From: Beijerinckiaceae bacterium
GTDB lineage: Bacteria; Pseudomonadota; Alphaproteobacteria; Rhizobiales; Beijerinckiaceae
DNA: 52,525 bases
Direction: 5' to 3'
Assembly: GCA_947474545.1 (NCBI GenBank)
Contig: CANJJI010000012.1
Span: forward strand, 1-52,525
Of this stretch, positions 1 through 52,525 are shown piece by piece. The notes below the pieces were generated by a model, which saw only the letters and a program-made list of their open reading frames with translations, was not told the origin of the DNA and did not search any database. The translations under genes were made by a program, and so were the position numbers. Positions within the stretch are counted from its first letter, which is position 1, and each line of letters begins with the position of its first letter.

Positions 1-27
1 GGATATAGGTCATCAGGCCGAATAGGA

Positions 28-1164
28 TTATTCCGCTGCTGCTTCGAACTGCGAGGTTTTATAGGGTTCGCGAAGGCCGAGACGTTCCATGCGTGGCAAA
101 ATCTCATCGCGAAACGCCGGAAATTCCGTGACGTAATTTACAAGCCCTACAGCCATGCCGTCGAGCCCGGCATCGCTTAGGTTTTTGAACTGTTGCGCCA
201 CGTCGTCATAGTCGCCGAGAACAGGATAAGTGCCGACGCCGCTGATGAGCCGCCGCTTGAAGGCCTGAATATCGGTTACCCTGTCGGCGCGGTTTTCCAG
301 CCTGATGCGCGCTGCGTGCTCAGCGGCTTCCCAGTCACCATGTTCGTCGACGATATAATGATAGAATTCTTCGGCCTCCTTGCGCGTCCTGCGAAAGATC
401 GTGTGCCCGCTGGCATAGATGCCCACCGGATAAGGTGATGCCTTGGGTATCGCGCGGATGCCGGCTACACGTTCCGCCAGTGTGTTCACATCCTGGATCG
501 CGATGAAGAGGCAGTCGACATTGTTGACCGCGAAATCGCGTCCTTTGTCGGAATTACCAGCACTGATGAGCAACGGATGGGACCCGCCAGCGGGCTTGGG
601 TTTAAGCAAGACGTTTTTCAGTTTGAAGAAATCGCCATCGTGATCGAAAGGTTTATCCTCGCTCCAGATCCGTTTGACCACATGTACCCATTCGGCCGTG
701 TAATCGTAGCGGCGATCATGCTCCATGAGCATTGTGCCAAACATGCCGAATTCACCGGCATTCCAGCCGGACACGATGTTCAGCGCGAAACGGCCTCTGC
801 CGATCAGATCGGCTGTCACCATTTGCTTGGAGGCAAAGACCGGCGACATGAATGCAACATGCAACGTGCCGCTGACGCAGATATTCCTTGTGGAGGCGAG
901 AAGACCGGCGGCCCAGGTCAGTGTCTCAAAGGTTGAACCTTCGGTATCGGTCTCGCCCTTGTATCCATGCCAGCGGCCAATCGGCAAAAGAAACTCGATG
1001 CCGGCTTCGTCAGCAAGCCTCGCCGCAGCGACGTTATTTTCCCACGATGCATCCCAGCGTTCCGGCGCCTTGGTCATGGTCAGACCATTCGAACAATTCA
1101 TGGCGAACAGACCAAGTTTGAACTTGTTGCTGTTGAAGAAGCGTGTGTTGAGCCTGTCCATCAT
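28..1164 (-). CDS. LLM-class flavin-dependent monooxygenase
   Basis: A luciferase-like (TIM-barrel, FMNH2-dependent) monooxygenase of about 378 residues, the usual length for the RutA/SfnG/alkanesulfonate monooxygenase branch. Typical blocks are visible: GRWHGYKG near the N-terminus, the GRFALNIVSGWN block around the flavin site, and RRYDYTAEW followed by GDFFKLK in the middle. The family oxidises small organic substrates (sulfones, sulfonates, pyrimidines, chelators) with FMNH2 from a separate reductase, which is not in the window. The longest frame begins at a GTG at 1191, but the ATG at 1164 is preferred because AGGG lies four bases upstream. It is divergent from the binding-protein gene at 1265, so the substrate may be what that protein binds. 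The family is secure; the substrate is unknown. Confidence 0.85.
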   Translation of the reverse strand: MMDRLNTRFFNSNKFKLGLFAMNCSNGLTMTKAPERWDASWENNVAAARLADEAGIEFLLPIGRWHGYKGETDTEGSTFETLTWAAGLLASTRNICVSGTLHVAFMSPVFASKQMVTADLIGRGRFALNIVSGWNAGEFGMFGTMLMEHDRRYDYTAEWVHVVKRIWSEDKPFDHDGDFFKLKNVLLKPKPAGGSHPLLISAGNSDKGRDFAVNNVDCLFIAIQDVNTLAERVAGIRAIPKASPYPVGIYASGHTIFRRTRKEAEEFYHYIVDEHGDWEAAEHAARIRLENRADRVTDIQAFKRRLISGVGTYPVLGDYDDVAQQFKNLSDAGLDGMAVGLVNYVTEFPAFRDEILPRMERLGLREPYKTSQFEAAAE

Positions 1165-1264
1165 CCTGCCCTGAATTGGACGAGCTTGCACTTGGCCGCC
1201 CGCACTGGTCTTATAGGCTTAGAATGAGCCAAAGCGCTCAACCTGGCAAGGTTCGGGAGGCGTC

Positions 1265-2287
1265 ATGAGAAGTCTCGTCGCGGGGTTTGTTGCAGCTTTT
1301 GTCGTTTGTTCGCCGGTTGCTGCACAACAGGATGAATCAGGTTTTTACAAAGGCAAGACCGTGCGCTTTGTTGTCGGCTTCGGGCCGGGCGGAGGCTACG
1401 ATGTCTACGCCCGCATGATCGCGCCGCATCTGGGCAAGGCGCTGGAGGCGTCCGTGGTCGTGGAAAACCAGCCTGGCGCCGGCGGCATGACATCGCTAAG
1501 CCGCATGTACACTACTGATCCTGATGGCTTGCGGCTGACGATCCTGCAAGGCGTGGGAGCTTCGCTGGCGCAATTGCTGGGTGTTTCCGGCGCACGTTAC
1601 GATCTGGGAAAATTCGAACATCTGGGCACGGTCAGTTCATCGCCCTGGCTCTGGATGGCTGGTCCAAGTTCCACGTTCAAAACCCCTCAGGAAGCACTGG
1701 CATTGGGGCGGCAATTGATGTGGGCTGGCAGCGCACCCACCGACGGCTCCGCCGACGGAGCAGCCTTTACCTGCGAGGCGCTGCGCATGAAATGCCGCAT
1801 TGTCGTGGGTTATAAAGGCAGCGCCGACATTGCCATAGCGGTGGCGCGCGGCGAGATGGATTCACTTTACGTCTCCGATACCTCGGCATTAAATTACGTT
1901 AAATCATCGCCGGAGGTGCGCATCATTGCGACGATGGCGCGCAAGCGATCCCGCTTTTTCCCCGAGACGCCGACAATCTTTGAGCTGATGCAATTGAATG
2001 ACGACCAGGCCTGGTATTTCGATTTTCATTCCACCGTCGAAGATATCGGCCGCATTCTGGTGACGACGCCGGGCGTGCCTGCAGGACGCCTTTCCATCTT
2101 GCGCAATGCCGTGAAATCAGTGTTGACCGACCCTGCCTTCGTGGAGGAAGGCGAAAAGACCCAGCGGTATATCGATTTTGTAGATGCGGAAACGACGAAA
2201 AAGCGGGTGCAGGATGTGGTCACCTCACTCCCGCCTGACATGCGCAAGCGGGTGCAGGATCTTATTGGCCGCACTGAAGGGAATTGA
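1265..2287 (+). CDS. TctC/Bug-family periplasmic binding protein
   Basis: A 340-residue tripartite tricarboxylate transporter (TTT) solute receptor. The signal peptide is cleaved around AAQQD (residue 20). The mature start has the family pattern FYKGKTVRFVVGFGPGGGYD followed by the NQPGAGG block. Such proteins bind small carboxylates in the periplasm and normally hand them to TctA/TctB membrane subunits, which are absent here. The start is supported by GGGAGG about four bases before the ATG. It is divergent from the LLM monooxygenase (about 100 bp between start codons), suggesting a shared regulatory region. The ligand cannot be read from the sequence; an aromatic or aliphatic carboxylate is an inference. 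Confidence 0.85.
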   Translation: MRSLVAGFVAAFVVCSPVAAQQDESGFYKGKTVRFVVGFGPGGGYDVYARMIAPHLGKALEASVVVENQPGAGGMTSLSRMYTTDPDGLRLTILQGVGASLAQLLGVSGARYDLGKFEHLGTVSSSPWLWMAGPSSTFKTPQEALALGRQLMWAGSAPTDGSADGAAFTCEALRMKCRIVVGYKGSADIAIAVARGEMDSLYVSDTSALNYVKSSPEVRIIATMARKRSRFFPETPTIFELMQLNDDQAWYFDFHSTVEDIGRILVTTPGVPAGRLSILRNAVKSVLTDPAFVEEGEKTQRYIDFVDAETTKKRVQDVVTSLPPDMRKRVQDLIGRTEGN

Positions 2288-2441
2288 AAGAAGTCCTTAT
2301 ACGACACGACAAACAGACGCATTGATAGCTTGATTTGAATCAATGAATTCCGCTTTCGCCTCAGGAATTTTGGCGCAAAGCTTGAGGCAAATCCATTATC
2401 TGAAAATGCCCCGGCTGAAACGTGAGACGGGGGTATATACA

Positions 2442-2546
2442 ATGAACGGTGAAACACTTTATCTCGCGGGCGCTATACTGGCCTTTGCAGCGTTTGCTGT
2501 GATGATGATCTGGGCGAGCGCACAGAGCGCGAAAATCAGGCGATAG
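2442..2546 (+). CDS. Putative 34-residue single-pass membrane protein
   Basis: A short frame starting at the ATG at 2442, with a GAGACGGGGG purine stretch about ten bases upstream. The peptide has a short N-terminal segment, one hydrophobic helix (roughly residues 6-24, rich in Ala, Leu and Phe) and a Lys/Arg-rich C-terminus, as expected for a small N-out/C-in membrane protein. A longer in-frame start exists at 2343, but its extra residues look unlike coding sequence. It lies about 155 bp after the binding-protein gene. I recognise no family, and it could be spurious. Confidence 0.4.
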   Translation: MNGETLYLAGAILAFAAFAVMMIWASAQSAKIRR

Positions 2547-3028
2547 GCCCGGACCGAAGTCAGGCCCCTATCTGAACACCGGGGCGGAGCAGGAGCGCCA
2601 CGCTGCCTGCGCGAATAGCCCCGCCGTGCGCACGCACGCGAGATATGCGGGCCATGGGACGCTGGTTCGCCGTGAATGGGGTAGTAGGGTGCTGGCTTGC
2701 CAGCGTCCCGTAGTTCCGGCTTTTTTTGGTTCCTGCCAGACCACTTGCCGCCGCAGTCATAGTGCTGGGGCGTTGGGAATCCAGAAAGGCCCTTGCGTTC
2801 CTTTCCATCCTGGCAGGCCGCTCCGGGATGCTTGCTCCCGGTAAGAGCAAGTCGCAGAGGCCGTACCCCGCCCGCCAATATGACCGCTCATGATCATCCC
2901 CTCATTGGGCAGGGATGAAGGCTTATATGTCTATATTGGGAGTATTGTCAAGGATTATTTTCTGATTCCGGATAGCCCCGCACGAGCGGGGCCGAACGGG
3001 GAACGAGCGCGTTCACTTGCGGAGGCCA
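2547..3028. other. Long intergenic stretch rich in inverted repeats, possible structured RNA or dispersed repeat
   Basis: No convincing gene lies here. Several perfect inverted repeats are visible: GGGACGCTGG at 2656-2665 with its complement at 2700-2709; GCTGGC/GCCAGC just inside it; CCTGCCAG at 2732-2739 with its complement at 2810-2817; CTTGCTC at 2831-2837 with its complement at 2845-2851; and CCGGGA at 2823-2828 with TCCCGG at 2836-2841. Some of these stems exclude each other. A run of seven T follows at 2721-2727. This may be a structured RNA, or a dispersed palindromic repeat of the kind common between alphaproteobacterial genes. Confidence 0.4.
2975..2992 (-). terminator. Hairpin downstream of ligB, likely terminator of the 3.0-8.8 kb minus-strand operon
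   Basis: A perfect seven-base stem (GCCCCGC / GCGGGGC) with a four-base ACGA loop lies 36 bases past the ligB stop, reading on the minus strand. There is no clear U-tract after it, so termination efficiency is uncertain. Confidence 0.45.
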
Positions 3029-3895
3029 TCATTCCGCAGCAAGCCTATGCACAACCGGCTCATGATCGAAGACCATGACCGCACCGCCCGTATTCGAAAC
3101 GGGGATGTGGTATTTTGAGAAGGCAGCCGAGACATGGCCCTGCATTGCGCCGCGCATGGCGATCCAGCACATAAGTTCGACGCCCTGCGATCCAGCTTTC
3201 TCGATAATCTCTTTTGTCGTGAGACTTGCAAGCGCCTGGGGATCGTTGACGATCTTGTCCATGCACCACAGATCGAATTCCTTGTTGATGAACCCGGCGC
3301 GCGTTCCATCAAGTTGATGAGACAGCCCGCCAGTCGCCAGCAGGACGACCTTACAATCGCGCGGAAAGCTTTCAATGGCGCGACCAATCGCCTGACCGAA
3401 ACGGAAGCAACGCTCAGCGCGGGGCAACGGATGCTGGATCGAATTGATCGTCACTGGCACAGCGGGAATCGCCTTTGCGCCGCCATCGGGCCATAGCAAT
3501 TGCATGGGCACTACGAAGGCATGATCGACCTGCATTTCCTGACACGTCACGAGATCGAAATCCTGCGCCATTACCTTGTCGATAATCTGCCAGGATAATT
3601 CGCTGTCGCCTGCATAAGGCGGACGCACGGGGAGGCCCCAGCCTTCGTCCGCGTTGGTATAGGACTCGGCGGCACCCACTGCGAATGTCGGCATCTGGTC
3701 GAGAAAAAAGTTCAAGCCATGATCGTTATAGATAACGACAGCCACGTCGGGCTTGTTGCGGGCGAGCCAGTCATGAACCGGATCGAACGCATCGAAAAAT
3801 GGCTTCCAATAGGGATCTTTCTGCAACCCCTTGGCGATGGCTCCGCCAATCGAAGGGACGTGTGACGTGGCGATTGCGCCTATGATGCGGGCCAT
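3029..3895 (-). CDS. ligB: Extradiol ring-cleavage dioxygenase, LigB-type catalytic beta subunit
   Basis: A 288-residue class III (LigB superfamily) extradiol dioxygenase subunit, very close in pattern to protocatechuate 4,5-dioxygenase LigB. The expected Fe(II) ligands are present as H12 (TSHVPS), H59 (YNDHG) and E240 (GVELM). The catalytic base His is in GGLSHQL (H193). With LigA it opens a catechol-type ring such as protocatechuate or gallate next to the hydroxyls using O2. The start is fixed by AAGGAG seven bases before the ATG. It lies 26 bp after ligA and is the last gene of the minus-strand set that begins at 8798. The exact substrate (protocatechuate, gallate or a related catechol acid) is not settled by sequence. 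Confidence 0.9.
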   Translation of the reverse strand: MARIIGAIATSHVPSIGGAIAKGLQKDPYWKPFFDAFDPVHDWLARNKPDVAVVIYNDHGLNFFLDQMPTFAVGAAESYTNADEGWGLPVRPPYAGDSELSWQIIDKVMAQDFDLVTCQEMQVDHAFVVPMQLLWPDGGAKAIPAVPVTINSIQHPLPRAERCFRFGQAIGRAIESFPRDCKVVLLATGGLSHQLDGTRAGFINKEFDLWCMDKIVNDPQALASLTTKEIIEKAGSQGVELMCWIAMRGAMQGHVSAAFSKYHIPVSNTGGAVMVFDHEPVVHRLAAE

Positions 3896-3921
3896 GATTT
3901 TCTCCTTGAAAGACTATTCGC

Positions 3922-4266
3922 TCAATGTCCGTGTGCGGTGAGCATTTCCTTGAAGGCTTCCAGCGACATGCCGGTCTGCTGTGCGCCGACATCCTGCACG
4001 CCTAACCCAAATATGCCGGCGAATTTTGCGAGGTAATAAATGTTGCCGCCTGCTGCAATCAGTTCGAGCACGTTGCGATGACGAATAGCTTCTTTTTGAG
4101 GTTCGCTCAGGCCATATGTGCGCATATAGGCTTCTTCATCGGCGAGGAATGTTTTGCGGTTTAATTCATCATTGAAGGAATAACACATCTTGTTGAGCGC
4201 ATAGCCTTTGCGGGCCTGTGTGCCGTCGAATATGGGCGTTCCCGGAATATTGAATTGATCGTCCAT
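3922..4266 (-). CDS. ligA: Extradiol dioxygenase alpha subunit, LigA-type
   Basis: A 114-residue small subunit of a protocatechuate 4,5-dioxygenase-type enzyme. It shows the LigA pattern DIPGT-like N-terminus (here NIPGTPIF), ARKGYALN, and the GGN(I/V)Y(Y/F)L block around residues 73-79. The alpha subunit packs over the LigB active site and shapes the substrate pocket. It ends in a His-rich tail. GGGAGG lies six bases before the start. It is immediately followed by ligB, as in known ligAB pairs. Upstream is a 136-base gap to the small membrane protein gene, which could hold a secondary promoter. Confidence 0.88.
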   Translation of the reverse strand: MDDQFNIPGTPIFDGTQARKGYALNKMCYSFNDELNRKTFLADEEAYMRTYGLSEPQKEAIRHRNVLELIAAGGNIYYLAKFAGIFGLGVQDVGAQQTGMSLEAFKEMLTAHGH

Positions 4267-4402
4267 GATCTGCCTCCCGTTCTGGCTGTGTGATTATCAC
4301 TCTGCAGCGGGGGCGGTGGCTTGGCTTTGATTGCGATCAACAGATTTGCGGCGGTAAACTGCGGTTTTTGACCCCGGTCAACAGCCGGTGCGAAACTCGC
4401 GT

Positions 4403-4597
4403 TTAATCGCGATGCTTCCACATTTCGTGCGCCCTGCTTGCCAGCGTGAGAATGGCAAACACGAGTACAAGCGGCAGGATGACCGGGAATTCACCGGGTA
4501 GGCCCGCGCCCAGGAAATGCGGTGCAAACTCGAAACATGCCCACGCTGCTACGCACAGCAATATCACCATGATGACCCGTAAAAGAAATTCCGGCAT
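4403..4597 (-). CDS. Small two-helix membrane protein (64 aa)
   Basis: Two hydrophobic segments are evident, roughly residues 3-30 and 36-54, with a charged His/Lys/Arg tail. I recognise no family. It begins six bases after the stop of the Cys-motif protein gene and is co-directional with ligAB and the Rieske genes, so it is probably in the same transcript. The gene order suggests an accessory subunit of the neighbouring membrane redox proteins, or one helix pair of a small transporter; this is an inference. Coding potential is supported by spacing and by the helix pattern. Confidence 0.6.
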   Translation of the reverse strand: MPEFLLRVIMVILLCVAAWACFEFAPHFLGAGLPGEFPVILPLVLVFAILTLASRAHEMWKHRD

Positions 4598-4603
4598 GGG
4601 GCC

Positions 4604-5347
4604 TCATTGTTTGCGAAGGGTCGACCAGTCGGCATGAAATATCAGCAGGTCTCCGGCGCGCATGACTTCGCCTTCGATTTCCACTGGCAGCGCGGTGTGA
4701 TCATATAGAACGGGTGGAGGCAAGGCGCCGTCCTTGTTGGCAAGAAGAAGAAAGCTTTGCCCTTCAATGGGGCTCTGCGCTGCAAAAATCGCAGGCTGGC
4801 GGCCGATAATGCAGAGGTTTGCACAGGCCTTGTGCGCGAGCCCAGTTCCGGGCCTCATACCACCGGGATAACATTTGCCATCGCATATCTCTCCGGCAAT
4901 TAGATACCGCCCAATCAGCACGGGGGCGCCAAACAAAGGTAAAGGCGCGGCGGCGGGCTGCACTTGCGATTCCTCATCAACGACAATCATGTCGAGTGTG
5001 CCGCGCTTCAAACCGAAGCCACGCAGTTCGACGACCCTGCCCTTTGCTTTATCCGCAATGTCCCCGGCGCCAATCTTCCCGCCACCGGCGACGAGCATTG
5101 TATGCCCTTGCGGGTCGGCAGCCGTGGGCAAGAGGCGCAAGACGGGATAGGGGAGATTGAACAATACACCGGTCGCGCGAATTTCGCCGCTGTAGCGGCC
5201 ATCCCCCCGGTCCTGCACACCCAGACCAAGCATCAGCGCCAGCACGAATGAACTCGCGAGCAAACCGACGATGACCTTGACCAGAAATCGCGACAATGCC
5301 GGCGGGACTTCCCCGTAGCCGGTGAAAAATTCAGGAGGGCTGCTCAT
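4604..5347 (-). CDS. Membrane-anchored protein with a conserved-looking four-Cys motif, function unknown
   Basis: A 247-residue protein with one N-terminal transmembrane helix (about residues 22-44) and a soluble remainder, probably periplasmic. Around the middle it has GEICDGKCYPGG followed by HKACANLC, that is C-x3-C-x16-C-x3-C. I have a general memory of similar motifs in uncharacterised proteins near Rieske oxidoreductases, but I cannot name a family. The Cys set could bind a metal or cluster, or form disulfides. Its start overlaps the stop of the ferric-reductase/Rieske gene by four bases (ATGA), implying coupled translation and a shared job, perhaps as an electron-transfer partner. Confidence 0.65.
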   Translation of the reverse strand: MSSPPEFFTGYGEVPPALSRFLVKVIVGLLASSFVLALMLGLGVQDRGDGRYSGEIRATGVLFNLPYPVLRLLPTAADPQGHTMLVAGGGKIGAGDIADKAKGRVVELRGFGLKRGTLDMIVVDEESQVQPAAAPLPLFGAPVLIGRYLIAGEICDGKCYPGGMRPGTGLAHKACANLCIIGRQPAIFAAQSPIEGQSFLLLANKDGALPPPVLYDHTALPVEIEGEVMRAGDLLIFHADWSTLRKQ

Positions 5348-6405
5348 GCGTCCACTCCCTTTATACGGACCGGCTCTACCGGAGTACCGGGCGCATTTGC
5401 ACGCGGGTCGATGAAAATAACACCATCCTGCAGCTTCAATCTGTAGGTCGAGAGTTTTTCTGTGAAGGGTGGCGGGGCGCAGCCGTCAGCAAGGCGATAT
5501 TGATAACCATGCCAGGGGCAGGTCAGCACGCCGTCGATGACACAGCCTTCACCGAGCGGACCGGCCTGATGAGCGCAGGCATTGTCCAGCGCATAGAGTT
5601 TGTCATCATGACGGAAGATGGCGGCGTTCTGTCCATCGGGCAGGCGCACCACCCTGCCGCGGTTGTCTGTGATTGCATTGACGGGACCCGCCGCGATCCA
5701 TTCCGCTGGCGCTGCATTTGTTGATGTTTCCAGAACATCCTTGTGTGTGGTCCAGGCGGCAGCCAGATGCAATCCGGTCACTGCACTCACACTGAACGCT
5801 GTTAAAATCGCCAACGCGGGATATTTTCCAGTTTGCAAGGCGCCAAAGGCAATATGCGCGACAATCAAACCATAGGCCGCATAGATCAGCATATGCAGCC
5901 CCTTCCAAAGCGCGGGCTTTAAAAAGGCCAGCCAGAAATCATGACTCGTGGCGGCCAGCAGACACATGATCGCCAAAGCGAGCAGACCGAAAATCTCGAA
6001 GGGAAATCCCGCCAGCTGAAAATAGCTCGTGTTGCTCGCCAGCAACGCTACATAGGGATCAATGTTGCTGTAGGCGAAATACCAGCCCAGCACATGCCAT
6101 GCATGCGCGAGCGCCACCGCGCAGGTGATCACCCCGAAATGCCGCCGGTTGTAGAGCAATGGCAGCCATCGTTTATCCAGCCGCGCCAGCGGGCCGATGC
6201 ACAGGACGAAGCTCAGCATCAAGAAGGCGCATGTGCCGAAGGCATGCATGCGCCTGATTGCATCGTCAACATCCACACCTGCTGGCTGCAGCATCGGGAC
6301 CAGACGGACAAAAGTAAGAATATAGATTCCCACCCATGCAATCAGGACTGCATCATAAATTAGTTTGGTGCGAAACCAGATGACCGGAACATAGCCCGCG
6401 CTCAT
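5344..6405 (-). CDS. Ferric-reductase-like membrane cytochrome fused to a C-terminal Rieske domain
   Basis: A 353-residue fusion. Residues about 15-215 hold five to six hydrophobic helices with internal His residues (for example HAWH and VAH), as in ferric-reductase-like/YedZ-type haem b membrane domains. Residues about 235-335 form a Rieske ferredoxin domain with C277-x-H279 and C296-x2-H299 as [2Fe-2S] ligands. The likely role is electron transfer between the membrane and a soluble or periplasmic acceptor. It sits between two very small membrane protein genes and the Cys-motif gene, with overlaps of a few bases. The direction of electron flow and the partner are unknown. Confidence 0.8.
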   Translation of the reverse strand: MSAGYVPVIWFRTKLIYDAVLIAWVGIYILTFVRLVPMLQPAGVDVDDAIRRMHAFGTCAFLMLSFVLCIGPLARLDKRWLPLLYNRRHFGVITCAVALAHAWHVLGWYFAYSNIDPYVALLASNTSYFQLAGFPFEIFGLLALAIMCLLAATSHDFWLAFLKPALWKGLHMLIYAAYGLIVAHIAFGALQTGKYPALAILTAFSVSAVTGLHLAAAWTTHKDVLETSTNAAPAEWIAAGPVNAITDNRGRVVRLPDGQNAAIFRHDDKLYALDNACAHQAGPLGEGCVIDGVLTCPWHGYQYRLADGCAPPPFTEKLSTYRLKLQDGVIFIDPRANAPGTPVEPVRIKGVDA

Positions 6406-6408
6406 GAT

Positions 6409-6558
6409 TTATTTGCCCGCCGGTTTGGCGTCGAGCCTTTGCGGCGCCTTTTCGATGGCTTCCGGGCGCACCAGAGCGCCGGCCAACAGAATGAGCGGCA
6501 GCAGAATGGCAAGCGCCAGCCAGTTTGCCCGGTGCCGGGCGCGATGGGAGGGAAGCAT
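6409..6558 (-). CDS. Small single-pass membrane protein (49 aa)
   Basis: The ATG at 6558 gives a basic N-terminus (His/Arg rich), one strong hydrophobic helix (about residues 13-30) and a charged Lys/Glu tail. It starts two bases after the stop of the 69-residue gene and ends three bases before the start of the ferric-reductase/Rieske gene. Such tight packing argues for real translation. It may be a small accessory subunit of the membrane cytochrome. No family is recognised. Confidence 0.55.
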   Translation of the reverse strand: MLPSHRARHRANWLALAILLPLILLAGALVRPEAIEKAPQRLDAKPAGK

Positions 6559-6560
6559 GG

Positions 6561-6770
6561 CTATTTCCTTTTTTCGAGCCCAGCCCAACGGGCCAGCACC
6601 AGCGGCCATAGCAGGACAATGCCAGGAAGCAACAGCGGCCTGAAGGCATAGGCGTGTTTTGCTCCAGGGTCGATCCTGTCCAGGCCCCACAGCAGGAACA
6701 CGCTGGCCGTCAATCCGCCCGCCAGCGCCCAGGCTGTTGCAGCAACAATCACCCATTGCCCCGCGATCAT
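6561..6770 (-). CDS. Small two-helix membrane protein (69 aa)
   Basis: The protein has two hydrophobic helices, about residues 6-29 and 44-62, separated by a polar loop (GLDRIDPGAKH), and ends in a basic tail. The layout resembles short subunits of membrane oxidoreductases, but I cannot assign it to a family. It lies 27 bases after the Rieske-ThDP gene and directly before the 49-residue gene, on the same strand. Context suggests a part in anchoring or assembling the ferric-reductase-like/Rieske protein. Confidence 0.6.
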   Translation of the reverse strand: MIAGQWVIVAATAWALAGGLTASVFLLWGLDRIDPGAKHAYAFRPLLLPGIVLLWPLVLARWAGLEKRK

Positions 6771-6797
6771 CGCTGGGCTCCGGAGGGAAAATGAAAG

Positions 6798-8798
6798 TCA
6801 GACAAGTTCCGCATCGCTCATGATTTCTACCAGAGAGGGTCCAGGAAACGCCAGAGCTTCCAGCATCGCCGAATCAAGATCCTTCGCCTGATTTACGCGG
6901 ATGCCCTTGCCGCCGCATAGGCGCGCGAAGGCCGAAAAGCTGGGATTTTGCAGCGAGGTCTGCCACACTGGCCAGGCGCCGGCTTTCTGCTCCTTGGAAA
7001 TTTTGCCAAGTTCCGAATTGTTGAGCAGAATATGCGTGATGTTCATGCCATATTTAACCGCCGTGGTGAATTCAGCCATATATTGGCCAAAGCCGCCGTC
7101 GCCACTCACGGAAATCACCTTCCTGCCTGAATATTCCGCGAAGTCGCGGGTAGCAGCCCATGCGCCCATGGCGGCGGGGAAAGCAAAGCCGATCGAGCCG
7201 AGATAGCCGGACATCAGGATGCGCTGCTCCGCGCATTCGAAATAACGGCCGAAAGAATAGGTGTTATTGCCGACGTCCACGGCAATGACCGCATCCGCCG
7301 GAGCGCACCGGGTCAGCGCCGCGAAAATCGCCGCCGAGGAAACGCCGCGGCCCTGATCATCCGCAGCCCGGGATTCCTTTTCACGGCGCCAATCATTCAC
7401 GCGCTGCCTAAGCTCCGGCGCCTGATCGACCCAGCTGCCATGCCCGGACAATTTTTCAAGCATGGCCCGAACGGTGACGCCAATTTCGCCCCAGACCGGC
7501 AGCGTAACCGGGTGGAATTTGCCTAGCGCCATGCGCTCGAAATCGACCTGAATGATCGATTTGGACGGCTCAATGCCAGTGTGATTGGCAAAGGAACTGC
7601 CAAACGCCAGCAGCAGATCAGCTTCGTTCATGAACCAGCTCGCCACCGGGGTGCCTGACCGGCCCAGAACGCCAGCGGCAAGCGGATGCCGGTCGCTGAT
7701 TTGTCCCTTCGCCTTAAAGGTTGTGAGCACCGGCACGCCCAGCCGCCCGGCTAGGGCAATAATGTCGTCCATCGCACTGCGCGCGCCATAACCGGCGACA
7801 ATCACGGGCCGTCGCGCTGCGGCAATCATGCTGCAGGCCTGCAGCAAAACGTCAGGTGGCGGCGCTATGTCCGTGCCAGCCATCCGGCCGCGCGGGCTCG
7901 AAGGCGTCTGCTTTCCCGCTGGCAAAGTCTGGACATCGTCGGGAAAGATAAGATGCGCAACGTCGCGCTCCACAATAGCCGTCTTGAGGGCGAGATTGAT
8001 CAGTTCGGTGTGATTGGATGTATGCAGGACGGTCTGGCTGAAGCGCGCCACAGGCGCAAAGGCCGACGCAAGATCGATTTCCTGAAACGCTCCTGGCCCG
8101 AAAACCTGCACATTGACCTGACCCGTCAGCGCCAGGACAGGTGCGCGATCGACCTTGGCGTCAAACAGTCCAGTCAAAAGATTTGTCGCGCCCGGACCCG
8201 CAATCGACAGGCAGGCGGCCGGACGGCCTGACAATTTGGCATAGCCAGAACAGGCGAAGGACGCCGCGCCCTCGTGGCGCACGCCGACAAAGCTCATCTC
8301 GCCCGCCGCCTCGCGCGCCCGCAGCGCTTCGGCCAGCCCAAGATTGGAATGGCCCACCATTCCGAAAACACGCGAGACGCCCCAGGCCGTCATGGTTTGC
8401 GCCATGACGTCGCTGACCGTGGGGACGCGCGGCTTTTCGGGCTCCAGGCCAACGTAGACACCGTCCTCGCGCACCTCGACCGGGTACATCTTTTGACCCG
8501 TATCCTCGTGGCCGCCTGGCGGTAGCCCAGTGAGCGGGTCGAAATCCCAACCATGCCATGGGCACCGGAGCCAGCACCGTCCTTCGGGGCCAGCTTCAAT
8601 AGAACCCTCTCCGAGAGGCCCGCCCTGATGGGGACAGCGGTTATCCATCGCAGCGTACTGGCCACTGAAATGGATCAGCGCTAATTGACGCCCGCCTGCG
8701 GTGACGCTTGTCACCCGCCCCTCCGGCAATACTCCTGTGGCGAGCACGCGACGCCAATCCATATCTGGCACTGGAACGATAGGTTCAATTGGTTTCAT
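6798..8798 (-). CDS. Rieske [2Fe-2S] domain fused to a thiamine-diphosphate-dependent enzyme
   Basis: A 666-residue fusion. Residues about 10-118 form a Rieske ferredoxin with C55-x-H57 and C79-x2-H82. The rest is a full acetolactate-synthase/pyruvate-oxidase/benzoylformate-decarboxylase-type ThDP enzyme. The catalytic Glu is E176 (VRHEGAAS), the middle domain spans about 300-440, and the ThDP-Mg site is G566-D-G running to N593-N594. Known ThDP enzymes of this fold decarboxylate or ligate 2-oxoacids; I know no standard member with an N-terminal Rieske domain. The cluster might carry electrons from an oxidative decarboxylation (inference). It is the first gene of the minus-strand set that ends in ligAB, and is divergent from the other Rieske fusion at 8947. 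Confidence 0.85.
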   Translation of the reverse strand: MKPIEPIVPVPDMDWRRVLATGVLPEGRVTSVTAGGRQLALIHFSGQYAAMDNRCPHQGGPLGEGSIEAGPEGRCWLRCPWHGWDFDPLTGLPPGGHEDTGQKMYPVEVREDGVYVGLEPEKPRVPTVSDVMAQTMTAWGVSRVFGMVGHSNLGLAEALRAREAAGEMSFVGVRHEGAASFACSGYAKLSGRPAACLSIAGPGATNLLTGLFDAKVDRAPVLALTGQVNVQVFGPGAFQEIDLASAFAPVARFSQTVLHTSNHTELINLALKTAIVERDVAHLIFPDDVQTLPAGKQTPSSPRGRMAGTDIAPPPDVLLQACSMIAAARRPVIVAGYGARSAMDDIIALAGRLGVPVLTTFKAKGQISDRHPLAAGVLGRSGTPVASWFMNEADLLLAFGSSFANHTGIEPSKSIIQVDFERMALGKFHPVTLPVWGEIGVTVRAMLEKLSGHGSWVDQAPELRQRVNDWRREKESRAADDQGRGVSSAAIFAALTRCAPADAVIAVDVGNNTYSFGRYFECAEQRILMSGYLGSIGFAFPAAMGAWAATRDFAEYSGRKVISVSGDGGFGQYMAEFTTAVKYGMNITHILLNNSELGKISKEQKAGAWPVWQTSLQNPSFSAFARLCGGKGIRVNQAKDLDSAMLEALAFPGPSLVEIMSDAELV

Positions 8799-8946
8799 TG
8801 TGTTTTTCCTAGGTCAGGCCGTTGCCGTTGCCGTCCTTCCCCCATGATAAGGGCACAACCCGGCAAGTAGAATGTATTCACTGAAAAGTTTATGTAACTT
8901 GTACATGCGATATGTTTGTAACAATGCGCCAACGGACAGGTTCAAA
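8799..8946. promoter_or_regulatory. Divergent regulatory region with two dyads
   Basis: This 148-base region separates two divergent Rieske-fusion genes. Two dyad-symmetric sites are visible: ATGTAACTTGTACAT at 8892-8906 (ATGTA/TACAT arms) and TTGTAACAA at 8916-8924 (TTGT/ACAA arms). They lie 22-55 bases upstream of the chosen start at 8947. Their spacing and symmetry resemble operators of small dimeric repressors such as GntR or MarR members, but no such regulator is in the window. No clear sigma-70 promoter was picked out. Confidence 0.4.
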
Positions 8947-10560
8947 ATGCACAAGATCGCCATTGCTGACTGGAACACGCTCGCTGATCGCAAGCCCGCC
9001 TATGCGCTGGCCGCCAATGTCGACCTTGTGGTGATCCGGTACGACGATCAAGTCTCCGTGCTCTATGGCCGCTGCCTGCATCGCGGCGCGCTTTTGTCGG
9101 ATGGCCATATAGACGGACACAATCTTATCTGCGGCGTACACGACTGGGATTACCGCTATGACACTGGCGTGAGCGAATACGCCAACAAGGAAGTGCTGCA
9201 CAAATTCTCCGGCTGGGTTGAGGGCGGAAAAGTCCTTGTCGACGAAGATGAAATCGCCGCCTGGGAGAAGAAATACCCGCAGCCCTACAGACGCGATGAC
9301 TATCTCGGGCTTTATGCCGAAACCCACGCCGATCCCGTCGAACCTCTGGTGCATCCGATCCAGTCCTATGCGCGCAATGGCCTGACGAAAACCGGCCACC
9401 ATGGCGCTGTCGCCGCCATGGGCGTGCCGCGCGGCGAATTACCCGAATGGAGCGATATCCAGTTTGTGACGGCGCAATTGCACAAGGCTCCATTACTTGA
9501 CGATCATCCCGTCGGCACGGATGTCGTAATTGGACCCAATGCGCAAAAGCCGCTGCGGTTGAAAATCCCGCTGTTTGTCTCCGACATGAGTTTCGGCTCC
9601 CTTTCGGCCTCCGCGAAGGTCGCGCTGGCGCGCGGCGCCGAGCTTTCCGGTACCGGCATTTGTTCGGGCGAGGGCGGCATGCTGGCTGCAGAGCAGGAGG
9701 CCAACAGCCGTTATTTCTATGAGCTGGCCTCGGCGCGATTTGGTTTTTCCTGGGACAAGGTGGAACGCGTACAGGCGTTTCACTTCAAGGGCGGACAGGG
9801 CGCCAAGACCGGCACAGGCGGCCATCTTCCGGGCCACAAGGTGTCGGCGGAAATCGCCGCCGTTCGCGGATTGAACCCGGGACAGGACGCCATTTCCCCT
9901 GCCCGCTTTCCGGACTGGACCGAGCCGCGCCACATGCGCGAATTCGCCCATGAAGTCCGCGCATGCACCGGCGGCATCCCCATCGGCTACAAGCTTTCGG
10001 CGCAACATATCGAAAAAGACATCGATGCGGCGCTCGAAGTCACATGCGACTACATCATTCTGGATGGCCGTGGGGGCGGTACGGGCGCCGCACCGCTGCT
10101 GTTCCGCGACAATATTTCCGTGCCGACCATCCCCGCACTGGCCCGCGCCAGACGCCATCTCGACCGTGCCGGGCGCAAGGACGTGACTCTCATCATTACA
10201 GGCGGCTTGCGCAGCGCAGAGGATTTCGCCAAGGCCATGGCCATGGGCGCGGATGCGGTGGCGGTCTCCAATTCAGCGCTGCAAGCCATCGGCTGCCTGG
10301 GCATGCGCGCCTGCCACACCAACAATTGCCCCGTGGGGATAGCCACGCAGAAGCCGGAGCTTGTTTCCCGGCTTGTGGTCGAAAAATCCGCGCGGCAATT
10401 GCATAATTTCTTCGAGGCAAGCGTGGAGCTGATGCAGGTTATGGCGCGCGCCTGCGGCCATTCGCATCTCAATCAGTTTAACGCAGATGATCTCGTGACC
10501 TGGAAATACGACATGCACCGCCTCAGCGGGGTGGCATATGCGGGAGTTGTGGGGGCGTAA
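8947..10560 (+). CDS. Rieske domain fused to a glutamate-synthase-type FMN domain
   Basis: A 537-residue fusion. The N-terminal Rieske domain has C43-x-H45 and C62-x2-H65. From about residue 130 it is a glutamate-synthase-like FMN barrel (PF01645 type), with SDMSFGSLSASAK, the KGGQGAKTGTGGHLPG block and DGRGGGTGA. Near the C-terminus C450-x5-C456-x4-C461 matches the 3Fe-4S cysteines of glutamate synthase large subunits. Stand-alone proteins with this domain are thought to be FMN oxidoreductases, and some make glutamate or N-methylglutamate with partners. The Rieske domain is an added electron entry point. The longest frame reaches 8872, but the ATG at 8947 has a GGACAGG six bases upstream and begins the Rieske fold. 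Its substrate is unknown. Confidence 0.85.
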   Translation: MHKIAIADWNTLADRKPAYALAANVDLVVIRYDDQVSVLYGRCLHRGALLSDGHIDGHNLICGVHDWDYRYDTGVSEYANKEVLHKFSGWVEGGKVLVDEDEIAAWEKKYPQPYRRDDYLGLYAETHADPVEPLVHPIQSYARNGLTKTGHHGAVAAMGVPRGELPEWSDIQFVTAQLHKAPLLDDHPVGTDVVIGPNAQKPLRLKIPLFVSDMSFGSLSASAKVALARGAELSGTGICSGEGGMLAAEQEANSRYFYELASARFGFSWDKVERVQAFHFKGGQGAKTGTGGHLPGHKVSAEIAAVRGLNPGQDAISPARFPDWTEPRHMREFAHEVRACTGGIPIGYKLSAQHIEKDIDAALEVTCDYIILDGRGGGTGAAPLLFRDNISVPTIPALARARRHLDRAGRKDVTLIITGGLRSAEDFAKAMAMGADAVAVSNSALQAIGCLGMRACHTNNCPVGIATQKPELVSRLVVEKSARQLHNFFEASVELMQVMARACGHSHLNQFNADDLVTWKYDMHRLSGVAYAGVVGA

Positions 10561-10562
10561 CG

Positions 10563-10662
10563 CCGTTATGACATCCAGGAAAATCGCGAAGCGATTTATC
10601 CGGGACCGCCAGAAAATTATAACCTTGAGGTCCCGGATCGCCCTCGGCGTCCGGGATAACGG
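10563..10662. repeat. Nested palindromic intergenic repeat, possible bidirectional terminator
   Basis: Three nested perfect inverted repeats lie between convergent genes: CCGTTAT 10563-10569 with ATAACGG 10656-10662; AAATCGC-GAA-GCGATTT at 10581-10597; and ATCCGGGACC 10598-10607 with its complement 10629-10638. This resembles the GTCCGGGAT-type palindromic repeats I associate with Rhizobiales intergenic DNA. Its placement between two 3' ends suggests it also stops transcription from both sides. Confidence 0.5.
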
Positions 10663-10666
10663 TAGC

Positions 10667-11494
10667 TCACAGGGGCGCAAAAATCGCTAATATCCGCGCT
10701 TCCATGCTTTCGCGCGGCGGAGCGTCAGGTCGCGACGTTGGATCCTCGAACGCCGCATGGGCCGTAAATCGCGCGACGTCCTTGTGGGAATCGTAGCATT
10801 TGAAAACCAATGCTTCATCGCGCGTCATTTCCGGCACGTAATACCAGCGTTGCGCGGGATTATACGCGATGTGATAGATCTCACCGACCCGGTTGGGAAA
10901 GCGCCGCTCGGCGGCGATAAAATCCTTCGGCGACATGCTCCGGGCGTCGCAGAGAGCCAGGGGATCGCGCAGGATGGGGCCGCGAATGGCGCGCCAGACC
11001 TGGACAACCTGCAGGCGATGTTTCAACAATTCTTCTGCCTCGTCCGGCACAAGATCGCGCAGGCGCTGCGGGCCGGACCAGTCGGTGTAGTCATTGTGCA
11101 CAGTGCGCACCGGGCCTCTGATCTTGTGCGCTTCGCGCATCTCCTCATCGCCGGCCCGGCGAGTATGGTCGAATACGATGGTTCGCGTGCAACCGGTTTC
11201 GGCTTTCACCAGAGCGTCCAGCTCAGCATAATAGACGCTGCGAACCTCATCTTCATCATAGAAATCGCGGACTTTTGTTTCATGGCGCGCCAGACGGAAA
11301 CCTTCGCGATCCAGCGTGAAGGAGCCTGCAAGGCCGCGGGAAGCGCGGATCGGAGTCAACCGGTCCTCGTAAGCGCCAAGGTAGGTGTGAACAGTGCTTC
11401 CTTCTCCATAGGTCTGCGAAACAGGTTTCACGCCATTGTCGATGGCGAAGGAGAGGCTGGCTTCAACGATCCCGGGTTCTGCAAGAGTGCTCAT
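10667..11494 (-). CDS. CmcJ/NvfI-family non-haem iron oxygenase
   Basis: A 275-residue protein with the pattern of the CmcJ/NvfI family (related to the 7-alpha-cephem-methoxylase P8 subunit and fungal 2-oxoglutarate-dependent oxygenases). Key features are HNDYTDWSG with H133-x-D135 as the likely first two metal ligands, and the C-terminal YDSHKDVARFTAH block with H237 (or H246) as the third. Members hydroxylate, methoxylate or rearrange varied substrates. The start has GGAG seven bases upstream. It is convergent with the Rieske-FMN gene and divergent from iorA. Bacterial members are mostly uncharacterised, so only the fold-level assignment is firm. Confidence 0.8.
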   Translation of the reverse strand: MSTLAEPGIVEASLSFAIDNGVKPVSQTYGEGSTVHTYLGAYEDRLTPIRASRGLAGSFTLDREGFRLARHETKVRDFYDEDEVRSVYYAELDALVKAETGCTRTIVFDHTRRAGDEEMREAHKIRGPVRTVHNDYTDWSGPQRLRDLVPDEAEELLKHRLQVVQVWRAIRGPILRDPLALCDARSMSPKDFIAAERRFPNRVGEIYHIAYNPAQRWYYVPEMTRDEALVFKCYDSHKDVARFTAHAAFEDPTSRPDAPPRESMEARILAIFAPL

Positions 11495-11621
11495 TGGGGG
11501 GCTCCGCGCTGGTGGGCAGCATCATAAGCAGGAAAATCCGCCGAGCACAGAGGGCGGTTCAAGATTGACCTGCGCGGACTGACGGGCGAAAGTTGCGCCA
11601 GGTTATCAGCGGGGAAATATC

Positions 11622-13760
11622 GTGGAAGTCTCTTTCACCAACGAAATCAAATCACTCAAGCTCGGCGAAGGCGAAACCTTTCACGGCGAGGGCATTCTGG
11701 CCGTGACCAAGGCGCTGCTGCAATCGGGCGTCACCTATGTGGGGGGCTATCAGGGTGCGCCCGTCTCACATCTGCTTGACGTCATGGTTCAGGCCAAGGA
11801 CCTCATGGGAGAGCTTGGCGTACATGTGGAGCCCTGCACAAATGAGGCTTCCGCCGCAGCCATGCTCGGCGCGTCGATTATGTATCCAGTGCGTGGCACC
11901 GTGACTTGGAAAAGCATCGTCGGCACGAATGTCGCGTCGGATGCATTGTCGAATCTGTCATCCCCCGGCGTGATGGGCGGCGCATTGATCGTGGTCGGAG
12001 AAGATTATGGCGAGGGGGCCAGCGTTATTCAGGAGCGCACCCACGCGTTTGCGATGAAATCAGCAATGTGGCTGGTGGACCCACGCCCCAATCTTCCGAC
12101 AATCGTCAACATGGTCGAAAAAAGCTTTGAACTATCTGAAGCTTCCAATTCTCCCGTCATCATGGAATTGCGCATACGCGCCTGCCATGTGCGCGGTTCC
12201 TTCAAGACCAAGAAGAACATTGCGCCGCGTATTTCAGCACGGGAATTGCAGCAGGAGCCCGCCGCTTTCATTTATGAAAAGCTGGCCCATCCACCGGTTA
12301 CCTATCGCCATGAAAAGCTGAAATATGAAGTGCGTATGCCAGCCGCGCGCAAGTTCATCGTCGATAACAAGCTCAACGAGCTTTTCGACGGCAAGCATGG
12401 CGATGTCGGCATAATCGTTCAAGGCGGCATCTACAATGGCCTGATCCGCGCGCTGCAGGAGCTCGGCCTCGCTGACGCCTATGGGCGCACGGATATCCCC
12501 ATTCTTGCGTTGAATGTCGTCTATCCGCTTGTGCCCGATGAGATCGTTCAGTTCGCGGCGGGCCGCAAGGCGGTGGTGATCGTCGAAGAGGGCCAGCCGG
12601 AATTCATCGAACACGAGATCAATTCAATCCTGCGCCGCGCCGATGTGAATACAGCCCTGCACGGCAAGGGTGTTTTTCAAATGGCGGGTGAATATACATC
12701 CGAAGTCATTCTCGCAGGTCTCGCCAAGGTGCTGGCGCAATATATTCCCGCCATCGATATTTCTGGCGCCGGCGCCTTTGCGCAGGAGGCAGCGGAATTG
12801 CGCGCCAGGGCAACGCAATTGCTGCAGATTCCGCTGCCGCCGCGCCCGCCCAATTTCTGTATTGGGTGTCCGGAACGTCCCGTATTTGCTGCGCTTAAAC
12901 TGGCGCAGCAGGACATTGGCAAGGTCCATATCTCGACTGATATCGGCTGCCATGCACTTGCAACCTATGAACCCTTTGGGTTTGGAAACTCCATTCTCGG
13001 CTATGGCATGAGTCTGGCGTCCGGCGCTGGCGTTGCGGGCTTTTCCGCAAAACGTCCCGTCGCCATCATGGGCGATGGCGGGTTCTGGCATAATGGACTC
13101 TTGTCAGGCGTAACTTCGGCCATGCTGAACGACAGAGATCGCGTGCTTGTCATCATGAAGAATGGCTATACATCGGCCACCGGAACACAAGACCTCGTGT
13201 CGTCGCCAGAATCATCCAGCAAACAGATTGCTGAAGGGTCCAGCGCCACCGGCACTGAAATGACCATTGAAAACACTCTGCGCGGACTTGGTGTGAAATG
13301 GTTGCGCACTGTCCATAATTATCGCGTCAGCGATATGCGTGAAACCTTGAAGGATGCGATTACGACCAAGACAGGCGGACTGAAGGTGATTGTGGCGGAA
13401 GGCGAGTGCCAGCTCGAACGCCAGCGCCGTGTGAAGCCCATGCGCGCCAAAGCGATTGCCGAAGGCAGGCGCGTGGTCCGCACGCGTTACGGTGTGGATG
13501 AGGATACATGCACGGGCGATCATTCCTGCATACGGCTGTCCGGCTGCCCTACTTTGACGGTGAAACCAGCCACTGATCCATTGAAGACTGATCCCGTGGC
13601 GCATGTGACCAATGGTTGCGTCGGCTGCGGCTTGTGCGGCGAAAATGCCCATGCCGCAACGCTTTGTCCTTCATTCTTCCGCGCCGATATTATTTCAAAT
13701 CCCGGCCCGGTTGATCGCGCGATGGCGAAACTGCGCGGCGCTGTCACGGGAGCAGCATGA
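11622..13760 (+). CDS. iorA: Indolepyruvate:ferredoxin oxidoreductase-type alpha subunit
   Basis: A 712-residue 2-oxoacid:ferredoxin oxidoreductase subunit. The N-terminal pyrimidine-binding half has GYQGAPVSH and the EPCTNEASAAAM block. The ThDP-binding half has C-I-G-C-P (about residue 413) and G484-D-G running to the NG of MKNGYTSATG. The C-terminus is a ferredoxin-like region (about 625-690) with two Cys clusters, including GCVGCGLCG. Such enzymes convert aryl-pyruvates and CoA to aryl-acetyl-CoA with reduced ferredoxin. The start is a GTG with GCGGGGA upstream. The next gene starts one base after its stop. The true 2-oxoacid substrate is not fixed; arylpyruvates are favoured by family. 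Confidence 0.85.
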   Translation: MEVSFTNEIKSLKLGEGETFHGEGILAVTKALLQSGVTYVGGYQGAPVSHLLDVMVQAKDLMGELGVHVEPCTNEASAAAMLGASIMYPVRGTVTWKSIVGTNVASDALSNLSSPGVMGGALIVVGEDYGEGASVIQERTHAFAMKSAMWLVDPRPNLPTIVNMVEKSFELSEASNSPVIMELRIRACHVRGSFKTKKNIAPRISARELQQEPAAFIYEKLAHPPVTYRHEKLKYEVRMPAARKFIVDNKLNELFDGKHGDVGIIVQGGIYNGLIRALQELGLADAYGRTDIPILALNVVYPLVPDEIVQFAAGRKAVVIVEEGQPEFIEHEINSILRRADVNTALHGKGVFQMAGEYTSEVILAGLAKVLAQYIPAIDISGAGAFAQEAAELRARATQLLQIPLPPRPPNFCIGCPERPVFAALKLAQQDIGKVHISTDIGCHALATYEPFGFGNSILGYGMSLASGAGVAGFSAKRPVAIMGDGGFWHNGLLSGVTSAMLNDRDRVLVIMKNGYTSATGTQDLVSSPESSSKQIAEGSSATGTEMTIENTLRGLGVKWLRTVHNYRVSDMRETLKDAITTKTGGLKVIVAEGECQLERQRRVKPMRAKAIAEGRRVVRTRYGVDEDTCTGDHSCIRLSGCPTLTVKPATDPLKTDPVAHVTNGCVGCGLCGENAHAATLCPSFFRADIISNPGPVDRAMAKLRGAVTGAA

Positions 13761-13761
13761 T

Positions 13762-15255
13762 ATGGCCGCCGTGAAACCCCGAACAATTTTGATCTGCGCG
13801 CTTGGTGGCGAAGGTGGCGGCGTATTGTCGGAATGGATCACTGAATGTGCTGCGCGCGTGGGCCTTCCTGCACAGGCGACATCCGTGCCAGGTGTTGCGC
13901 AGCGCACCGGCGCTACAAGCTATTATATAGAACTGTTGCCCGAGCCTGCGCCCGAAGGGCTTGAACCCATCTTCGCCCTGGTGCCTGCGGCCGGGCGCGT
14001 CGATGTGCTTGCATCCAGCGAGTTGCTTGAGACTGCGCGTATCCTCGAACGGGGGTTTGTTTCACCGGATCGTACTGTTCTTATCTCGTCCTCCAGCCGT
14101 GTCTACACGACGATGGAAAAGATGCAGATGGGAGACGGTCGTTTCGATGACAACCGCATCCATGATGCAGCGCGGGGCATGTCGAAAACCTATCACACGC
14201 TAGACCTGGAACAGCTCGCCAGCGAAAATGGCACAGTCATCAGCGCAACCATGTTCGGCGCACTTGCAGGCGCGGGCGCTTTTCCCTGGCCGCGTAAGAT
14301 CTGCGAAGAAATTATTCGCCAGAGCAAGCGGGGCGCGGCGGCAAGTTTGAAGGGATTTAACGCGGCCTTTGCTAGAGTGGCTGGTACGGCGACGCCAGAA
14401 CCTGCTGCGGCAGAGGCGAAACTGCCTGCTGCAATTCCATCCGATTTTTCCGCCCTGCCCGCCTCCTCGCAGGAAATCATCGCGCATGGAATTGCGCGGG
14501 TTCAGGATTTTCAGGATAGGGAATACGCCGATCTTTATGCCGCACGCCTGCGCAAGCTGGTGAAAGCAACTGGTGATGTGAGCGATCCCCGCATGTCCCA
14601 CGCTCTGGAGGAAGGCGCGCGGCGGCTGGCGCTCTGGATGGCTTATGAGGACATACCCCGTGTCGCCGAACTCAAGACGAGACCAGCCCGTTTCGAGCGC
14701 ATACGAGCCGAGTCCGAAATGCAGCCGGATCAGATTTTAAAAGTCACAGAATATCTGAAACCGGGCGCGGAAGAGTTGGCGGATATGTTGCCTGTAAATA
14801 TCGGAGCAAGAATCATGCAGCGCCTTGAACAGGGCAAGAGCCTGCCACTGATGGGGCGCGGCATGCATCTTTCGACGACGAGTATTTCTGGTTTTCTGAT
14901 GTTGAAACTGCTGGCGTCACTACGGAAAATTCGCCGTAAGTCCCTGCGCTACGGCGTGGAACAAAAGAAAATCGAGACATGGCTCGACGCCATGCAATCG
15001 GCGCTGCAGCGTTCGCCTGAATTTGCCGGCGCTCTGGCGGAATTGCCGCGCCTGCTCAAGGGCTATGGCGAAACGCATCTGCGCGGCAAGACTAATTATG
15101 CCGCTGTGTTTGATGGGATTGTAACGCCTGCGATGAAATCAGGACGCGAAGCTACGGAAGCCTCTCGGTTGCGCCGCGCCATATCGGCGGCGCTTGCTGA
15201 TCCGGAGTCTGCGGCTTTAGGGAAGCTGCTGATGGAGAAGACTGTCGCTGTTTAG
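13762..15255 (+). CDS. iorB: Indolepyruvate oxidoreductase-type beta subunit with C-terminal extension
   Basis: A 497-residue partner of iorA. Residues about 5-195 are the 2-oxoacid oxidoreductase gamma domain, with GGEGGGVLSEW and SVPGVAQRTGATSYYIE. The remainder (about 215-495) is the long helical extension found in many alphaproteobacterial homologues (DUF6537 type). The frame extends upstream to 13612 inside iorA, but the ATG at 13762 follows the iorA stop by one base and has GGGAG ten bases before it. Its stop overlaps the convergent dppF-like stop by four bases. It works with IorA in 2-oxoacid decarboxylation and ferredoxin reduction. Confidence 0.82.
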   Translation: MAAVKPRTILICALGGEGGGVLSEWITECAARVGLPAQATSVPGVAQRTGATSYYIELLPEPAPEGLEPIFALVPAAGRVDVLASSELLETARILERGFVSPDRTVLISSSSRVYTTMEKMQMGDGRFDDNRIHDAARGMSKTYHTLDLEQLASENGTVISATMFGALAGAGAFPWPRKICEEIIRQSKRGAAASLKGFNAAFARVAGTATPEPAAAEAKLPAAIPSDFSALPASSQEIIAHGIARVQDFQDREYADLYAARLRKLVKATGDVSDPRMSHALEEGARRLALWMAYEDIPRVAELKTRPARFERIRAESEMQPDQILKVTEYLKPGAEELADMLPVNIGARIMQRLEQGKSLPLMGRGMHLSTTSISGFLMLKLLASLRKIRRKSLRYGVEQKKIETWLDAMQSALQRSPEFAGALAELPRLLKGYGETHLRGKTNYAAVFDGIVTPAMKSGREATEASRLRRAISAALADPESAALGKLLMEKTVAV

Positions 15256-16238
15256 GCTTTCACGCCATCATACAAATGGCATTCCACGTCGGTATCCTCG
15301 ATGTGAAACAACTTCGGCATAACCGTCGCACACACTGGCATGGCTTTTACGCAGCGCGGATGGAACCGGCAACCTGCAGGCGGATTTAATGGATCTGGAA
15401 AGCCTGCGCCAAGGTTGAGATTCGGTAATCCCTTGTGCGGGTCCGGCGTGAGGATCGAATCCAGAAGCGCCTGGGTATAGGGATGTTTGGGCTCACTCAG
15501 CACACGTTTTGCTGGGCCTATCTCGACGAATCTACCCAGATACATCACCGCAACATAGTCAGCCATATATTCGACAACAGAGAGATCGTGGCTGATGAAG
15601 ATATAGGTGAGGTTCAATTCCTGCCGAAGATCCTGCAGCAGATTCAAGATCTGCGCCTGCACCGAAACATCAAGCGCCGATGTCGGTTCATCACAGATCA
15701 GAACTTCCGGTTTCATTACCAGTGCGCGCGCGATAGCGACGCGCTGGCGCTGGCCGCCGGACATCTGGCTTGGATAGGAATGGATGAAACGGCGCGGCAG
15801 GCCCACCTGTTCCATCACCGCTTCGACGCGCGCAAGCCGTTCCGCAGGCGTGCCTATATTATGGATGATCAGGGGATCGCCGACGATTTCGCCAATGGTC
15901 TTGCGTGGATTGAGGGACGAATAAGGGTCCTGAAACACCGGCTGCACACGCCGGGCAAACGCCTTGCGATCAACGCCGACCAGAGGCTCGCCGAGAACGC
16001 GAATATCGCCGGTGCTGGGTTGTTGCAATCCGAGCATCAGACGGCTGAGCGTGGTCTTGCCGCAACCGGATTCGCCAACAATGGCGAGAACTTCGCCGCG
16101 CTTTACCGTCAGCGATACACCGTCAACAGCGCGTAAGGGCTTACCCTCTTTCAGCCAGCTGCGGCCAATTTCAAACACGCGCGTGAGGTTGTGAACTTCA
16201 AGAACCGGCTGTTCTGTATTTACGGAGACCTGGTTCAT
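15252..16238 (-). CDS. Peptide/nickel-type ABC transporter ATPase (DppF-like)
   Basis: A 328-residue cytoplasmic ATPase. It carries Walker [10 protein letters not shown] (about residues 55-63), the signature MSGGQRQR (about 159), Walker [13 protein letters not shown], and the oligopeptide-transporter C-terminal extension with GCRFHPRC and a second Cys pair (about 290-320). It powers uptake together with the DppD-like ATPase. It is the last gene of the dppBCDF-like operon, and its ATG overlaps the upstream stop (ATGA). Substrate names for this family are unreliable: dipeptides, glutathione, or aromatic compounds are all possible. The neighbouring Rieske oxygenase genes suggest an aromatic substrate. 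Confidence 0.9.
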
Positions 16239-17275
16239 TGTGCGGCCACTCCCTGTTGGGTTTCGCCCAACTTTTCCGGGCTCAAGAGGCAGCGATAATC
16301 ATGCACATCACTCACCGGGCGCAGTGGCACATCGCCTGTCCCGCAGGCGTCGTGGACGAACGAACAACGGTTTCGGAAGCTGCAGCCAGAGATATTGCCG
16401 ACCAGCGAGGGCACGATGCCGGGAATTGAGCCGAGGCGATCATGGCCCGCTGTCAATCCGTGGCGGGGAATACAATGCAACAGGCCACGTGTGTAAGGAT
16501 GCGTTGGGCGGTCAAACACATCCTCGACGCTGCCCTGTTCGACGACGCGGCCCGCATACATGATCGCAACCTTGTCAGCCATGCGCGCGACAACACCGAG
16601 ATTATGCGTGATCAGGATGAGCGCCATACGGAATTCTTTTTGAAGCGAACGCAGCAATTGCAAAATCTGCACTTGCACAGTCACGTCCAGCGCCGTCGTC
16701 GGCTCGTCGGCGATCAGCAGCTTGGGCTCGCACATCAACATCATGGCGATCATCATGCGCTGGCGCAGACCGCCTGAGAGCTGATGCGGATATTGCGTCA
16801 GACGCTGACCGGGATTGATGATGCCGACTTTTTCCAGCAGGAACACAGCCCGTTCGCGCGCTTCCTTCCGGCTCGCGCCACGATGGCGCATGTAGACTTC
16901 TTCCAGCTGATCGCCGATCCGGTAAACCGGATTGAGAGACGTCATCGGGTCCTGAAAGATCATGCCCATGCGGTTACCGCGCAGACGCGTCATCTCACGT
17001 TCGTTGAGCCTGGACAGATCCTGACCATCAAAGCGGATATGGTTCGCCGTCAGTTTGGCTGCGCGCGGCAGCAGCCGCATGATGGCCAGCGACGTGATGG
17101 TCTTGCCGCAGCCTGACTCCCCCACCAGCGACAAGGTTTCGGCGGGACCAACCGAAAAGCTGACATCATTGACCGCATGCAGCGCGCCAGCAGGAACCGC
17201 AATATCGACACTCAGGCCAGACACGTCGATGATGGCTTCGCCGCCCGGGGCGTTTGAGGAATTCGCCTTGGTCAT
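16235..17275 (-). CDS. Peptide/nickel-type ABC transporter ATPase (DppD-like)
   Basis: A 346-residue ATPase partner of the preceding protein. Walker A is [10 protein letters not shown] (about residues 54-63), the signature is LSGGLRQRM (about 167), and Walker B is [13 protein letters not shown]. The C-terminal oligopeptide extension contains GCSFRNRC and later Cys residues. Both ends overlap the adjacent genes by four bases (ATGA), a sign of translational coupling. The two different ATPases should form a heterodimer under the two permeases. Confidence 0.9.
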
Positions 17276-18204
17276 CCCCGTCCCTCCGGCGAGGTCACAT
17301 CGCGAATGCCGTCACCCGCCATGTTGATAGCGATCACCAGCAGGAAGATGGCGGCGCCAGGAATCATGATCAGGTGAGGTTTGAAGAACATCACCGCCCG
17401 CGCTTCAGCTACCATCAGCCCCCACGAAGGCGTCGGAGGCCGCACTCCCAGGCCGAGAAAAGACAAAGCGGCCTCGATGAGAATGATGATCGCCATGTCG
17501 AGGCTGGCGACGACGATGATCTGGTTGGTCAGGTTCGGCAGGATTTCACGAAATATGATACGGGCATGGGAGGCGCCCGCCGCCAGCGAGGAAAGCACGA
17601 ATTCCTGATCGCGAAATTGCTGGGTCAGTGAGCGCACGACAACGGCATAACGGTCCCACGTCAAAAGGCCAAGAACAAGGATGAGCACGATGATCGAGCC
17701 GCCGGAAATGGAGGCAATCGAGAGCGCCACAAGGATGACAGGCAGCGCCAGTTTCACATTGGTCAGGTAGACCACGACAGCATCGACCCTGCCGCCGAAA
17801 TAACCGCCGACAATGCCAAGTGTAACGCCGATCACGCCGGCAATGGCCGCCGCAGTGAACCCAATCATGAGCGAAAGGCGCGCGCCATACATCAGCCGGC
17901 TGAGAATATCGCGGCCGAACGCGTCGGTGCCGAAAATATGGGCCCAAGTGCCCTTCGGTCCCCAGACCGGATCGAGCAGCCGTGCTGTCAGGTTCTGATC
18001 ATAAGGATCGTGCGGCGCAAGAAGCGGCGCGAAGACCGCCAGAATGATAAAGAACAGGATGATCGCCATGCCGGTCAAAAAGCCGATATGGGATTTCGCT
18101 CTGCGCCGCATGAGTTCGCGAGGCGACGGCGCGAGAGTCGCAAATTCGTCGGCGGCTTTGGCCATGCTGGCGGGCGGCGCGGATGTAATATCGGCCAGGG
18201 TCAT
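17272..18204 (-). CDS. Peptide-type ABC transporter permease (DppC-like)
   Basis: A 310-residue inner-membrane permease with about six helices and the N-terminal cytoplasmic segment typical of DppC/OppC. The GTDAFGRDILSR block and the ASGASHARI-like EAA loop (here AAGASHARIIFREILPN, about residue 210) mark contact with the ATPases. The longest frame begins at 18240, but the ATG at 18204 has GAGGAAACC upstream and starts just ten bases after the dppB-like stop, so it is preferred. Confidence 0.9.
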   Translation of the reverse strand: MTLADITSAPPASMAKAADEFATLAPSPRELMRRRAKSHIGFLTGMAIILFFIILAVFAPLLAPHDPYDQNLTARLLDPVWGPKGTWAHIFGTDAFGRDILSRLMYGARLSLMIGFTAAAIAGVIGVTLGIVGGYFGGRVDAVVVYLTNVKLALPVILVALSIASISGGSIIVLILVLGLLTWDRYAVVVRSLTQQFRDQEFVLSSLAAGASHARIIFREILPNLTNQIIVVASLDMAIIILIEAALSFLGLGVRPPTPSWGLMVAEARAVMFFKPHLIMIPGAAIFLLVIAINMAGDGIRDVTSPEGRG

Positions 18205-18214
18205 GCTGGTTTCC

Positions 18215-19192
18215 TCATGACAGACGCACGCGCGGATCAAGCTTTGCGTTGATAATATCCGACAACAACGTCAGGAAAATATAAGTGCAGGCGAGGCAGA
18301 CAAGTATCGACTGCACGACCGGAAAATCAATGCGCTCAATGGAGCGTATCGCAAGAAAACCTACGCCGTTCAGCGCGAAAATCGTTTCCACGATCACTGA
18401 ACCGCCCAGCAGGAAACCAAGCTGCACAGCCGCCAGCGATACGACCGGCAAAATGGCGTTGCGCAGGGAATGCTTGAACAACACTGACCGTTGCGAGAGG
18501 CCTTTCGCGCGCGCGGTGCGGACATAATCGGACGAGAGAACCTCGATCATTCCGGTGCGTGTCAGGCGCATCAACGCGGGAACAATCGTCGTTGCCAGCG
18601 TCAACACCGGCATGATGAAATGTTGCCATGTCGCGCTGCCGGAAATCGGCAGGCCTGAGAGCTGCATCCCGAATATCGAGAGTTCCGACAGTTTGTAGCC
18701 AAGCACGCTGGCCTGCCGCCACCACACGCCAAAAACATAGATCAGGATCAGCGCAAACCAGAAATTCGGCGTGGCCTGACCCGCCACACTGAAGACCAGC
18801 GCGCTACGGTCAACCCAGGTGTTGGCCTTCACAGCAGCCAGAACCCCCAGCGGGATCGCGATCAGCAACCCCAGCGCCAAGGCGGAGAAAGCTAACGTGG
18901 CCGTGACGCCAAGGCGGCTGAGGATCAGCTCCGCCACCGGTTCATGAGTGAACAGCGACTTGCCGAGATCGCCCTGCAGCGCACTGATCACCCAGTTGAA
19001 ATATTGCTGATAAATGGGCAGGTCGAGCCCATAGGATTTGGCGATGCGCGCAATATCCTCCTGCGTGGCGTTCTCGCCTGCCAGAAGCGCCGCAAGGTCG
19101 CCGGAAAAGCGCAACAGCGCAAAACCAACGATGGAGACCGTGATCGCCACGAGGATTGCAATGATCAGGCGGCGAATGAGAAAATTCACCAT
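18215..19192 (-). CDS. Peptide-type ABC transporter permease (DppB-like)
   Basis: A 325-residue permease, first gene of the importer operon. It begins with the usual amphipathic start and first helix (FLIRRLIIAILVAITVSIV), has five further helices, and carries the EAA loop near VRTARAKGLSQRSV (about residue 227). It pairs with the DppC-like permease to form the channel. It is divergent from the binding protein gene at 19516, from which a 323-base region separates it. Confidence 0.9.
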   Translation of the reverse strand: MVNFLIRRLIIAILVAITVSIVGFALLRFSGDLAALLAGENATQEDIARIAKSYGLDLPIYQQYFNWVISALQGDLGKSLFTHEPVAELILSRLGVTATLAFSALALGLLIAIPLGVLAAVKANTWVDRSALVFSVAGQATPNFWFALILIYVFGVWWRQASVLGYKLSELSIFGMQLSGLPISGSATWQHFIMPVLTLATTIVPALMRLTRTGMIEVLSSDYVRTARAKGLSQRSVLFKHSLRNAILPVVSLAAVQLGFLLGGSVIVETIFALNGVGFLAIRSIERIDFPVVQSILVCLACTYIFLTLLSDIINAKLDPRVRLS

Positions 19193-19515
19193 GCCACACT
19201 CCGCCAGCCGGACACCGCATGGAATAATACGCGAAGCGGTGAGGCTCCAGTTCCAACGATAAAAATATAGCCCGCCGATGCGCCTGACAGAATCGCCTCC
19301 CTTGTAGTTCCGGCTTGGCGCCGTCTTATTATCTCTTCCCCAGCCAGGCGGCAGACTCCCATCCGCCTTTGCCTAGGCTAACTCTACCCGCGCCATTTCA
19401 ATGCGCAAGTCATTTCCCGTCAATTTTAGCTTGCGTGGCGATGGACCGGGCGGCACAATTGCGAGGGAAAATGATGGCCTGATACAAGCAGCCGCACCCG
19501 GGAGGACTTTAACGC
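19193..19515. other. Divergent intergenic region between importer permeases and their binding protein
   Basis: I see no gene here. It must hold the promoters for both directions. A weak inverted repeat CGCAAG/CTTGCG is at 19404-19409 and 19430-19435. A ribosome site GGGAGGA lies nine bases before the start at 19516. No convincing promoter pair or operator was found. Confidence 0.4.
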
Positions 19516-21090
19516 ATGAGCATTCGAACGACGCCCCGTCCCTGGCGCGGCTTTGCCCATCTGGTCTTCGCCGTTGCGGGTGCTGCCTGCATGATATCGT
19601 CCGCGATTGCGCAAAAGGTTGCCGACACTGTTCGCATCGCAGTGATCGATCCGGTTTCCACCACACTCTATTATGACGACCAGAAGCCGGAAATGCCGTT
19701 TTTCACGGCCAGTATCTACGACACACTCATGTGTTATGATCGCAAGAAGCGCGAATTCACGCCATTGCTCGCAAAATCCTGGAAGGTGGTCAGCCCGACC
19801 GTCTTCGAATTCGAATTGCGCGATGACATTAAGTTTCATAATGGCGACGCATTTTCCGCCAACGATGTGGTTTATACCCTGAACTGGGCCATCAATCCGG
19901 AGAGCAAGCTGCGCTTTGCGCCCAATGAATATCAGCTTGGCTGGATCGACAAGGCAGAAAAAACCGGGCCGTATTCCGTGCGCATCACGGCCAAACAGCC
20001 GATGCCTTTGGCGATGGTGCGGCTTTCCACATCTTCGCCCATTGTGAATTCAAAAGTTCATGCGGCTCTGGCGGACAAAAGCGACTATGGCCGCAAGACT
20101 CCCTATGGCACCGGTCCCTACCGGGTGGCGAACTTCGATCCGCTGACCGGCGTCAAACTCGCGCGCTATGAGGATTACAAGCACGGATCCACTTGCAAAC
20201 CGGCGGCCACCATCGGCAAGGCGGAAATCATACCCCTGCCCGAAGTGCAGACGCAGATTGCGCAATTGTTCGCGGGCGGCGTCGATTTCATGCGGGTGCA
20301 GACCAAGGATATGGAAGACGCCTTTGCTGCCAACCCCGATGTAGCGATGTCCGCAGTGCGCGACTTCGGCATCATGCATTTCATGATGGACGCCGCTGAC
20401 AGAACCAAGCTTGGCATCTGGTCCAAACAGAAAGTGCGCGAAGCCGCCACCATGGCCCTGAATCGCGAATCGATTGCGCGGGCGGTCATGCCCGGGGGTA
20501 AAGAGATTTACGGCGTCGAGGCGCTGTGTGTGTCCGATGAGCTGGGTTGCGACTGGTCGCGCAAACTGCCGGAATACAATCTGCAAAAAGCCAAAGCCCT
20601 GCTGGCTGAAGCCGGTTATCCCAACGGCTTCGAGACCGAGATCAGCGCACTGCCCAGCGCCTATGAACTCGCCGACGCTGTGGCGGGCGAATTGCGTAAG
20701 ATCGGCATCAGGGCGAGCGTGGACAAGCAGACCTTTGCGGCTTTCCGCCGCAAACAGGCCGATAACAAGCTGCATGCGCTGGTCGCGTTCATTCCCAGCC
20801 AGGCGACGCTGGATGCCTCCTCCACCGTGAGCTATTATTTTGCAGGCGGGGTGCGCGACTATTCTGGCGATGCCCGCATGCAGGAACTTAATTCTGCAGG
20901 CCTGCGCGAAACGGACATAGAAAAGCGCAAGGTCATCTACAAGGAAATGAATGATCGCAACAATGAGTTGCTGCATGTTGTGCCGCTGGTGGCTAATCCG
21001 GCGGTCTATGCCCATACCAAGGTGCTGAAGGTCAATAAAGACATGGTGCATCCGGAAGGATTCACACTGCATGACCTGAGCTGGAATTAA
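19516..21090 (+). CDS. Family 5 ABC-transporter binding protein (DppA-like)
   Basis: A 524-residue periplasmic binding protein with a Sec signal peptide (about residues 1-33, no lipobox Cys). The family 5 pattern is clear: the domain I block LAKSWKVVSPTVFEFELRDDIKFHNGDAFSAND is followed by YGTGPYRV near residue 200. It should feed the divergent DppBCDF-like importer. Downstream, after only 17 bases, come the Rieske oxygenase genes, so import and oxidation of the same compound are probably co-expressed. The ligand is unknown. Confidence 0.87.
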   Translation: MSIRTTPRPWRGFAHLVFAVAGAACMISSAIAQKVADTVRIAVIDPVSTTLYYDDQKPEMPFFTASIYDTLMCYDRKKREFTPLLAKSWKVVSPTVFEFELRDDIKFHNGDAFSANDVVYTLNWAINPESKLRFAPNEYQLGWIDKAEKTGPYSVRITAKQPMPLAMVRLSTSSPIVNSKVHAALADKSDYGRKTPYGTGPYRVANFDPLTGVKLARYEDYKHGSTCKPAATIGKAEIIPLPEVQTQIAQLFAGGVDFMRVQTKDMEDAFAANPDVAMSAVRDFGIMHFMMDAADRTKLGIWSKQKVREAATMALNRESIARAVMPGGKEIYGVEALCVSDELGCDWSRKLPEYNLQKAKALLAEAGYPNGFETEISALPSAYELADAVAGELRKIGIRASVDKQTFAAFRRKQADNKLHALVAFIPSQATLDASSTVSYYFAGGVRDYSGDARMQELNSAGLRETDIEKRKVIYKEMNDRNNELLHVVPLVANPAVYAHTKVLKVNKDMVHPEGFTLHDLSWN

Positions 21091-21107
21091 ATTAGACGGA
21101 GTCACAA

Positions 21108-22406
21108 ATGCTCAGCGAAGAAAGAAACCAGACGCTGACCCGTGTCGGCCCCGGCACGCCCATGGGGGATTACCTCAGGCGCTACTGGATGCCCATTGCG
21201 GGGGCGGCTGAATTCGACGAGATCGAGGTCAAGCCGATCCGCCTGATGGGGGAGAATCTCGCGCTGTACAAAGACAGATCCGGGACATTCGGCCTGGTTG
21301 ATCGCCATTGTCCGCATCGCCGCGCCGACCTTTCCTATGGGTTTGTCGAGGAAAAAGGTCTGCGCTGCAATTATCATGGCTGGCTCATGGACGAGACCGG
21401 CCAATGCATCGAGCAACCCTTCGAGGACATGGTCAATCCCAAGAACCCCTTGCGGGACAAGTGCAAGATCACAGGCTATCCAGTGCGGGAGTTGGCGGGC
21501 CTGCTCTGGGCCTATATGGGGCCACTGCCTGCGCCGGAATTGCCTGTCTATGAAGCCTTCACATGGGGCAATGGCTTCAGTGAAGTCATCACTTCGGATA
21601 TTCCCTGCAATTGGTTGCAATGCCAGGAAAACTCAATTGATCCCGTGCATTTCGAATGGATGCATGACAATTGGTCGCTGCGGCAGAAGGGGCAGCTCAC
21701 TCCCTATTCGACAAAACATCTGAAAGTGGCCTTCGACGAATTCGAGGAAGGCTTTGTCTACAAGCGTGTGCGCGAAGGGCAATCCGAACAGGCGGAGATG
21801 TGGACCATAGGGCGCGTGTTCCTCTGGCCGCTTGGCTTCTATCTGGGCGAACACTTTGAGTGGCGAATCCCTGTCGATGACGAGAATACACTCAGCGTTA
21901 CCTGGTTCTGGTGCCGCGTTCCCACAGAGCGCGAACCTTATGTACAAAAGCACATTCCCCATTGGCATGCGCCGATCACCGGGCCGGACGGGCGCTGGAT
22001 CACCAGCCACGTCATCAATCAGGACATTGTCGCCTGGGTTGGCCAGGGCCGTATCGGCGACCGCACGAAGGAGACTCTGGGCGCCAGCGACAAGGGAATC
22101 GCGATGATCCGTAACCGCTTCTTCGAAGAGCTGGAATCGGTGAAGCAGGGCAAAGATCCCAAGGGCGTCCTGCGCGATCCCGCAGCCGCCAAGCTGGTGA
22201 CCTTGCCTATTGCCGAACGCAAGCCATTTCTCGCGGGCAAAAGCATGCTGGAATATACCAAACACCCCTATTATTCGAAGCGGATGAAGGGTTTTCCGTG
22301 GAATGCGGGACAACCGGAACGGGTGCGCAAAGAATTCTGTGACGCCATGGGCATTGACGCGGACGGCAATTTCCTTGCCTTGAAAGAGACTGCTGGAGCA
22401 AAATAA
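21108..22406 (+). CDS. Aromatic-ring Rieske oxygenase, phthalate-dioxygenase-type alpha subunit (copy 1)
   Basis: A 432-residue Rieske non-haem iron oxygenase. The Rieske ligands are C68-x-H70 and C87-x2-H90. The mononuclear iron site is D178-PV-H181-FEWM-H186 (bridging Asp plus two His). The family (phthalate 4,5-dioxygenase, vanillate demethylase VanA, carnitine-type) hydroxylates or demethylates aromatic acids and works as a homotrimer. It needs a separate reductase, which is not in the window. It is followed 21 bases later by a close paralogue, clearly a tandem duplication. The N-terminal PGTPMGDYLRRYW is typical of the phthalate-dioxygenase group. Confidence 0.9.
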   Translation: MLSEERNQTLTRVGPGTPMGDYLRRYWMPIAGAAEFDEIEVKPIRLMGENLALYKDRSGTFGLVDRHCPHRRADLSYGFVEEKGLRCNYHGWLMDETGQCIEQPFEDMVNPKNPLRDKCKITGYPVRELAGLLWAYMGPLPAPELPVYEAFTWGNGFSEVITSDIPCNWLQCQENSIDPVHFEWMHDNWSLRQKGQLTPYSTKHLKVAFDEFEEGFVYKRVREGQSEQAEMWTIGRVFLWPLGFYLGEHFEWRIPVDDENTLSVTWFWCRVPTEREPYVQKHIPHWHAPITGPDGRWITSHVINQDIVAWVGQGRIGDRTKETLGASDKGIAMIRNRFFEELESVKQGKDPKGVLRDPAAAKLVTLPIAERKPFLAGKSMLEYTKHPYYSKRMKGFPWNAGQPERVRKEFCDAMGIDADGNFLALKETAGAK

Positions 22407-22427
22407 GAAAAACTGAAGGAGGCACTC

Positions 22428-23729
22428 ATGCTCACCAAGGAAAAGAACGAGCTTCTCACCCGCGTCGGCCCAGGCACGGAGATGGGCGAATATTTGCGCC
22501 GTTACTGGACGCCCATCGGCGGCGCCAGCGAATTCGACGACAAGGACATGAAGCCGATCCGCCTATTCGGTGAAGATCTCGTGCTCTACAAGGACATGTC
22601 GGGCACATTCGGACTCGTGGACCGGCAATGCCCACACCGCCGGGCCGATCTTTCCTATGGCTTTGTCGAGAAGACAGGCATCCGCTGCAATTATCACGGC
22701 TGGCTAATGGACGAGAGCGGGCAGGTCATCGAACAGCCATTCGAGGACACCGCCAATCCAAAAAATCCCTTGCGTGAAAAATGCAAGATCAAGGCCTATC
22801 CCGTGAAGGAATTGGGCGGCCTCCTCTGGACCTATATGGGCCCGCTGCCGGCGCCAGAGCTTCCGGTGCATGAACCCTTCGCGCGCAAGAATAATTTCGT
22901 TCACGTCGCCCTGAGCGACATTCCCTGCAACTGGTTCCAGTGTCAGGAGAACTCCATAGACCCTGTGCATTTTGAATGGATGCATGACAATTGGTCGATC
23001 CGCCAGAAGGGCGATCTCGGCCCCTATGCAACCAAACATCTGAAAGTCGCCTTCGACGAAGTCGAGCATGGGTTTGTTTATCGCCGCGTGCGCGAGGGAC
23101 AGCCGGATGGCTCAACTCTCTGGACTGTCGGGCGCATGTTCCTGTGGCCGCTCGGCTTCTATCTTGGTGGCCATTATGAATGGCGCGTGCCGGTGGACGA
23201 TGAGAATACGCTCTCGGTAACCTGGTTCTCCTCGCAGGTGCCTGCTGAGCAGGAACCCTATATACAAAAGCGCATTCCCACATGGCATTCGCCGATCAAG
23301 CAGCCGAACGGGCGCTGGATTACCAGCCATGTCATCAATCAGGATATCGTGGCCTGGGTCGGTCAGGGGATTATCTCGGATCGCACCAAGGAAACGCTCG
23401 GCGCGAGCGACCGTGGCATATCCATGATCCGCAACCGCTTCTTTGAAGAGCTGGAAGCGGTTAAACAGGGCAAGGATCCCAAGGGGACGATCCGCGATCC
23501 GGAGACCGCAAAATTTGTCGATCTACCGAACGCCAACCGCGACATCTATCGCAGCGGCCTGACACGGGCCGAGTTCAAAAAGAACCCGCAATTGATGAAC
23601 GGACTCAAGCGGTTCCCGTTTCTTGCCGGCCTGCCGGTGGAAATCCGCGAGGAATTCAACCGCGCGATGGGCGTGGATGAGAATGGCGAGTTTCTTGCCG
23701 ACAAGGCCGCAAAGGTCCCCGCTGAATAG
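22428..23729 (+). CDS. Aromatic-ring Rieske oxygenase, phthalate-dioxygenase-type alpha subunit (copy 2)
   Basis: A 433-residue paralogue of the preceding protein, matching it almost residue for residue over the Rieske domain (C68, H70, C87, H90) and the iron site (D178, H181, H186). Differences cluster in the C-terminal third (substrate-binding region) and in the tail, suggesting either a different substrate or a mixed trimer. The ribosome site AAGGAGG lies seven bases before the ATG. After it comes a 187-base gap before the GST genes. No small (beta) subunit is encoded nearby. Confidence 0.9.
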   Translation: MLTKEKNELLTRVGPGTEMGEYLRRYWTPIGGASEFDDKDMKPIRLFGEDLVLYKDMSGTFGLVDRQCPHRRADLSYGFVEKTGIRCNYHGWLMDESGQVIEQPFEDTANPKNPLREKCKIKAYPVKELGGLLWTYMGPLPAPELPVHEPFARKNNFVHVALSDIPCNWFQCQENSIDPVHFEWMHDNWSIRQKGDLGPYATKHLKVAFDEVEHGFVYRRVREGQPDGSTLWTVGRMFLWPLGFYLGGHYEWRVPVDDENTLSVTWFSSQVPAEQEPYIQKRIPTWHSPIKQPNGRWITSHVINQDIVAWVGQGIISDRTKETLGASDRGISMIRNRFFEELEAVKQGKDPKGTIRDPETAKFVDLPNANRDIYRSGLTRAEFKKNPQLMNGLKRFPFLAGLPVEIREEFNRAMGVDENGEFLADKAAKVPAE

Positions 23730-23916
23730 GTTGATCCTTTCCTGGCTGGCTGTTGGGGCTCATGGCCTACCCAAGGCTATGGGCTGCGTACCGGCTTTGC
23801 AGGCCATGCCCGGGATAATTTATCAGGTTTAGCCTAGCCACAGGCCTTCGCCGCGTTCATGATGCGGCCGAAAAGCCGGGCGGCCTGCCGTTCCGGCCGA
23901 AGGGGAGGAAACTGCC

Positions 23917-24537
23917 ATGCCTACACTTTGCCACGCGCCGGGTACGTGCTCGATGGGTATTCATGTCATTCTCGAAGAGATAGGCAAGCCATTCGAGATC
24001 CGGAAAATGGATTTTGCCAATCAGGCCCAATACAAGCCTGACTTCATCGCGATCAATCCCAAATCCAAAGTGCCGACCCTCATCCGGGACGATGGTTCGG
24101 TTTTGACCGAATGGCCCGCTATCGCCATGTATCTGGCGCTCAGCAATCCGGATAAAAAGCTCGTCCCTGCCGACATTGAGGGTATGGTGCGCGCGCAGGA
24201 AGCGATGGCTTATTGCACGGCCACCCTGCACATGCAGGGCTGGACTCGTCTATGGCGCACATTCACCTACACCGAGATCGAGAGCGAACATCCCAAGATC
24301 AAGGCCCGCGGCAAGGAAATTCTCGACAAGGGTCTCGCGCTTTTCGACAAGCAGCTGACCGGCAGGGACTGGTTGCTGGGCGATTTCTCCATCGCCGATT
24401 GCGCGCTCTATTTCATCGAGGTCTGGCTCGTCGAGCGCGCCAGTTTCACGTTGCCCGCCAATGTGGCCGCCCATTATGAGCGCATGAAACAGCGCCCGTC
24501 CGTGCAAGTGTCGCGCAAATATGACGGGTTCGCCTGA
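23917..24537 (+). CDS. Glutathione S-transferase, beta-class-like (copy 1)
   Basis: A 206-residue soluble GST with the N-terminal thioredoxin-like domain (residues about 1-78) carrying PGTCSM with Cys11 in the beta-class position, and KVPTLIRDDGSVLTEWPAI as the glutathione-binding SNAIL/TRP-like region. The all-helical C-terminal domain has the N-capping DFSIADC. It sits downstream of the Rieske oxygenases and seven bases before a second GST. Likely roles are glutathione conjugation or isomerisation of a ring-cleavage product, or removal of reactive intermediates. The start has AAGGGGAGGA ten bases upstream. Confidence 0.87.
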   Translation: MPTLCHAPGTCSMGIHVILEEIGKPFEIRKMDFANQAQYKPDFIAINPKSKVPTLIRDDGSVLTEWPAIAMYLALSNPDKKLVPADIEGMVRAQEAMAYCTATLHMQGWTRLWRTFTYTEIESEHPKIKARGKEILDKGLALFDKQLTGRDWLLGDFSIADCALYFIEVWLVERASFTLPANVAAHYERMKQRPSVQVSRKYDGFA

Positions 24538-24543
24538 GAGGCC

Positions 24544-25179
24544 ATGATGCCAAAACTCTATTATTGGCCCGCAACCTGTTCGATCACTGTCCGTGTGATC
24601 CTGGAAGAGACCGGCCTGTCCTACGAGGACGAGGCAGTGGATCTCGGCGCAAAAAAACAGCAATCGCCTGAATTCCTGAAGGTCAATCCAAAGGCAAAGG
24701 TGCCCGCCTATCTGCGCGACGATGGTTCGTTGTTGACGGAGGTTCCGGCAATCGCGCTCTGGCTGGCGCTCACTAACCCGGACTCTCATCTACTCGCTGG
24801 CGATTATGAAACCCGGGCCCGTACCCTGGAAATTCTAGATTATATCGCGGGCACCATTCACATGCAGGGCGCTGCCCGTGCATGGCGGCCCGGCAGTTTC
24901 AGCGAGAACGAGGCGACGCACGAAGCGATACGCGCGCGCGGCAAGGAAATCGTGATGAAAGGCCTCGGCGTACTCTCGCAAACTCTGGGCGAAAAGGACT
25001 GGTTGACCGGCGCTTATTCCATCGCCGACGCCTCACTTTTCTTCATCGAATATTGGGCCAGGGAGAAGGTGGGCTACGACATGCCCGCTAATATCGAGGC
25101 GCATTACCGGCGCATGCTGGCGCGGCCGGCAGTACAAAGAGCACTCGCGCGTGAGGGACTTGGCGTGCCTGCACTTTAA
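24544..25179 (+). CDS. Glutathione S-transferase, beta-class-like (copy 2)
   Basis: A 211-residue GST related to its upstream neighbour. It has PATCSI with Cys12 in the equivalent catalytic position, the KVPAYLRDDGSLLTEVPAI glutathione-site region and the AYSIADASLFF C-terminal capping box. Two Met codons at 24544 and 24547 are possible starts. The pair looks like an old tandem duplication that has diverged. It is followed 15 bases later by two TctC-type binding proteins, apparently in the same transcript. Confidence 0.87.
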   Translation: MMPKLYYWPATCSITVRVILEETGLSYEDEAVDLGAKKQQSPEFLKVNPKAKVPAYLRDDGSLLTEVPAIALWLALTNPDSHLLAGDYETRARTLEILDYIAGTIHMQGAARAWRPGSFSENEATHEAIRARGKEIVMKGLGVLSQTLGEKDWLTGAYSIADASLFFIEYWAREKVGYDMPANIEAHYRRMLARPAVQRALAREGLGVPAL

Positions 25180-25194
25180 AAGGGGAGGGAGCCG

Positions 25195-26205
25195 GTGAAG
25201 GGACTTGCCGCCGTAATGTTGGCTTTGCCGCTGTCAGGCATTCTGACGCCCGCGCTTGCGCAATCGGCTGAAGATTTTTATCGCGGCAAGTCCGTCAATG
25301 TGTTTATCGGCGTTGGCGTCGGCGGATTATATGATCTGAGCGCCCGTTTCGTGGCGCGCCACATCGGCCGTCATATCCCCGGCAATCCTGCGCTCGTGCC
25401 TCAGAACATGACCGGCGCTGGTGGCGTCAGCATGGTGTCCTATCTCGCCGATGTCGCGCCAAAGGATGGCGCGAACATGGGGATCATTGGCAATAACTTT
25501 CCCGCTATGCAGGCTGCCGGCAGCGACGCCATCCGTACCGATCTCGGCAAATTCCTTTGGATAGGCTCGATCTCCCCGCTGGCAGGCGTGATGTCCGTCT
25601 GGCGCACCGCGGGAGCTTCGACGATTGCGGATGCGCAACGCATGGAATTGATCGCAGGAGCGAGTGCGCGCGGAGCCGACACTTATTCCATGACTGTCAT
25701 GCTCAATGAATTTCTCGGCACAAAGTTCAAGATTGTGACCGGCTACAAGGGCGGCAACGAAATCAATCTGGCCATGGAGCGCGGCGAAGTGCAGGCGCGC
25801 TATAATTTCTGGTCGAGCTGGAAGACGACGCGGCCTGAATGGCTTAAGAACGGCGACGTCAAACTGCTTGCCTATATGGGCCCAAAGCCTGCCGATCTGC
25901 CCGGAATACCTGCCGTTACGGACCTCGTGAAGTCGGACGACGACCGCGCAGTCGTCAATCTCATCATATCGGGCACACGCCTTGGCACGCCGCTCGCATT
26001 TGCAGGTGGTGTGCCCATTGAACGGCTAGCGGTCATGCGCGCGGCGTTTCTGTCCATGACAAAAGATCCGGAATTCCTGAAGGAAGCCGAAAAACTGAAG
26101 ATGGATGTCGATCCCGTCGCAGGCGCAGACATGCAGAAAATTGTGGCTGACGTACTGGCAACGCCAAAGCATCTGGCGGCAAAAGCGCGGGCGATTCTGG
26201 AATAG
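25195..26205 (+). CDS. TctC/Bug-family periplasmic binding protein (orphan)
   Basis: A 336-residue TTT-type receptor with a signal peptide ending near LAQSAED. The GVGVGGLYDLSARFVARHIGR block and the PQNMTGAGG block are typical. The start is a GTG with GGGGAGGGA upstream. It lies 15 bases after the second GST and 20 bases before another TctC-type gene. No TctA/B permease is nearby, so it may use a distant membrane pair or act in sensing. The ligand is unknown. Confidence 0.85.
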   Translation: MKGLAAVMLALPLSGILTPALAQSAEDFYRGKSVNVFIGVGVGGLYDLSARFVARHIGRHIPGNPALVPQNMTGAGGVSMVSYLADVAPKDGANMGIIGNNFPAMQAAGSDAIRTDLGKFLWIGSISPLAGVMSVWRTAGASTIADAQRMELIAGASARGADTYSMTVMLNEFLGTKFKIVTGYKGGNEINLAMERGEVQARYNFWSSWKTTRPEWLKNGDVKLLAYMGPKPADLPGIPAVTDLVKSDDDRAVVNLIISGTRLGTPLAFAGGVPIERLAVMRAAFLSMTKDPEFLKEAEKLKMDVDPVAGADMQKIVADVLATPKHLAAKARAILE

Positions 26206-26225
26206 ACACAACAGGGGAGGCAGGC

Positions 26226-27302
26226 ATGGGCAAGTGGACATTACGTGTATGCGCATACGCACTGGCAGCGCTGGCTGCGGTCCCGGCAATGGCCAGCGAT
26301 TACTACAAGGACAAGCGCATTACCCTGCTGATTAATTTTGCGCCCGGCGGCCCCACGGATATCGAGGGGCGGATGATGGCGCGTTATCTCGGCAAGCATC
26401 TGGAGGGTAATTCCGGCGTCATCGTGCAGAACATGGATGGTGCGGGTGGCGTTGTCGGCATCAATTACATTGGCGAAATCGCGCCTAAGGATGGAACGCT
26501 GATCGGCTTCGTGACGGGCGCTGCGTTCCAGAACGCCATCGAACCCTTGTCGCGGCGCGTCGATCTCAAGACTTATGAATTCGTCGCCCATCAGGCCGGG
26601 ACCAATGTGTATTACGCCCGCAAGGATGTGAAACCCGGCCTCAATCAGGCTGCAGATATCCTTAAAGCGGAAGACCTGATTGCAGGCGGGCTGGGTGCTG
26701 ATAACACCAAGGATTTGCTGATGCGACTGTCGCTCGATCTGCTCGGCGTCAAATATAAATGGGTGACGGGCTACAAGAGCAACAATGCTGTCCGGCTAGC
26801 GCTGCAGAAAAACGAAGTCAGCATGTTTTCTGAATCACCGCCGGGCTTTCGCGCTCTGGTGATTCCAACCCTGATCGACAAGGGCGAGGCCGTGCCGCTT
26901 TATTTCGATCCGTTCCATGACGGCAAGGCCTATTACAAATCAAAGCAGATGGAGGGGCTGGACATCCTCCCCTTCAACGAATTCTACGAAAAGGTCATGG
27001 GCAAGCCGCCATCAGGCCCGCTCTGGGAAGCCTATATGGCAGGTGTTCTTCTCTCCAACAGCATGCTGCGCCAGGTCATCATGCCGCCGGGTACTCCACC
27101 CGCCGCGGTCGCGGCCGTGCGCGAAGCCATCGGTAAACTCGCTACAGACAAAGCCTTCGCCGAAGAGACCATGAAGACATTCAACTTTGTGCCGGACTGG
27201 ATCGCGACAGAAAATGTCGCCGAAGTCACACGCGCCAATATGAATCTCGATCCGAAGACCCGTGCGTTTCTGGTGGATTATATGAAGGGCGGGAAGAAGT
27301 GA
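26226..27302 (+). CDS. TctC/Bug-family periplasmic binding protein (orphan)
   Basis: A 358-residue TTT-type receptor with a signal peptide ending at AMASDYYKD. The FAPGGPTDIEGRMMARYLGKH and VQNMDGAGG blocks identify the family. The binding site region around residues 150-170 differs from its upstream neighbour (YARKDVKPG versus WRTAGAS), so the two probably bind different ligands. It is the last gene of the plus-strand set starting at 19516 and converges on dapE with 23 bases between stops. Confidence 0.85.
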   Translation: MGKWTLRVCAYALAALAAVPAMASDYYKDKRITLLINFAPGGPTDIEGRMMARYLGKHLEGNSGVIVQNMDGAGGVVGINYIGEIAPKDGTLIGFVTGAAFQNAIEPLSRRVDLKTYEFVAHQAGTNVYYARKDVKPGLNQAADILKAEDLIAGGLGADNTKDLLMRLSLDLLGVKYKWVTGYKSNNAVRLALQKNEVSMFSESPPGFRALVIPTLIDKGEAVPLYFDPFHDGKAYYKSKQMEGLDILPFNEFYEKVMGKPPSGPLWEAYMAGVLLSNSMLRQVIMPPGTPPAAVAAVREAIGKLATDKAFAEETMKTFNFVPDWIATENVAEVTRANMNLDPKTRAFLVDYMKGGKK

Positions 27303-27325
27303 GGGGTGCGGGAGAATGGCGGGAT

Positions 27326-28474
27326 TCAGCTGAAATAATCCGCCAGAACCCGACGGTAAATCGCCGCCAGCTTCTCCAGATCCTCCACCGCCACGCGCTC
27401 ATCCACCGCATGCATGGTCTGGCCAATGAGCCCAAACTCCAGCACTTCAGCATAATCCTTGATGAACCGCGCATCTGATGTGCCGCCCGTTGTCGAAAGT
27501 ACCGGCTTGCGGCCCGTTTCCGCCTCCACGGCGCGCGCGAACATGCCGACGAATTTGCCCGGCTTGGTCAGAAAAGCCACGGCATTAGTGGGCGCGAAGT
27601 CCAGAGTATAGTTTGGACGGTCGTTCAGCGTTTCCAGCCGCCGCGATATCTCTGCACGCAGTGTTTCAGGCGTCCACAGATCGTTGAAGCGTATGTTGAA
27701 GCGTGCGGTCGCCTCTGCGGGAATGACGTTAACAGCGCGATTGCCTGTCTCCAGCGACGTGATTTCCAGATTTGAGGCATCGAAATGCTCAGTGCCATTA
27801 TCGAGTGGCGTGGCGCGCAAGGTCGTCAGCAGGCGCATGATGTGATGCACGGGATTATTGGCTAGATGCGGATATCCCACATGTCCCTGTTTGCCATGCA
27901 CAGTGAGTGTCGCCGATAGAGACCCGCGCCGTCCGATCTTGATCATATCGCCGAGATGATCGGGATTGGTTGGTTCGCCCAGAATACATTGATCGAATTT
28001 TTCGCCGCGCGCGCGCGCCCATTCCAGCAGTTTGATCGTGCCGTTGACGGCGGGGCCTTCTTCATCGCCGGTGATCAGGAAAGCTATCGAGCTCTTGAAC
28101 TCCACATGGGTCTTTAAAAAATCCAGCACTGCAGTAATGGAGGCGGCAACGCCGCCCTTCATGTCGACCGCGCCGCGTCCCCACACCATGCCTTCGGCGA
28201 TTTCAGCAGAGAAGGGATCGAACCGCCAATGGGCGGCGTCGCCAACAGGCACAACGTCTGTATGACCTGCAAACATCAGGCAGGGTGAGCCATCGCCGAT
28301 GCGGGCATAAAGGTTGTCAGTATCGGGATAACCCTCAGCGCTGAATGTGACACGGTGAGTTTCAAAACCAGCCGCTTTCAGGATATTTTCGATCAGCCCA
28401 AGCGCGCCGGCATCGGCGGGCGTGACAGACGGGCAGCGAATGAGATCACGGGTAAGAGATAGTACGTCTGACAT
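27326..28474 (-). CDS. dapE: Succinyl-diaminopimelate desuccinylase
   Basis: A 382-residue zinc aminopeptidase-fold enzyme. It hydrolyses N-succinyl-LL-diaminopimelate to LL-diaminopimelate and succinate for lysine and peptidoglycan synthesis. The metal-site motifs are complete: [19 protein letters not shown] and [11 protein letters not shown], with the later RFIKDYAE. The frame extends eight codons upstream; the ATG at 28474 ([11 protein letters not shown]) matches known DapE starts. It follows a DUF805 gene by four bases and is the end of the housekeeping block that also contains dapD. Confidence 0.93.
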
Positions 28475-28478
28475 TGGC

Positions 28479-28934
28479 CTATTTGGGTTCCGGTCCAAAC
28501 CGGTTAGGTCCCGGCGTTCCCGCCCGGCATCCCAGTTCGAAAATGACGATGGCGATGACGCCCAGCAGGGGCAATCCAGTGGCCCAGCCGAGCGGCGTAT
28601 ATTGCCCGCTCTCCTGGGTCAGCGCGAATGTTTCAAACACCGAGAACAGCAACAAGAGCGCGATAAAGCACCAGGACAGGTGAGGCGTCTGATCGCGATC
28701 TTCCTGACGTTTGACGAGCACGGCAAAGAGCGGCCATGCACAAATGACATCGAGAAACAGAGACAGATTGCGGAACCAGAGCGGTGGAATGGCTTTGTCC
28801 GGATCGATGGCGAAACTGCTCATGACCGGCACTTGCACCGCCAGCTGGAAAACGATGATCGCAATCACGCCGATCCAGAATTGGCGGCGGGGAATTCTGC
28901 CGTGCAGCGAGAAAAACAGGTGATACCAGTTCAT
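28479..28934 (-). CDS. DUF805-type membrane protein
   Basis: A 151-residue protein with the DUF805 opening pattern ([19 protein letters not shown]) and about four hydrophobic helices, ending in [10 protein letters not shown], as the family often does. The function of DUF805 is unknown. It is four bases upstream of dapE on the same strand. It is one of three DUF805-like genes in this operon-like block. Confidence 0.8.
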
Positions 28935-28998
28935 ATCAGTCCAGCATTGCAGCGGTCCGAAGCAGGCCGCTGCGATGCTCTAGCATATTGCCGAGTGA

Positions 28999-29343
28999 TT
29001 ACCCAGCCAGAGGATCCGGTCCGTATTTGTTCGCTCCCTGGGTCCCGCGCAGAAAACCAACTTCCACAATATACCAGATGAAGCCGATCAGCGGGATGAA
29101 GTTGATGCAAAGCCACCAGCCGGATTTATCGCGGTCATGATAGCGTTTGATGGCAACAAAGATACTGGGCACAAGCGTCGCCAGCACAACGATGATCTGG
29201 ATGAGATTGCCGAATGCGCCGCCGATGACTTCGCCTATTCCGGTGCCAACAAGGTTGACGACGAACATAATCAAATTGGCAATCCAGAAAGGTTTCCGGT
29301 TGAGCCGGCCATCATAGGTCAGAAATATATTTTGCCAGTCCAT
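28999..29343 (-). CDS. DUF805-type membrane protein
   Basis: A 114-residue protein with the canonical DUF805 start WQNIFLTYDGRLNRKPFW, three helices, the YHDRDKSGWW segment and the C-terminal GTQGANKYGPDP. The frame reaches upstream to 29424, but the ATG at 29343 is preferred: it has GGAG six bases upstream and starts exactly at the family N-terminus. Its function is unknown; the neighbours are a TctC-type binding protein and another DUF805 gene. Confidence 0.82.
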   Translation of the reverse strand: MDWQNIFLTYDGRLNRKPFWIANLIMFVVNLVGTGIGEVIGGAFGNLIQIIVVLATLVPSIFVAIKRYHDRDKSGWWLCINFIPLIGFIWYIVEVGFLRGTQGANKYGPDPLAG

Positions 29344-29442
29344 ATTCATCTCCGTTGTAACCCCGCATCTCGATGCTTGGCAGTTGGAGCTGCAGGCGTC
29401 AAATAAAGATGCCATAGGTTTCAAATGTTTCAGAGCCTCCGG

Positions 29443-30468
29443 TCAGCGGCCTTCGACACCCAGGAGTCGTTGTACCCGCTCCACGACCGGCCTCGGGGTG
29501 TCGTAAATTTCGGAGATCAGGCGTGTGATGGACTCGTGAGATACCGGCCGCACGTCGAGCTTGAGCGCCGACATTTCCGCCAGAAATGTCTTGTCCGCCA
29601 GGGTCGCTGCAAAAGCGGATCGCAAAGCGCCAATGCGATCCAGCGGCACGCCTTCAGGCGCCATCACCGGCCGCATATAGCTCAATGGCGCGTACACGAG
29701 CCGGAAGACGGCTTTTTCTTCAGGAGCGGAAATGCGGTCGAGCAGGTTGGGCACGTCAGGCAGATCGGGATTCGATCGCAAACCCAGTTGCACAGGCACT
29801 GTGATCTTTCCGCTGGCGACCTGCTCCAGAAGGTCAATCTTGATCGTCGAGCCGGGCAAGCCGCACTGGCCATCGACTTCGCCGCGTTCAGCTGCCAGGC
29901 GAACCTCGATCATGCCAGGATAGCCTGTGACGATCTTGAACTTGTGGCCGAACAACTCGTTCAGCAATCGTCCATCGATAGCCGAGCCGCCGGTACTGCC
30001 CGTCGCGCCGATGACGATTTCCCGTTTGCCAAGATCGTCCGCAGTCCTGATGTCCTTGGCCCAGAATGCGCAGACAGTTGTGTCGTCGGAGAGACTGCCA
30101 AGCCAGTTGAATCTGCGCGGATCGTAATTCGCGGATTTCGGGTCGAGCAGCGGTGCTGTCGTGCTTTGCGGGTTGGACAACGCGAGTGTCAGCCCATCTT
30201 TGACAGCGACACTCGCGACGAAGCGGACAGCGTTCAAACCTCCAGCGCCGGGCATATTCTGAACGATGACTGTGGGCTGGCCGGAAATGTGCCGTCCCAT
30301 ATGACGGCCGAGCGCACGGGCATAGAGATCGAATGTCGATCCGGGCGGATAACCGACAACGATCTTGAGTGTCTTGCTCGCAAAAAAATCTTCCTGCGCG
30401 CCTGCGCCAATTGGCAACAGCATGCTCGCGCAGAACATTGCCAGCGCTACCGCCCACCTTGACGCCAT
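29443..30468 (-). CDS. TctC/Bug-family periplasmic binding protein inserted in the dap block
   Basis: A 341-residue TTT-type receptor. The signal peptide ends near AGAQEDFF. GYPPGSTFDLYARALGRHMGRH and the VQNMPGAGG block mark the family. The longest frame begins at 30522; the ATG at 30468 has GGGAGGG just upstream and gives a proper signal peptide. It lies on the same strand as dapD, the DUF805 genes and dapE, interrupting a normally housekeeping gene order. No cognate permeases are seen. Its ligand is unknown. Confidence 0.85.
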   Translation of the reverse strand: MASRWAVALAMFCASMLLPIGAGAQEDFFASKTLKIVVGYPPGSTFDLYARALGRHMGRHISGQPTVIVQNMPGAGGLNAVRFVASVAVKDGLTLALSNPQSTTAPLLDPKSANYDPRRFNWLGSLSDDTTVCAFWAKDIRTADDLGKREIVIGATGSTGGSAIDGRLLNELFGHKFKIVTGYPGMIEVRLAAERGEVDGQCGLPGSTIKIDLLEQVASGKITVPVQLGLRSNPDLPDVPNLLDRISAPEEKAVFRLVYAPLSYMRPVMAPEGVPLDRIGALRSAFAATLADKTFLAEMSALKLDVRPVSHESITRLISEIYDTPRPVVERVQRLLGVEGR

Positions 30469-30528
30469 GCAGCCCTCCCGGATTTTTCCGGAAGCATAGG
30501 ACCGGCAATGCCGGAATGGCAAATGATG

Positions 30529-31011
30529 TCAGGCCGGATTTTGGCTTTCGAGAATTCCAAGATCGAGCAGATGCCAGATCACAACAGCAGCCAGCGCCAC
30601 ATCGCAACCCGCCACCAGCGCCCAGGGCATCGATTCTGTTACGCGGGGATAGAGCCAGTGCGCAGCCCCGGCGAACAATGCGGCCAGCGGCAACAGGCCG
30701 GCTAGACCGGGCATCCGCCCACGTGTGCGCAGGCGTTTTGCTGACAGGTTGGTGTAGCAGACCGCAATCAGAATGATCGAAAAAGCGTAGACCGCCAGAT
30801 AACCATAAGCGAGGGTCGTCATCGGATCGAGAAAGGCCCTCTGATCCAGGCCTCGCTGCCCCCAGGGAGCCAGCACCAGCCAGACGATGGTCATCACGAC
30901 AAGCACGGAGGCCAGCGGAATGAGCCCGCTCCACCACGCCGCGCGGCTGAGCCCTCCCTCATCATTACGATAGAGAAAGCGAAAACCTTCAGCGCTGAAT
31001 ATGCCGGCCAT
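30529..31011 (-). CDS. DUF805-like membrane protein
   Basis: A 160-residue protein with four hydrophobic helices and a DUF805-like opening (FRFLYRNDEGGLSRAAWW). Its ATG overlaps the dapD stop (TAATG), so it is co-translated with dapD. It is shorter in the C-terminal tail than the other two copies and lacks their GPN(R/K)(F/Y)GP ending, so the family assignment is weaker. Function is unknown. Confidence 0.7.
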   Translation of the reverse strand: MAGIFSAEGFRFLYRNDEGGLSRAAWWSGLIPLASVLVVMTIVWLVLAPWGQRGLDQRAFLDPMTTLAYGYLAVYAFSIILIAVCYTNLSAKRLRTRGRMPGLAGLLPLAALFAGAAHWLYPRVTESMPWALVAGCDVALAAVVIWHLLDLGILESQNPA

Positions 31012-31877
31012 TAATCGCGCAACAGGTCGTTGATGCCCGTCTTTGAGCGGGTCTGCGCATCGACTGTCTTCACGATGACCGCGCAATAAAGCGAAGGGCC
31101 CGGGGTCCCGTCCGGCAGCGGTTTGCCGGGCATGGAGCCTGACACCACAACAGAATAGGGCGGCACATAGCCCATGTGCACCTTGCCGGTGGCGCGGTCG
31201 ATGACTTTAGTGGAAGAACCGATGAATACACCCATGGACAACACCGAGCCTTCGCCGATGATCACGCCCTCGACCACTTCCGAGCGCGCACCGATGAAGC
31301 AATTGTCCTCAATGATCGTCGGGTTCGCCTGCAAGGGCTCAAGTACGCCGCCAATGCCAACGCCGCCGGACAGATGGACGTTCTTGCCGATCTGCGCGCA
31401 GGAGCCCACGGTCGCCCATGTGTCGACCATCGTGCCACTGTCCACATAGGCGCCGAGGTTGACGAAGGACGGCATCAGGATGACATTGGGGGCAATGAAT
31501 GCAGATTTGCGGACGACGGCGCCGGGCACGGCCCGAAACCCTGCTGCCTTGAATGTCGCTGCATCCCAATGGGCAAATTTCAGCGGCACTTTGTCAAAGC
31601 CAAAGGCCTGTCCGCCTGCGCCGGGCGCGGTCATGAAGGGTGCATTGTCTTCCAGACGGAAGGAGAGCAGCACCGCCTTCTTGAGCCATTGATTGATCTG
31701 CCAAGCTTCCGGGCCAGTCTTGCCGGCCACCTTCTCAGCGACACGGGCCTTGCCGGAATCGAGCAGGCTCAGTGCTTCCTCAACAGCATCGCGCACTTCG
31801 CCCTTGGTCTGGGCGTTGATAGAGGCGGAATTGGCGAAAGCGTCGTTGATGGTTTTTTCAAGTGCGGCGTGGGACAT
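31011..31877 (-). CDS. dapD: Tetrahydrodipicolinate N-succinyltransferase
   Basis: A 288-residue left-handed beta-helix enzyme that transfers succinyl from succinyl-CoA to tetrahydrodipicolinate in the lysine/peptidoglycan pathway. The hexapeptide-repeat core runs about residues 110-240 (for example [20 protein letters not shown] and [11 protein letters not shown]). The start at 31877 ([14 protein letters not shown]) matches alphaproteobacterial DapD; the frame extends 21 codons further but without support. The stop overlaps the next gene by one base. It is functionally linked to dapE at the end of the block. Confidence 0.94.
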
Positions 31878-31936
31878 GGATTGATCTCGCAAGGGCCAGA
31901 ATTTGCGCGGAGATATGCCGGGTTGGGCGGGTGAGG

Positions 31937-32671
31937 TCAATGGGAAGGCGTCACGCGTCCCAAAAAGCCTGAAAGATCGTCGGTTACGAAGTCCACATGC
32001 TGTTTTTGCCCGCGCAGGATTTCCCAGTCTTCGCGATGGTCCCGCGTCCCTGATTTCGGGACGACAAGCACCGTTCTCATGCCGTGCTGATGCGGCACGA
32101 GCAAATTGCGTTCGATATCTTCAAACAGCACGGCCCGCATGGGATCGACGCCTAGCCGCTCGAAGAAACTCGCATAGACTTGCGGATGCGGTTTGGGAAC
32201 GAGGTCCGCAGCAACGATGTCGTAGACATCCTCGAACAATCCACCGAGGCCGAGTTGTTCTGCGGTTTTCATGGCATGATCGCGCGAACCATTGGTCAGG
32301 ATCAGCCGTCGCCCGGGCAGAGCTGCGATGGCGCGCGCCAGCGCATGATCGGGATCAATATCGCTGCGGTCGATATCATGCACGAATTGCAGGTAGCCAT
32401 CGGGTGAAATGCCATGCTCTTCGATCAGACCATGCATCGTGGTGCCATAGCGTTGATAATAATATTTCTGCAGCGCGCGGCTGGAAATTCCATCCAGCCC
32501 AAACATCTCGCACATGTAATAGGTTATACGCATATCGATACGCGGCCACAGATCGCAATGGGCGGGATATAGCGTGTTGTCGAGATCGAACACCCAGGTG
32601 TCTATGTGGGCGAAACGCGCGGCGTCCGCGATTGCGCCCATCCCAACTTCCTCTGATGCAGGTTCGCTCAC
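31937..32671 (-). CDS. HAD-family pyrimidine 5'-nucleotidase
   Basis: A 244-residue haloacid-dehalogenase phosphatase of the SDT1/PHM8 pyrimidine 5'-nucleotidase group. Motif I is FDLDNTLYP, motif II is LTNGSRDH, the conserved Lys is in PKPHPQ, and motif IV is FEDIERN. It dephosphorylates nucleotides such as UMP or CMP. It is standard between argB and dapD in Rhizobiales. The first codon is a GTG overlapping the argB stop (GTGA); an internal ATG ten codons later is an alternative start. Confidence 0.88.
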
Positions 32672-33564
32672 CGTGTGATCAACGTTCCTGCGCCATGGTC
32701 AGTGAGAAGCTCCACCAGAACCGCATGGGGCGATTTGCCATCGAGGATGACGACGCCTTCAACCCCCTGCTCAATGGCATAGATGCAAGTCTCGACCTTG
32801 GGGATCATCCCGCCAGTGATTGTTCCATCGGCGATGAGGTCGCGGATCTGGCGCACGCTCAATTCCTTGATCAGCTGCTTGTTCTTGTCGAGAACGCCGG
32901 GAACGTCTGTCAGGAACAGGAGACGTTTGGCCTTTAATGCGCCGGCAATCGCGCCTGCGAACGTGTCCGCATTGACGTTGAAAGTTTCGCCGTTGGCGCC
33001 AGAAGCAACTGGCGCGAGAACGGGAATGAGATCGCGGCCGAGCACCTGATCGAGTACGGTCGTATCGACCTTGGCGGGCTCGCCAACGAATCCGAGATCG
33101 ACATGCTTTTCGATATTGGAATCGGGATCGCGGATGGTCCGGCTGACTTTTTCAGCGATAACCATGTTGCCGTCCTTGCCGCACAGGCCGATGGCGCGCC
33201 CGCCCTCATTGTTGATAAAGCCGACGATCTGCTTGTTGATGGACCCACACAGGACCATTTCGACGATTTCCACGGTCGCCTTGTCGGTGACGCGCAGCCC
33301 TGCTGCAAATTCGGATTTGATATTGAGCTTTTTCAGCATGTCGCCGATCTGCGGCCCGCCGCCGTGTACAACAACAGGATTCACGCCGGACTGCTCCAGC
33401 AGCACCATGTCGCGCGCGAACTGTCGCGCCACATTCTCGTCGCCCATGGCATGGCCGCCATATTTCACGACAATGATCGATTCGTCGTAACGCAGCATAT
33501 GGGGCAGCGCCTGCATGAGGATTTCGGCGCGCTCCTGCGGCGTGGCTGTGGGCTTCTCGGTCAT
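32668..33564 (-). CDS. argB: Acetylglutamate kinase
   Basis: A 298-residue amino-acid kinase of arginine synthesis, phosphorylating N-acetylglutamate. It shows KYGGHAMGD (about residue 33), [10 protein letters not shown], the [10 protein letters not shown] segment and GGMIPKVE near the C-terminus. The frame begins upstream at 33678 inside engB, but the ATG at 33564 ([14 protein letters not shown]) matches related proteins; an ATG three codons earlier is possible. Part of the yidC-engB-argB-dap housekeeping run. Confidence 0.94.
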
Positions 33565-33619
33565 GAAAAACATTCCAGGCTCGGTTGACGGCGCTGTTTT
33601 AAAGGCTTGGGCCGCCAGA

Positions 33620-34312
33620 TCAAAGCCCCTTTTCGCCCACCAGCTGGGCAATCGCAGCGCGTAGTTCGGCAATGCCATCGCCGGTTTCAGAGGATGTGAA
33701 AATGACCTCGGGGTGGGCGGCAGGGTGTTTTTGCAGTCCGGCCAAGGTTTCTGCGATGCGGCTGTCCACCTCGCTCTTTTTCACTTCGTCCTTCTTGGTC
33801 AATATGACCTGATAGGATTGGGCGGATTTATCGAGCAGGGTCATCATTTCGTGATCGGACTCCTTGAGCCCGTGGCGGCCGTCGATCAGCACATAGACGC
33901 GCGCCAGCGTGGAGCGGCCACGCAGATATTCATGCATGAGTTTGGTCCAGCCGCTGATCTTCTCCTTGGAGACCGCTGCATAACCATAGCCCGGCATATC
34001 GACGATCCGCAGCTTCTCTTCGCCGGGCATTCCGCCTATGGCAAAAAAGTTCAGCTGTTGCGTACGGCCTGGCGTATGCGAGGTTCGGGCCAGAGCCTTT
34101 CGACCGGTCAGCGCATTGAGCAGCGAGGACTTGCCTACATTGGAGCGGCCCGCAAAGGCAAATTCCTGCACGCTTTCAGGTGGCAGATTTCCGGCAGCCG
34201 AAGACGCCCAGAAGAATTCGCAGATGCCCGCAAACAGCAGGCGTCCACGTTCCACAAAGTCCGGCTTCAGGCCGTCTTCTTCTTGAACAGGCCCGACAGA
34301 TTGTCCCACAGT
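33620..34312 (-). CDS. engB: Ribosome-biogenesis GTPase EngB (YsxC/YihA)
   Basis: A GTPase of about 230 residues needed for assembly of the large ribosomal subunit. The P-loop is [11 protein letters not shown]3 is DMPGYG and G4 is TKKDE. The open frame reaches an ATG at 34378, deep inside yidC. Alphaproteobacterial EngB proteins begin only 10-25 residues before the GRLLFAG block, so a GTG at 34312 is chosen (46 bases overlap with yidC). A second GTG at 34255 would avoid the overlap; which is used is unclear. Confidence 0.9.
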
Positions 34313-36120
34313 TCCACCTTCACACCCTGTTTTTTCATGATGAAATATTGTTGGCTGACAGACAAAAGATTGTTCCACGTCCAGTAGATCACGAGCCCAG
34401 CCGGGAATGAGCCCAGCATGAACGTGAAGATAACAGGCATCCAGGCGAACATGCTTTTCTGAACAGGGTCGGTCGGTTCAGGGTTCATCTTCATCTGGAT
34501 GAACATCGACACGCCCATGATCAGCGGCCAGACGCCGATATGCAGATAGGGGCCAACCGCAGGAAGCTGGGTGGGATCGAACGGCAGCAATCCGAACAGA
34601 TTGAACAGATTGGTGGGATCGGCGGACGACAAATCTCTGATCCAGCCAAAGAACGGTGCGTGGCGCATTTCGATGGTGATGAAGATCACCTTGTAAAGCG
34701 CGAAGAACACGGGGATCTGGATCAGGATCGGCCAGCAGCCTGCAACCGGATTGATTTTCTCGCGCTTGTAGAGCGCCATCATTTCCTGCTGCAGCTTTTG
34801 CTTATCGTTGGCGTAGCGTTCCTGCATGGCTTTCATTTCAGGCTGAACAGCCTTCATTTTTGCCATGGATTCATAGCTGCGATTGGCGAGCGGGAAGAAC
34901 GCCCCCTTGATCAGTACAGTGATCAACAGGATGGCGACGCCGAAATTGCCGACATATTTGTAAATCCAGTCAATCGCGACAAACAGCGGCCTGGTGATGA
35001 AATAGAACCAGCCCCAGTCGATCATCAGATCGAAATTCTTGATGTTTTGCTGCTTCTGATAGCCGTCGATGATCTGGCTTTCTTTCGCTCCTGCGAAAAT
35101 CTGGTGCGTGGCGGCGGCGCTCGCGCCCGGTGCTATAGTTTGTGGCGCCTCCAAGATATCGGTCTGATAACCCGGCTTCGGCGAAGTCGCTCCAGCGATT
35201 GAAAACCGTCCTTCAAACGGCGCGGCCTGATCCGGAATGATCGCGGCAGCCCAATATTTGTCTGTGATGCCGATCCAACCGCCGGTGCCCTTCATTGTGC
35301 GGGCGCCGTCCTTTTCTTTCACAATCGCGTCATAGGTGATTTCCTGAACCTTGGAATCGCCGATGACGCCGATCAAACCTTCATGCAAGACATAGAAACC
35401 ATCAGTCTTCGGCTTTCCGATGCGATGGACCAGCGCGTAGGGATGGAGGATCGCGGTATCGCTGGACTTGTTTTCAACACTGTCCTTGACCGTGAAGAGG
35501 AATTTTTCGTCGACCGAGAACGTGCGGGTGAACAACAAGCCCTGACCATTGTCCCACGTCAGCGTCACCGTTTTGCCGGGACTCAGGTCGGAAGAGGTGC
35601 TTGTCCAGAGCGTGTCAGGTTTGGGCAGTGCTATTTTGATGTCAGCGGAGACAAAACCTGTCTCTACGTAATAAGGATCCGCCGAGCCGGTTGGCGAAAG
35701 CAGGTGAATGATGTCGCTGTCGGGCTTTATGGTCTCCCGATAGGCCTTCAGGCTGATGTCATCGAGTTTGCCGCCCTTGAGCGAAATCGACCCGGAGAGT
35801 GAAGGCGTATCGATGCGGATGCGGGGGCTTGCGGCGAGTGCGGTATTGCGATCGAGCACAACGGGGACAGCCGGTGCGACGGGAATAGCGGCAGCGCCGG
35901 GAGCTGCCGGGGCCGATGCACCAGCTGGCGAGGCAGGTGTTCCAGCTGCTGGCTGTGAAGCTGGCGCTCCTGCTTCAGGTGTCTGTGCCGATGGTTGCTG
36001 CTGCCCTGTTGTTGTTTTGGGGGCTACCGGCTTGGGCGGGCCAAAGTAAAATTGCCAGCCTACTATGACGAGCAACGACAGACCCATGGCAAGGAAAAGA
36101 TTTTTCTGGTCGTCTCTCAT
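34267..36120 (-). CDS. yidC: Membrane protein insertase YidC
   Basis: A 617-residue inner-membrane insertase. The N-terminal signal-anchor helix (about residues 8-27) is followed by a Pro/Ala-rich linker, the large periplasmic beta-sandwich domain (about 95-340) and five C-terminal helices (about 365-590). It inserts membrane proteins alone or with SecYEG. Length and layout are typical of Gram-negative YidC1. It lies 66 bases after rnpA; no yidD gene is found between them. Confidence 0.95.
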
Positions 36121-36186
36121 AAGCCCAATGCCTGTTCCGATCTGTACCAGGGTTGCCCTGCGTGACGCAGTGCTGTCCGGTCGTCT

Positions 36187-36612
36187 TTACGTTCGTGGTT
36201 GCGAAGCCTTACGTCCAAGTTTCGCGTTGATTTCCGCGACAGCCCTTTCGACATCGGTCACCAGATCCGCGAAAGGGCGAGCCAGCGCCATGCGCTGCGC
36301 AACGATGACATAGTCGCATCCGGGCCTGGCGTCCATCGCCCGCGTCTGTTTCAAGGCTTCCCGCAACCGCCGCCTGATCCGATTGCGCTCAACCGAATTG
36401 CCGGTCTTCTTGGTGACGGTAAAGCCAAAGCGCGGCAATTCCGCAGCCATGTCGGGCAGTCGCTGGGCCGCCTGCAAGGCAAAGGCCGGCGTGAAAAACC
36501 GCCGGCCCTTCGCAACCCTGAGAAATTCGGCCCGCTTCTTGAGCCGGCCAGCGGTTTTCGCCGGGTAAGGGATTATCGATGGACCGGCGCCGGAAGGACC
36601 CGCGCTGCGCAT
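36187..36612 (-). CDS. rnpA: Ribonuclease P protein component
   Basis: A 141-residue basic protein that assists the RNase P RNA in maturing tRNA 5' ends. It has RFGFTVTKKTGNSVERNRIRRRLRE (about residues 60-84), the RNR signature of the family. It lies 32 bases after rpmH in the normal rpmH-rnpA-yidC order. The N-terminal 20 residues are slightly longer than usual, so a downstream start is possible. Confidence 0.94.
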   Translation of the reverse strand: MRSAGPSGAGPSIIPYPAKTAGRLKKRAEFLRVAKGRRFFTPAFALQAAQRLPDMAAELPRFGFTVTKKTGNSVERNRIRRRLREALKQTRAMDARPGCDYVIVAQRMALARPFADLVTDVERAVAEINAKLGRKASQPRT

Positions 36613-36644
36613 CTGCCCGCTCTCCGGTGACAGAAAAAGTCCGC

Positions 36645-36779
36645 TCAGGCCGATAGACGCTTACGGCCACGTGCACGCCGTGCCGCAATGACCTTGCGCC
36701 CGCCAACAGTGGCCATGCGCGAACGAAAGCCATGACGGCGTTTGCGCACGAGCTTGCTGGGCTGATAAGTGCGTTTCAC
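36645..36779 (-). CDS. rpmH: 50S ribosomal protein L34
   Basis: A 44-residue basic ribosomal protein with the invariant [17 protein letters not shown] start and the [18 protein letters not shown] end. The first codon is a GTG at 36779, with GGAG nine bases upstream (the in-frame open frame continues upstream to 36923 but is leader). It opens the rnpA-yidC operon. The promoter is identified at 36963-36991. Confidence 0.95.
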
Positions 36780-36930
36780 TTGATTTACTCCGGTTAAGGG
36801 GCAACGCCTGCAAAGCTGGCGAGCCGATAGCTGATTTACATGGATAAACCGGCCTGTCCGCGCCGTCCTGTGATTGCGCCAGGCGATTGCCAGGTGAAAA
36901 CACAAAGTCCGGCCCGGCCACACCGGTACA

Positions 36931-36947
36931 GGTGGCGCAGCGCCACC
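36931..36947 (-). promoter_or_regulatory. Hairpin at the start of the rpmH leader
   Basis: GGTGGCG-CAG-CGCCACC forms a perfect seven-base stem with a three-base loop, beginning about eight bases after the predicted transcription start. It could stabilise the 5' end or be bound by a protein. Nothing more can be said from sequence. Confidence 0.35.
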
Positions 36948-36962
36948 GGAATTGTGCGGCGC

Positions 36963-36991
36963 TTATAAGGGGTTTGCCGGGGCCAAGTCAA
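36963..36991 (-). promoter_or_regulatory. Sigma-70-type promoter for rpmH-rnpA-yidC
   Basis: On the minus strand, TTGACT (36986-36991) is followed after 17 bases by TTATAA (36963-36968). Spacing is ideal and the -35 differs from consensus by one base. It would start transcription near 36955, about 175 bases before the L34 start codon. Confidence 0.6.
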
Positions 36992-37285
36992 TGCGAGCCC
37001 GAACGCTAATACTACCCCTGATCGTAGTTCCGGGGACAGGAAAGGATAAAACAGGGCGGAAGAAGTGATCCTGGCGGCTGTCCGCCCGGCCCCGGTCCTC
37101 CGCATTCGGTTAAAATGCTTGCCCCTCATATATTTGTGACAGAAAAATTTGACAATGCACCGCTTTGGCTGTGGACGTAACGCCGCTGGCGGGTATTGTG
37201 ACGGGCCGCGTAATCTGCCTGGCCATTGATGTTGAGTTGCAAACGCGCGGCCGGAACCAGGCCTGCATCATAATATGTCTATCTG

Positions 37286-37368
37286 GATTGACTATGAACC
37301 GGATGCCAGCGAGGTCTAACATATGGCCCACGCAGATCGGCGGAATGCCGGAGATCGACTATGACCGG
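37286..37368. repeat. Near-direct repeat upstream of the signalling operon
   Basis: GATTGACTATGAACCGG (37286-37302) recurs as GATCGACTATGACCGG (37353-37368), one substitution and one deletion apart, with start positions 67 bases apart. Both lie within about 105 bases of the first start codon at 37390. They could be paired regulator sites or the remains of a small duplication. Confidence 0.35.
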
Positions 37369-37389
37369 TAAGGACAATTGGGGTTCGTC

Positions 37390-38373
37390 ATGACGCTCCG
37401 AAAGCTGCTGAGCAAATTCCATTTTCCCGCGATCGTTCTTGCCTTGATTTGTAGCTGGGGCGCATTTGCGCGCGAATTCAGGGCTGCTGACAATCAGGTT
37501 GCCGATTATCCGACCGTTCAGGCTATTGAACATATGAACAAGCTACTCGTTGAGCGCACAGGTGGACGGCACAGCGTGAAAGTCTTCCACTCGGCGCAAT
37601 TGGGCGAGGAAGACGAGACCATTGCCCAGACCCGCTCAGGCGCCATCGACATTAACCGGATCAATGCCGCGCCCCTGACGCAACTGGTGCCCGATCTCGG
37701 GGTTCTGACGATTCCATTCCTTTTCAAATCCATCGACCACCAGCATCGGGTTCTCGACGGACAGGTGGGAGAGGAAATTCTGGCGCGACTGGAAAGTTAT
37801 GGCTTTGTAGGTCTTGCATTTTACGATTCCGGCGCACGCTCGCTTTATACGACCACACCGGTCCGCTCGCTGGTAGATCTGAAAAGCCTGCGTATTCGTG
37901 TTCAGCAATCTGAATTGGCGGAAAAAATGGTGCGGGCCATGGGTGCAACGCCGGTGGTCATTTCCTATGGTCAGGTGTTGACCAGCCTGACTTCAAAGCT
38001 TGTTGACGGCGCCGAGAACAATTGGCCTTCCTACGTCACGACCAATCATTTCAAGGCCGCCAAATATTATATTCTGACCGAGCATACGATGGCGCCGGAG
38101 CTGCTTCTCATGTCCAAGCCGGCATGGGATTCCCTTGACGTGGCGGATCGCCGGATTGTCAAGATAGCGGCAATGGATTCTGCGATGTATATGCGTACAC
38201 AATGGCAGGCATGGGAAGAACGTTCCCGGCAACTTGCCATCAGCGAGGGGATCACTGTTGTCAGCGAGTTCGACCGCCAGCCTTTTGTCGATGCCATGGC
38301 CTCTATTCATACAGCTGCGGAAGCGGATCCACGTATCGGACGGATGATGAAACTTATTCGCGAGGTGCCTTGA
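37390..38373 (+). CDS. TRAP-type periplasmic binding protein (DctP family), signalling operon
   Basis: A 327-residue DctP-family receptor with a Sec signal peptide ending near AFAREF (about residue 27). Family features are RSGAIDINRINAAPLTQL, the PFLFKSIDHQHRVLDG segment and LRIRVQQSE with R170 at the position of the carboxylate-binding Arg of SiaP-type proteins. It keeps the DGAENNW element. No TRAP membrane proteins (DctQ/M) are in the window. It is the first gene of a run that continues three bases later with a histidine kinase, so it likely reports a ligand to that kinase rather than (or as well as) feeding transport. The start is the ATG at 37390; the frame opens four codons earlier. Confidence 0.82.
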   Translation: MTLRKLLSKFHFPAIVLALICSWGAFAREFRAADNQVADYPTVQAIEHMNKLLVERTGGRHSVKVFHSAQLGEEDETIAQTRSGAIDINRINAAPLTQLVPDLGVLTIPFLFKSIDHQHRVLDGQVGEEILARLESYGFVGLAFYDSGARSLYTTTPVRSLVDLKSLRIRVQQSELAEKMVRAMGATPVVISYGQVLTSLTSKLVDGAENNWPSYVTTNHFKAAKYYILTEHTMAPELLLMSKPAWDSLDVADRRIVKIAAMDSAMYMRTQWQAWEERSRQLAISEGITVVSEFDRQPFVDAMASIHTAAEADPRIGRMMKLIREVP

Positions 38374-38376
38374 ACG

Positions 38377-40413
38377 ATGAGCGATGACGTCAGCGGAAGC
38401 AACCGGAGCGATCCGGGCATGTTCGGGCTTGGGAGCCTGTTGCGTAAGCTGCCGATACGCTGGCGTATACTTTCCATTGCCGCGTTGAATACAGCTGTGG
38501 TGTTGCTTCTTACGTTGCTGATCCTGGACGGCGCCAACCAGCTTAGAAATGCCTGGGGTGAACTGATTCAAGTACGGCGGTCCGAACAATTGCTGAGCGC
38601 AATCGAAACCGAATCAGGCAGGCTGCAAAGCCTTATCCATCGATATTTCACCCAACCCGCGCCCGATGTGCTCGAAGAAATCGAGCGCCGGCGGCGCGCC
38701 CTGACAGGTATGCTCACCACCAGCGGCAACATCGATCCATCGCTGGCTGAACCGGTGAAGCAGCTCGCCACGAATACAGAACGGCTGGTCGCGGGCTTTG
38801 ATGATTTGCGGAAAGCGCGCGTTGAAATTTCGGAGACTTACGAGAACCAGGTTCTGAAGACGGCGCGCGAAATTTCCGGCCTCTATTCCATCATCGAAAG
38901 TACGCTTCTTGGAACCGACGCGCTGGTCAAACCGCCGCTGGGCCGTTCACGTGAAGCCTTTTCAGCGTCACTTGTCGCCGCCAATGCCTATTATCTTTCT
39001 CATTCGGCCAATGCTGCACAGGAAGCGTTCAACGGGCTCGACATGATCGAGCGTACCTTACCGGTCATGCTGGATCTTGCCGCAAATGATCTTCAACGCG
39101 CGGCGCTGGGCGCCTTGCGGCAGCGCATCTCGGAATTCCGCGCGAGCATGCAGAAGCTGACCGAGCTGTTCGACCACCAGGCAATTCTTTTACGTGACAG
39201 CGTTGATCGCAGCCAGGCCGAGATGACAGCGACGACAACAGCGCTCACCGAACGGATCCGCAAGACCGAGGCGCAGGTTCAGGGGCGCTTGAACACCGCG
39301 CTGAACGACGTCTATGCGAAGATCGCTGTCATCGCTATTGCGTTTCTGGCGATAATTGCCCTGTTCGGCACGGCTATCGCACGCACTGTAAGCCTGCCGT
39401 TGACCGACATGATGAATTCCATGCGTGCGATTGTGCGCGGCAAGCTCGATGCAAAGGTTCAAGGCGGGGATGCACGCGATGAATTGGGCGCGATGGCGCG
39501 GGCCATCGAAGTGTTCCGTCAGAATGCAATTGCCAAACTGCGCGCGGAGGGCGAACTGCGGGCCGCCAAGGAAAGCGCCGAATCCACGCTCACCAATTTG
39601 CGCGAGGCGCAAAAAAGCCTGATCGAAGCGGAGAAACTGGCTGCGCTCGGGGGGCTTGTCGCCGGGGTCGCGCATGAGGTGAATAATCCGGTGGGCATCA
39701 GTTTGACGGTCGCCTCGACATTGGCCCGCCGGTGCGAAGATTTTGCGCGCGAACTGACGTCGGGAGATCTGAGGCGCTCGCGCCTGACGGAATTTGTGGA
39801 ATCCACCAGAGACGCATCGCAACAATTGACAATGAACCTGCATCGCGCGGGCGAGTTGATACAATCGTTCAAACAAGTGGCCGTTGATCGCAGCCATGCG
39901 GAAAAACGAAAATTCGATTTACGGGAAGCGACAGAACAGATCGTCGCGAGCCTGCGTCCCGGCCTGGCAACCAAGCAGCTCAAACTCGTCCTTGATTTCG
40001 CCCCCGGCATTGAAATGGATTCTTATCCCGGCCCTTATGGGCAGGTGCTGACGAACCTGTTCATCAATTCTGTGACGCACGGATTTCGTGATGGTCGCGA
40101 AGGCTCGATTGAAATCAGGACCATGCCCCGCGGGCCGAATAATGTATTGATCGATTATTCGGACAATGGAGCGGGAATGTCCGAAGATGTGCGCGCGCAT
40201 GCCTTCGATCCATTCTTTACAACGCTGCGCGGCCAGGGGGGAACCGGCCTTGGCCTCCACATTGTTTACAACATTATCACGCAGAAGCTTGGCGGAAAAA
40301 TTGAACTCAGAAGCAGTGAAAGCGGCGGTACGCGTTTCCTTATCACCTTGCCGCGTGTGGTAAAGGACGATGCGCCGGACGAAGCTCAAAGCAAGATCTC
40401 AGCGAAAGGTTGA
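38377..40413 (+). CDS. Membrane sensor histidine kinase with large periplasmic helical domain and HAMP
   Basis: A 678-residue sensor kinase. One helix is at about residues 29-52 and another at about 313-335; between them lie about 260 mostly helical residues facing the periplasm. HAMP (about 335-390) and a coiled coil lead to the H-box VAGVAHEVNNP with H433. The ATPase domain has DNGAGMSED and GTGLGLHIV. The helical periplasmic domain is of a kind that in TorS and LuxQ docks a binding protein; here the genes for three such proteins are in the same run. It starts three bases after the TRAP protein gene; the next gene starts two bases after its stop. Its own ligand is unknown. Confidence 0.88.
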   Translation: MSDDVSGSNRSDPGMFGLGSLLRKLPIRWRILSIAALNTAVVLLLTLLILDGANQLRNAWGELIQVRRSEQLLSAIETESGRLQSLIHRYFTQPAPDVLEEIERRRRALTGMLTTSGNIDPSLAEPVKQLATNTERLVAGFDDLRKARVEISETYENQVLKTAREISGLYSIIESTLLGTDALVKPPLGRSREAFSASLVAANAYYLSHSANAAQEAFNGLDMIERTLPVMLDLAANDLQRAALGALRQRISEFRASMQKLTELFDHQAILLRDSVDRSQAEMTATTTALTERIRKTEAQVQGRLNTALNDVYAKIAVIAIAFLAIIALFGTAIARTVSLPLTDMMNSMRAIVRGKLDAKVQGGDARDELGAMARAIEVFRQNAIAKLRAEGELRAAKESAESTLTNLREAQKSLIEAEKLAALGGLVAGVAHEVNNPVGISLTVASTLARRCEDFARELTSGDLRRSRLTEFVESTRDASQQLTMNLHRAGELIQSFKQVAVDRSHAEKRKFDLREATEQIVASLRPGLATKQLKLVLDFAPGIEMDSYPGPYGQVLTNLFINSVTHGFRDGREGSIEIRTMPRGPNNVLIDYSDNGAGMSEDVRAHAFDPFFTTLRGQGGTGLGLHIVYNIITQKLGGKIELRSSESGGTRFLITLPRVVKDDAPDEAQSKISAKG

Positions 40414-40415
40414 AG

Positions 40416-42167
40416 ATGGCCGATTCTGATGATGTGATCCTGTTTTCCGATGAGGATGGGCCTGCGCCTCGCCCTGACAAGACTTGGAAAGTCGCGATTA
40501 TCGACGACGATCCTGCAGTGCATGAGGGAACCAGATATGCGCTTTACGACTACAGGCTGCTGAACCAGGGCATCGAACTGTTGTCAGCCTTCTCCGCAAA
40601 GGAGGGGCGCGCGCTGATGCAGGCCAACCCCGATATCGCGGTCGTCTTGCTGGACGTCGTAATGGAATCGGAATCGGCAGGGCTCGACCTCGTCACCGTT
40701 ATCCGAAAGCAGCTCAAGAATGACATGGTCCGAATCATATTGCGGACTGGCCAACCCGGACAGGCGCCCGAACGCAGCGTTATCGTCGACTACGATATCA
40801 ATGACTATAAGGCCAAGACCGAATTGACGGCAGACCGGCTGTTCACGGCAATCACCGCAGCGCTGCGGAGCTATCAGCAATTACAGAAAATGGCCGAGAC
40901 CCGGCGAGGCCTGGAAATCATTGTTGACGCCGCCTCGACCCTGTTTGATTTCAAATCGATGCAGAAGCTTGCAGAAGGCGTTCTGACACAGCTTTCCTCG
41001 CTTCTGGCCGCCGATTGCATGGGAATGCTGGTCTTGCGGGATGAAAATCAGCAACCCCAAGGCTTTTCGATTCTGGCGGCATCGGGATGTTACAGCAAGT
41101 CCGCGGCGGCGACGGCGCCGGAACGGCTGGACGAGGATGTCCGTGCACTCATTCAACGCGCTTTCCAGCGCCGGCTGACAGAATTCAGCGACAGCAGATC
41201 TGTTGTTTATATCAGTACGTCCGGAGGCAGCGAAGTCATCGTCGTGCTTGAAGTCAAGAAGACGTTGTCAGAGACGGATCGCGCCCTGGTGGAGATATTT
41301 TGCGGGCGGTTGTCGACCGCCTTCGATAACGTCGTGCTTTACGAGCAATTGCAGACAGCCAATAGTTCGCTTGAGCGCCGTGTCGCGCAACGGACACGCG
41401 AGCTGACCATGGCGAATGCCCGTTTGCAGGCTCAATGGCTGCGCGCCCGGCGCGCCAACGCATTCCAGAGCGAAGTTTTGGGAATGGTGGCGCACGACAT
41501 CCGCAATCCACTCGGAGTGATCCTCGGGCGAACTGAAATCGTTAATGAACTGCTTGCCAAGCCGCAGCACAATGTCGACTTATTGTCGGCGCAGATCACC
41601 CATATAAGGGATAGTGCGCAGCGTCTCACGGGCATGGTCACGGAGCTGATTTCCAGCGCCATGACTGACGACGATGATATCAGTCTGCGTTGCGAAGATG
41701 TAGACATCGGCACGCTTGCGCGTGACGTGGTGGAAGCCAACCGCCCACTTTCAGACCGCAAATCCCAGACCATGACGGTGAAGGCTGACACCGGATTGAT
41801 TGTGAATTGTGATATCGACCGGATGCGGGATGCATTCGATAACCTTATCAGCAATGCGATCAAATACAGCGTACCGGGAGGAAGTATCGAAGTGGAAATT
41901 TCGGGCGAAGGCAGCGAAGCCGTGCTGCGCGTACGCGACAGCGGACCCGGCCTCCTGCCCGACGACAAGACGCGGCTCTTTGGCCGCTTTCAACGCCTTT
42001 CAGCTCAGCCGACAGGCGGAGAACCGTCTACTGGACTTGGGTTGGCGATCGCAAAGCGGATCGTCGATTTGCATGCGGGCGCCATCAGCGCTGAATCGGC
42101 CGGACCTGGCCGCGGATCGACATTCTCGATCAAACTCAAGATAGCAAATTCCGGTATGGCGAAATGA
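40416..42167 (+). CDS. Hybrid protein: receiver - DUF3369 - histidine kinase
   Basis: A 583-residue soluble protein. Residues about 25-150 are a receiver with acidic pocket DDD (about residues 31-33) and phosphoacceptor D80 (LLDVVM). DUF3369 covers about 170-310. A coiled coil then leads to a HisKA domain with H360 (GMVAHDIRNP) and an ATPase domain (ending in GLGLAIAKRIVDL). A receiver at the front and a kinase at the back suits an intermediate step of a phosphorelay. It begins two bases after the kinase stop; a TTG at 40410 is a weaker alternative. The next gene overlaps by four bases. No membrane segment is seen. Confidence 0.88.
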   Translation: MADSDDVILFSDEDGPAPRPDKTWKVAIIDDDPAVHEGTRYALYDYRLLNQGIELLSAFSAKEGRALMQANPDIAVVLLDVVMESESAGLDLVTVIRKQLKNDMVRIILRTGQPGQAPERSVIVDYDINDYKAKTELTADRLFTAITAALRSYQQLQKMAETRRGLEIIVDAASTLFDFKSMQKLAEGVLTQLSSLLAADCMGMLVLRDENQQPQGFSILAASGCYSKSAAATAPERLDEDVRALIQRAFQRRLTEFSDSRSVVYISTSGGSEVIVVLEVKKTLSETDRALVEIFCGRLSTAFDNVVLYEQLQTANSSLERRVAQRTRELTMANARLQAQWLRARRANAFQSEVLGMVAHDIRNPLGVILGRTEIVNELLAKPQHNVDLLSAQITHIRDSAQRLTGMVTELISSAMTDDDDISLRCEDVDIGTLARDVVEANRPLSDRKSQTMTVKADTGLIVNCDIDRMRDAFDNLISNAIKYSVPGGSIEVEISGEGSEAVLRVRDSGPGLLPDDKTRLFGRFQRLSAQPTGGEPSTGLGLAIAKRIVDLHAGAISAESAGPGRGSTFSIKLKIANSGMAK

Positions 42168-43081
42168 GCGAAGTTCAGCATATTTTTGTGGTCGATGATG
42201 AAGCAGACGCCCGCGACATGGTGGGCGATTATTTGCGGATGCATGGGTTCAACGTAACACTCTGCAATGGCGGTTCGCAACTGCGCGAAGAGTTACGCAA
42301 GAAAACGCCTGATCTGATTGTGCTTGATCTTAACATGCCAGAAGAAGACGGCCTGTCGATCACGAGGTTCCTGAAAGAACAATATCGAATTCCCGTAATC
42401 ATGTTGACCGCGAGCGCCAGCACCATAGACCGGGTCGTGGGCCTCGAACTCGGCGCTGACGACTACCTCGCAAAACCTTGTGAATTGCGGGAGCTCCTCG
42501 CGCGGATACGGTCGGTCCTACGGCGTCTTAAATTTTCGCCGGCCCGTGTCGCAGAACGGCGGCTTGCCTCCATCGTCTCTTTTGATTTTGTCGGCTTCAG
42601 CCGATTTATCCAGGAAGATGAAACAGCAACTCTTGCAGCGCTCGACGCCATTTTCGGCGAAATCATAACGCCGAGCCTTTTGCAGTATCGCGGCACGCTT
42701 TTCAAAATGCTTGGCGACGGCGCGCTGGTGGACTTCGCCAGCGTCGTAGATTCTGTTGAGTGGGCTGTGTGGTTCCAAACCACAATGACGCCGCATCCGC
42801 GCACTGTGCTCCCGTTTGGCAAGATTGTGTTTCGTGTAGGCATAGCCGTGGGCGACGTGGTCCTGAACCAGAATGATCGTGCCGGAGAAGGCGTGACGCT
42901 GGCGGTGCGCGTACAGGAAACTGCAACCCCCGGCGCAGTTTCGATTTCCGACCAGGCCTATCAATTCGTTCGTGGCCGGACTTCGGTGCGCTTCAATGAC
43001 GGCGGTGAACGCCAGCTCAAGAACATCATCACGCCGATGCGCGTCTGGATATGGGCTCCACCCGGAGACGAGCGGCCATGA
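42164..43081 (+). CDS. Response regulator with class III adenylate/guanylate cyclase output
   Basis: A 305-residue protein. The receiver (about residues 5-122) has phosphoacceptor D55 (VLDLNMPEED) and Lys in the KP motif. The cyclase domain (about 132-300) has metal ligands D141 (FDFVGFS) and D185 (KMLGDG), K181 and D238 in the purine-recognition positions, and R249 in the transition-state position. The normal transition-state Asn is Thr (T245). It probably makes cAMP or cGMP on phosphorylation, though with an altered active site. It overlaps both neighbours by four bases (ATGA). There is no DNA-binding domain. Confidence 0.88.
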   Translation: MSEVQHIFVVDDEADARDMVGDYLRMHGFNVTLCNGGSQLREELRKKTPDLIVLDLNMPEEDGLSITRFLKEQYRIPVIMLTASASTIDRVVGLELGADDYLAKPCELRELLARIRSVLRRLKFSPARVAERRLASIVSFDFVGFSRFIQEDETATLAALDAIFGEIITPSLLQYRGTLFKMLGDGALVDFASVVDSVEWAVWFQTTMTPHPRTVLPFGKIVFRVGIAVGDVVLNQNDRAGEGVTLAVRVQETATPGAVSISDQAYQFVRGRTSVRFNDGGERQLKNIITPMRVWIWAPPGDERP

Positions 43082-44415
43082 CACATTCTGCTCCACACTA
43101 TGCGAAGTCCTGTCTCACAGGCGCATTTCTGACTGTATTGTTGTGGACGGGCCTGCACCCGGCCATGGCGGCGACGGAGATACATTGGTGGCATGCGATG
43201 ACGGATGCCAACAAGAATGCCGTGGAGGAAATAGCCCGCAGCTTCAATGCTTCGCAGACTGAATTTGTCATAGTGCCCACGGCAAAAGGTTCCTATCCCC
43301 AGACGATGAATGCGGGACTTGCCGCCTTCGAGAAAGGCGATGCGCCCCATATCCTGCAGGTTGTTGAAGTGGGCACGGCCACGATGATGAATGCCCAGGG
43401 CGCTATCAAACCCGTGCACGAATTGATGCGCGACGCTAACCAGTATTTTGACCCAAAGAGCTATTTACCGGCCATTACCGGATATTATTCGACGGCGAAT
43501 GGCGAGATGTTGTCTTTTCCGTTTAACTCGTCTTCCGCAGTCATGTGGCTGAATGAGGATGTTCTCGCACGCGCCGGCCTCGAAAAAGCTCCACTCGAGA
43601 GATGGCATCAGGTGTTTGACGCGGCGCGGAAGTTACAGGCCAGTTTCAGTCCCGGTTGCGGATTTTCAACGGCGTGGCTTACCTGGATCATGGTCGAGCA
43701 ATTCTCGGCCTGGCATAATATTCCCATTGCGACAAAGGTGAATGGCATTGATGGTCTGGACACTGTGTTGCAAACGAATTCTCCGCTCCACATAAAACAT
43801 ATCGAACAACTCGTGGAACTACAGAAATCCAGAATCTTTGACTATTCCGGTCGCAATGATGAGGGCGAAAACCGGTTTGTCTCCGGCGAATGTCCCATTC
43901 TCATGAGTTCCTCCGGCTTTTATGGAAAAGTGAAGGCGCTTGCGAAATTCAAGTTTCGTTCAACGCCAATGCCCTATTATCCCGATGTGACCGGGGCGCC
44001 GCAAAATTCGCTCATTGGTGGCGCTTCGCTCTGGGTGATGCGGGGAAAAACACCACATGAATATAAAGGCGTCGCGAGGTTCTTCGCCTTCGTGTCCGGG
44101 ACTGAACGCCAGGCATGGCTTCATCAGCAGCTGGGTTATCTGCCGGTGACACGGGCCGCCTATGAAACCACCAAGGCGTCAAACTTTTACCGGGCGAACC
44201 CATTTCATGAAGTGCCGCTGTTATCGCTGACGCAAAAGCCGCCAACGGAAAACTCACGCGGCGTGCGCCTGGGCGATATGGTTGATCTGCGGAACATATG
44301 GGCTGAAGAAATCGAGGCTGCCCTGGAACGCCGAAAAACGGCGCAAGCGGCAATGGACGAAGCAGTAAGACGGGGCAACGAGGTCTTGCGCGCCTTTGAA
44401 AGAAGGGCCGACTGA
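43078..44415 (+). CDS. ABC-type glycerol-3-phosphate/sugar binding protein (UgpB-like)
   Basis: A 445-residue family 1 binding protein. The Sec signal peptide ends around AMAATEIHWWHAM; this WWHAM motif and the SYPQTMNAGLAAFEKGDAPHI stretch resemble UgpB. UgpB binds sn-glycerol-3-phosphate or glycerophosphodiesters in the periplasm. Here no Ugp permeases follow; instead the gene lies inside the signalling run, between the cyclase and a second TRAP-type protein, overlapping both (ATGA, TGATG). A Lys/Arg-rich C-terminal tail is present. Which ligand it senses is unknown. Confidence 0.85.
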   Translation: MTHSAPHYAKSCLTGAFLTVLLWTGLHPAMAATEIHWWHAMTDANKNAVEEIARSFNASQTEFVIVPTAKGSYPQTMNAGLAAFEKGDAPHILQVVEVGTATMMNAQGAIKPVHELMRDANQYFDPKSYLPAITGYYSTANGEMLSFPFNSSSAVMWLNEDVLARAGLEKAPLERWHQVFDAARKLQASFSPGCGFSTAWLTWIMVEQFSAWHNIPIATKVNGIDGLDTVLQTNSPLHIKHIEQLVELQKSRIFDYSGRNDEGENRFVSGECPILMSSSGFYGKVKALAKFKFRSTPMPYYPDVTGAPQNSLIGGASLWVMRGKTPHEYKGVARFFAFVSGTERQAWLHQQLGYLPVTRAAYETTKASNFYRANPFHEVPLLSLTQKPPTENSRGVRLGDMVDLRNIWAEEIEAALERRKTAQAAMDEAVRRGNEVLRAFERRAD

Positions 44416-45425
44416 TGCGGCCAGGCTCCATTGATCGCAGAGCATTTTTGCAGCAGGCCGTTGTCGCACTGACAACAGCGGCTCCGGGCGGAATGTTATC
44501 AGGGCAAGCAATGGCTGCTGCCCGCCAATTGCGGGCTGGCGATATCAGGGACGTAGATTATCCGACTGTTCAGGCGTTGTCATTTATTGACCGGACAATG
44601 CGGCGGGCGACAGGTTCCAGCACGCGCGTGCGTATATTCGCCAATGCCCAATTGGGCGACGAACGCGAAGTCCTGGAGCAACTGCGCTTGGGAATTGTCG
44701 ATATGGCGCGTGTCCATGTTGCGCCGCTGTCGAATCTGCTGCCGGAACTTGGCGCATTGATGACGCCATTTATTTTCAAGTCGGATACACATCTGCAAAA
44801 TGTTATCGACGGGTCACTGGGCCGGGATATGCTCGAAGCACTGCGCCCCGCAGGTTTTGTTGGTCTGACATTTCTGGATGCGGGTCCCCGTTATATCTAC
44901 AATCGCATTCGCCCGGTTCATACCGCCGCCGATCTTGCAGGTTTGCGTCTGAATTGCGAACAGTCTTCACTTAGCTGGGACATATTGACGGCGCTATCGG
45001 CGCTGCCCATGCAATTGCCGGTGAGCCATATATTGCCCGCGTTGAATGCAGGATTGGCGGACGGGGCTCTGGACAATATAGCCAGCTATGTCAGCCTCGG
45101 ACATCATGCGGCGGCAAAGCATATTACATTTATAGATCTTGATCGTTCACCGGACGTGATATTGATATCACTCAAGGCGTGGGACAATCTCGATGATGCC
45201 GATCGCAAGACACTGTTCAGCGCGGCGCAGGAGGCGCGCTATTTCATGCGCCCGATATTCGACCGTTGGGTCAGATTGTCTACCGGGCAGGGAGAAGAAC
45301 AGGGCGTAAATATCGTGCGACAACCAAATGAGGGCTCGTTCCACAGCGCCTTTGCACCCCTCATCGGGAAGCTCGAAAGCGGCCCCGCAAGGCGCTGGAT
45401 CAGAGACATCCGCGCCTTGCAATAA
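44415..45425 (+). CDS. TRAP-type binding protein with Tat-like signal and altered ligand pocket
   Basis: A 336-residue DctP-family protein related to the one at 37390 (shared DYPTVQA, AQLGDE and GFVGLTFLDAG). The N-terminus has a twin-arginine signature DRRAFLQ and a hydrophobic stretch, so it may be exported folded by Tat. The conserved carboxylate Arg is replaced: LRLNC has N180 where the paralogue has R170. DGAENNW becomes DGALDNI. Its ligand pocket has therefore diverged, or it binds no carboxylate. Its start overlaps the UgpB-like stop (TGATG). It closes the operon. Confidence 0.82.
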   Translation: MRPGSIDRRAFLQQAVVALTTAAPGGMLSGQAMAAARQLRAGDIRDVDYPTVQALSFIDRTMRRATGSSTRVRIFANAQLGDEREVLEQLRLGIVDMARVHVAPLSNLLPELGALMTPFIFKSDTHLQNVIDGSLGRDMLEALRPAGFVGLTFLDAGPRYIYNRIRPVHTAADLAGLRLNCEQSSLSWDILTALSALPMQLPVSHILPALNAGLADGALDNIASYVSLGHHAAAKHITFIDLDRSPDVILISLKAWDNLDDADRKTLFSAAQEARYFMRPIFDRWVRLSTGQGEEQGVNIVRQPNEGSFHSAFAPLIGKLESGPARRWIRDIRALQ

Positions 45426-45454
45426 ATGTAATTGTGCGCAAGGTTTCGCTGCTC

Positions 45455-46225
45455 TTACGAGGCGGGGCCGTTCGTGTCGGTCTTGAAGCCTGCCTTGAGA
45501 CTCCAGAACTCCCAAGCCCGGTTAAGGCCACGCGGATCGTAAAGAACGTCTGTCGTGGATCTGATTTCCTTCTCACTCAAAAATCTGATTTGGGCGTTCT
45601 GACCACGTGATGCAGCGAGCATATGCGCTTTCATCAGCATGTCAGCATTGTACATGAGGCCCATCGAGATCATCACGGTCTGTTTGACATCGCCGCCTGC
45701 AATCACAGCGCCATGTCCGCGCATGAGGCAGGCCTTGCCTTCGCCAAGACATTTGCACAATGATGCACCATGCCCGTCGTTATGCACCAACATGCCGGGT
45801 TCATCGGGAAAATCATCCCGGATTTCCCAGATCGGCACTTCAGGGCCGATAGAGGCGGAGAACACCCACACCGGCTTTATGCTGGTATCGGTCACTGTGA
45901 ACGGAACCAGTTCATGCGCATGACTGTGGCATACGGAGTTCACATCCGGGCGCGCCTTGTAGACCGATCCATGAATGAACCGCTCGGAATAAGTGCGAAA
46001 CCCTTTGGTGTCGATGCAATTTGAATTCAGATCGAATTCAAGTATGTCGCCGGCTTCAACAATCTGCGGGCTGCGCGAACGCGCAAGAAAATAGCGATCC
46101 TTGCGTTCGGGATGGCGAATACTGATATGACCGAAGGCGTCGACAACGCCTTCATTGCCTAGAATGTGATTGGCGATCACGAGATCGTGGATCGCCGCTT
46201 TTACCGCGTCGCTTTGCCCGCTCAT
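45455..46225 (-). CDS. Class II aldolase/adducin-family protein
   Basis: A 256-residue class II aldolase fold protein. Zinc-site residues are visible in CHSHAHE (about residue 100) and RGHGAVIAGG (about 170). Members are aldolases, epimerases and decarboxylases; those beside aromatic gene clusters often split ring-cleavage products such as 4-hydroxy-2-oxo acids. It is the last of four minus-strand catabolic genes (hydratase, gentisate dioxygenase, FAH, aldolase). Its exact reaction cannot be told; a retro-aldol or decarboxylation step is likely. Confidence 0.8.
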   Translation of the reverse strand: MSGQSDAVKAAIHDLVIANHILGNEGVVDAFGHISIRHPERKDRYFLARSRSPQIVEAGDILEFDLNSNCIDTKGFRTYSERFIHGSVYKARPDVNSVCHSHAHELVPFTVTDTSIKPVWVFSASIGPEVPIWEIRDDFPDEPGMLVHNDGHGASLCKCLGEGKACLMRGHGAVIAGGDVKQTVMISMGLMYNADMLMKAHMLAASRGQNAQIRFLSEKEIRSTTDVLYDPRGLNRAWEFWSLKAGFKTDTNGPAS

Positions 46226-46246
46226 ATTCTGTTCCCTTGTTTGCGA

Positions 46247-47134
46247 TCAGGCGCCCGGCTTATAAGCACGAACATCCACGCGCATTTCGCCCAACTCGGC
46301 GCAGCCGGCCAGCATGACATCGCCTGGCTTGACCGGACCGACGCCTTCTGGCGTGCCGGTCATCAGCACGTCTCCGGGGAAGAGTTCGTAGACGCTTGAA
46401 CACATTTCGATGAGCTCGGCGATGCCGACTGTCAGCGCCGCGGTCGAGGATTTCTGGCGATGCTCGCCATTGACCGTCAGCCAGATCGTCACATTGCTGG
46501 GGTCTTTGACCATGTCTGCTGTGGTCATCCACGGTCCAAACACCGTGTAAGTGTCGACTGATTTGCGCCAGCTGCGGTCTTCAGCGCCACGCACGGTCAT
46601 ATCAAGGCCAAGGCAATAACCGGCGATATGTTCGAAGGCTTTCGCGCGCGGAATATCGCGGCCGCCTTTGCCGATGATGCAACACAACTCGACTTCATGA
46701 TCGTTGCGGCGTTCAGGAAATTTTAACGCGACACCTTCGCCGGGGCCGACGATCGATGTATTCGACTTGAGAAAAATTCCGAGTTTGTCGACAGGGCGCG
46801 CAACGCCTTCCAGCTGCTTGTCATGCAGGCCATGGGAAATGCCGGGATCTTTTGCTTCCAAAGCATGCAGAGCATAATTCGCTGGCGCGGCCATGATTTT
46901 GCTCGGCGCGCTAATCAGGCTGTAAAGCTTGACGTCTTTTAATGCGTGCGCTGTCGCGCTGGGTCGCGCCTCAGCAATTGCGCGCTTCAGCGTGTCGAAA
47001 TGCAACATGATGGGATCGCCGGGTTGGGGCGGCCATTTGGAGGCAGGCAAAACGCGCAAGGCGGCGCTGACATCGTAAACCTTGTCGCCTTCGACGACGC
47101 CAAGACGATCCTTATTAAAGCGGCAGATATTCAT
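46247..47134 (-). CDS. Fumarylacetoacetate-hydrolase-family enzyme
   Basis: A 295-residue FAH-family hydrolase. The metal-binding acidic residues appear in NDHEVELCCIIGKGG (about residues 141-155) and the LTVNGEHRQ and TGTPEGVGP blocks follow. With gentisate dioxygenase it could hydrolyse maleylpyruvate or fumarylpyruvate to pyruvate and a C4 acid, closing the gentisate route. AAGGAAAAG lies about six bases before the start. It follows gentisate dioxygenase by 15 bases. Other FAH enzymes act on 2-hydroxyhepta-dienedioate, so the assignment rests on context. Confidence 0.85.
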   Translation of the reverse strand: MNICRFNKDRLGVVEGDKVYDVSAALRVLPASKWPPQPGDPIMLHFDTLKRAIAEARPSATAHALKDVKLYSLISAPSKIMAAPANYALHALEAKDPGISHGLHDKQLEGVARPVDKLGIFLKSNTSIVGPGEGVALKFPERRNDHEVELCCIIGKGGRDIPRAKAFEHIAGYCLGLDMTVRGAEDRSWRKSVDTYTVFGPWMTTADMVKDPSNVTIWLTVNGEHRQKSSTAALTVGIAELIEMCSSVYELFPGDVLMTGTPEGVGPVKPGDVMLAGCAELGEMRVDVRAYKPGA

Positions 47135-47149
47135 TTCAGACTTTTCCTT

Positions 47150-48205
47150 TCAGGCGACTTCTTCGTAAAAACCAAGTTTCACTTGCGTGGGCGTATCATC
47201 CACCTGGATGATAAAGCAGGGTTTCGTTGATGAGGGGTTGTGCAGGAAGATGGACGAATAGGTCGGAGCGCTTACGGTATCGTGCTTTTCGCAGCCATAT
47301 TCATGTTCATTGACCTTGATGCGAGCTTCGCCTTCCATGATCTGAAACATGCGATTGACAGACGCCCGTTGCATCGCGAAGCTTTCGCCGGGACGGATCA
47401 TGCGGGCTGAAAATTCCAGCGTCTTCATGATGCTTTCGCCATTTTCCGGATTGCAATAGCGCAAATGCACCGGCTCTTCCCGCACGGTGACTTCGCCCGT
47501 GGCGGCAAGCGCCTTACGCACACGCTGCCAGCGGAAACGGCGCATGGGATAGAGCGGCGCCAGCGCACCGGGCTTACGATAGGGGACGAGGCCGGGGCAG
47601 GAATAGACAGTGTCAGCCGCATCCGGCTGTTCGTTATAGCTTTCCGCAAGTTTGCCGGGCAGCACATAAGAGACATCCATCGGCACAGCGAGCGGATGAT
47701 CGAGAACATCCATCCAGACAACCGGTTCCTTTCCTTCGTGTCCGTGATCGTGCCAGTGCAGGGGCGGCGTCAGCACCACGTCGCCCTCTTCCATGCGCAG
47801 CTTTTCGCCATCGACAGTCGTGTACGCGCCCTCACCTTCGAGGATGATGCGCGCAGCAGCGGGAATATGTTTGTGATTAGGCGCGCGTTCGCCGGGCATG
47901 ATCAATTGCAGGCCGAAGAAAATTGAAGGAAGCGTTGACAGTCGCTCCCGCGCGAGGCCGGGGTTGATATAACCGAGCACGCGGCGTTCGGCCTTTTCCA
48001 TCGGCACGAGTTCGGCCGCCCGCATCAGAAGCGGGCGTAATTGCGCATAGCTCCACTGGTGCGCCATCGCCTTGGGCGCGGCTGCGCCGACAGGCATAAC
48101 AGCGCGCAACAGCGTCCATGCCGGCAGCAGGCTCAGCGCGTCGAGCCTTTCGCGATAATCGGAAGGAAGTTCATCAGCCCTTTGCAGGGTCAGGACCTCA
48201 TCCAT
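47150..48205 (-). CDS. Gentisate 1,2-dioxygenase-like bicupin
   Basis: A 351-residue bicupin. The first cupin carries HKHIPAAARIILEGEG and PPLHWHDHGHE, the likely Fe(II) His ligands; the second spans about 255-335. Gentisate dioxygenase opens 2,5-dihydroxybenzoate to maleylpyruvate using O2. The related salicylate and 1-hydroxy-2-naphthoate dioxygenases share this pattern. The frame begins with a TTG at 48262, but the ATG at 48205 has GGGAAGA six bases upstream and gives the family's normal length. It lies between the hydratase and the FAH gene. Confidence 0.87.
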   Translation of the reverse strand: MDEVLTLQRADELPSDYRERLDALSLLPAWTLLRAVMPVGAAAPKAMAHQWSYAQLRPLLMRAAELVPMEKAERRVLGYINPGLARERLSTLPSIFFGLQLIMPGERAPNHKHIPAAARIILEGEGAYTTVDGEKLRMEEGDVVLTPPLHWHDHGHEGKEPVVWMDVLDHPLAVPMDVSYVLPGKLAESYNEQPDAADTVYSCPGLVPYRKPGALAPLYPMRRFRWQRVRKALAATGEVTVREEPVHLRYCNPENGESIMKTLEFSARMIRPGESFAMQRASVNRMFQIMEGEARIKVNEHEYGCEKHDTVSAPTYSSIFLHNPSSTKPCFIIQVDDTPTQVKLGFYEEVA

Positions 48206-48277
48206 GGCGTCTTCCCATGCTGGATTTTGCGGCAGAGTGTCAGACCTTGGCAGGCGATGCAACTCCAGCAGGACACC

Positions 48278-49054
48278 TTAGCTGATCCTCACTTCGACAG
48301 GTGCAAGCCCCTCAATTTCGAAGAGATAGTGATCGCCGGGCTTGGGAAACCGCGTGGGAATAATGGTTCCGGTCATGATCCATTGCCCCGCTTCGACCCG
48401 CTGCCCGCGGCGCGCCAGATGCTCGCAAAGCCACGCGATTGAATTGAGCGGATGCCCGAGAACATCTGCCGTACTGCCGGTGTCGACAAGCGCGCCATTC
48501 ACCGAAAGGCGGCCTGGCGCGTCTGCTAGATCAATCAGCTGGCCAGGTGCGCCTGCAACCATACCCGCGTTCCAACTGTCGTCCGCAACAAGACTCGGCA
48601 TGTCCAGAGATTTGTAATCGGCGTTCCGGTCTTCGATGATTTCAAAAGCGGCGGCAATAACGCCAACAGCAGCAGTTATTTTATTGCGCGCGAGCGGCCC
48701 GTTTCGCGCATCCAGCGGCGTTCTCAGCTGCACGGCGACTTCGCATTCGAGGCCCAGTCTCACAAAATCCGCGCAGCGCAATTCCACTGGCGCGTTTATC
48801 ACGCCGCCAGACAATATTGCGCCGGCAATGGGATGGGTGAGCCCCACCATCTCCTGCATGCGCGGCGTCGTGACGCCGATCTTGTAACCGGCCACGCTTT
48901 CGTTCCGGGCGGTAGCGCGTTTTGCAATTAGATGGTCCTGCACTGCGTAAGCGAGATCCAGCCCTCCGGCCTTGATCTCTTCATTCGAATGGTAGTCCTG
49001 CCGGGCCGCATGCTGGCCGTACAGCCAGTCAGCGAGTGTCTGCGCGCGATCCAT
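48278..49054 (-). CDS. 2-keto-4-pentenoate hydratase-family protein
   Basis: A 258-residue MhpD/FAH-superfamily protein. Typical blocks are GYKIGVTTPRMQE, LGLECEVAVQL (metal-site Glu pair), ADDSWNAGMVAG and MTGTIIPT. Such hydratases add water to 2-oxopent-4-enoate, or act as 4-oxalocrotonate decarboxylases in extradiol (meta) pathways. Its presence next to a gentisate dioxygenase suggests mixed ring-cleavage chemistry or a related side route. It is the first gene of the minus-strand set and is divergent from the P450 gene. Confidence 0.85.
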   Translation of the reverse strand: MDRAQTLADWLYGQHAARQDYHSNEEIKAGGLDLAYAVQDHLIAKRATARNESVAGYKIGVTTPRMQEMVGLTHPIAGAILSGGVINAPVELRCADFVRLGLECEVAVQLRTPLDARNGPLARNKITAAVGVIAAAFEIIEDRNADYKSLDMPSLVADDSWNAGMVAGAPGQLIDLADAPGRLSVNGALVDTGSTADVLGHPLNSIAWLCEHLARRGQRVEAGQWIMTGTIIPTRFPKPGDHYLFEIEGLAPVEVRIS

Positions 49055-49171
49055 GGGCCTCCGCCTTTTTCGTGATGGATTTTACCAAGGTACGGTCTGC
49101 TTAATTTGCGCGGTGTGCCCGCCTCGCCTAGACTGACGTCAAAACAGGGACTGGAAACTCCGGAGTGTAAA

Positions 49172-50401
49172 ATGACCGTAATGGGCGAACTCGATCGCAG
49201 CAAGATCAGCACTGTCGATTTTGCCAGCGCGGAATTCAAACAGAATGCGCGCAAGATTGTCGCCAGCTGGGCGCAGGCCGACCCTTTCTATATTGTCGGC
49301 AATGAATATACCGAGGTGATCTGCGGACGCTATGCCGACGCAAACGAAGTTTTCCTTGATACGGAGCGCTTTTTATCCGAACTACCCAAAGGGCGGGGCT
49401 TTGAGAAATTCGACAAGTATATGGGTATTCAGGTGCTCGCCCAGACCGACGGCGAAGCGCATGGACGCATCAGAAAGCTGTTGATGCCCGCGTTTTCGAC
49501 CACCAATCTCGAACGGCTTGAAGCGCGCATCACAGGTATTGTCGATAACATGATTGACAAGATCGCGGCCAAAGGCCGGGCCTTCGATGGTATGGCTGAA
49601 TATGGAGCGATGATCATTGTCGGCGCGCTGCTGGACGCGATGCTCAATCTCAACGAGGCGCAGAAGGAAGTATTTCTGGCGCTGCACGAAGTCCTGCCGC
49701 TGACTACCTATACCAAGGCCGGGGAGACTTATCCGCCTGAATGCGTCGCCGCTTTCGCCCGCGCGCGTGGGATGGTCAACAGCATTATCGAGGAGCGGCG
49801 CGCGCGTCCGGGCGACGATTTCATCAGCCAGCTCATCGCAGCACGCGATCTGGACGACAAGCTCACCGATGAAGAGTTGTTCAACCAGACTTTTACAGTC
49901 TGTGGCGCCGCGCTTTCCGCAACAAGCCGCGCGATGGGGGGCGTTCTGCACGCGCTCTATTCCCATCCTGATCAGCTGGCGATCCTGCAGAAGGAGCCTG
50001 AGCTGATGAACATTGGCATTGAAGAATGCCTGCGTTTTGCCTCGGGGGGCTATTTCACTTTTCCGCGAGTCGCCGTTTGCGACACCGAGGTCGGCGGCAC
50101 CCGTATTCGCAAGGGCATGGTTGTACGGCCCTCGCCGCAGGCGGCCAATCTTGATCCGCTGGCCTTTCCCGATCCGCTGAAATTCGACGTGCGCCGCAAC
50201 CCCCGCCGCATCTTATCCTTCGGGACCGGACCACATCTGTGCGTTGGCAACAGGCTTGGGCGCTTTGCCATTTCGATTGCCGTTTCGCGACTCATCACGC
50301 GGCTACCGCAAGCACGTCTGGCAGATCCCGACTTCAAACCAGCCTATGGCGGCGCCATCGGCGAATTGCGGATTTTTGAATTGCCAATGCTGACGCATTA
50401 G
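49172..50401 (+). CDS. Cytochrome P450 with unusual I-helix
   Basis: A 409-residue soluble bacterial P450. The haem-binding loop is FGTGPHLCVGNRLG with C357 as the axial ligand; the K-helix ExxR is ECLR. The I-helix region (about residues 244-255, CGAALSATSRAM) lacks the usual (A/G)GxETT acid-alcohol pair, with Ser and Ala in those places. It probably hydroxylates or demethylates an aromatic or terpenoid compound, using a redox partner encoded elsewhere. The start at 49172 has CGGAG upstream; the frame extends 22 codons further without support. Confidence 0.9.
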   Translation: MTVMGELDRSKISTVDFASAEFKQNARKIVASWAQADPFYIVGNEYTEVICGRYADANEVFLDTERFLSELPKGRGFEKFDKYMGIQVLAQTDGEAHGRIRKLLMPAFSTTNLERLEARITGIVDNMIDKIAAKGRAFDGMAEYGAMIIVGALLDAMLNLNEAQKEVFLALHEVLPLTTYTKAGETYPPECVAAFARARGMVNSIIEERRARPGDDFISQLIAARDLDDKLTDEELFNQTFTVCGAALSATSRAMGGVLHALYSHPDQLAILQKEPELMNIGIEECLRFASGGYFTFPRVAVCDTEVGGTRIRKGMVVRPSPQAANLDPLAFPDPLKFDVRRNPRRILSFGTGPHLCVGNRLGRFAISIAVSRLITRLPQARLADPDFKPAYGGAIGELRIFELPMLTH

Positions 50402-50432
50402 CGATGTGCGTCACTTAAAATAATGCTGCCCT

Positions 50433-52073
50433 TCAGAATCCAGCAACTTTGCTCATCAACGCAGCCGCATCCGCAGGCGCTTGATCGCCGCGCCAGGCAA
50501 TGTGCTGGTCGGGCCTAATCAGGACGAGATCAGCTGCATAAAGCTGGCGCACGGCGGCATCCTCTATCACAACGACTGCGAGCGGAATATTTTGCGCCCA
50601 GGCTGCGGCTTCCAGCGCGCTGGTATCGGCAACGGTGTTGAGTTTCAGCAATGTAAAGTCGCGGCCGAGGCGGTCATAGAGCGCGACAAAATCCGCCATC
50701 CAGGCATGAGGCGCACGTGCGCCGGGACGCGCATGGGGCACATACCAATGGGGATCGTCGGGCGGGCGTGGTCCGCTTTCATGCGCGACTATATTAGAAT
50801 CTGCATAGAATGCGCCAAAGTGAATGCCGGGCGCATCGAACTCGCGCTCACCAACTTCGTTCAGCCAGATCGCAAATTCCGTGCGCGCTGCATCACCTTC
50901 CGGCCCGGACTGTTCAAGCGCGGGCGGCATTTTGATCGTCTTGAAGTAATCCGCGATGCCGGCGGCAAAGCCGGTATTGCGATGTGCGATCGGTTTGCGC
51001 TCAATCTCGTAGCTTTCGAGCAGATGCGGGCCGCCCCAGCCCTGACAGACGGCGGCGAGCTTCCAGCCGAGATTGGCGGCATCATCGACGCTTGTGTTGT
51101 AGCCAAGTCCCGCCGCCGGGGTGAAAAGATGCGCAGCGTCGCCAGCCAGGAACATGCGTTTTGAGGCATACTTTTTGGCGACCAGCATGAAGCCCGCCAT
51201 CCACTCGGCTATGCCGCGAATTTCATAATTGAACTGGCGGCCAACAGTTATCTCGACTGCACGGCGCGCAAAGTCGAGATCACCTGTTACGCCCTTTGGC
51301 AATTGGGTATGCAGGACGAATTCGCCTTTGCCATCGATAGCGATCAATGCGCCAAAGCGCTGCGGGTTCATCGCCCAATATTGCCAGGAGCGTTCGCAGG
51401 TGACGGTTTTGTAAAACTCCGGCATATGCAGCCAAGTCGCCAGCATGCGGCCGCCGAGGAACTCCCGGTCTTCGGCGCCAACGCCTTCATATTCGACGCC
51501 AAGATAATTTCTCACGACACTGCGGGCCGCATCCGCGCCAACAAGATAATCCCCCTTAAACGTCTCCGGTGCGCCGCCGTCTATCGGGCTCGCAACGCAG
51601 GAGACTCCGCTTTGAGTTTCCGTAACAGATTCAACTTTCCAGCCCATGTGGAGATCTATGCTGGGAAAACTTGCTGCGTTTTGCCGGAGCACCGCTTCGA
51701 CGCGCGTCTGCTGTCCCCGGTGCATGGGCTCGGGCGTTGGCCAGCGTGGATCGGCGGGGCGGGGCTGCTTGGAAATCTCCGCCCAGGTCGGCCAGCGCCG
51801 CCGTGCCAGTTCATAATCTGCGTAATGGGTGTGGTAGGAAATGTCAGGCGCATGGTCCGAGGGCAGCCCCAGTGTGCGGATCTCCGCCGACAACCCTAGC
51901 CGCCGGAAGTGTTCCATCGTCCGCGATGTCGTTGAATTGGCCTTGGGGAATTTCGGCGGTTCTTTGCCCAGATCAAAGACCGTGCAAGGCACGCCCCGCC
52001 GTCCCAGTTCAATCGCGATCACAAGCCCCGCTGGCCCGCCTCCGACGATCAGCACCCGCGAATTTTCGGACAA
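50433..52073 (-). CDS. FAD-dependent aromatic hydroxylase (PHBH/MhpA-type)
   Basis: A 546-residue flavoprotein monooxygenase. The N-terminal GGGPAGL (residues 11-17) binds FAD; the AGDAAHLFTPAAGLGYN block is the second FAD motif. The length and C-terminal thioredoxin-like extension (about residues 400-546) resemble MhpA and pentachlorophenol-type hydroxylases. It uses NAD(P)H to hydroxylate phenolic rings. The start is a TTG with GGGGAGG five bases upstream. It is convergent with the P450; its job may be to make the gentisate-like substrate of the ring-cleavage genes (inference). Confidence 0.88.
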   Translation of the reverse strand: MSENSRVLIVGGGPAGLVIAIELGRRGVPCTVFDLGKEPPKFPKANSTTSRTMEHFRRLGLSAEIRTLGLPSDHAPDISYHTHYADYELARRRWPTWAEISKQPRPADPRWPTPEPMHRGQQTRVEAVLRQNAASFPSIDLHMGWKVESVTETQSGVSCVASPIDGGAPETFKGDYLVGADAARSVVRNYLGVEYEGVGAEDREFLGGRMLATWLHMPEFYKTVTCERSWQYWAMNPQRFGALIAIDGKGEFVLHTQLPKGVTGDLDFARRAVEITVGRQFNYEIRGIAEWMAGFMLVAKKYASKRMFLAGDAAHLFTPAAGLGYNTSVDDAANLGWKLAAVCQGWGGPHLLESYEIERKPIAHRNTGFAAGIADYFKTIKMPPALEQSGPEGDAARTEFAIWLNEVGEREFDAPGIHFGAFYADSNIVAHESGPRPPDDPHWYVPHARPGARAPHAWMADFVALYDRLGRDFTLLKLNTVADTSALEAAAWAQNIPLAVVVIEDAAVRQLYAADLVLIRPDQHIAWRGDQAPADAAALMSKVAGF

Positions 52074-52441
52074 TGAGGCCTCCCCGTATGCGGTCTTGTC
52101 TGCGACCGTGATGGGAGAACTAGTTAGCTGAACCGGCAGCCAAAGTGAACACGCCTCTCAGCGCATCTGCAGTGTTCGTCTCACAAACTTGGACAGACGT
52201 TGTTTTCCGGAAAGCCCTACCAGGGACGCGACCAGTGAGTGCAACTTTGTTCCGGGCTGTCCCACGAGGCCCATTTGGCGCGCATGCGCCTCGGCAAGAT
52301 TGCCGAGGTCCATGGCTCCGTTTGTATAGGCGAGCCTCGCCAAACTGTAATAAGCCAACCCGAGTTCGCGGCGTGGATGGTGCCGTCGCGAAGGTGGTTG
52401 GAATAGGCTAACGCGATCTCCAGCTTCATGAAGTTATCCGA
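52074..52441. other. Apparent intergenic or degenerate stretch at the right edge
   Basis: No convincing intact gene. Short minus-strand frames (52158-52358 and 52217-52429) show protein-like runs (for example LAYYSLARLAYTNGAMDL), but they are in different frames with no ribosome site, suggesting a decayed gene or mobile-element remnant. No terminal inverted repeat was recognised. Confidence 0.35.
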
Positions 52442-52525
52442 TCATGCGGCGAGGTCAATGGGTTGATCCGATGGCTTGTCGGCGAGGGTCTTCCAGCCAT
52501 CGACTTTGCGCATCGTGATCTGCCC
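52442..52525 (-). CDS. C-terminal fragment of an unrecognised protein (runs off the window)
   Basis: Reading from the edge, 27 codons (including MRKVDGWKTLADKPSDQPID) end in TGA at 52442-52444. The sequence is protein-like, and I suspect the end of a transposase, but I cannot name a family. The adjoining decayed stretch fits a mobile element or its scar. Confidence 0.35.
   Translation of the reverse strand, partial: GQITMRKVDGWKTLADKPSDQPIDLAA

Follow-up and report, generated by a model that had tools for sequence, protein, structure and literature searches.

A six-gene unit of Beijerinckiaceae that probably links orphan solute-binding proteins to a TorT/TorS-like phosphorelay

Known binding-protein receptors and layout of the locus

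In the TorT/TorS/TorR system, a periplasmic binding protein is encoded together with a membrane kinase whose sensor domain is long and helical, and the chemoreceptors Trg, Tar and Tap are cases of one receptor being read by several binding proteins. In Bordetella, the carboxylate-binding protein BctC stimulates the sensor kinase BctE and also serves its own BctBA transporter (PMC5812351, PMC9602780). The locus described here lies on a 52,525-nucleotide stretch of DNA (hereafter the window) from a Beijerinckiaceae bacterium, and it is probably a TorT/TorS-like phosphorelay that takes its input from orphan solute-binding proteins. The open-licence literature searched yielded no paper recognised as describing this operon.

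As in TorT/TorS, a binding protein is encoded beside the kinase (TRAP1 in 31 and UgpB in 20 of 43 genomes compared), the sensor domain is predicted to be long and helical, and the regulator is of the OmpR type in most relatives. The locus differs from TorT/TorS in that several binding proteins, of the DctP and UgpB families, replace the TorT family, in the presence of an additional receiver-DUF3369-kinase, in the cyclase output found in the family of the window, and in a sensor fold that matches McpS more closely. Unlike BctC, the binding proteins have no linked permease here, and UgpB occurs in a genome without UgpA. Several binding proteins per receptor are proposed, as for Trg, Tar and Tap, but here the receptor feeds a histidine-kinase phosphorelay and the binding proteins come without transporters. 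What is new relative to TorT/TorS and BctC/BctE is the set of several orphan binding proteins, the double recruitment of UgpB and the swapped output. The features of the locus are as follows.

37390..45425, + strand: six-gene unit, neighbours separated by 3 bases or overlapping by 1-4 bases
37390..38373, + strand: TRAP1, TRAP-type binding protein of the DctP family, probably a hexuronate receptor (DctP 252.8 bits; Arg150, Arg170, Asn210)
38377..40413, + strand: kinase 1, membrane sensor histidine kinase (HAMP, HATPase_c; phospho-acceptor His433)
38530..39312, + strand: sensor domain of kinase 1, predicted to be helical and periplasmic (about residues 52-312, limits estimated)
40410..42167, + strand: kinase 2, receiver-DUF3369-histidine kinase (DUF3369, HisKA, HATPase_c; Asp82, His362)
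40851..41351, + strand: DUF3369 domain of kinase 2, predicted GAF fold
42164..43081, + strand: response regulator with class III cyclase-like output domain (Response_reg, Guanylate_cyc; Asp55)
43078..44415, + strand: orphan UgpB, glycerol-phosphate binding protein (equivalog NF008211; 9/9 ligand contacts)
44415..45425, + strand: TRAP2, second DctP-family protein (DctP 155 bits; Tat-like leader, read by eye)

A first-pass annotation of this DNA had reported six same-strand genes, each within 3 bases of the next or overlapping it, had named a family for each, and had noted that no permease gene accompanies the binding proteins; ORF coordinates and profile scans agree, and there is no permease gene among the six. 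Two profile matches fall below threshold, HisKA in kinase 1 (21.9 bits, cut-off 26.9) and, slightly, Response_reg in kinase 2 (29.4, cut-off 30.2). By sequence, the phosphorelay residues are in place, with His433 in kinase 1, His362 and Asp82 in kinase 2 and Asp55 in the regulator. The top structural matches of the DUF3369 model are GAF domains (Z 14-15). TRAP1 is read from an ATG, with a TTG also present at 37378, and kinase 2 from a TTG, the next ATG being at 40416.

The opposite-strand genes upstream of the unit, which we take to be rpmH, rnpA and yidC, are followed further out by genes for a GTPase and an amino-acid kinase, and downstream the opposite strand carries genes for an aldolase-II, an FAA-hydrolase and a cupin. 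Neither flank looks like a transporter for hexuronate or glycerol-phosphate ligands. Scans for Rfam families and tRNAs gave no match, and those for promoters and terminators gave no more than chance level.

Distribution of the unit in other genomes

Residues 26-384 of kinase 1 align gap-free among 10 relatives. The sensor-region profile of this kinase (A1; ten sequences, 359 columns, gap-free) matched at least 43 of 397 genomes in a sample of the order, at least 2 of 385 in a sample of the class and at least 11 of 398 in a sample of the phylum, with the best 5 candidates per genome scored; all of these belong to the same order. Whole-kinase matches among near relatives were patchy (at least 15 of 101 genomes, best 11 candidates per genome scored), and a plasmid search gave no match. 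A search for related loci returned one close relative, L053, which is the same locus as that of genome G019; the rest show kinase-domain similarity (L053-L061 scanned).

Neighbourhoods were compared in the 43 genomes with a sensor-profile score of at least 123 bits. Left out before counting were the kinase-domain relatives L049, L050 and L052, the loci L198-L201 of family f44 (72-79 bits, without such a cluster), G331 and G374 of the same family, and the near-relative matches G058, G071 and G077. We refer to the genus and family of the window as g1 and f1, and to the other families as f20, f28 and f36.

The DUF3369 kinase directly follows kinase 1 in 43/43 genomes, and the regulator comes next after the pair in 42/43, being divergent in G073. 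An intact TRAP1 lies directly upstream of kinase 1 in the 31 genomes mentioned, a linkage seen across f1, f20, f28 and f36. In the others, the gene is truncated (G073), decayed (G252, G229), beyond view at a contig end (G057), or absent upstream with a TRAP protein downstream instead (G039). No TRAP1 was found in G294, and G410 shows nothing more than a weak match of 30 residues. In five genomes of f28 (G268, G087, G195, G307, G354), the fetched stretch contains the kinase pair and revealed neither TRAP1 nor UgpB. The 20 kinase-linked UgpB genes are those of five g1 genomes, downstream in the operon, and of fifteen f36 genomes, divergent and upstream. TRAP1 occurs without a linked UgpB in 12/12 f20 genomes, and linked UgpB is kept in four f36 genomes where TRAP1 is missing or decayed. 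Other binding proteins also appear: G060, of the window family, has no linked UgpB and carries a PotD/PotF-like binding-protein gene about 90 bases after its cyclase regulator, and in G030 a TctC protein gene lies 128 bases past TRAP2. No permease was seen beside kinase-linked binding proteins in the neighbourhoods read.

The unit is thus conserved within one order, while its binding proteins are not always linked to the kinase pair. As the same arrangement is met again in further genomes and families, chance does not explain it, and the co-occurrence search suggested by the first-pass annotation bears out conserved linkage.

Regulator output and the two recruitments of UgpB

The output of the regulator is a winged-helix DNA-binding domain in 36/43 genomes (called by BLAST to one regulator whose Pfam Trans_reg_C match was checked) and a cyclase domain in 7/43, all of the window family. 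On a quick kinase tree, in which the f1 clade has a support of 93 and is not starred, the swap is a single change, and the cyclase is a derived output of the relay. The domain in the window scores 25.7 bits for Guanylate_cyc (cut-off 21.9) and has 3mr7 as its nearest solved relative (E 1e-30); a second such cyclase was not found in the window genome. Asn of the class III cyclase motif is the transition-state residue, and all seven family members have Thr245 where 3mr7 has this Asn, which makes a cyclic-nucleotide output possible but uncertain. We give slightly less than even weight to a catalytically dead domain serving as a nucleotide-binding or protein-binding output. The Thr in 7/7 members favours this, and the retention in all seven of both metal-binding Asp (Asp141, Asp185), Lys181 and Arg249 argues against it, as does another match, Ma1120, which likewise has no Asn at the aligned position and is active as a cyclase. 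The multi-ligand sensor with cyclic-nucleotide output of the first-pass annotation therefore gains on its input side, where orphan binding proteins are linked, and loses on its output side, given the Thr and the DNA-binding regulators of most genomes.

UgpB is the strongest evidence for the reuse of binding proteins as sensors. The protein matches equivalog NF008211 at 477 bits (cut-off 411). Nine contacts for glycerol-1- and glycerol-3-phosphate, taken from PMC12718374 and mapped via the 9lff chain, are complete (9/9) in 20/20 linked UgpBs, in 16/20 transporter copies and in E. coli UgpB, and incomplete in four divergent transporter UgpBs. In these contacts, the orphan is like UgpB of the E. 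coli importer UgpBAEC; it is unlike it in that UgpA is missing from the genome and the ugpB gene is placed in a kinase operon. A UgpA-like protein (at least 40% identity) is present in 36/43 genomes and UgpB in 41/43. UgpB without such a UgpA is confined to the five g1 genomes (completeness 96, 100, 93, 99 and 73%), whose sole UgpB sits in the operon; G057 and G073 have neither protein. Matches to UgpA in the window genome are limited to two, of 23 and 26% identity, with none at 1e-30. UgpB, UgpA and UgpE occur together in twenty fetched ugp regions.

On the UgpB tree, the g1 copies fall within the transporter UgpBs (100/99) and the f36 copies form a separate clade (100/100), and a single origin of linked UgpBs is rejected (p-AU 3e-5). 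Linkage therefore either arose twice, or g1 replaced an older linked UgpB, and either course amounts to two recruitments; this kinase thus seems to have acquired the same kind of import protein twice during evolution. The second course, in which linked UgpB is ancestral and the window genus exchanged an f36-like copy for a transporter-derived one, would account for two UgpB types adjoining the same kinase, with loss elsewhere being possible. It appears unlikely, as within the same family G060 has its ugpBAE set intact and no UgpB beside the kinase, none is linked in any of the 12 f20 genomes, and two changes suffice for linked UgpB on the kinase tree (TRAP1 was coded by hand in this mapping, with G073 absent and G039 and G057 unknown).

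A post hoc comparison took the 118 columns in which 18 transporter UgpBs do not vary. Of these, five differ in every one of the five g1 copies (43, 81, 85, 173, 357) and eight in at least 14 of 15 f36 copies. The two sets have 0 positions in common against 0.34 expected, so the linked UgpBs show no joint loss of a permease contact, and we draw no evidence from this comparison. Position 43 lies in the loop that aligns with MalE around residue 16, where the known contact of MalE is at residues 13/14.

Ligands, permeases and the proposed relay

The close solved relatives of TRAP1 include Bpro_3107 (4mhf, E 7.5e-81), which binds D-glucuronate and D-galacturonate through contacts that include two Arg and one Asn (PMC7660916). 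The corresponding triad is found by motif in 32/32 TRAP1 rows longer than 200 residues. In the window protein, motif and alignment to 4mhf put it at Arg150, Arg170 and Asn210, the numbers that these residues also bear in STM3169. Shorter rows were left out, namely TRAP2 of G019 at a contig end, the truncated TRAP1 of G073 and one DctP of the window genome. Two of ten DctP loci of the window genome gave rows long enough, both without the Arg150 and Asn210 motifs. TRAP2 is 37% identical to TRAP1 and has Arg, Asn180 and Asp220 at the triad places, so that two of three are changed; TRAP2 of G003 and G030 keeps both Arg, with Glu replacing Asn. With its pocket changed in this way, TRAP2 probably recognises a different ligand or plays an auxiliary part.

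The binding proteins could instead feed unlinked permeases, the kinases only regulating uptake and the neighbourhood reflecting co-regulation and not docking. All 39 genomes searched have DctM genes, and with such abundance their presence speaks neither for nor against a sensory role of the TRAP proteins. The window genome has 14 DctM matches, none on this contig. Three of them (on C32, C282 and C31) share their contig with no DctP, which means that TRAP1 or TRAP2 may yet work with a permease. The first-pass annotation had named dedicated permeases elsewhere in the genome, along with a lack of conserved linkage, as threats to a sensory role; for UgpB the permease threat has receded, since there is no UgpA-like gene beyond two weak matches, and for the TRAP proteins these three DctM genes keep it alive. 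We consider co-regulation a poor explanation overall, given that the search recovering UgpA in most genomes returns only the two weak matches here, and that no DctM was seen adjoining TRAP1 in the neighbourhoods read (no DctM profile used).

An AlphaFold2 model (mean pLDDT 84, pTM 0.62) makes the periplasmic domain of kinase 1, which the first-pass annotation described as helical and about 260 residues long, entirely helical. Pfam scans give no domain in this region, including none of the McpS-type helical bimodular family. Among solved structures, the model fits McpS best, with succinate or malate as the ligand (Foldseek E 4e-5, Z 18.3). The TorS-TorT structures 3o1h, 3o1i and 3o1j are also among the matches (TorS: Foldseek E 8e-3, Z 14.8, rmsd 3.1, 223 aligned), and unrelated helical TTYH chains score above TorS, at Z up to 16.5. 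As modelled, the sensor fold is nearer to McpS than to TorS. McpS binds small acids directly, without a binding protein, and kinase 1 might do the same by its McpS/TorS-like domain, with the binding proteins as passengers or ligand scavengers; despite the McpS match this is very unlikely, because binding proteins from several families joined the same cluster more than once and TRAP1 linkage covers four families.

A signalling role for UgpB and TRAP1 is well supported by linkage, kept pockets, the missing permease and repeated recruitment, and from the residues kept the relay probably reports hexuronates and glycerol phosphate. In the periplasm, TRAP1 would bind hexuronate and UgpB, by its kept contact residues, glycerol-3-phosphate or glycerol-1-phosphate. 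Once loaded, these proteins would dock on kinase 1 at its helical sensor, in the manner of TorT and TorS, a step proposed because of linkage, fold and transporter loss. Kinase 1 would signal to the receiver of kinase 2, where the residues are in place and the direction of transfer is our assumption, and kinase 2 would phosphorylate the response regulator. The regulator would bind DNA in most relatives, and in the window family it would alter the level of a cyclic nucleotide if the cyclase domain is active. UgpB would derive from the Ugp importer, which the window genus, judged by UgpA, no longer has.

That the binding proteins are interchangeable in this relay is the best reading of their distribution. 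More tentatively, and with the odds somewhat against it, the cascade may be a plug-in hub that reads chemically unrelated nutrients through orphan binding-protein modules gained, exchanged and lost, with UgpB captured from a vanished importer at least twice independently and the output swapped from DNA binding to a cyclase. The nutrients concerned would be hexuronate, glycerol phosphate and perhaps polyamine and carboxylate.

As a natural experiment, the locus bears on the conversion of transport proteins into receptors, in that the same kinase gained UgpB twice, once where UgpA is absent. For this kinase family, uncharacterised and found here in a single order, it predicts hexuronates and glycerol phosphates as ligands, and behind one input stage it provides matched outputs, DNA-binding and cyclase.

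DUF3369 domain of the second kinase

The DUF3369 domain (window 40851-41351) is predicted to adopt a GAF fold, with the GAF domains of cGMP phosphodiesterases among its top-listed matches.

Other genes in the window

A TctC-type gene lies near the start of the window, adjoining a luciferase-like monooxygenase gene, and Rieske-domain fusions are found in three adjacent genes.

28-1191 (-), luciferase-like monooxygenase
1265-2287 (+), TctC-type binding protein
5344-6405 (-), ferric-reductase-like membrane part with C-terminal Rieske domain
6798-8798 (-), Rieske domain N-terminal to a full TPP (acetolactate-synthase-like) enzyme
8872-10560 (+), Rieske domain N-terminal to a glutamate-synthase domain

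Kinase-linked clusters in relatives

Further binding-protein genes occur in relatives' clusters, and in two genomes checked of family f36 the UgpB gene beside the kinase pair is followed by an APH-type phosphotransferase-family gene.

L044:4516-5724 (-), PotD/PotF-like binding protein, 3' of the cyclase regulator in G060
L042:1421-2416 (-), TctC protein, 3' of TRAP2 in G030
L046:5167-6246 (-), APH-type gene after linked UgpB
L178:5270-6220 (-), the same

Genomes G252 and G229 carry decayed TRAP1 remnants (L178:7848-8155 and L184:1790-2078, respectively), and both retain the linked UgpB and the kinases.
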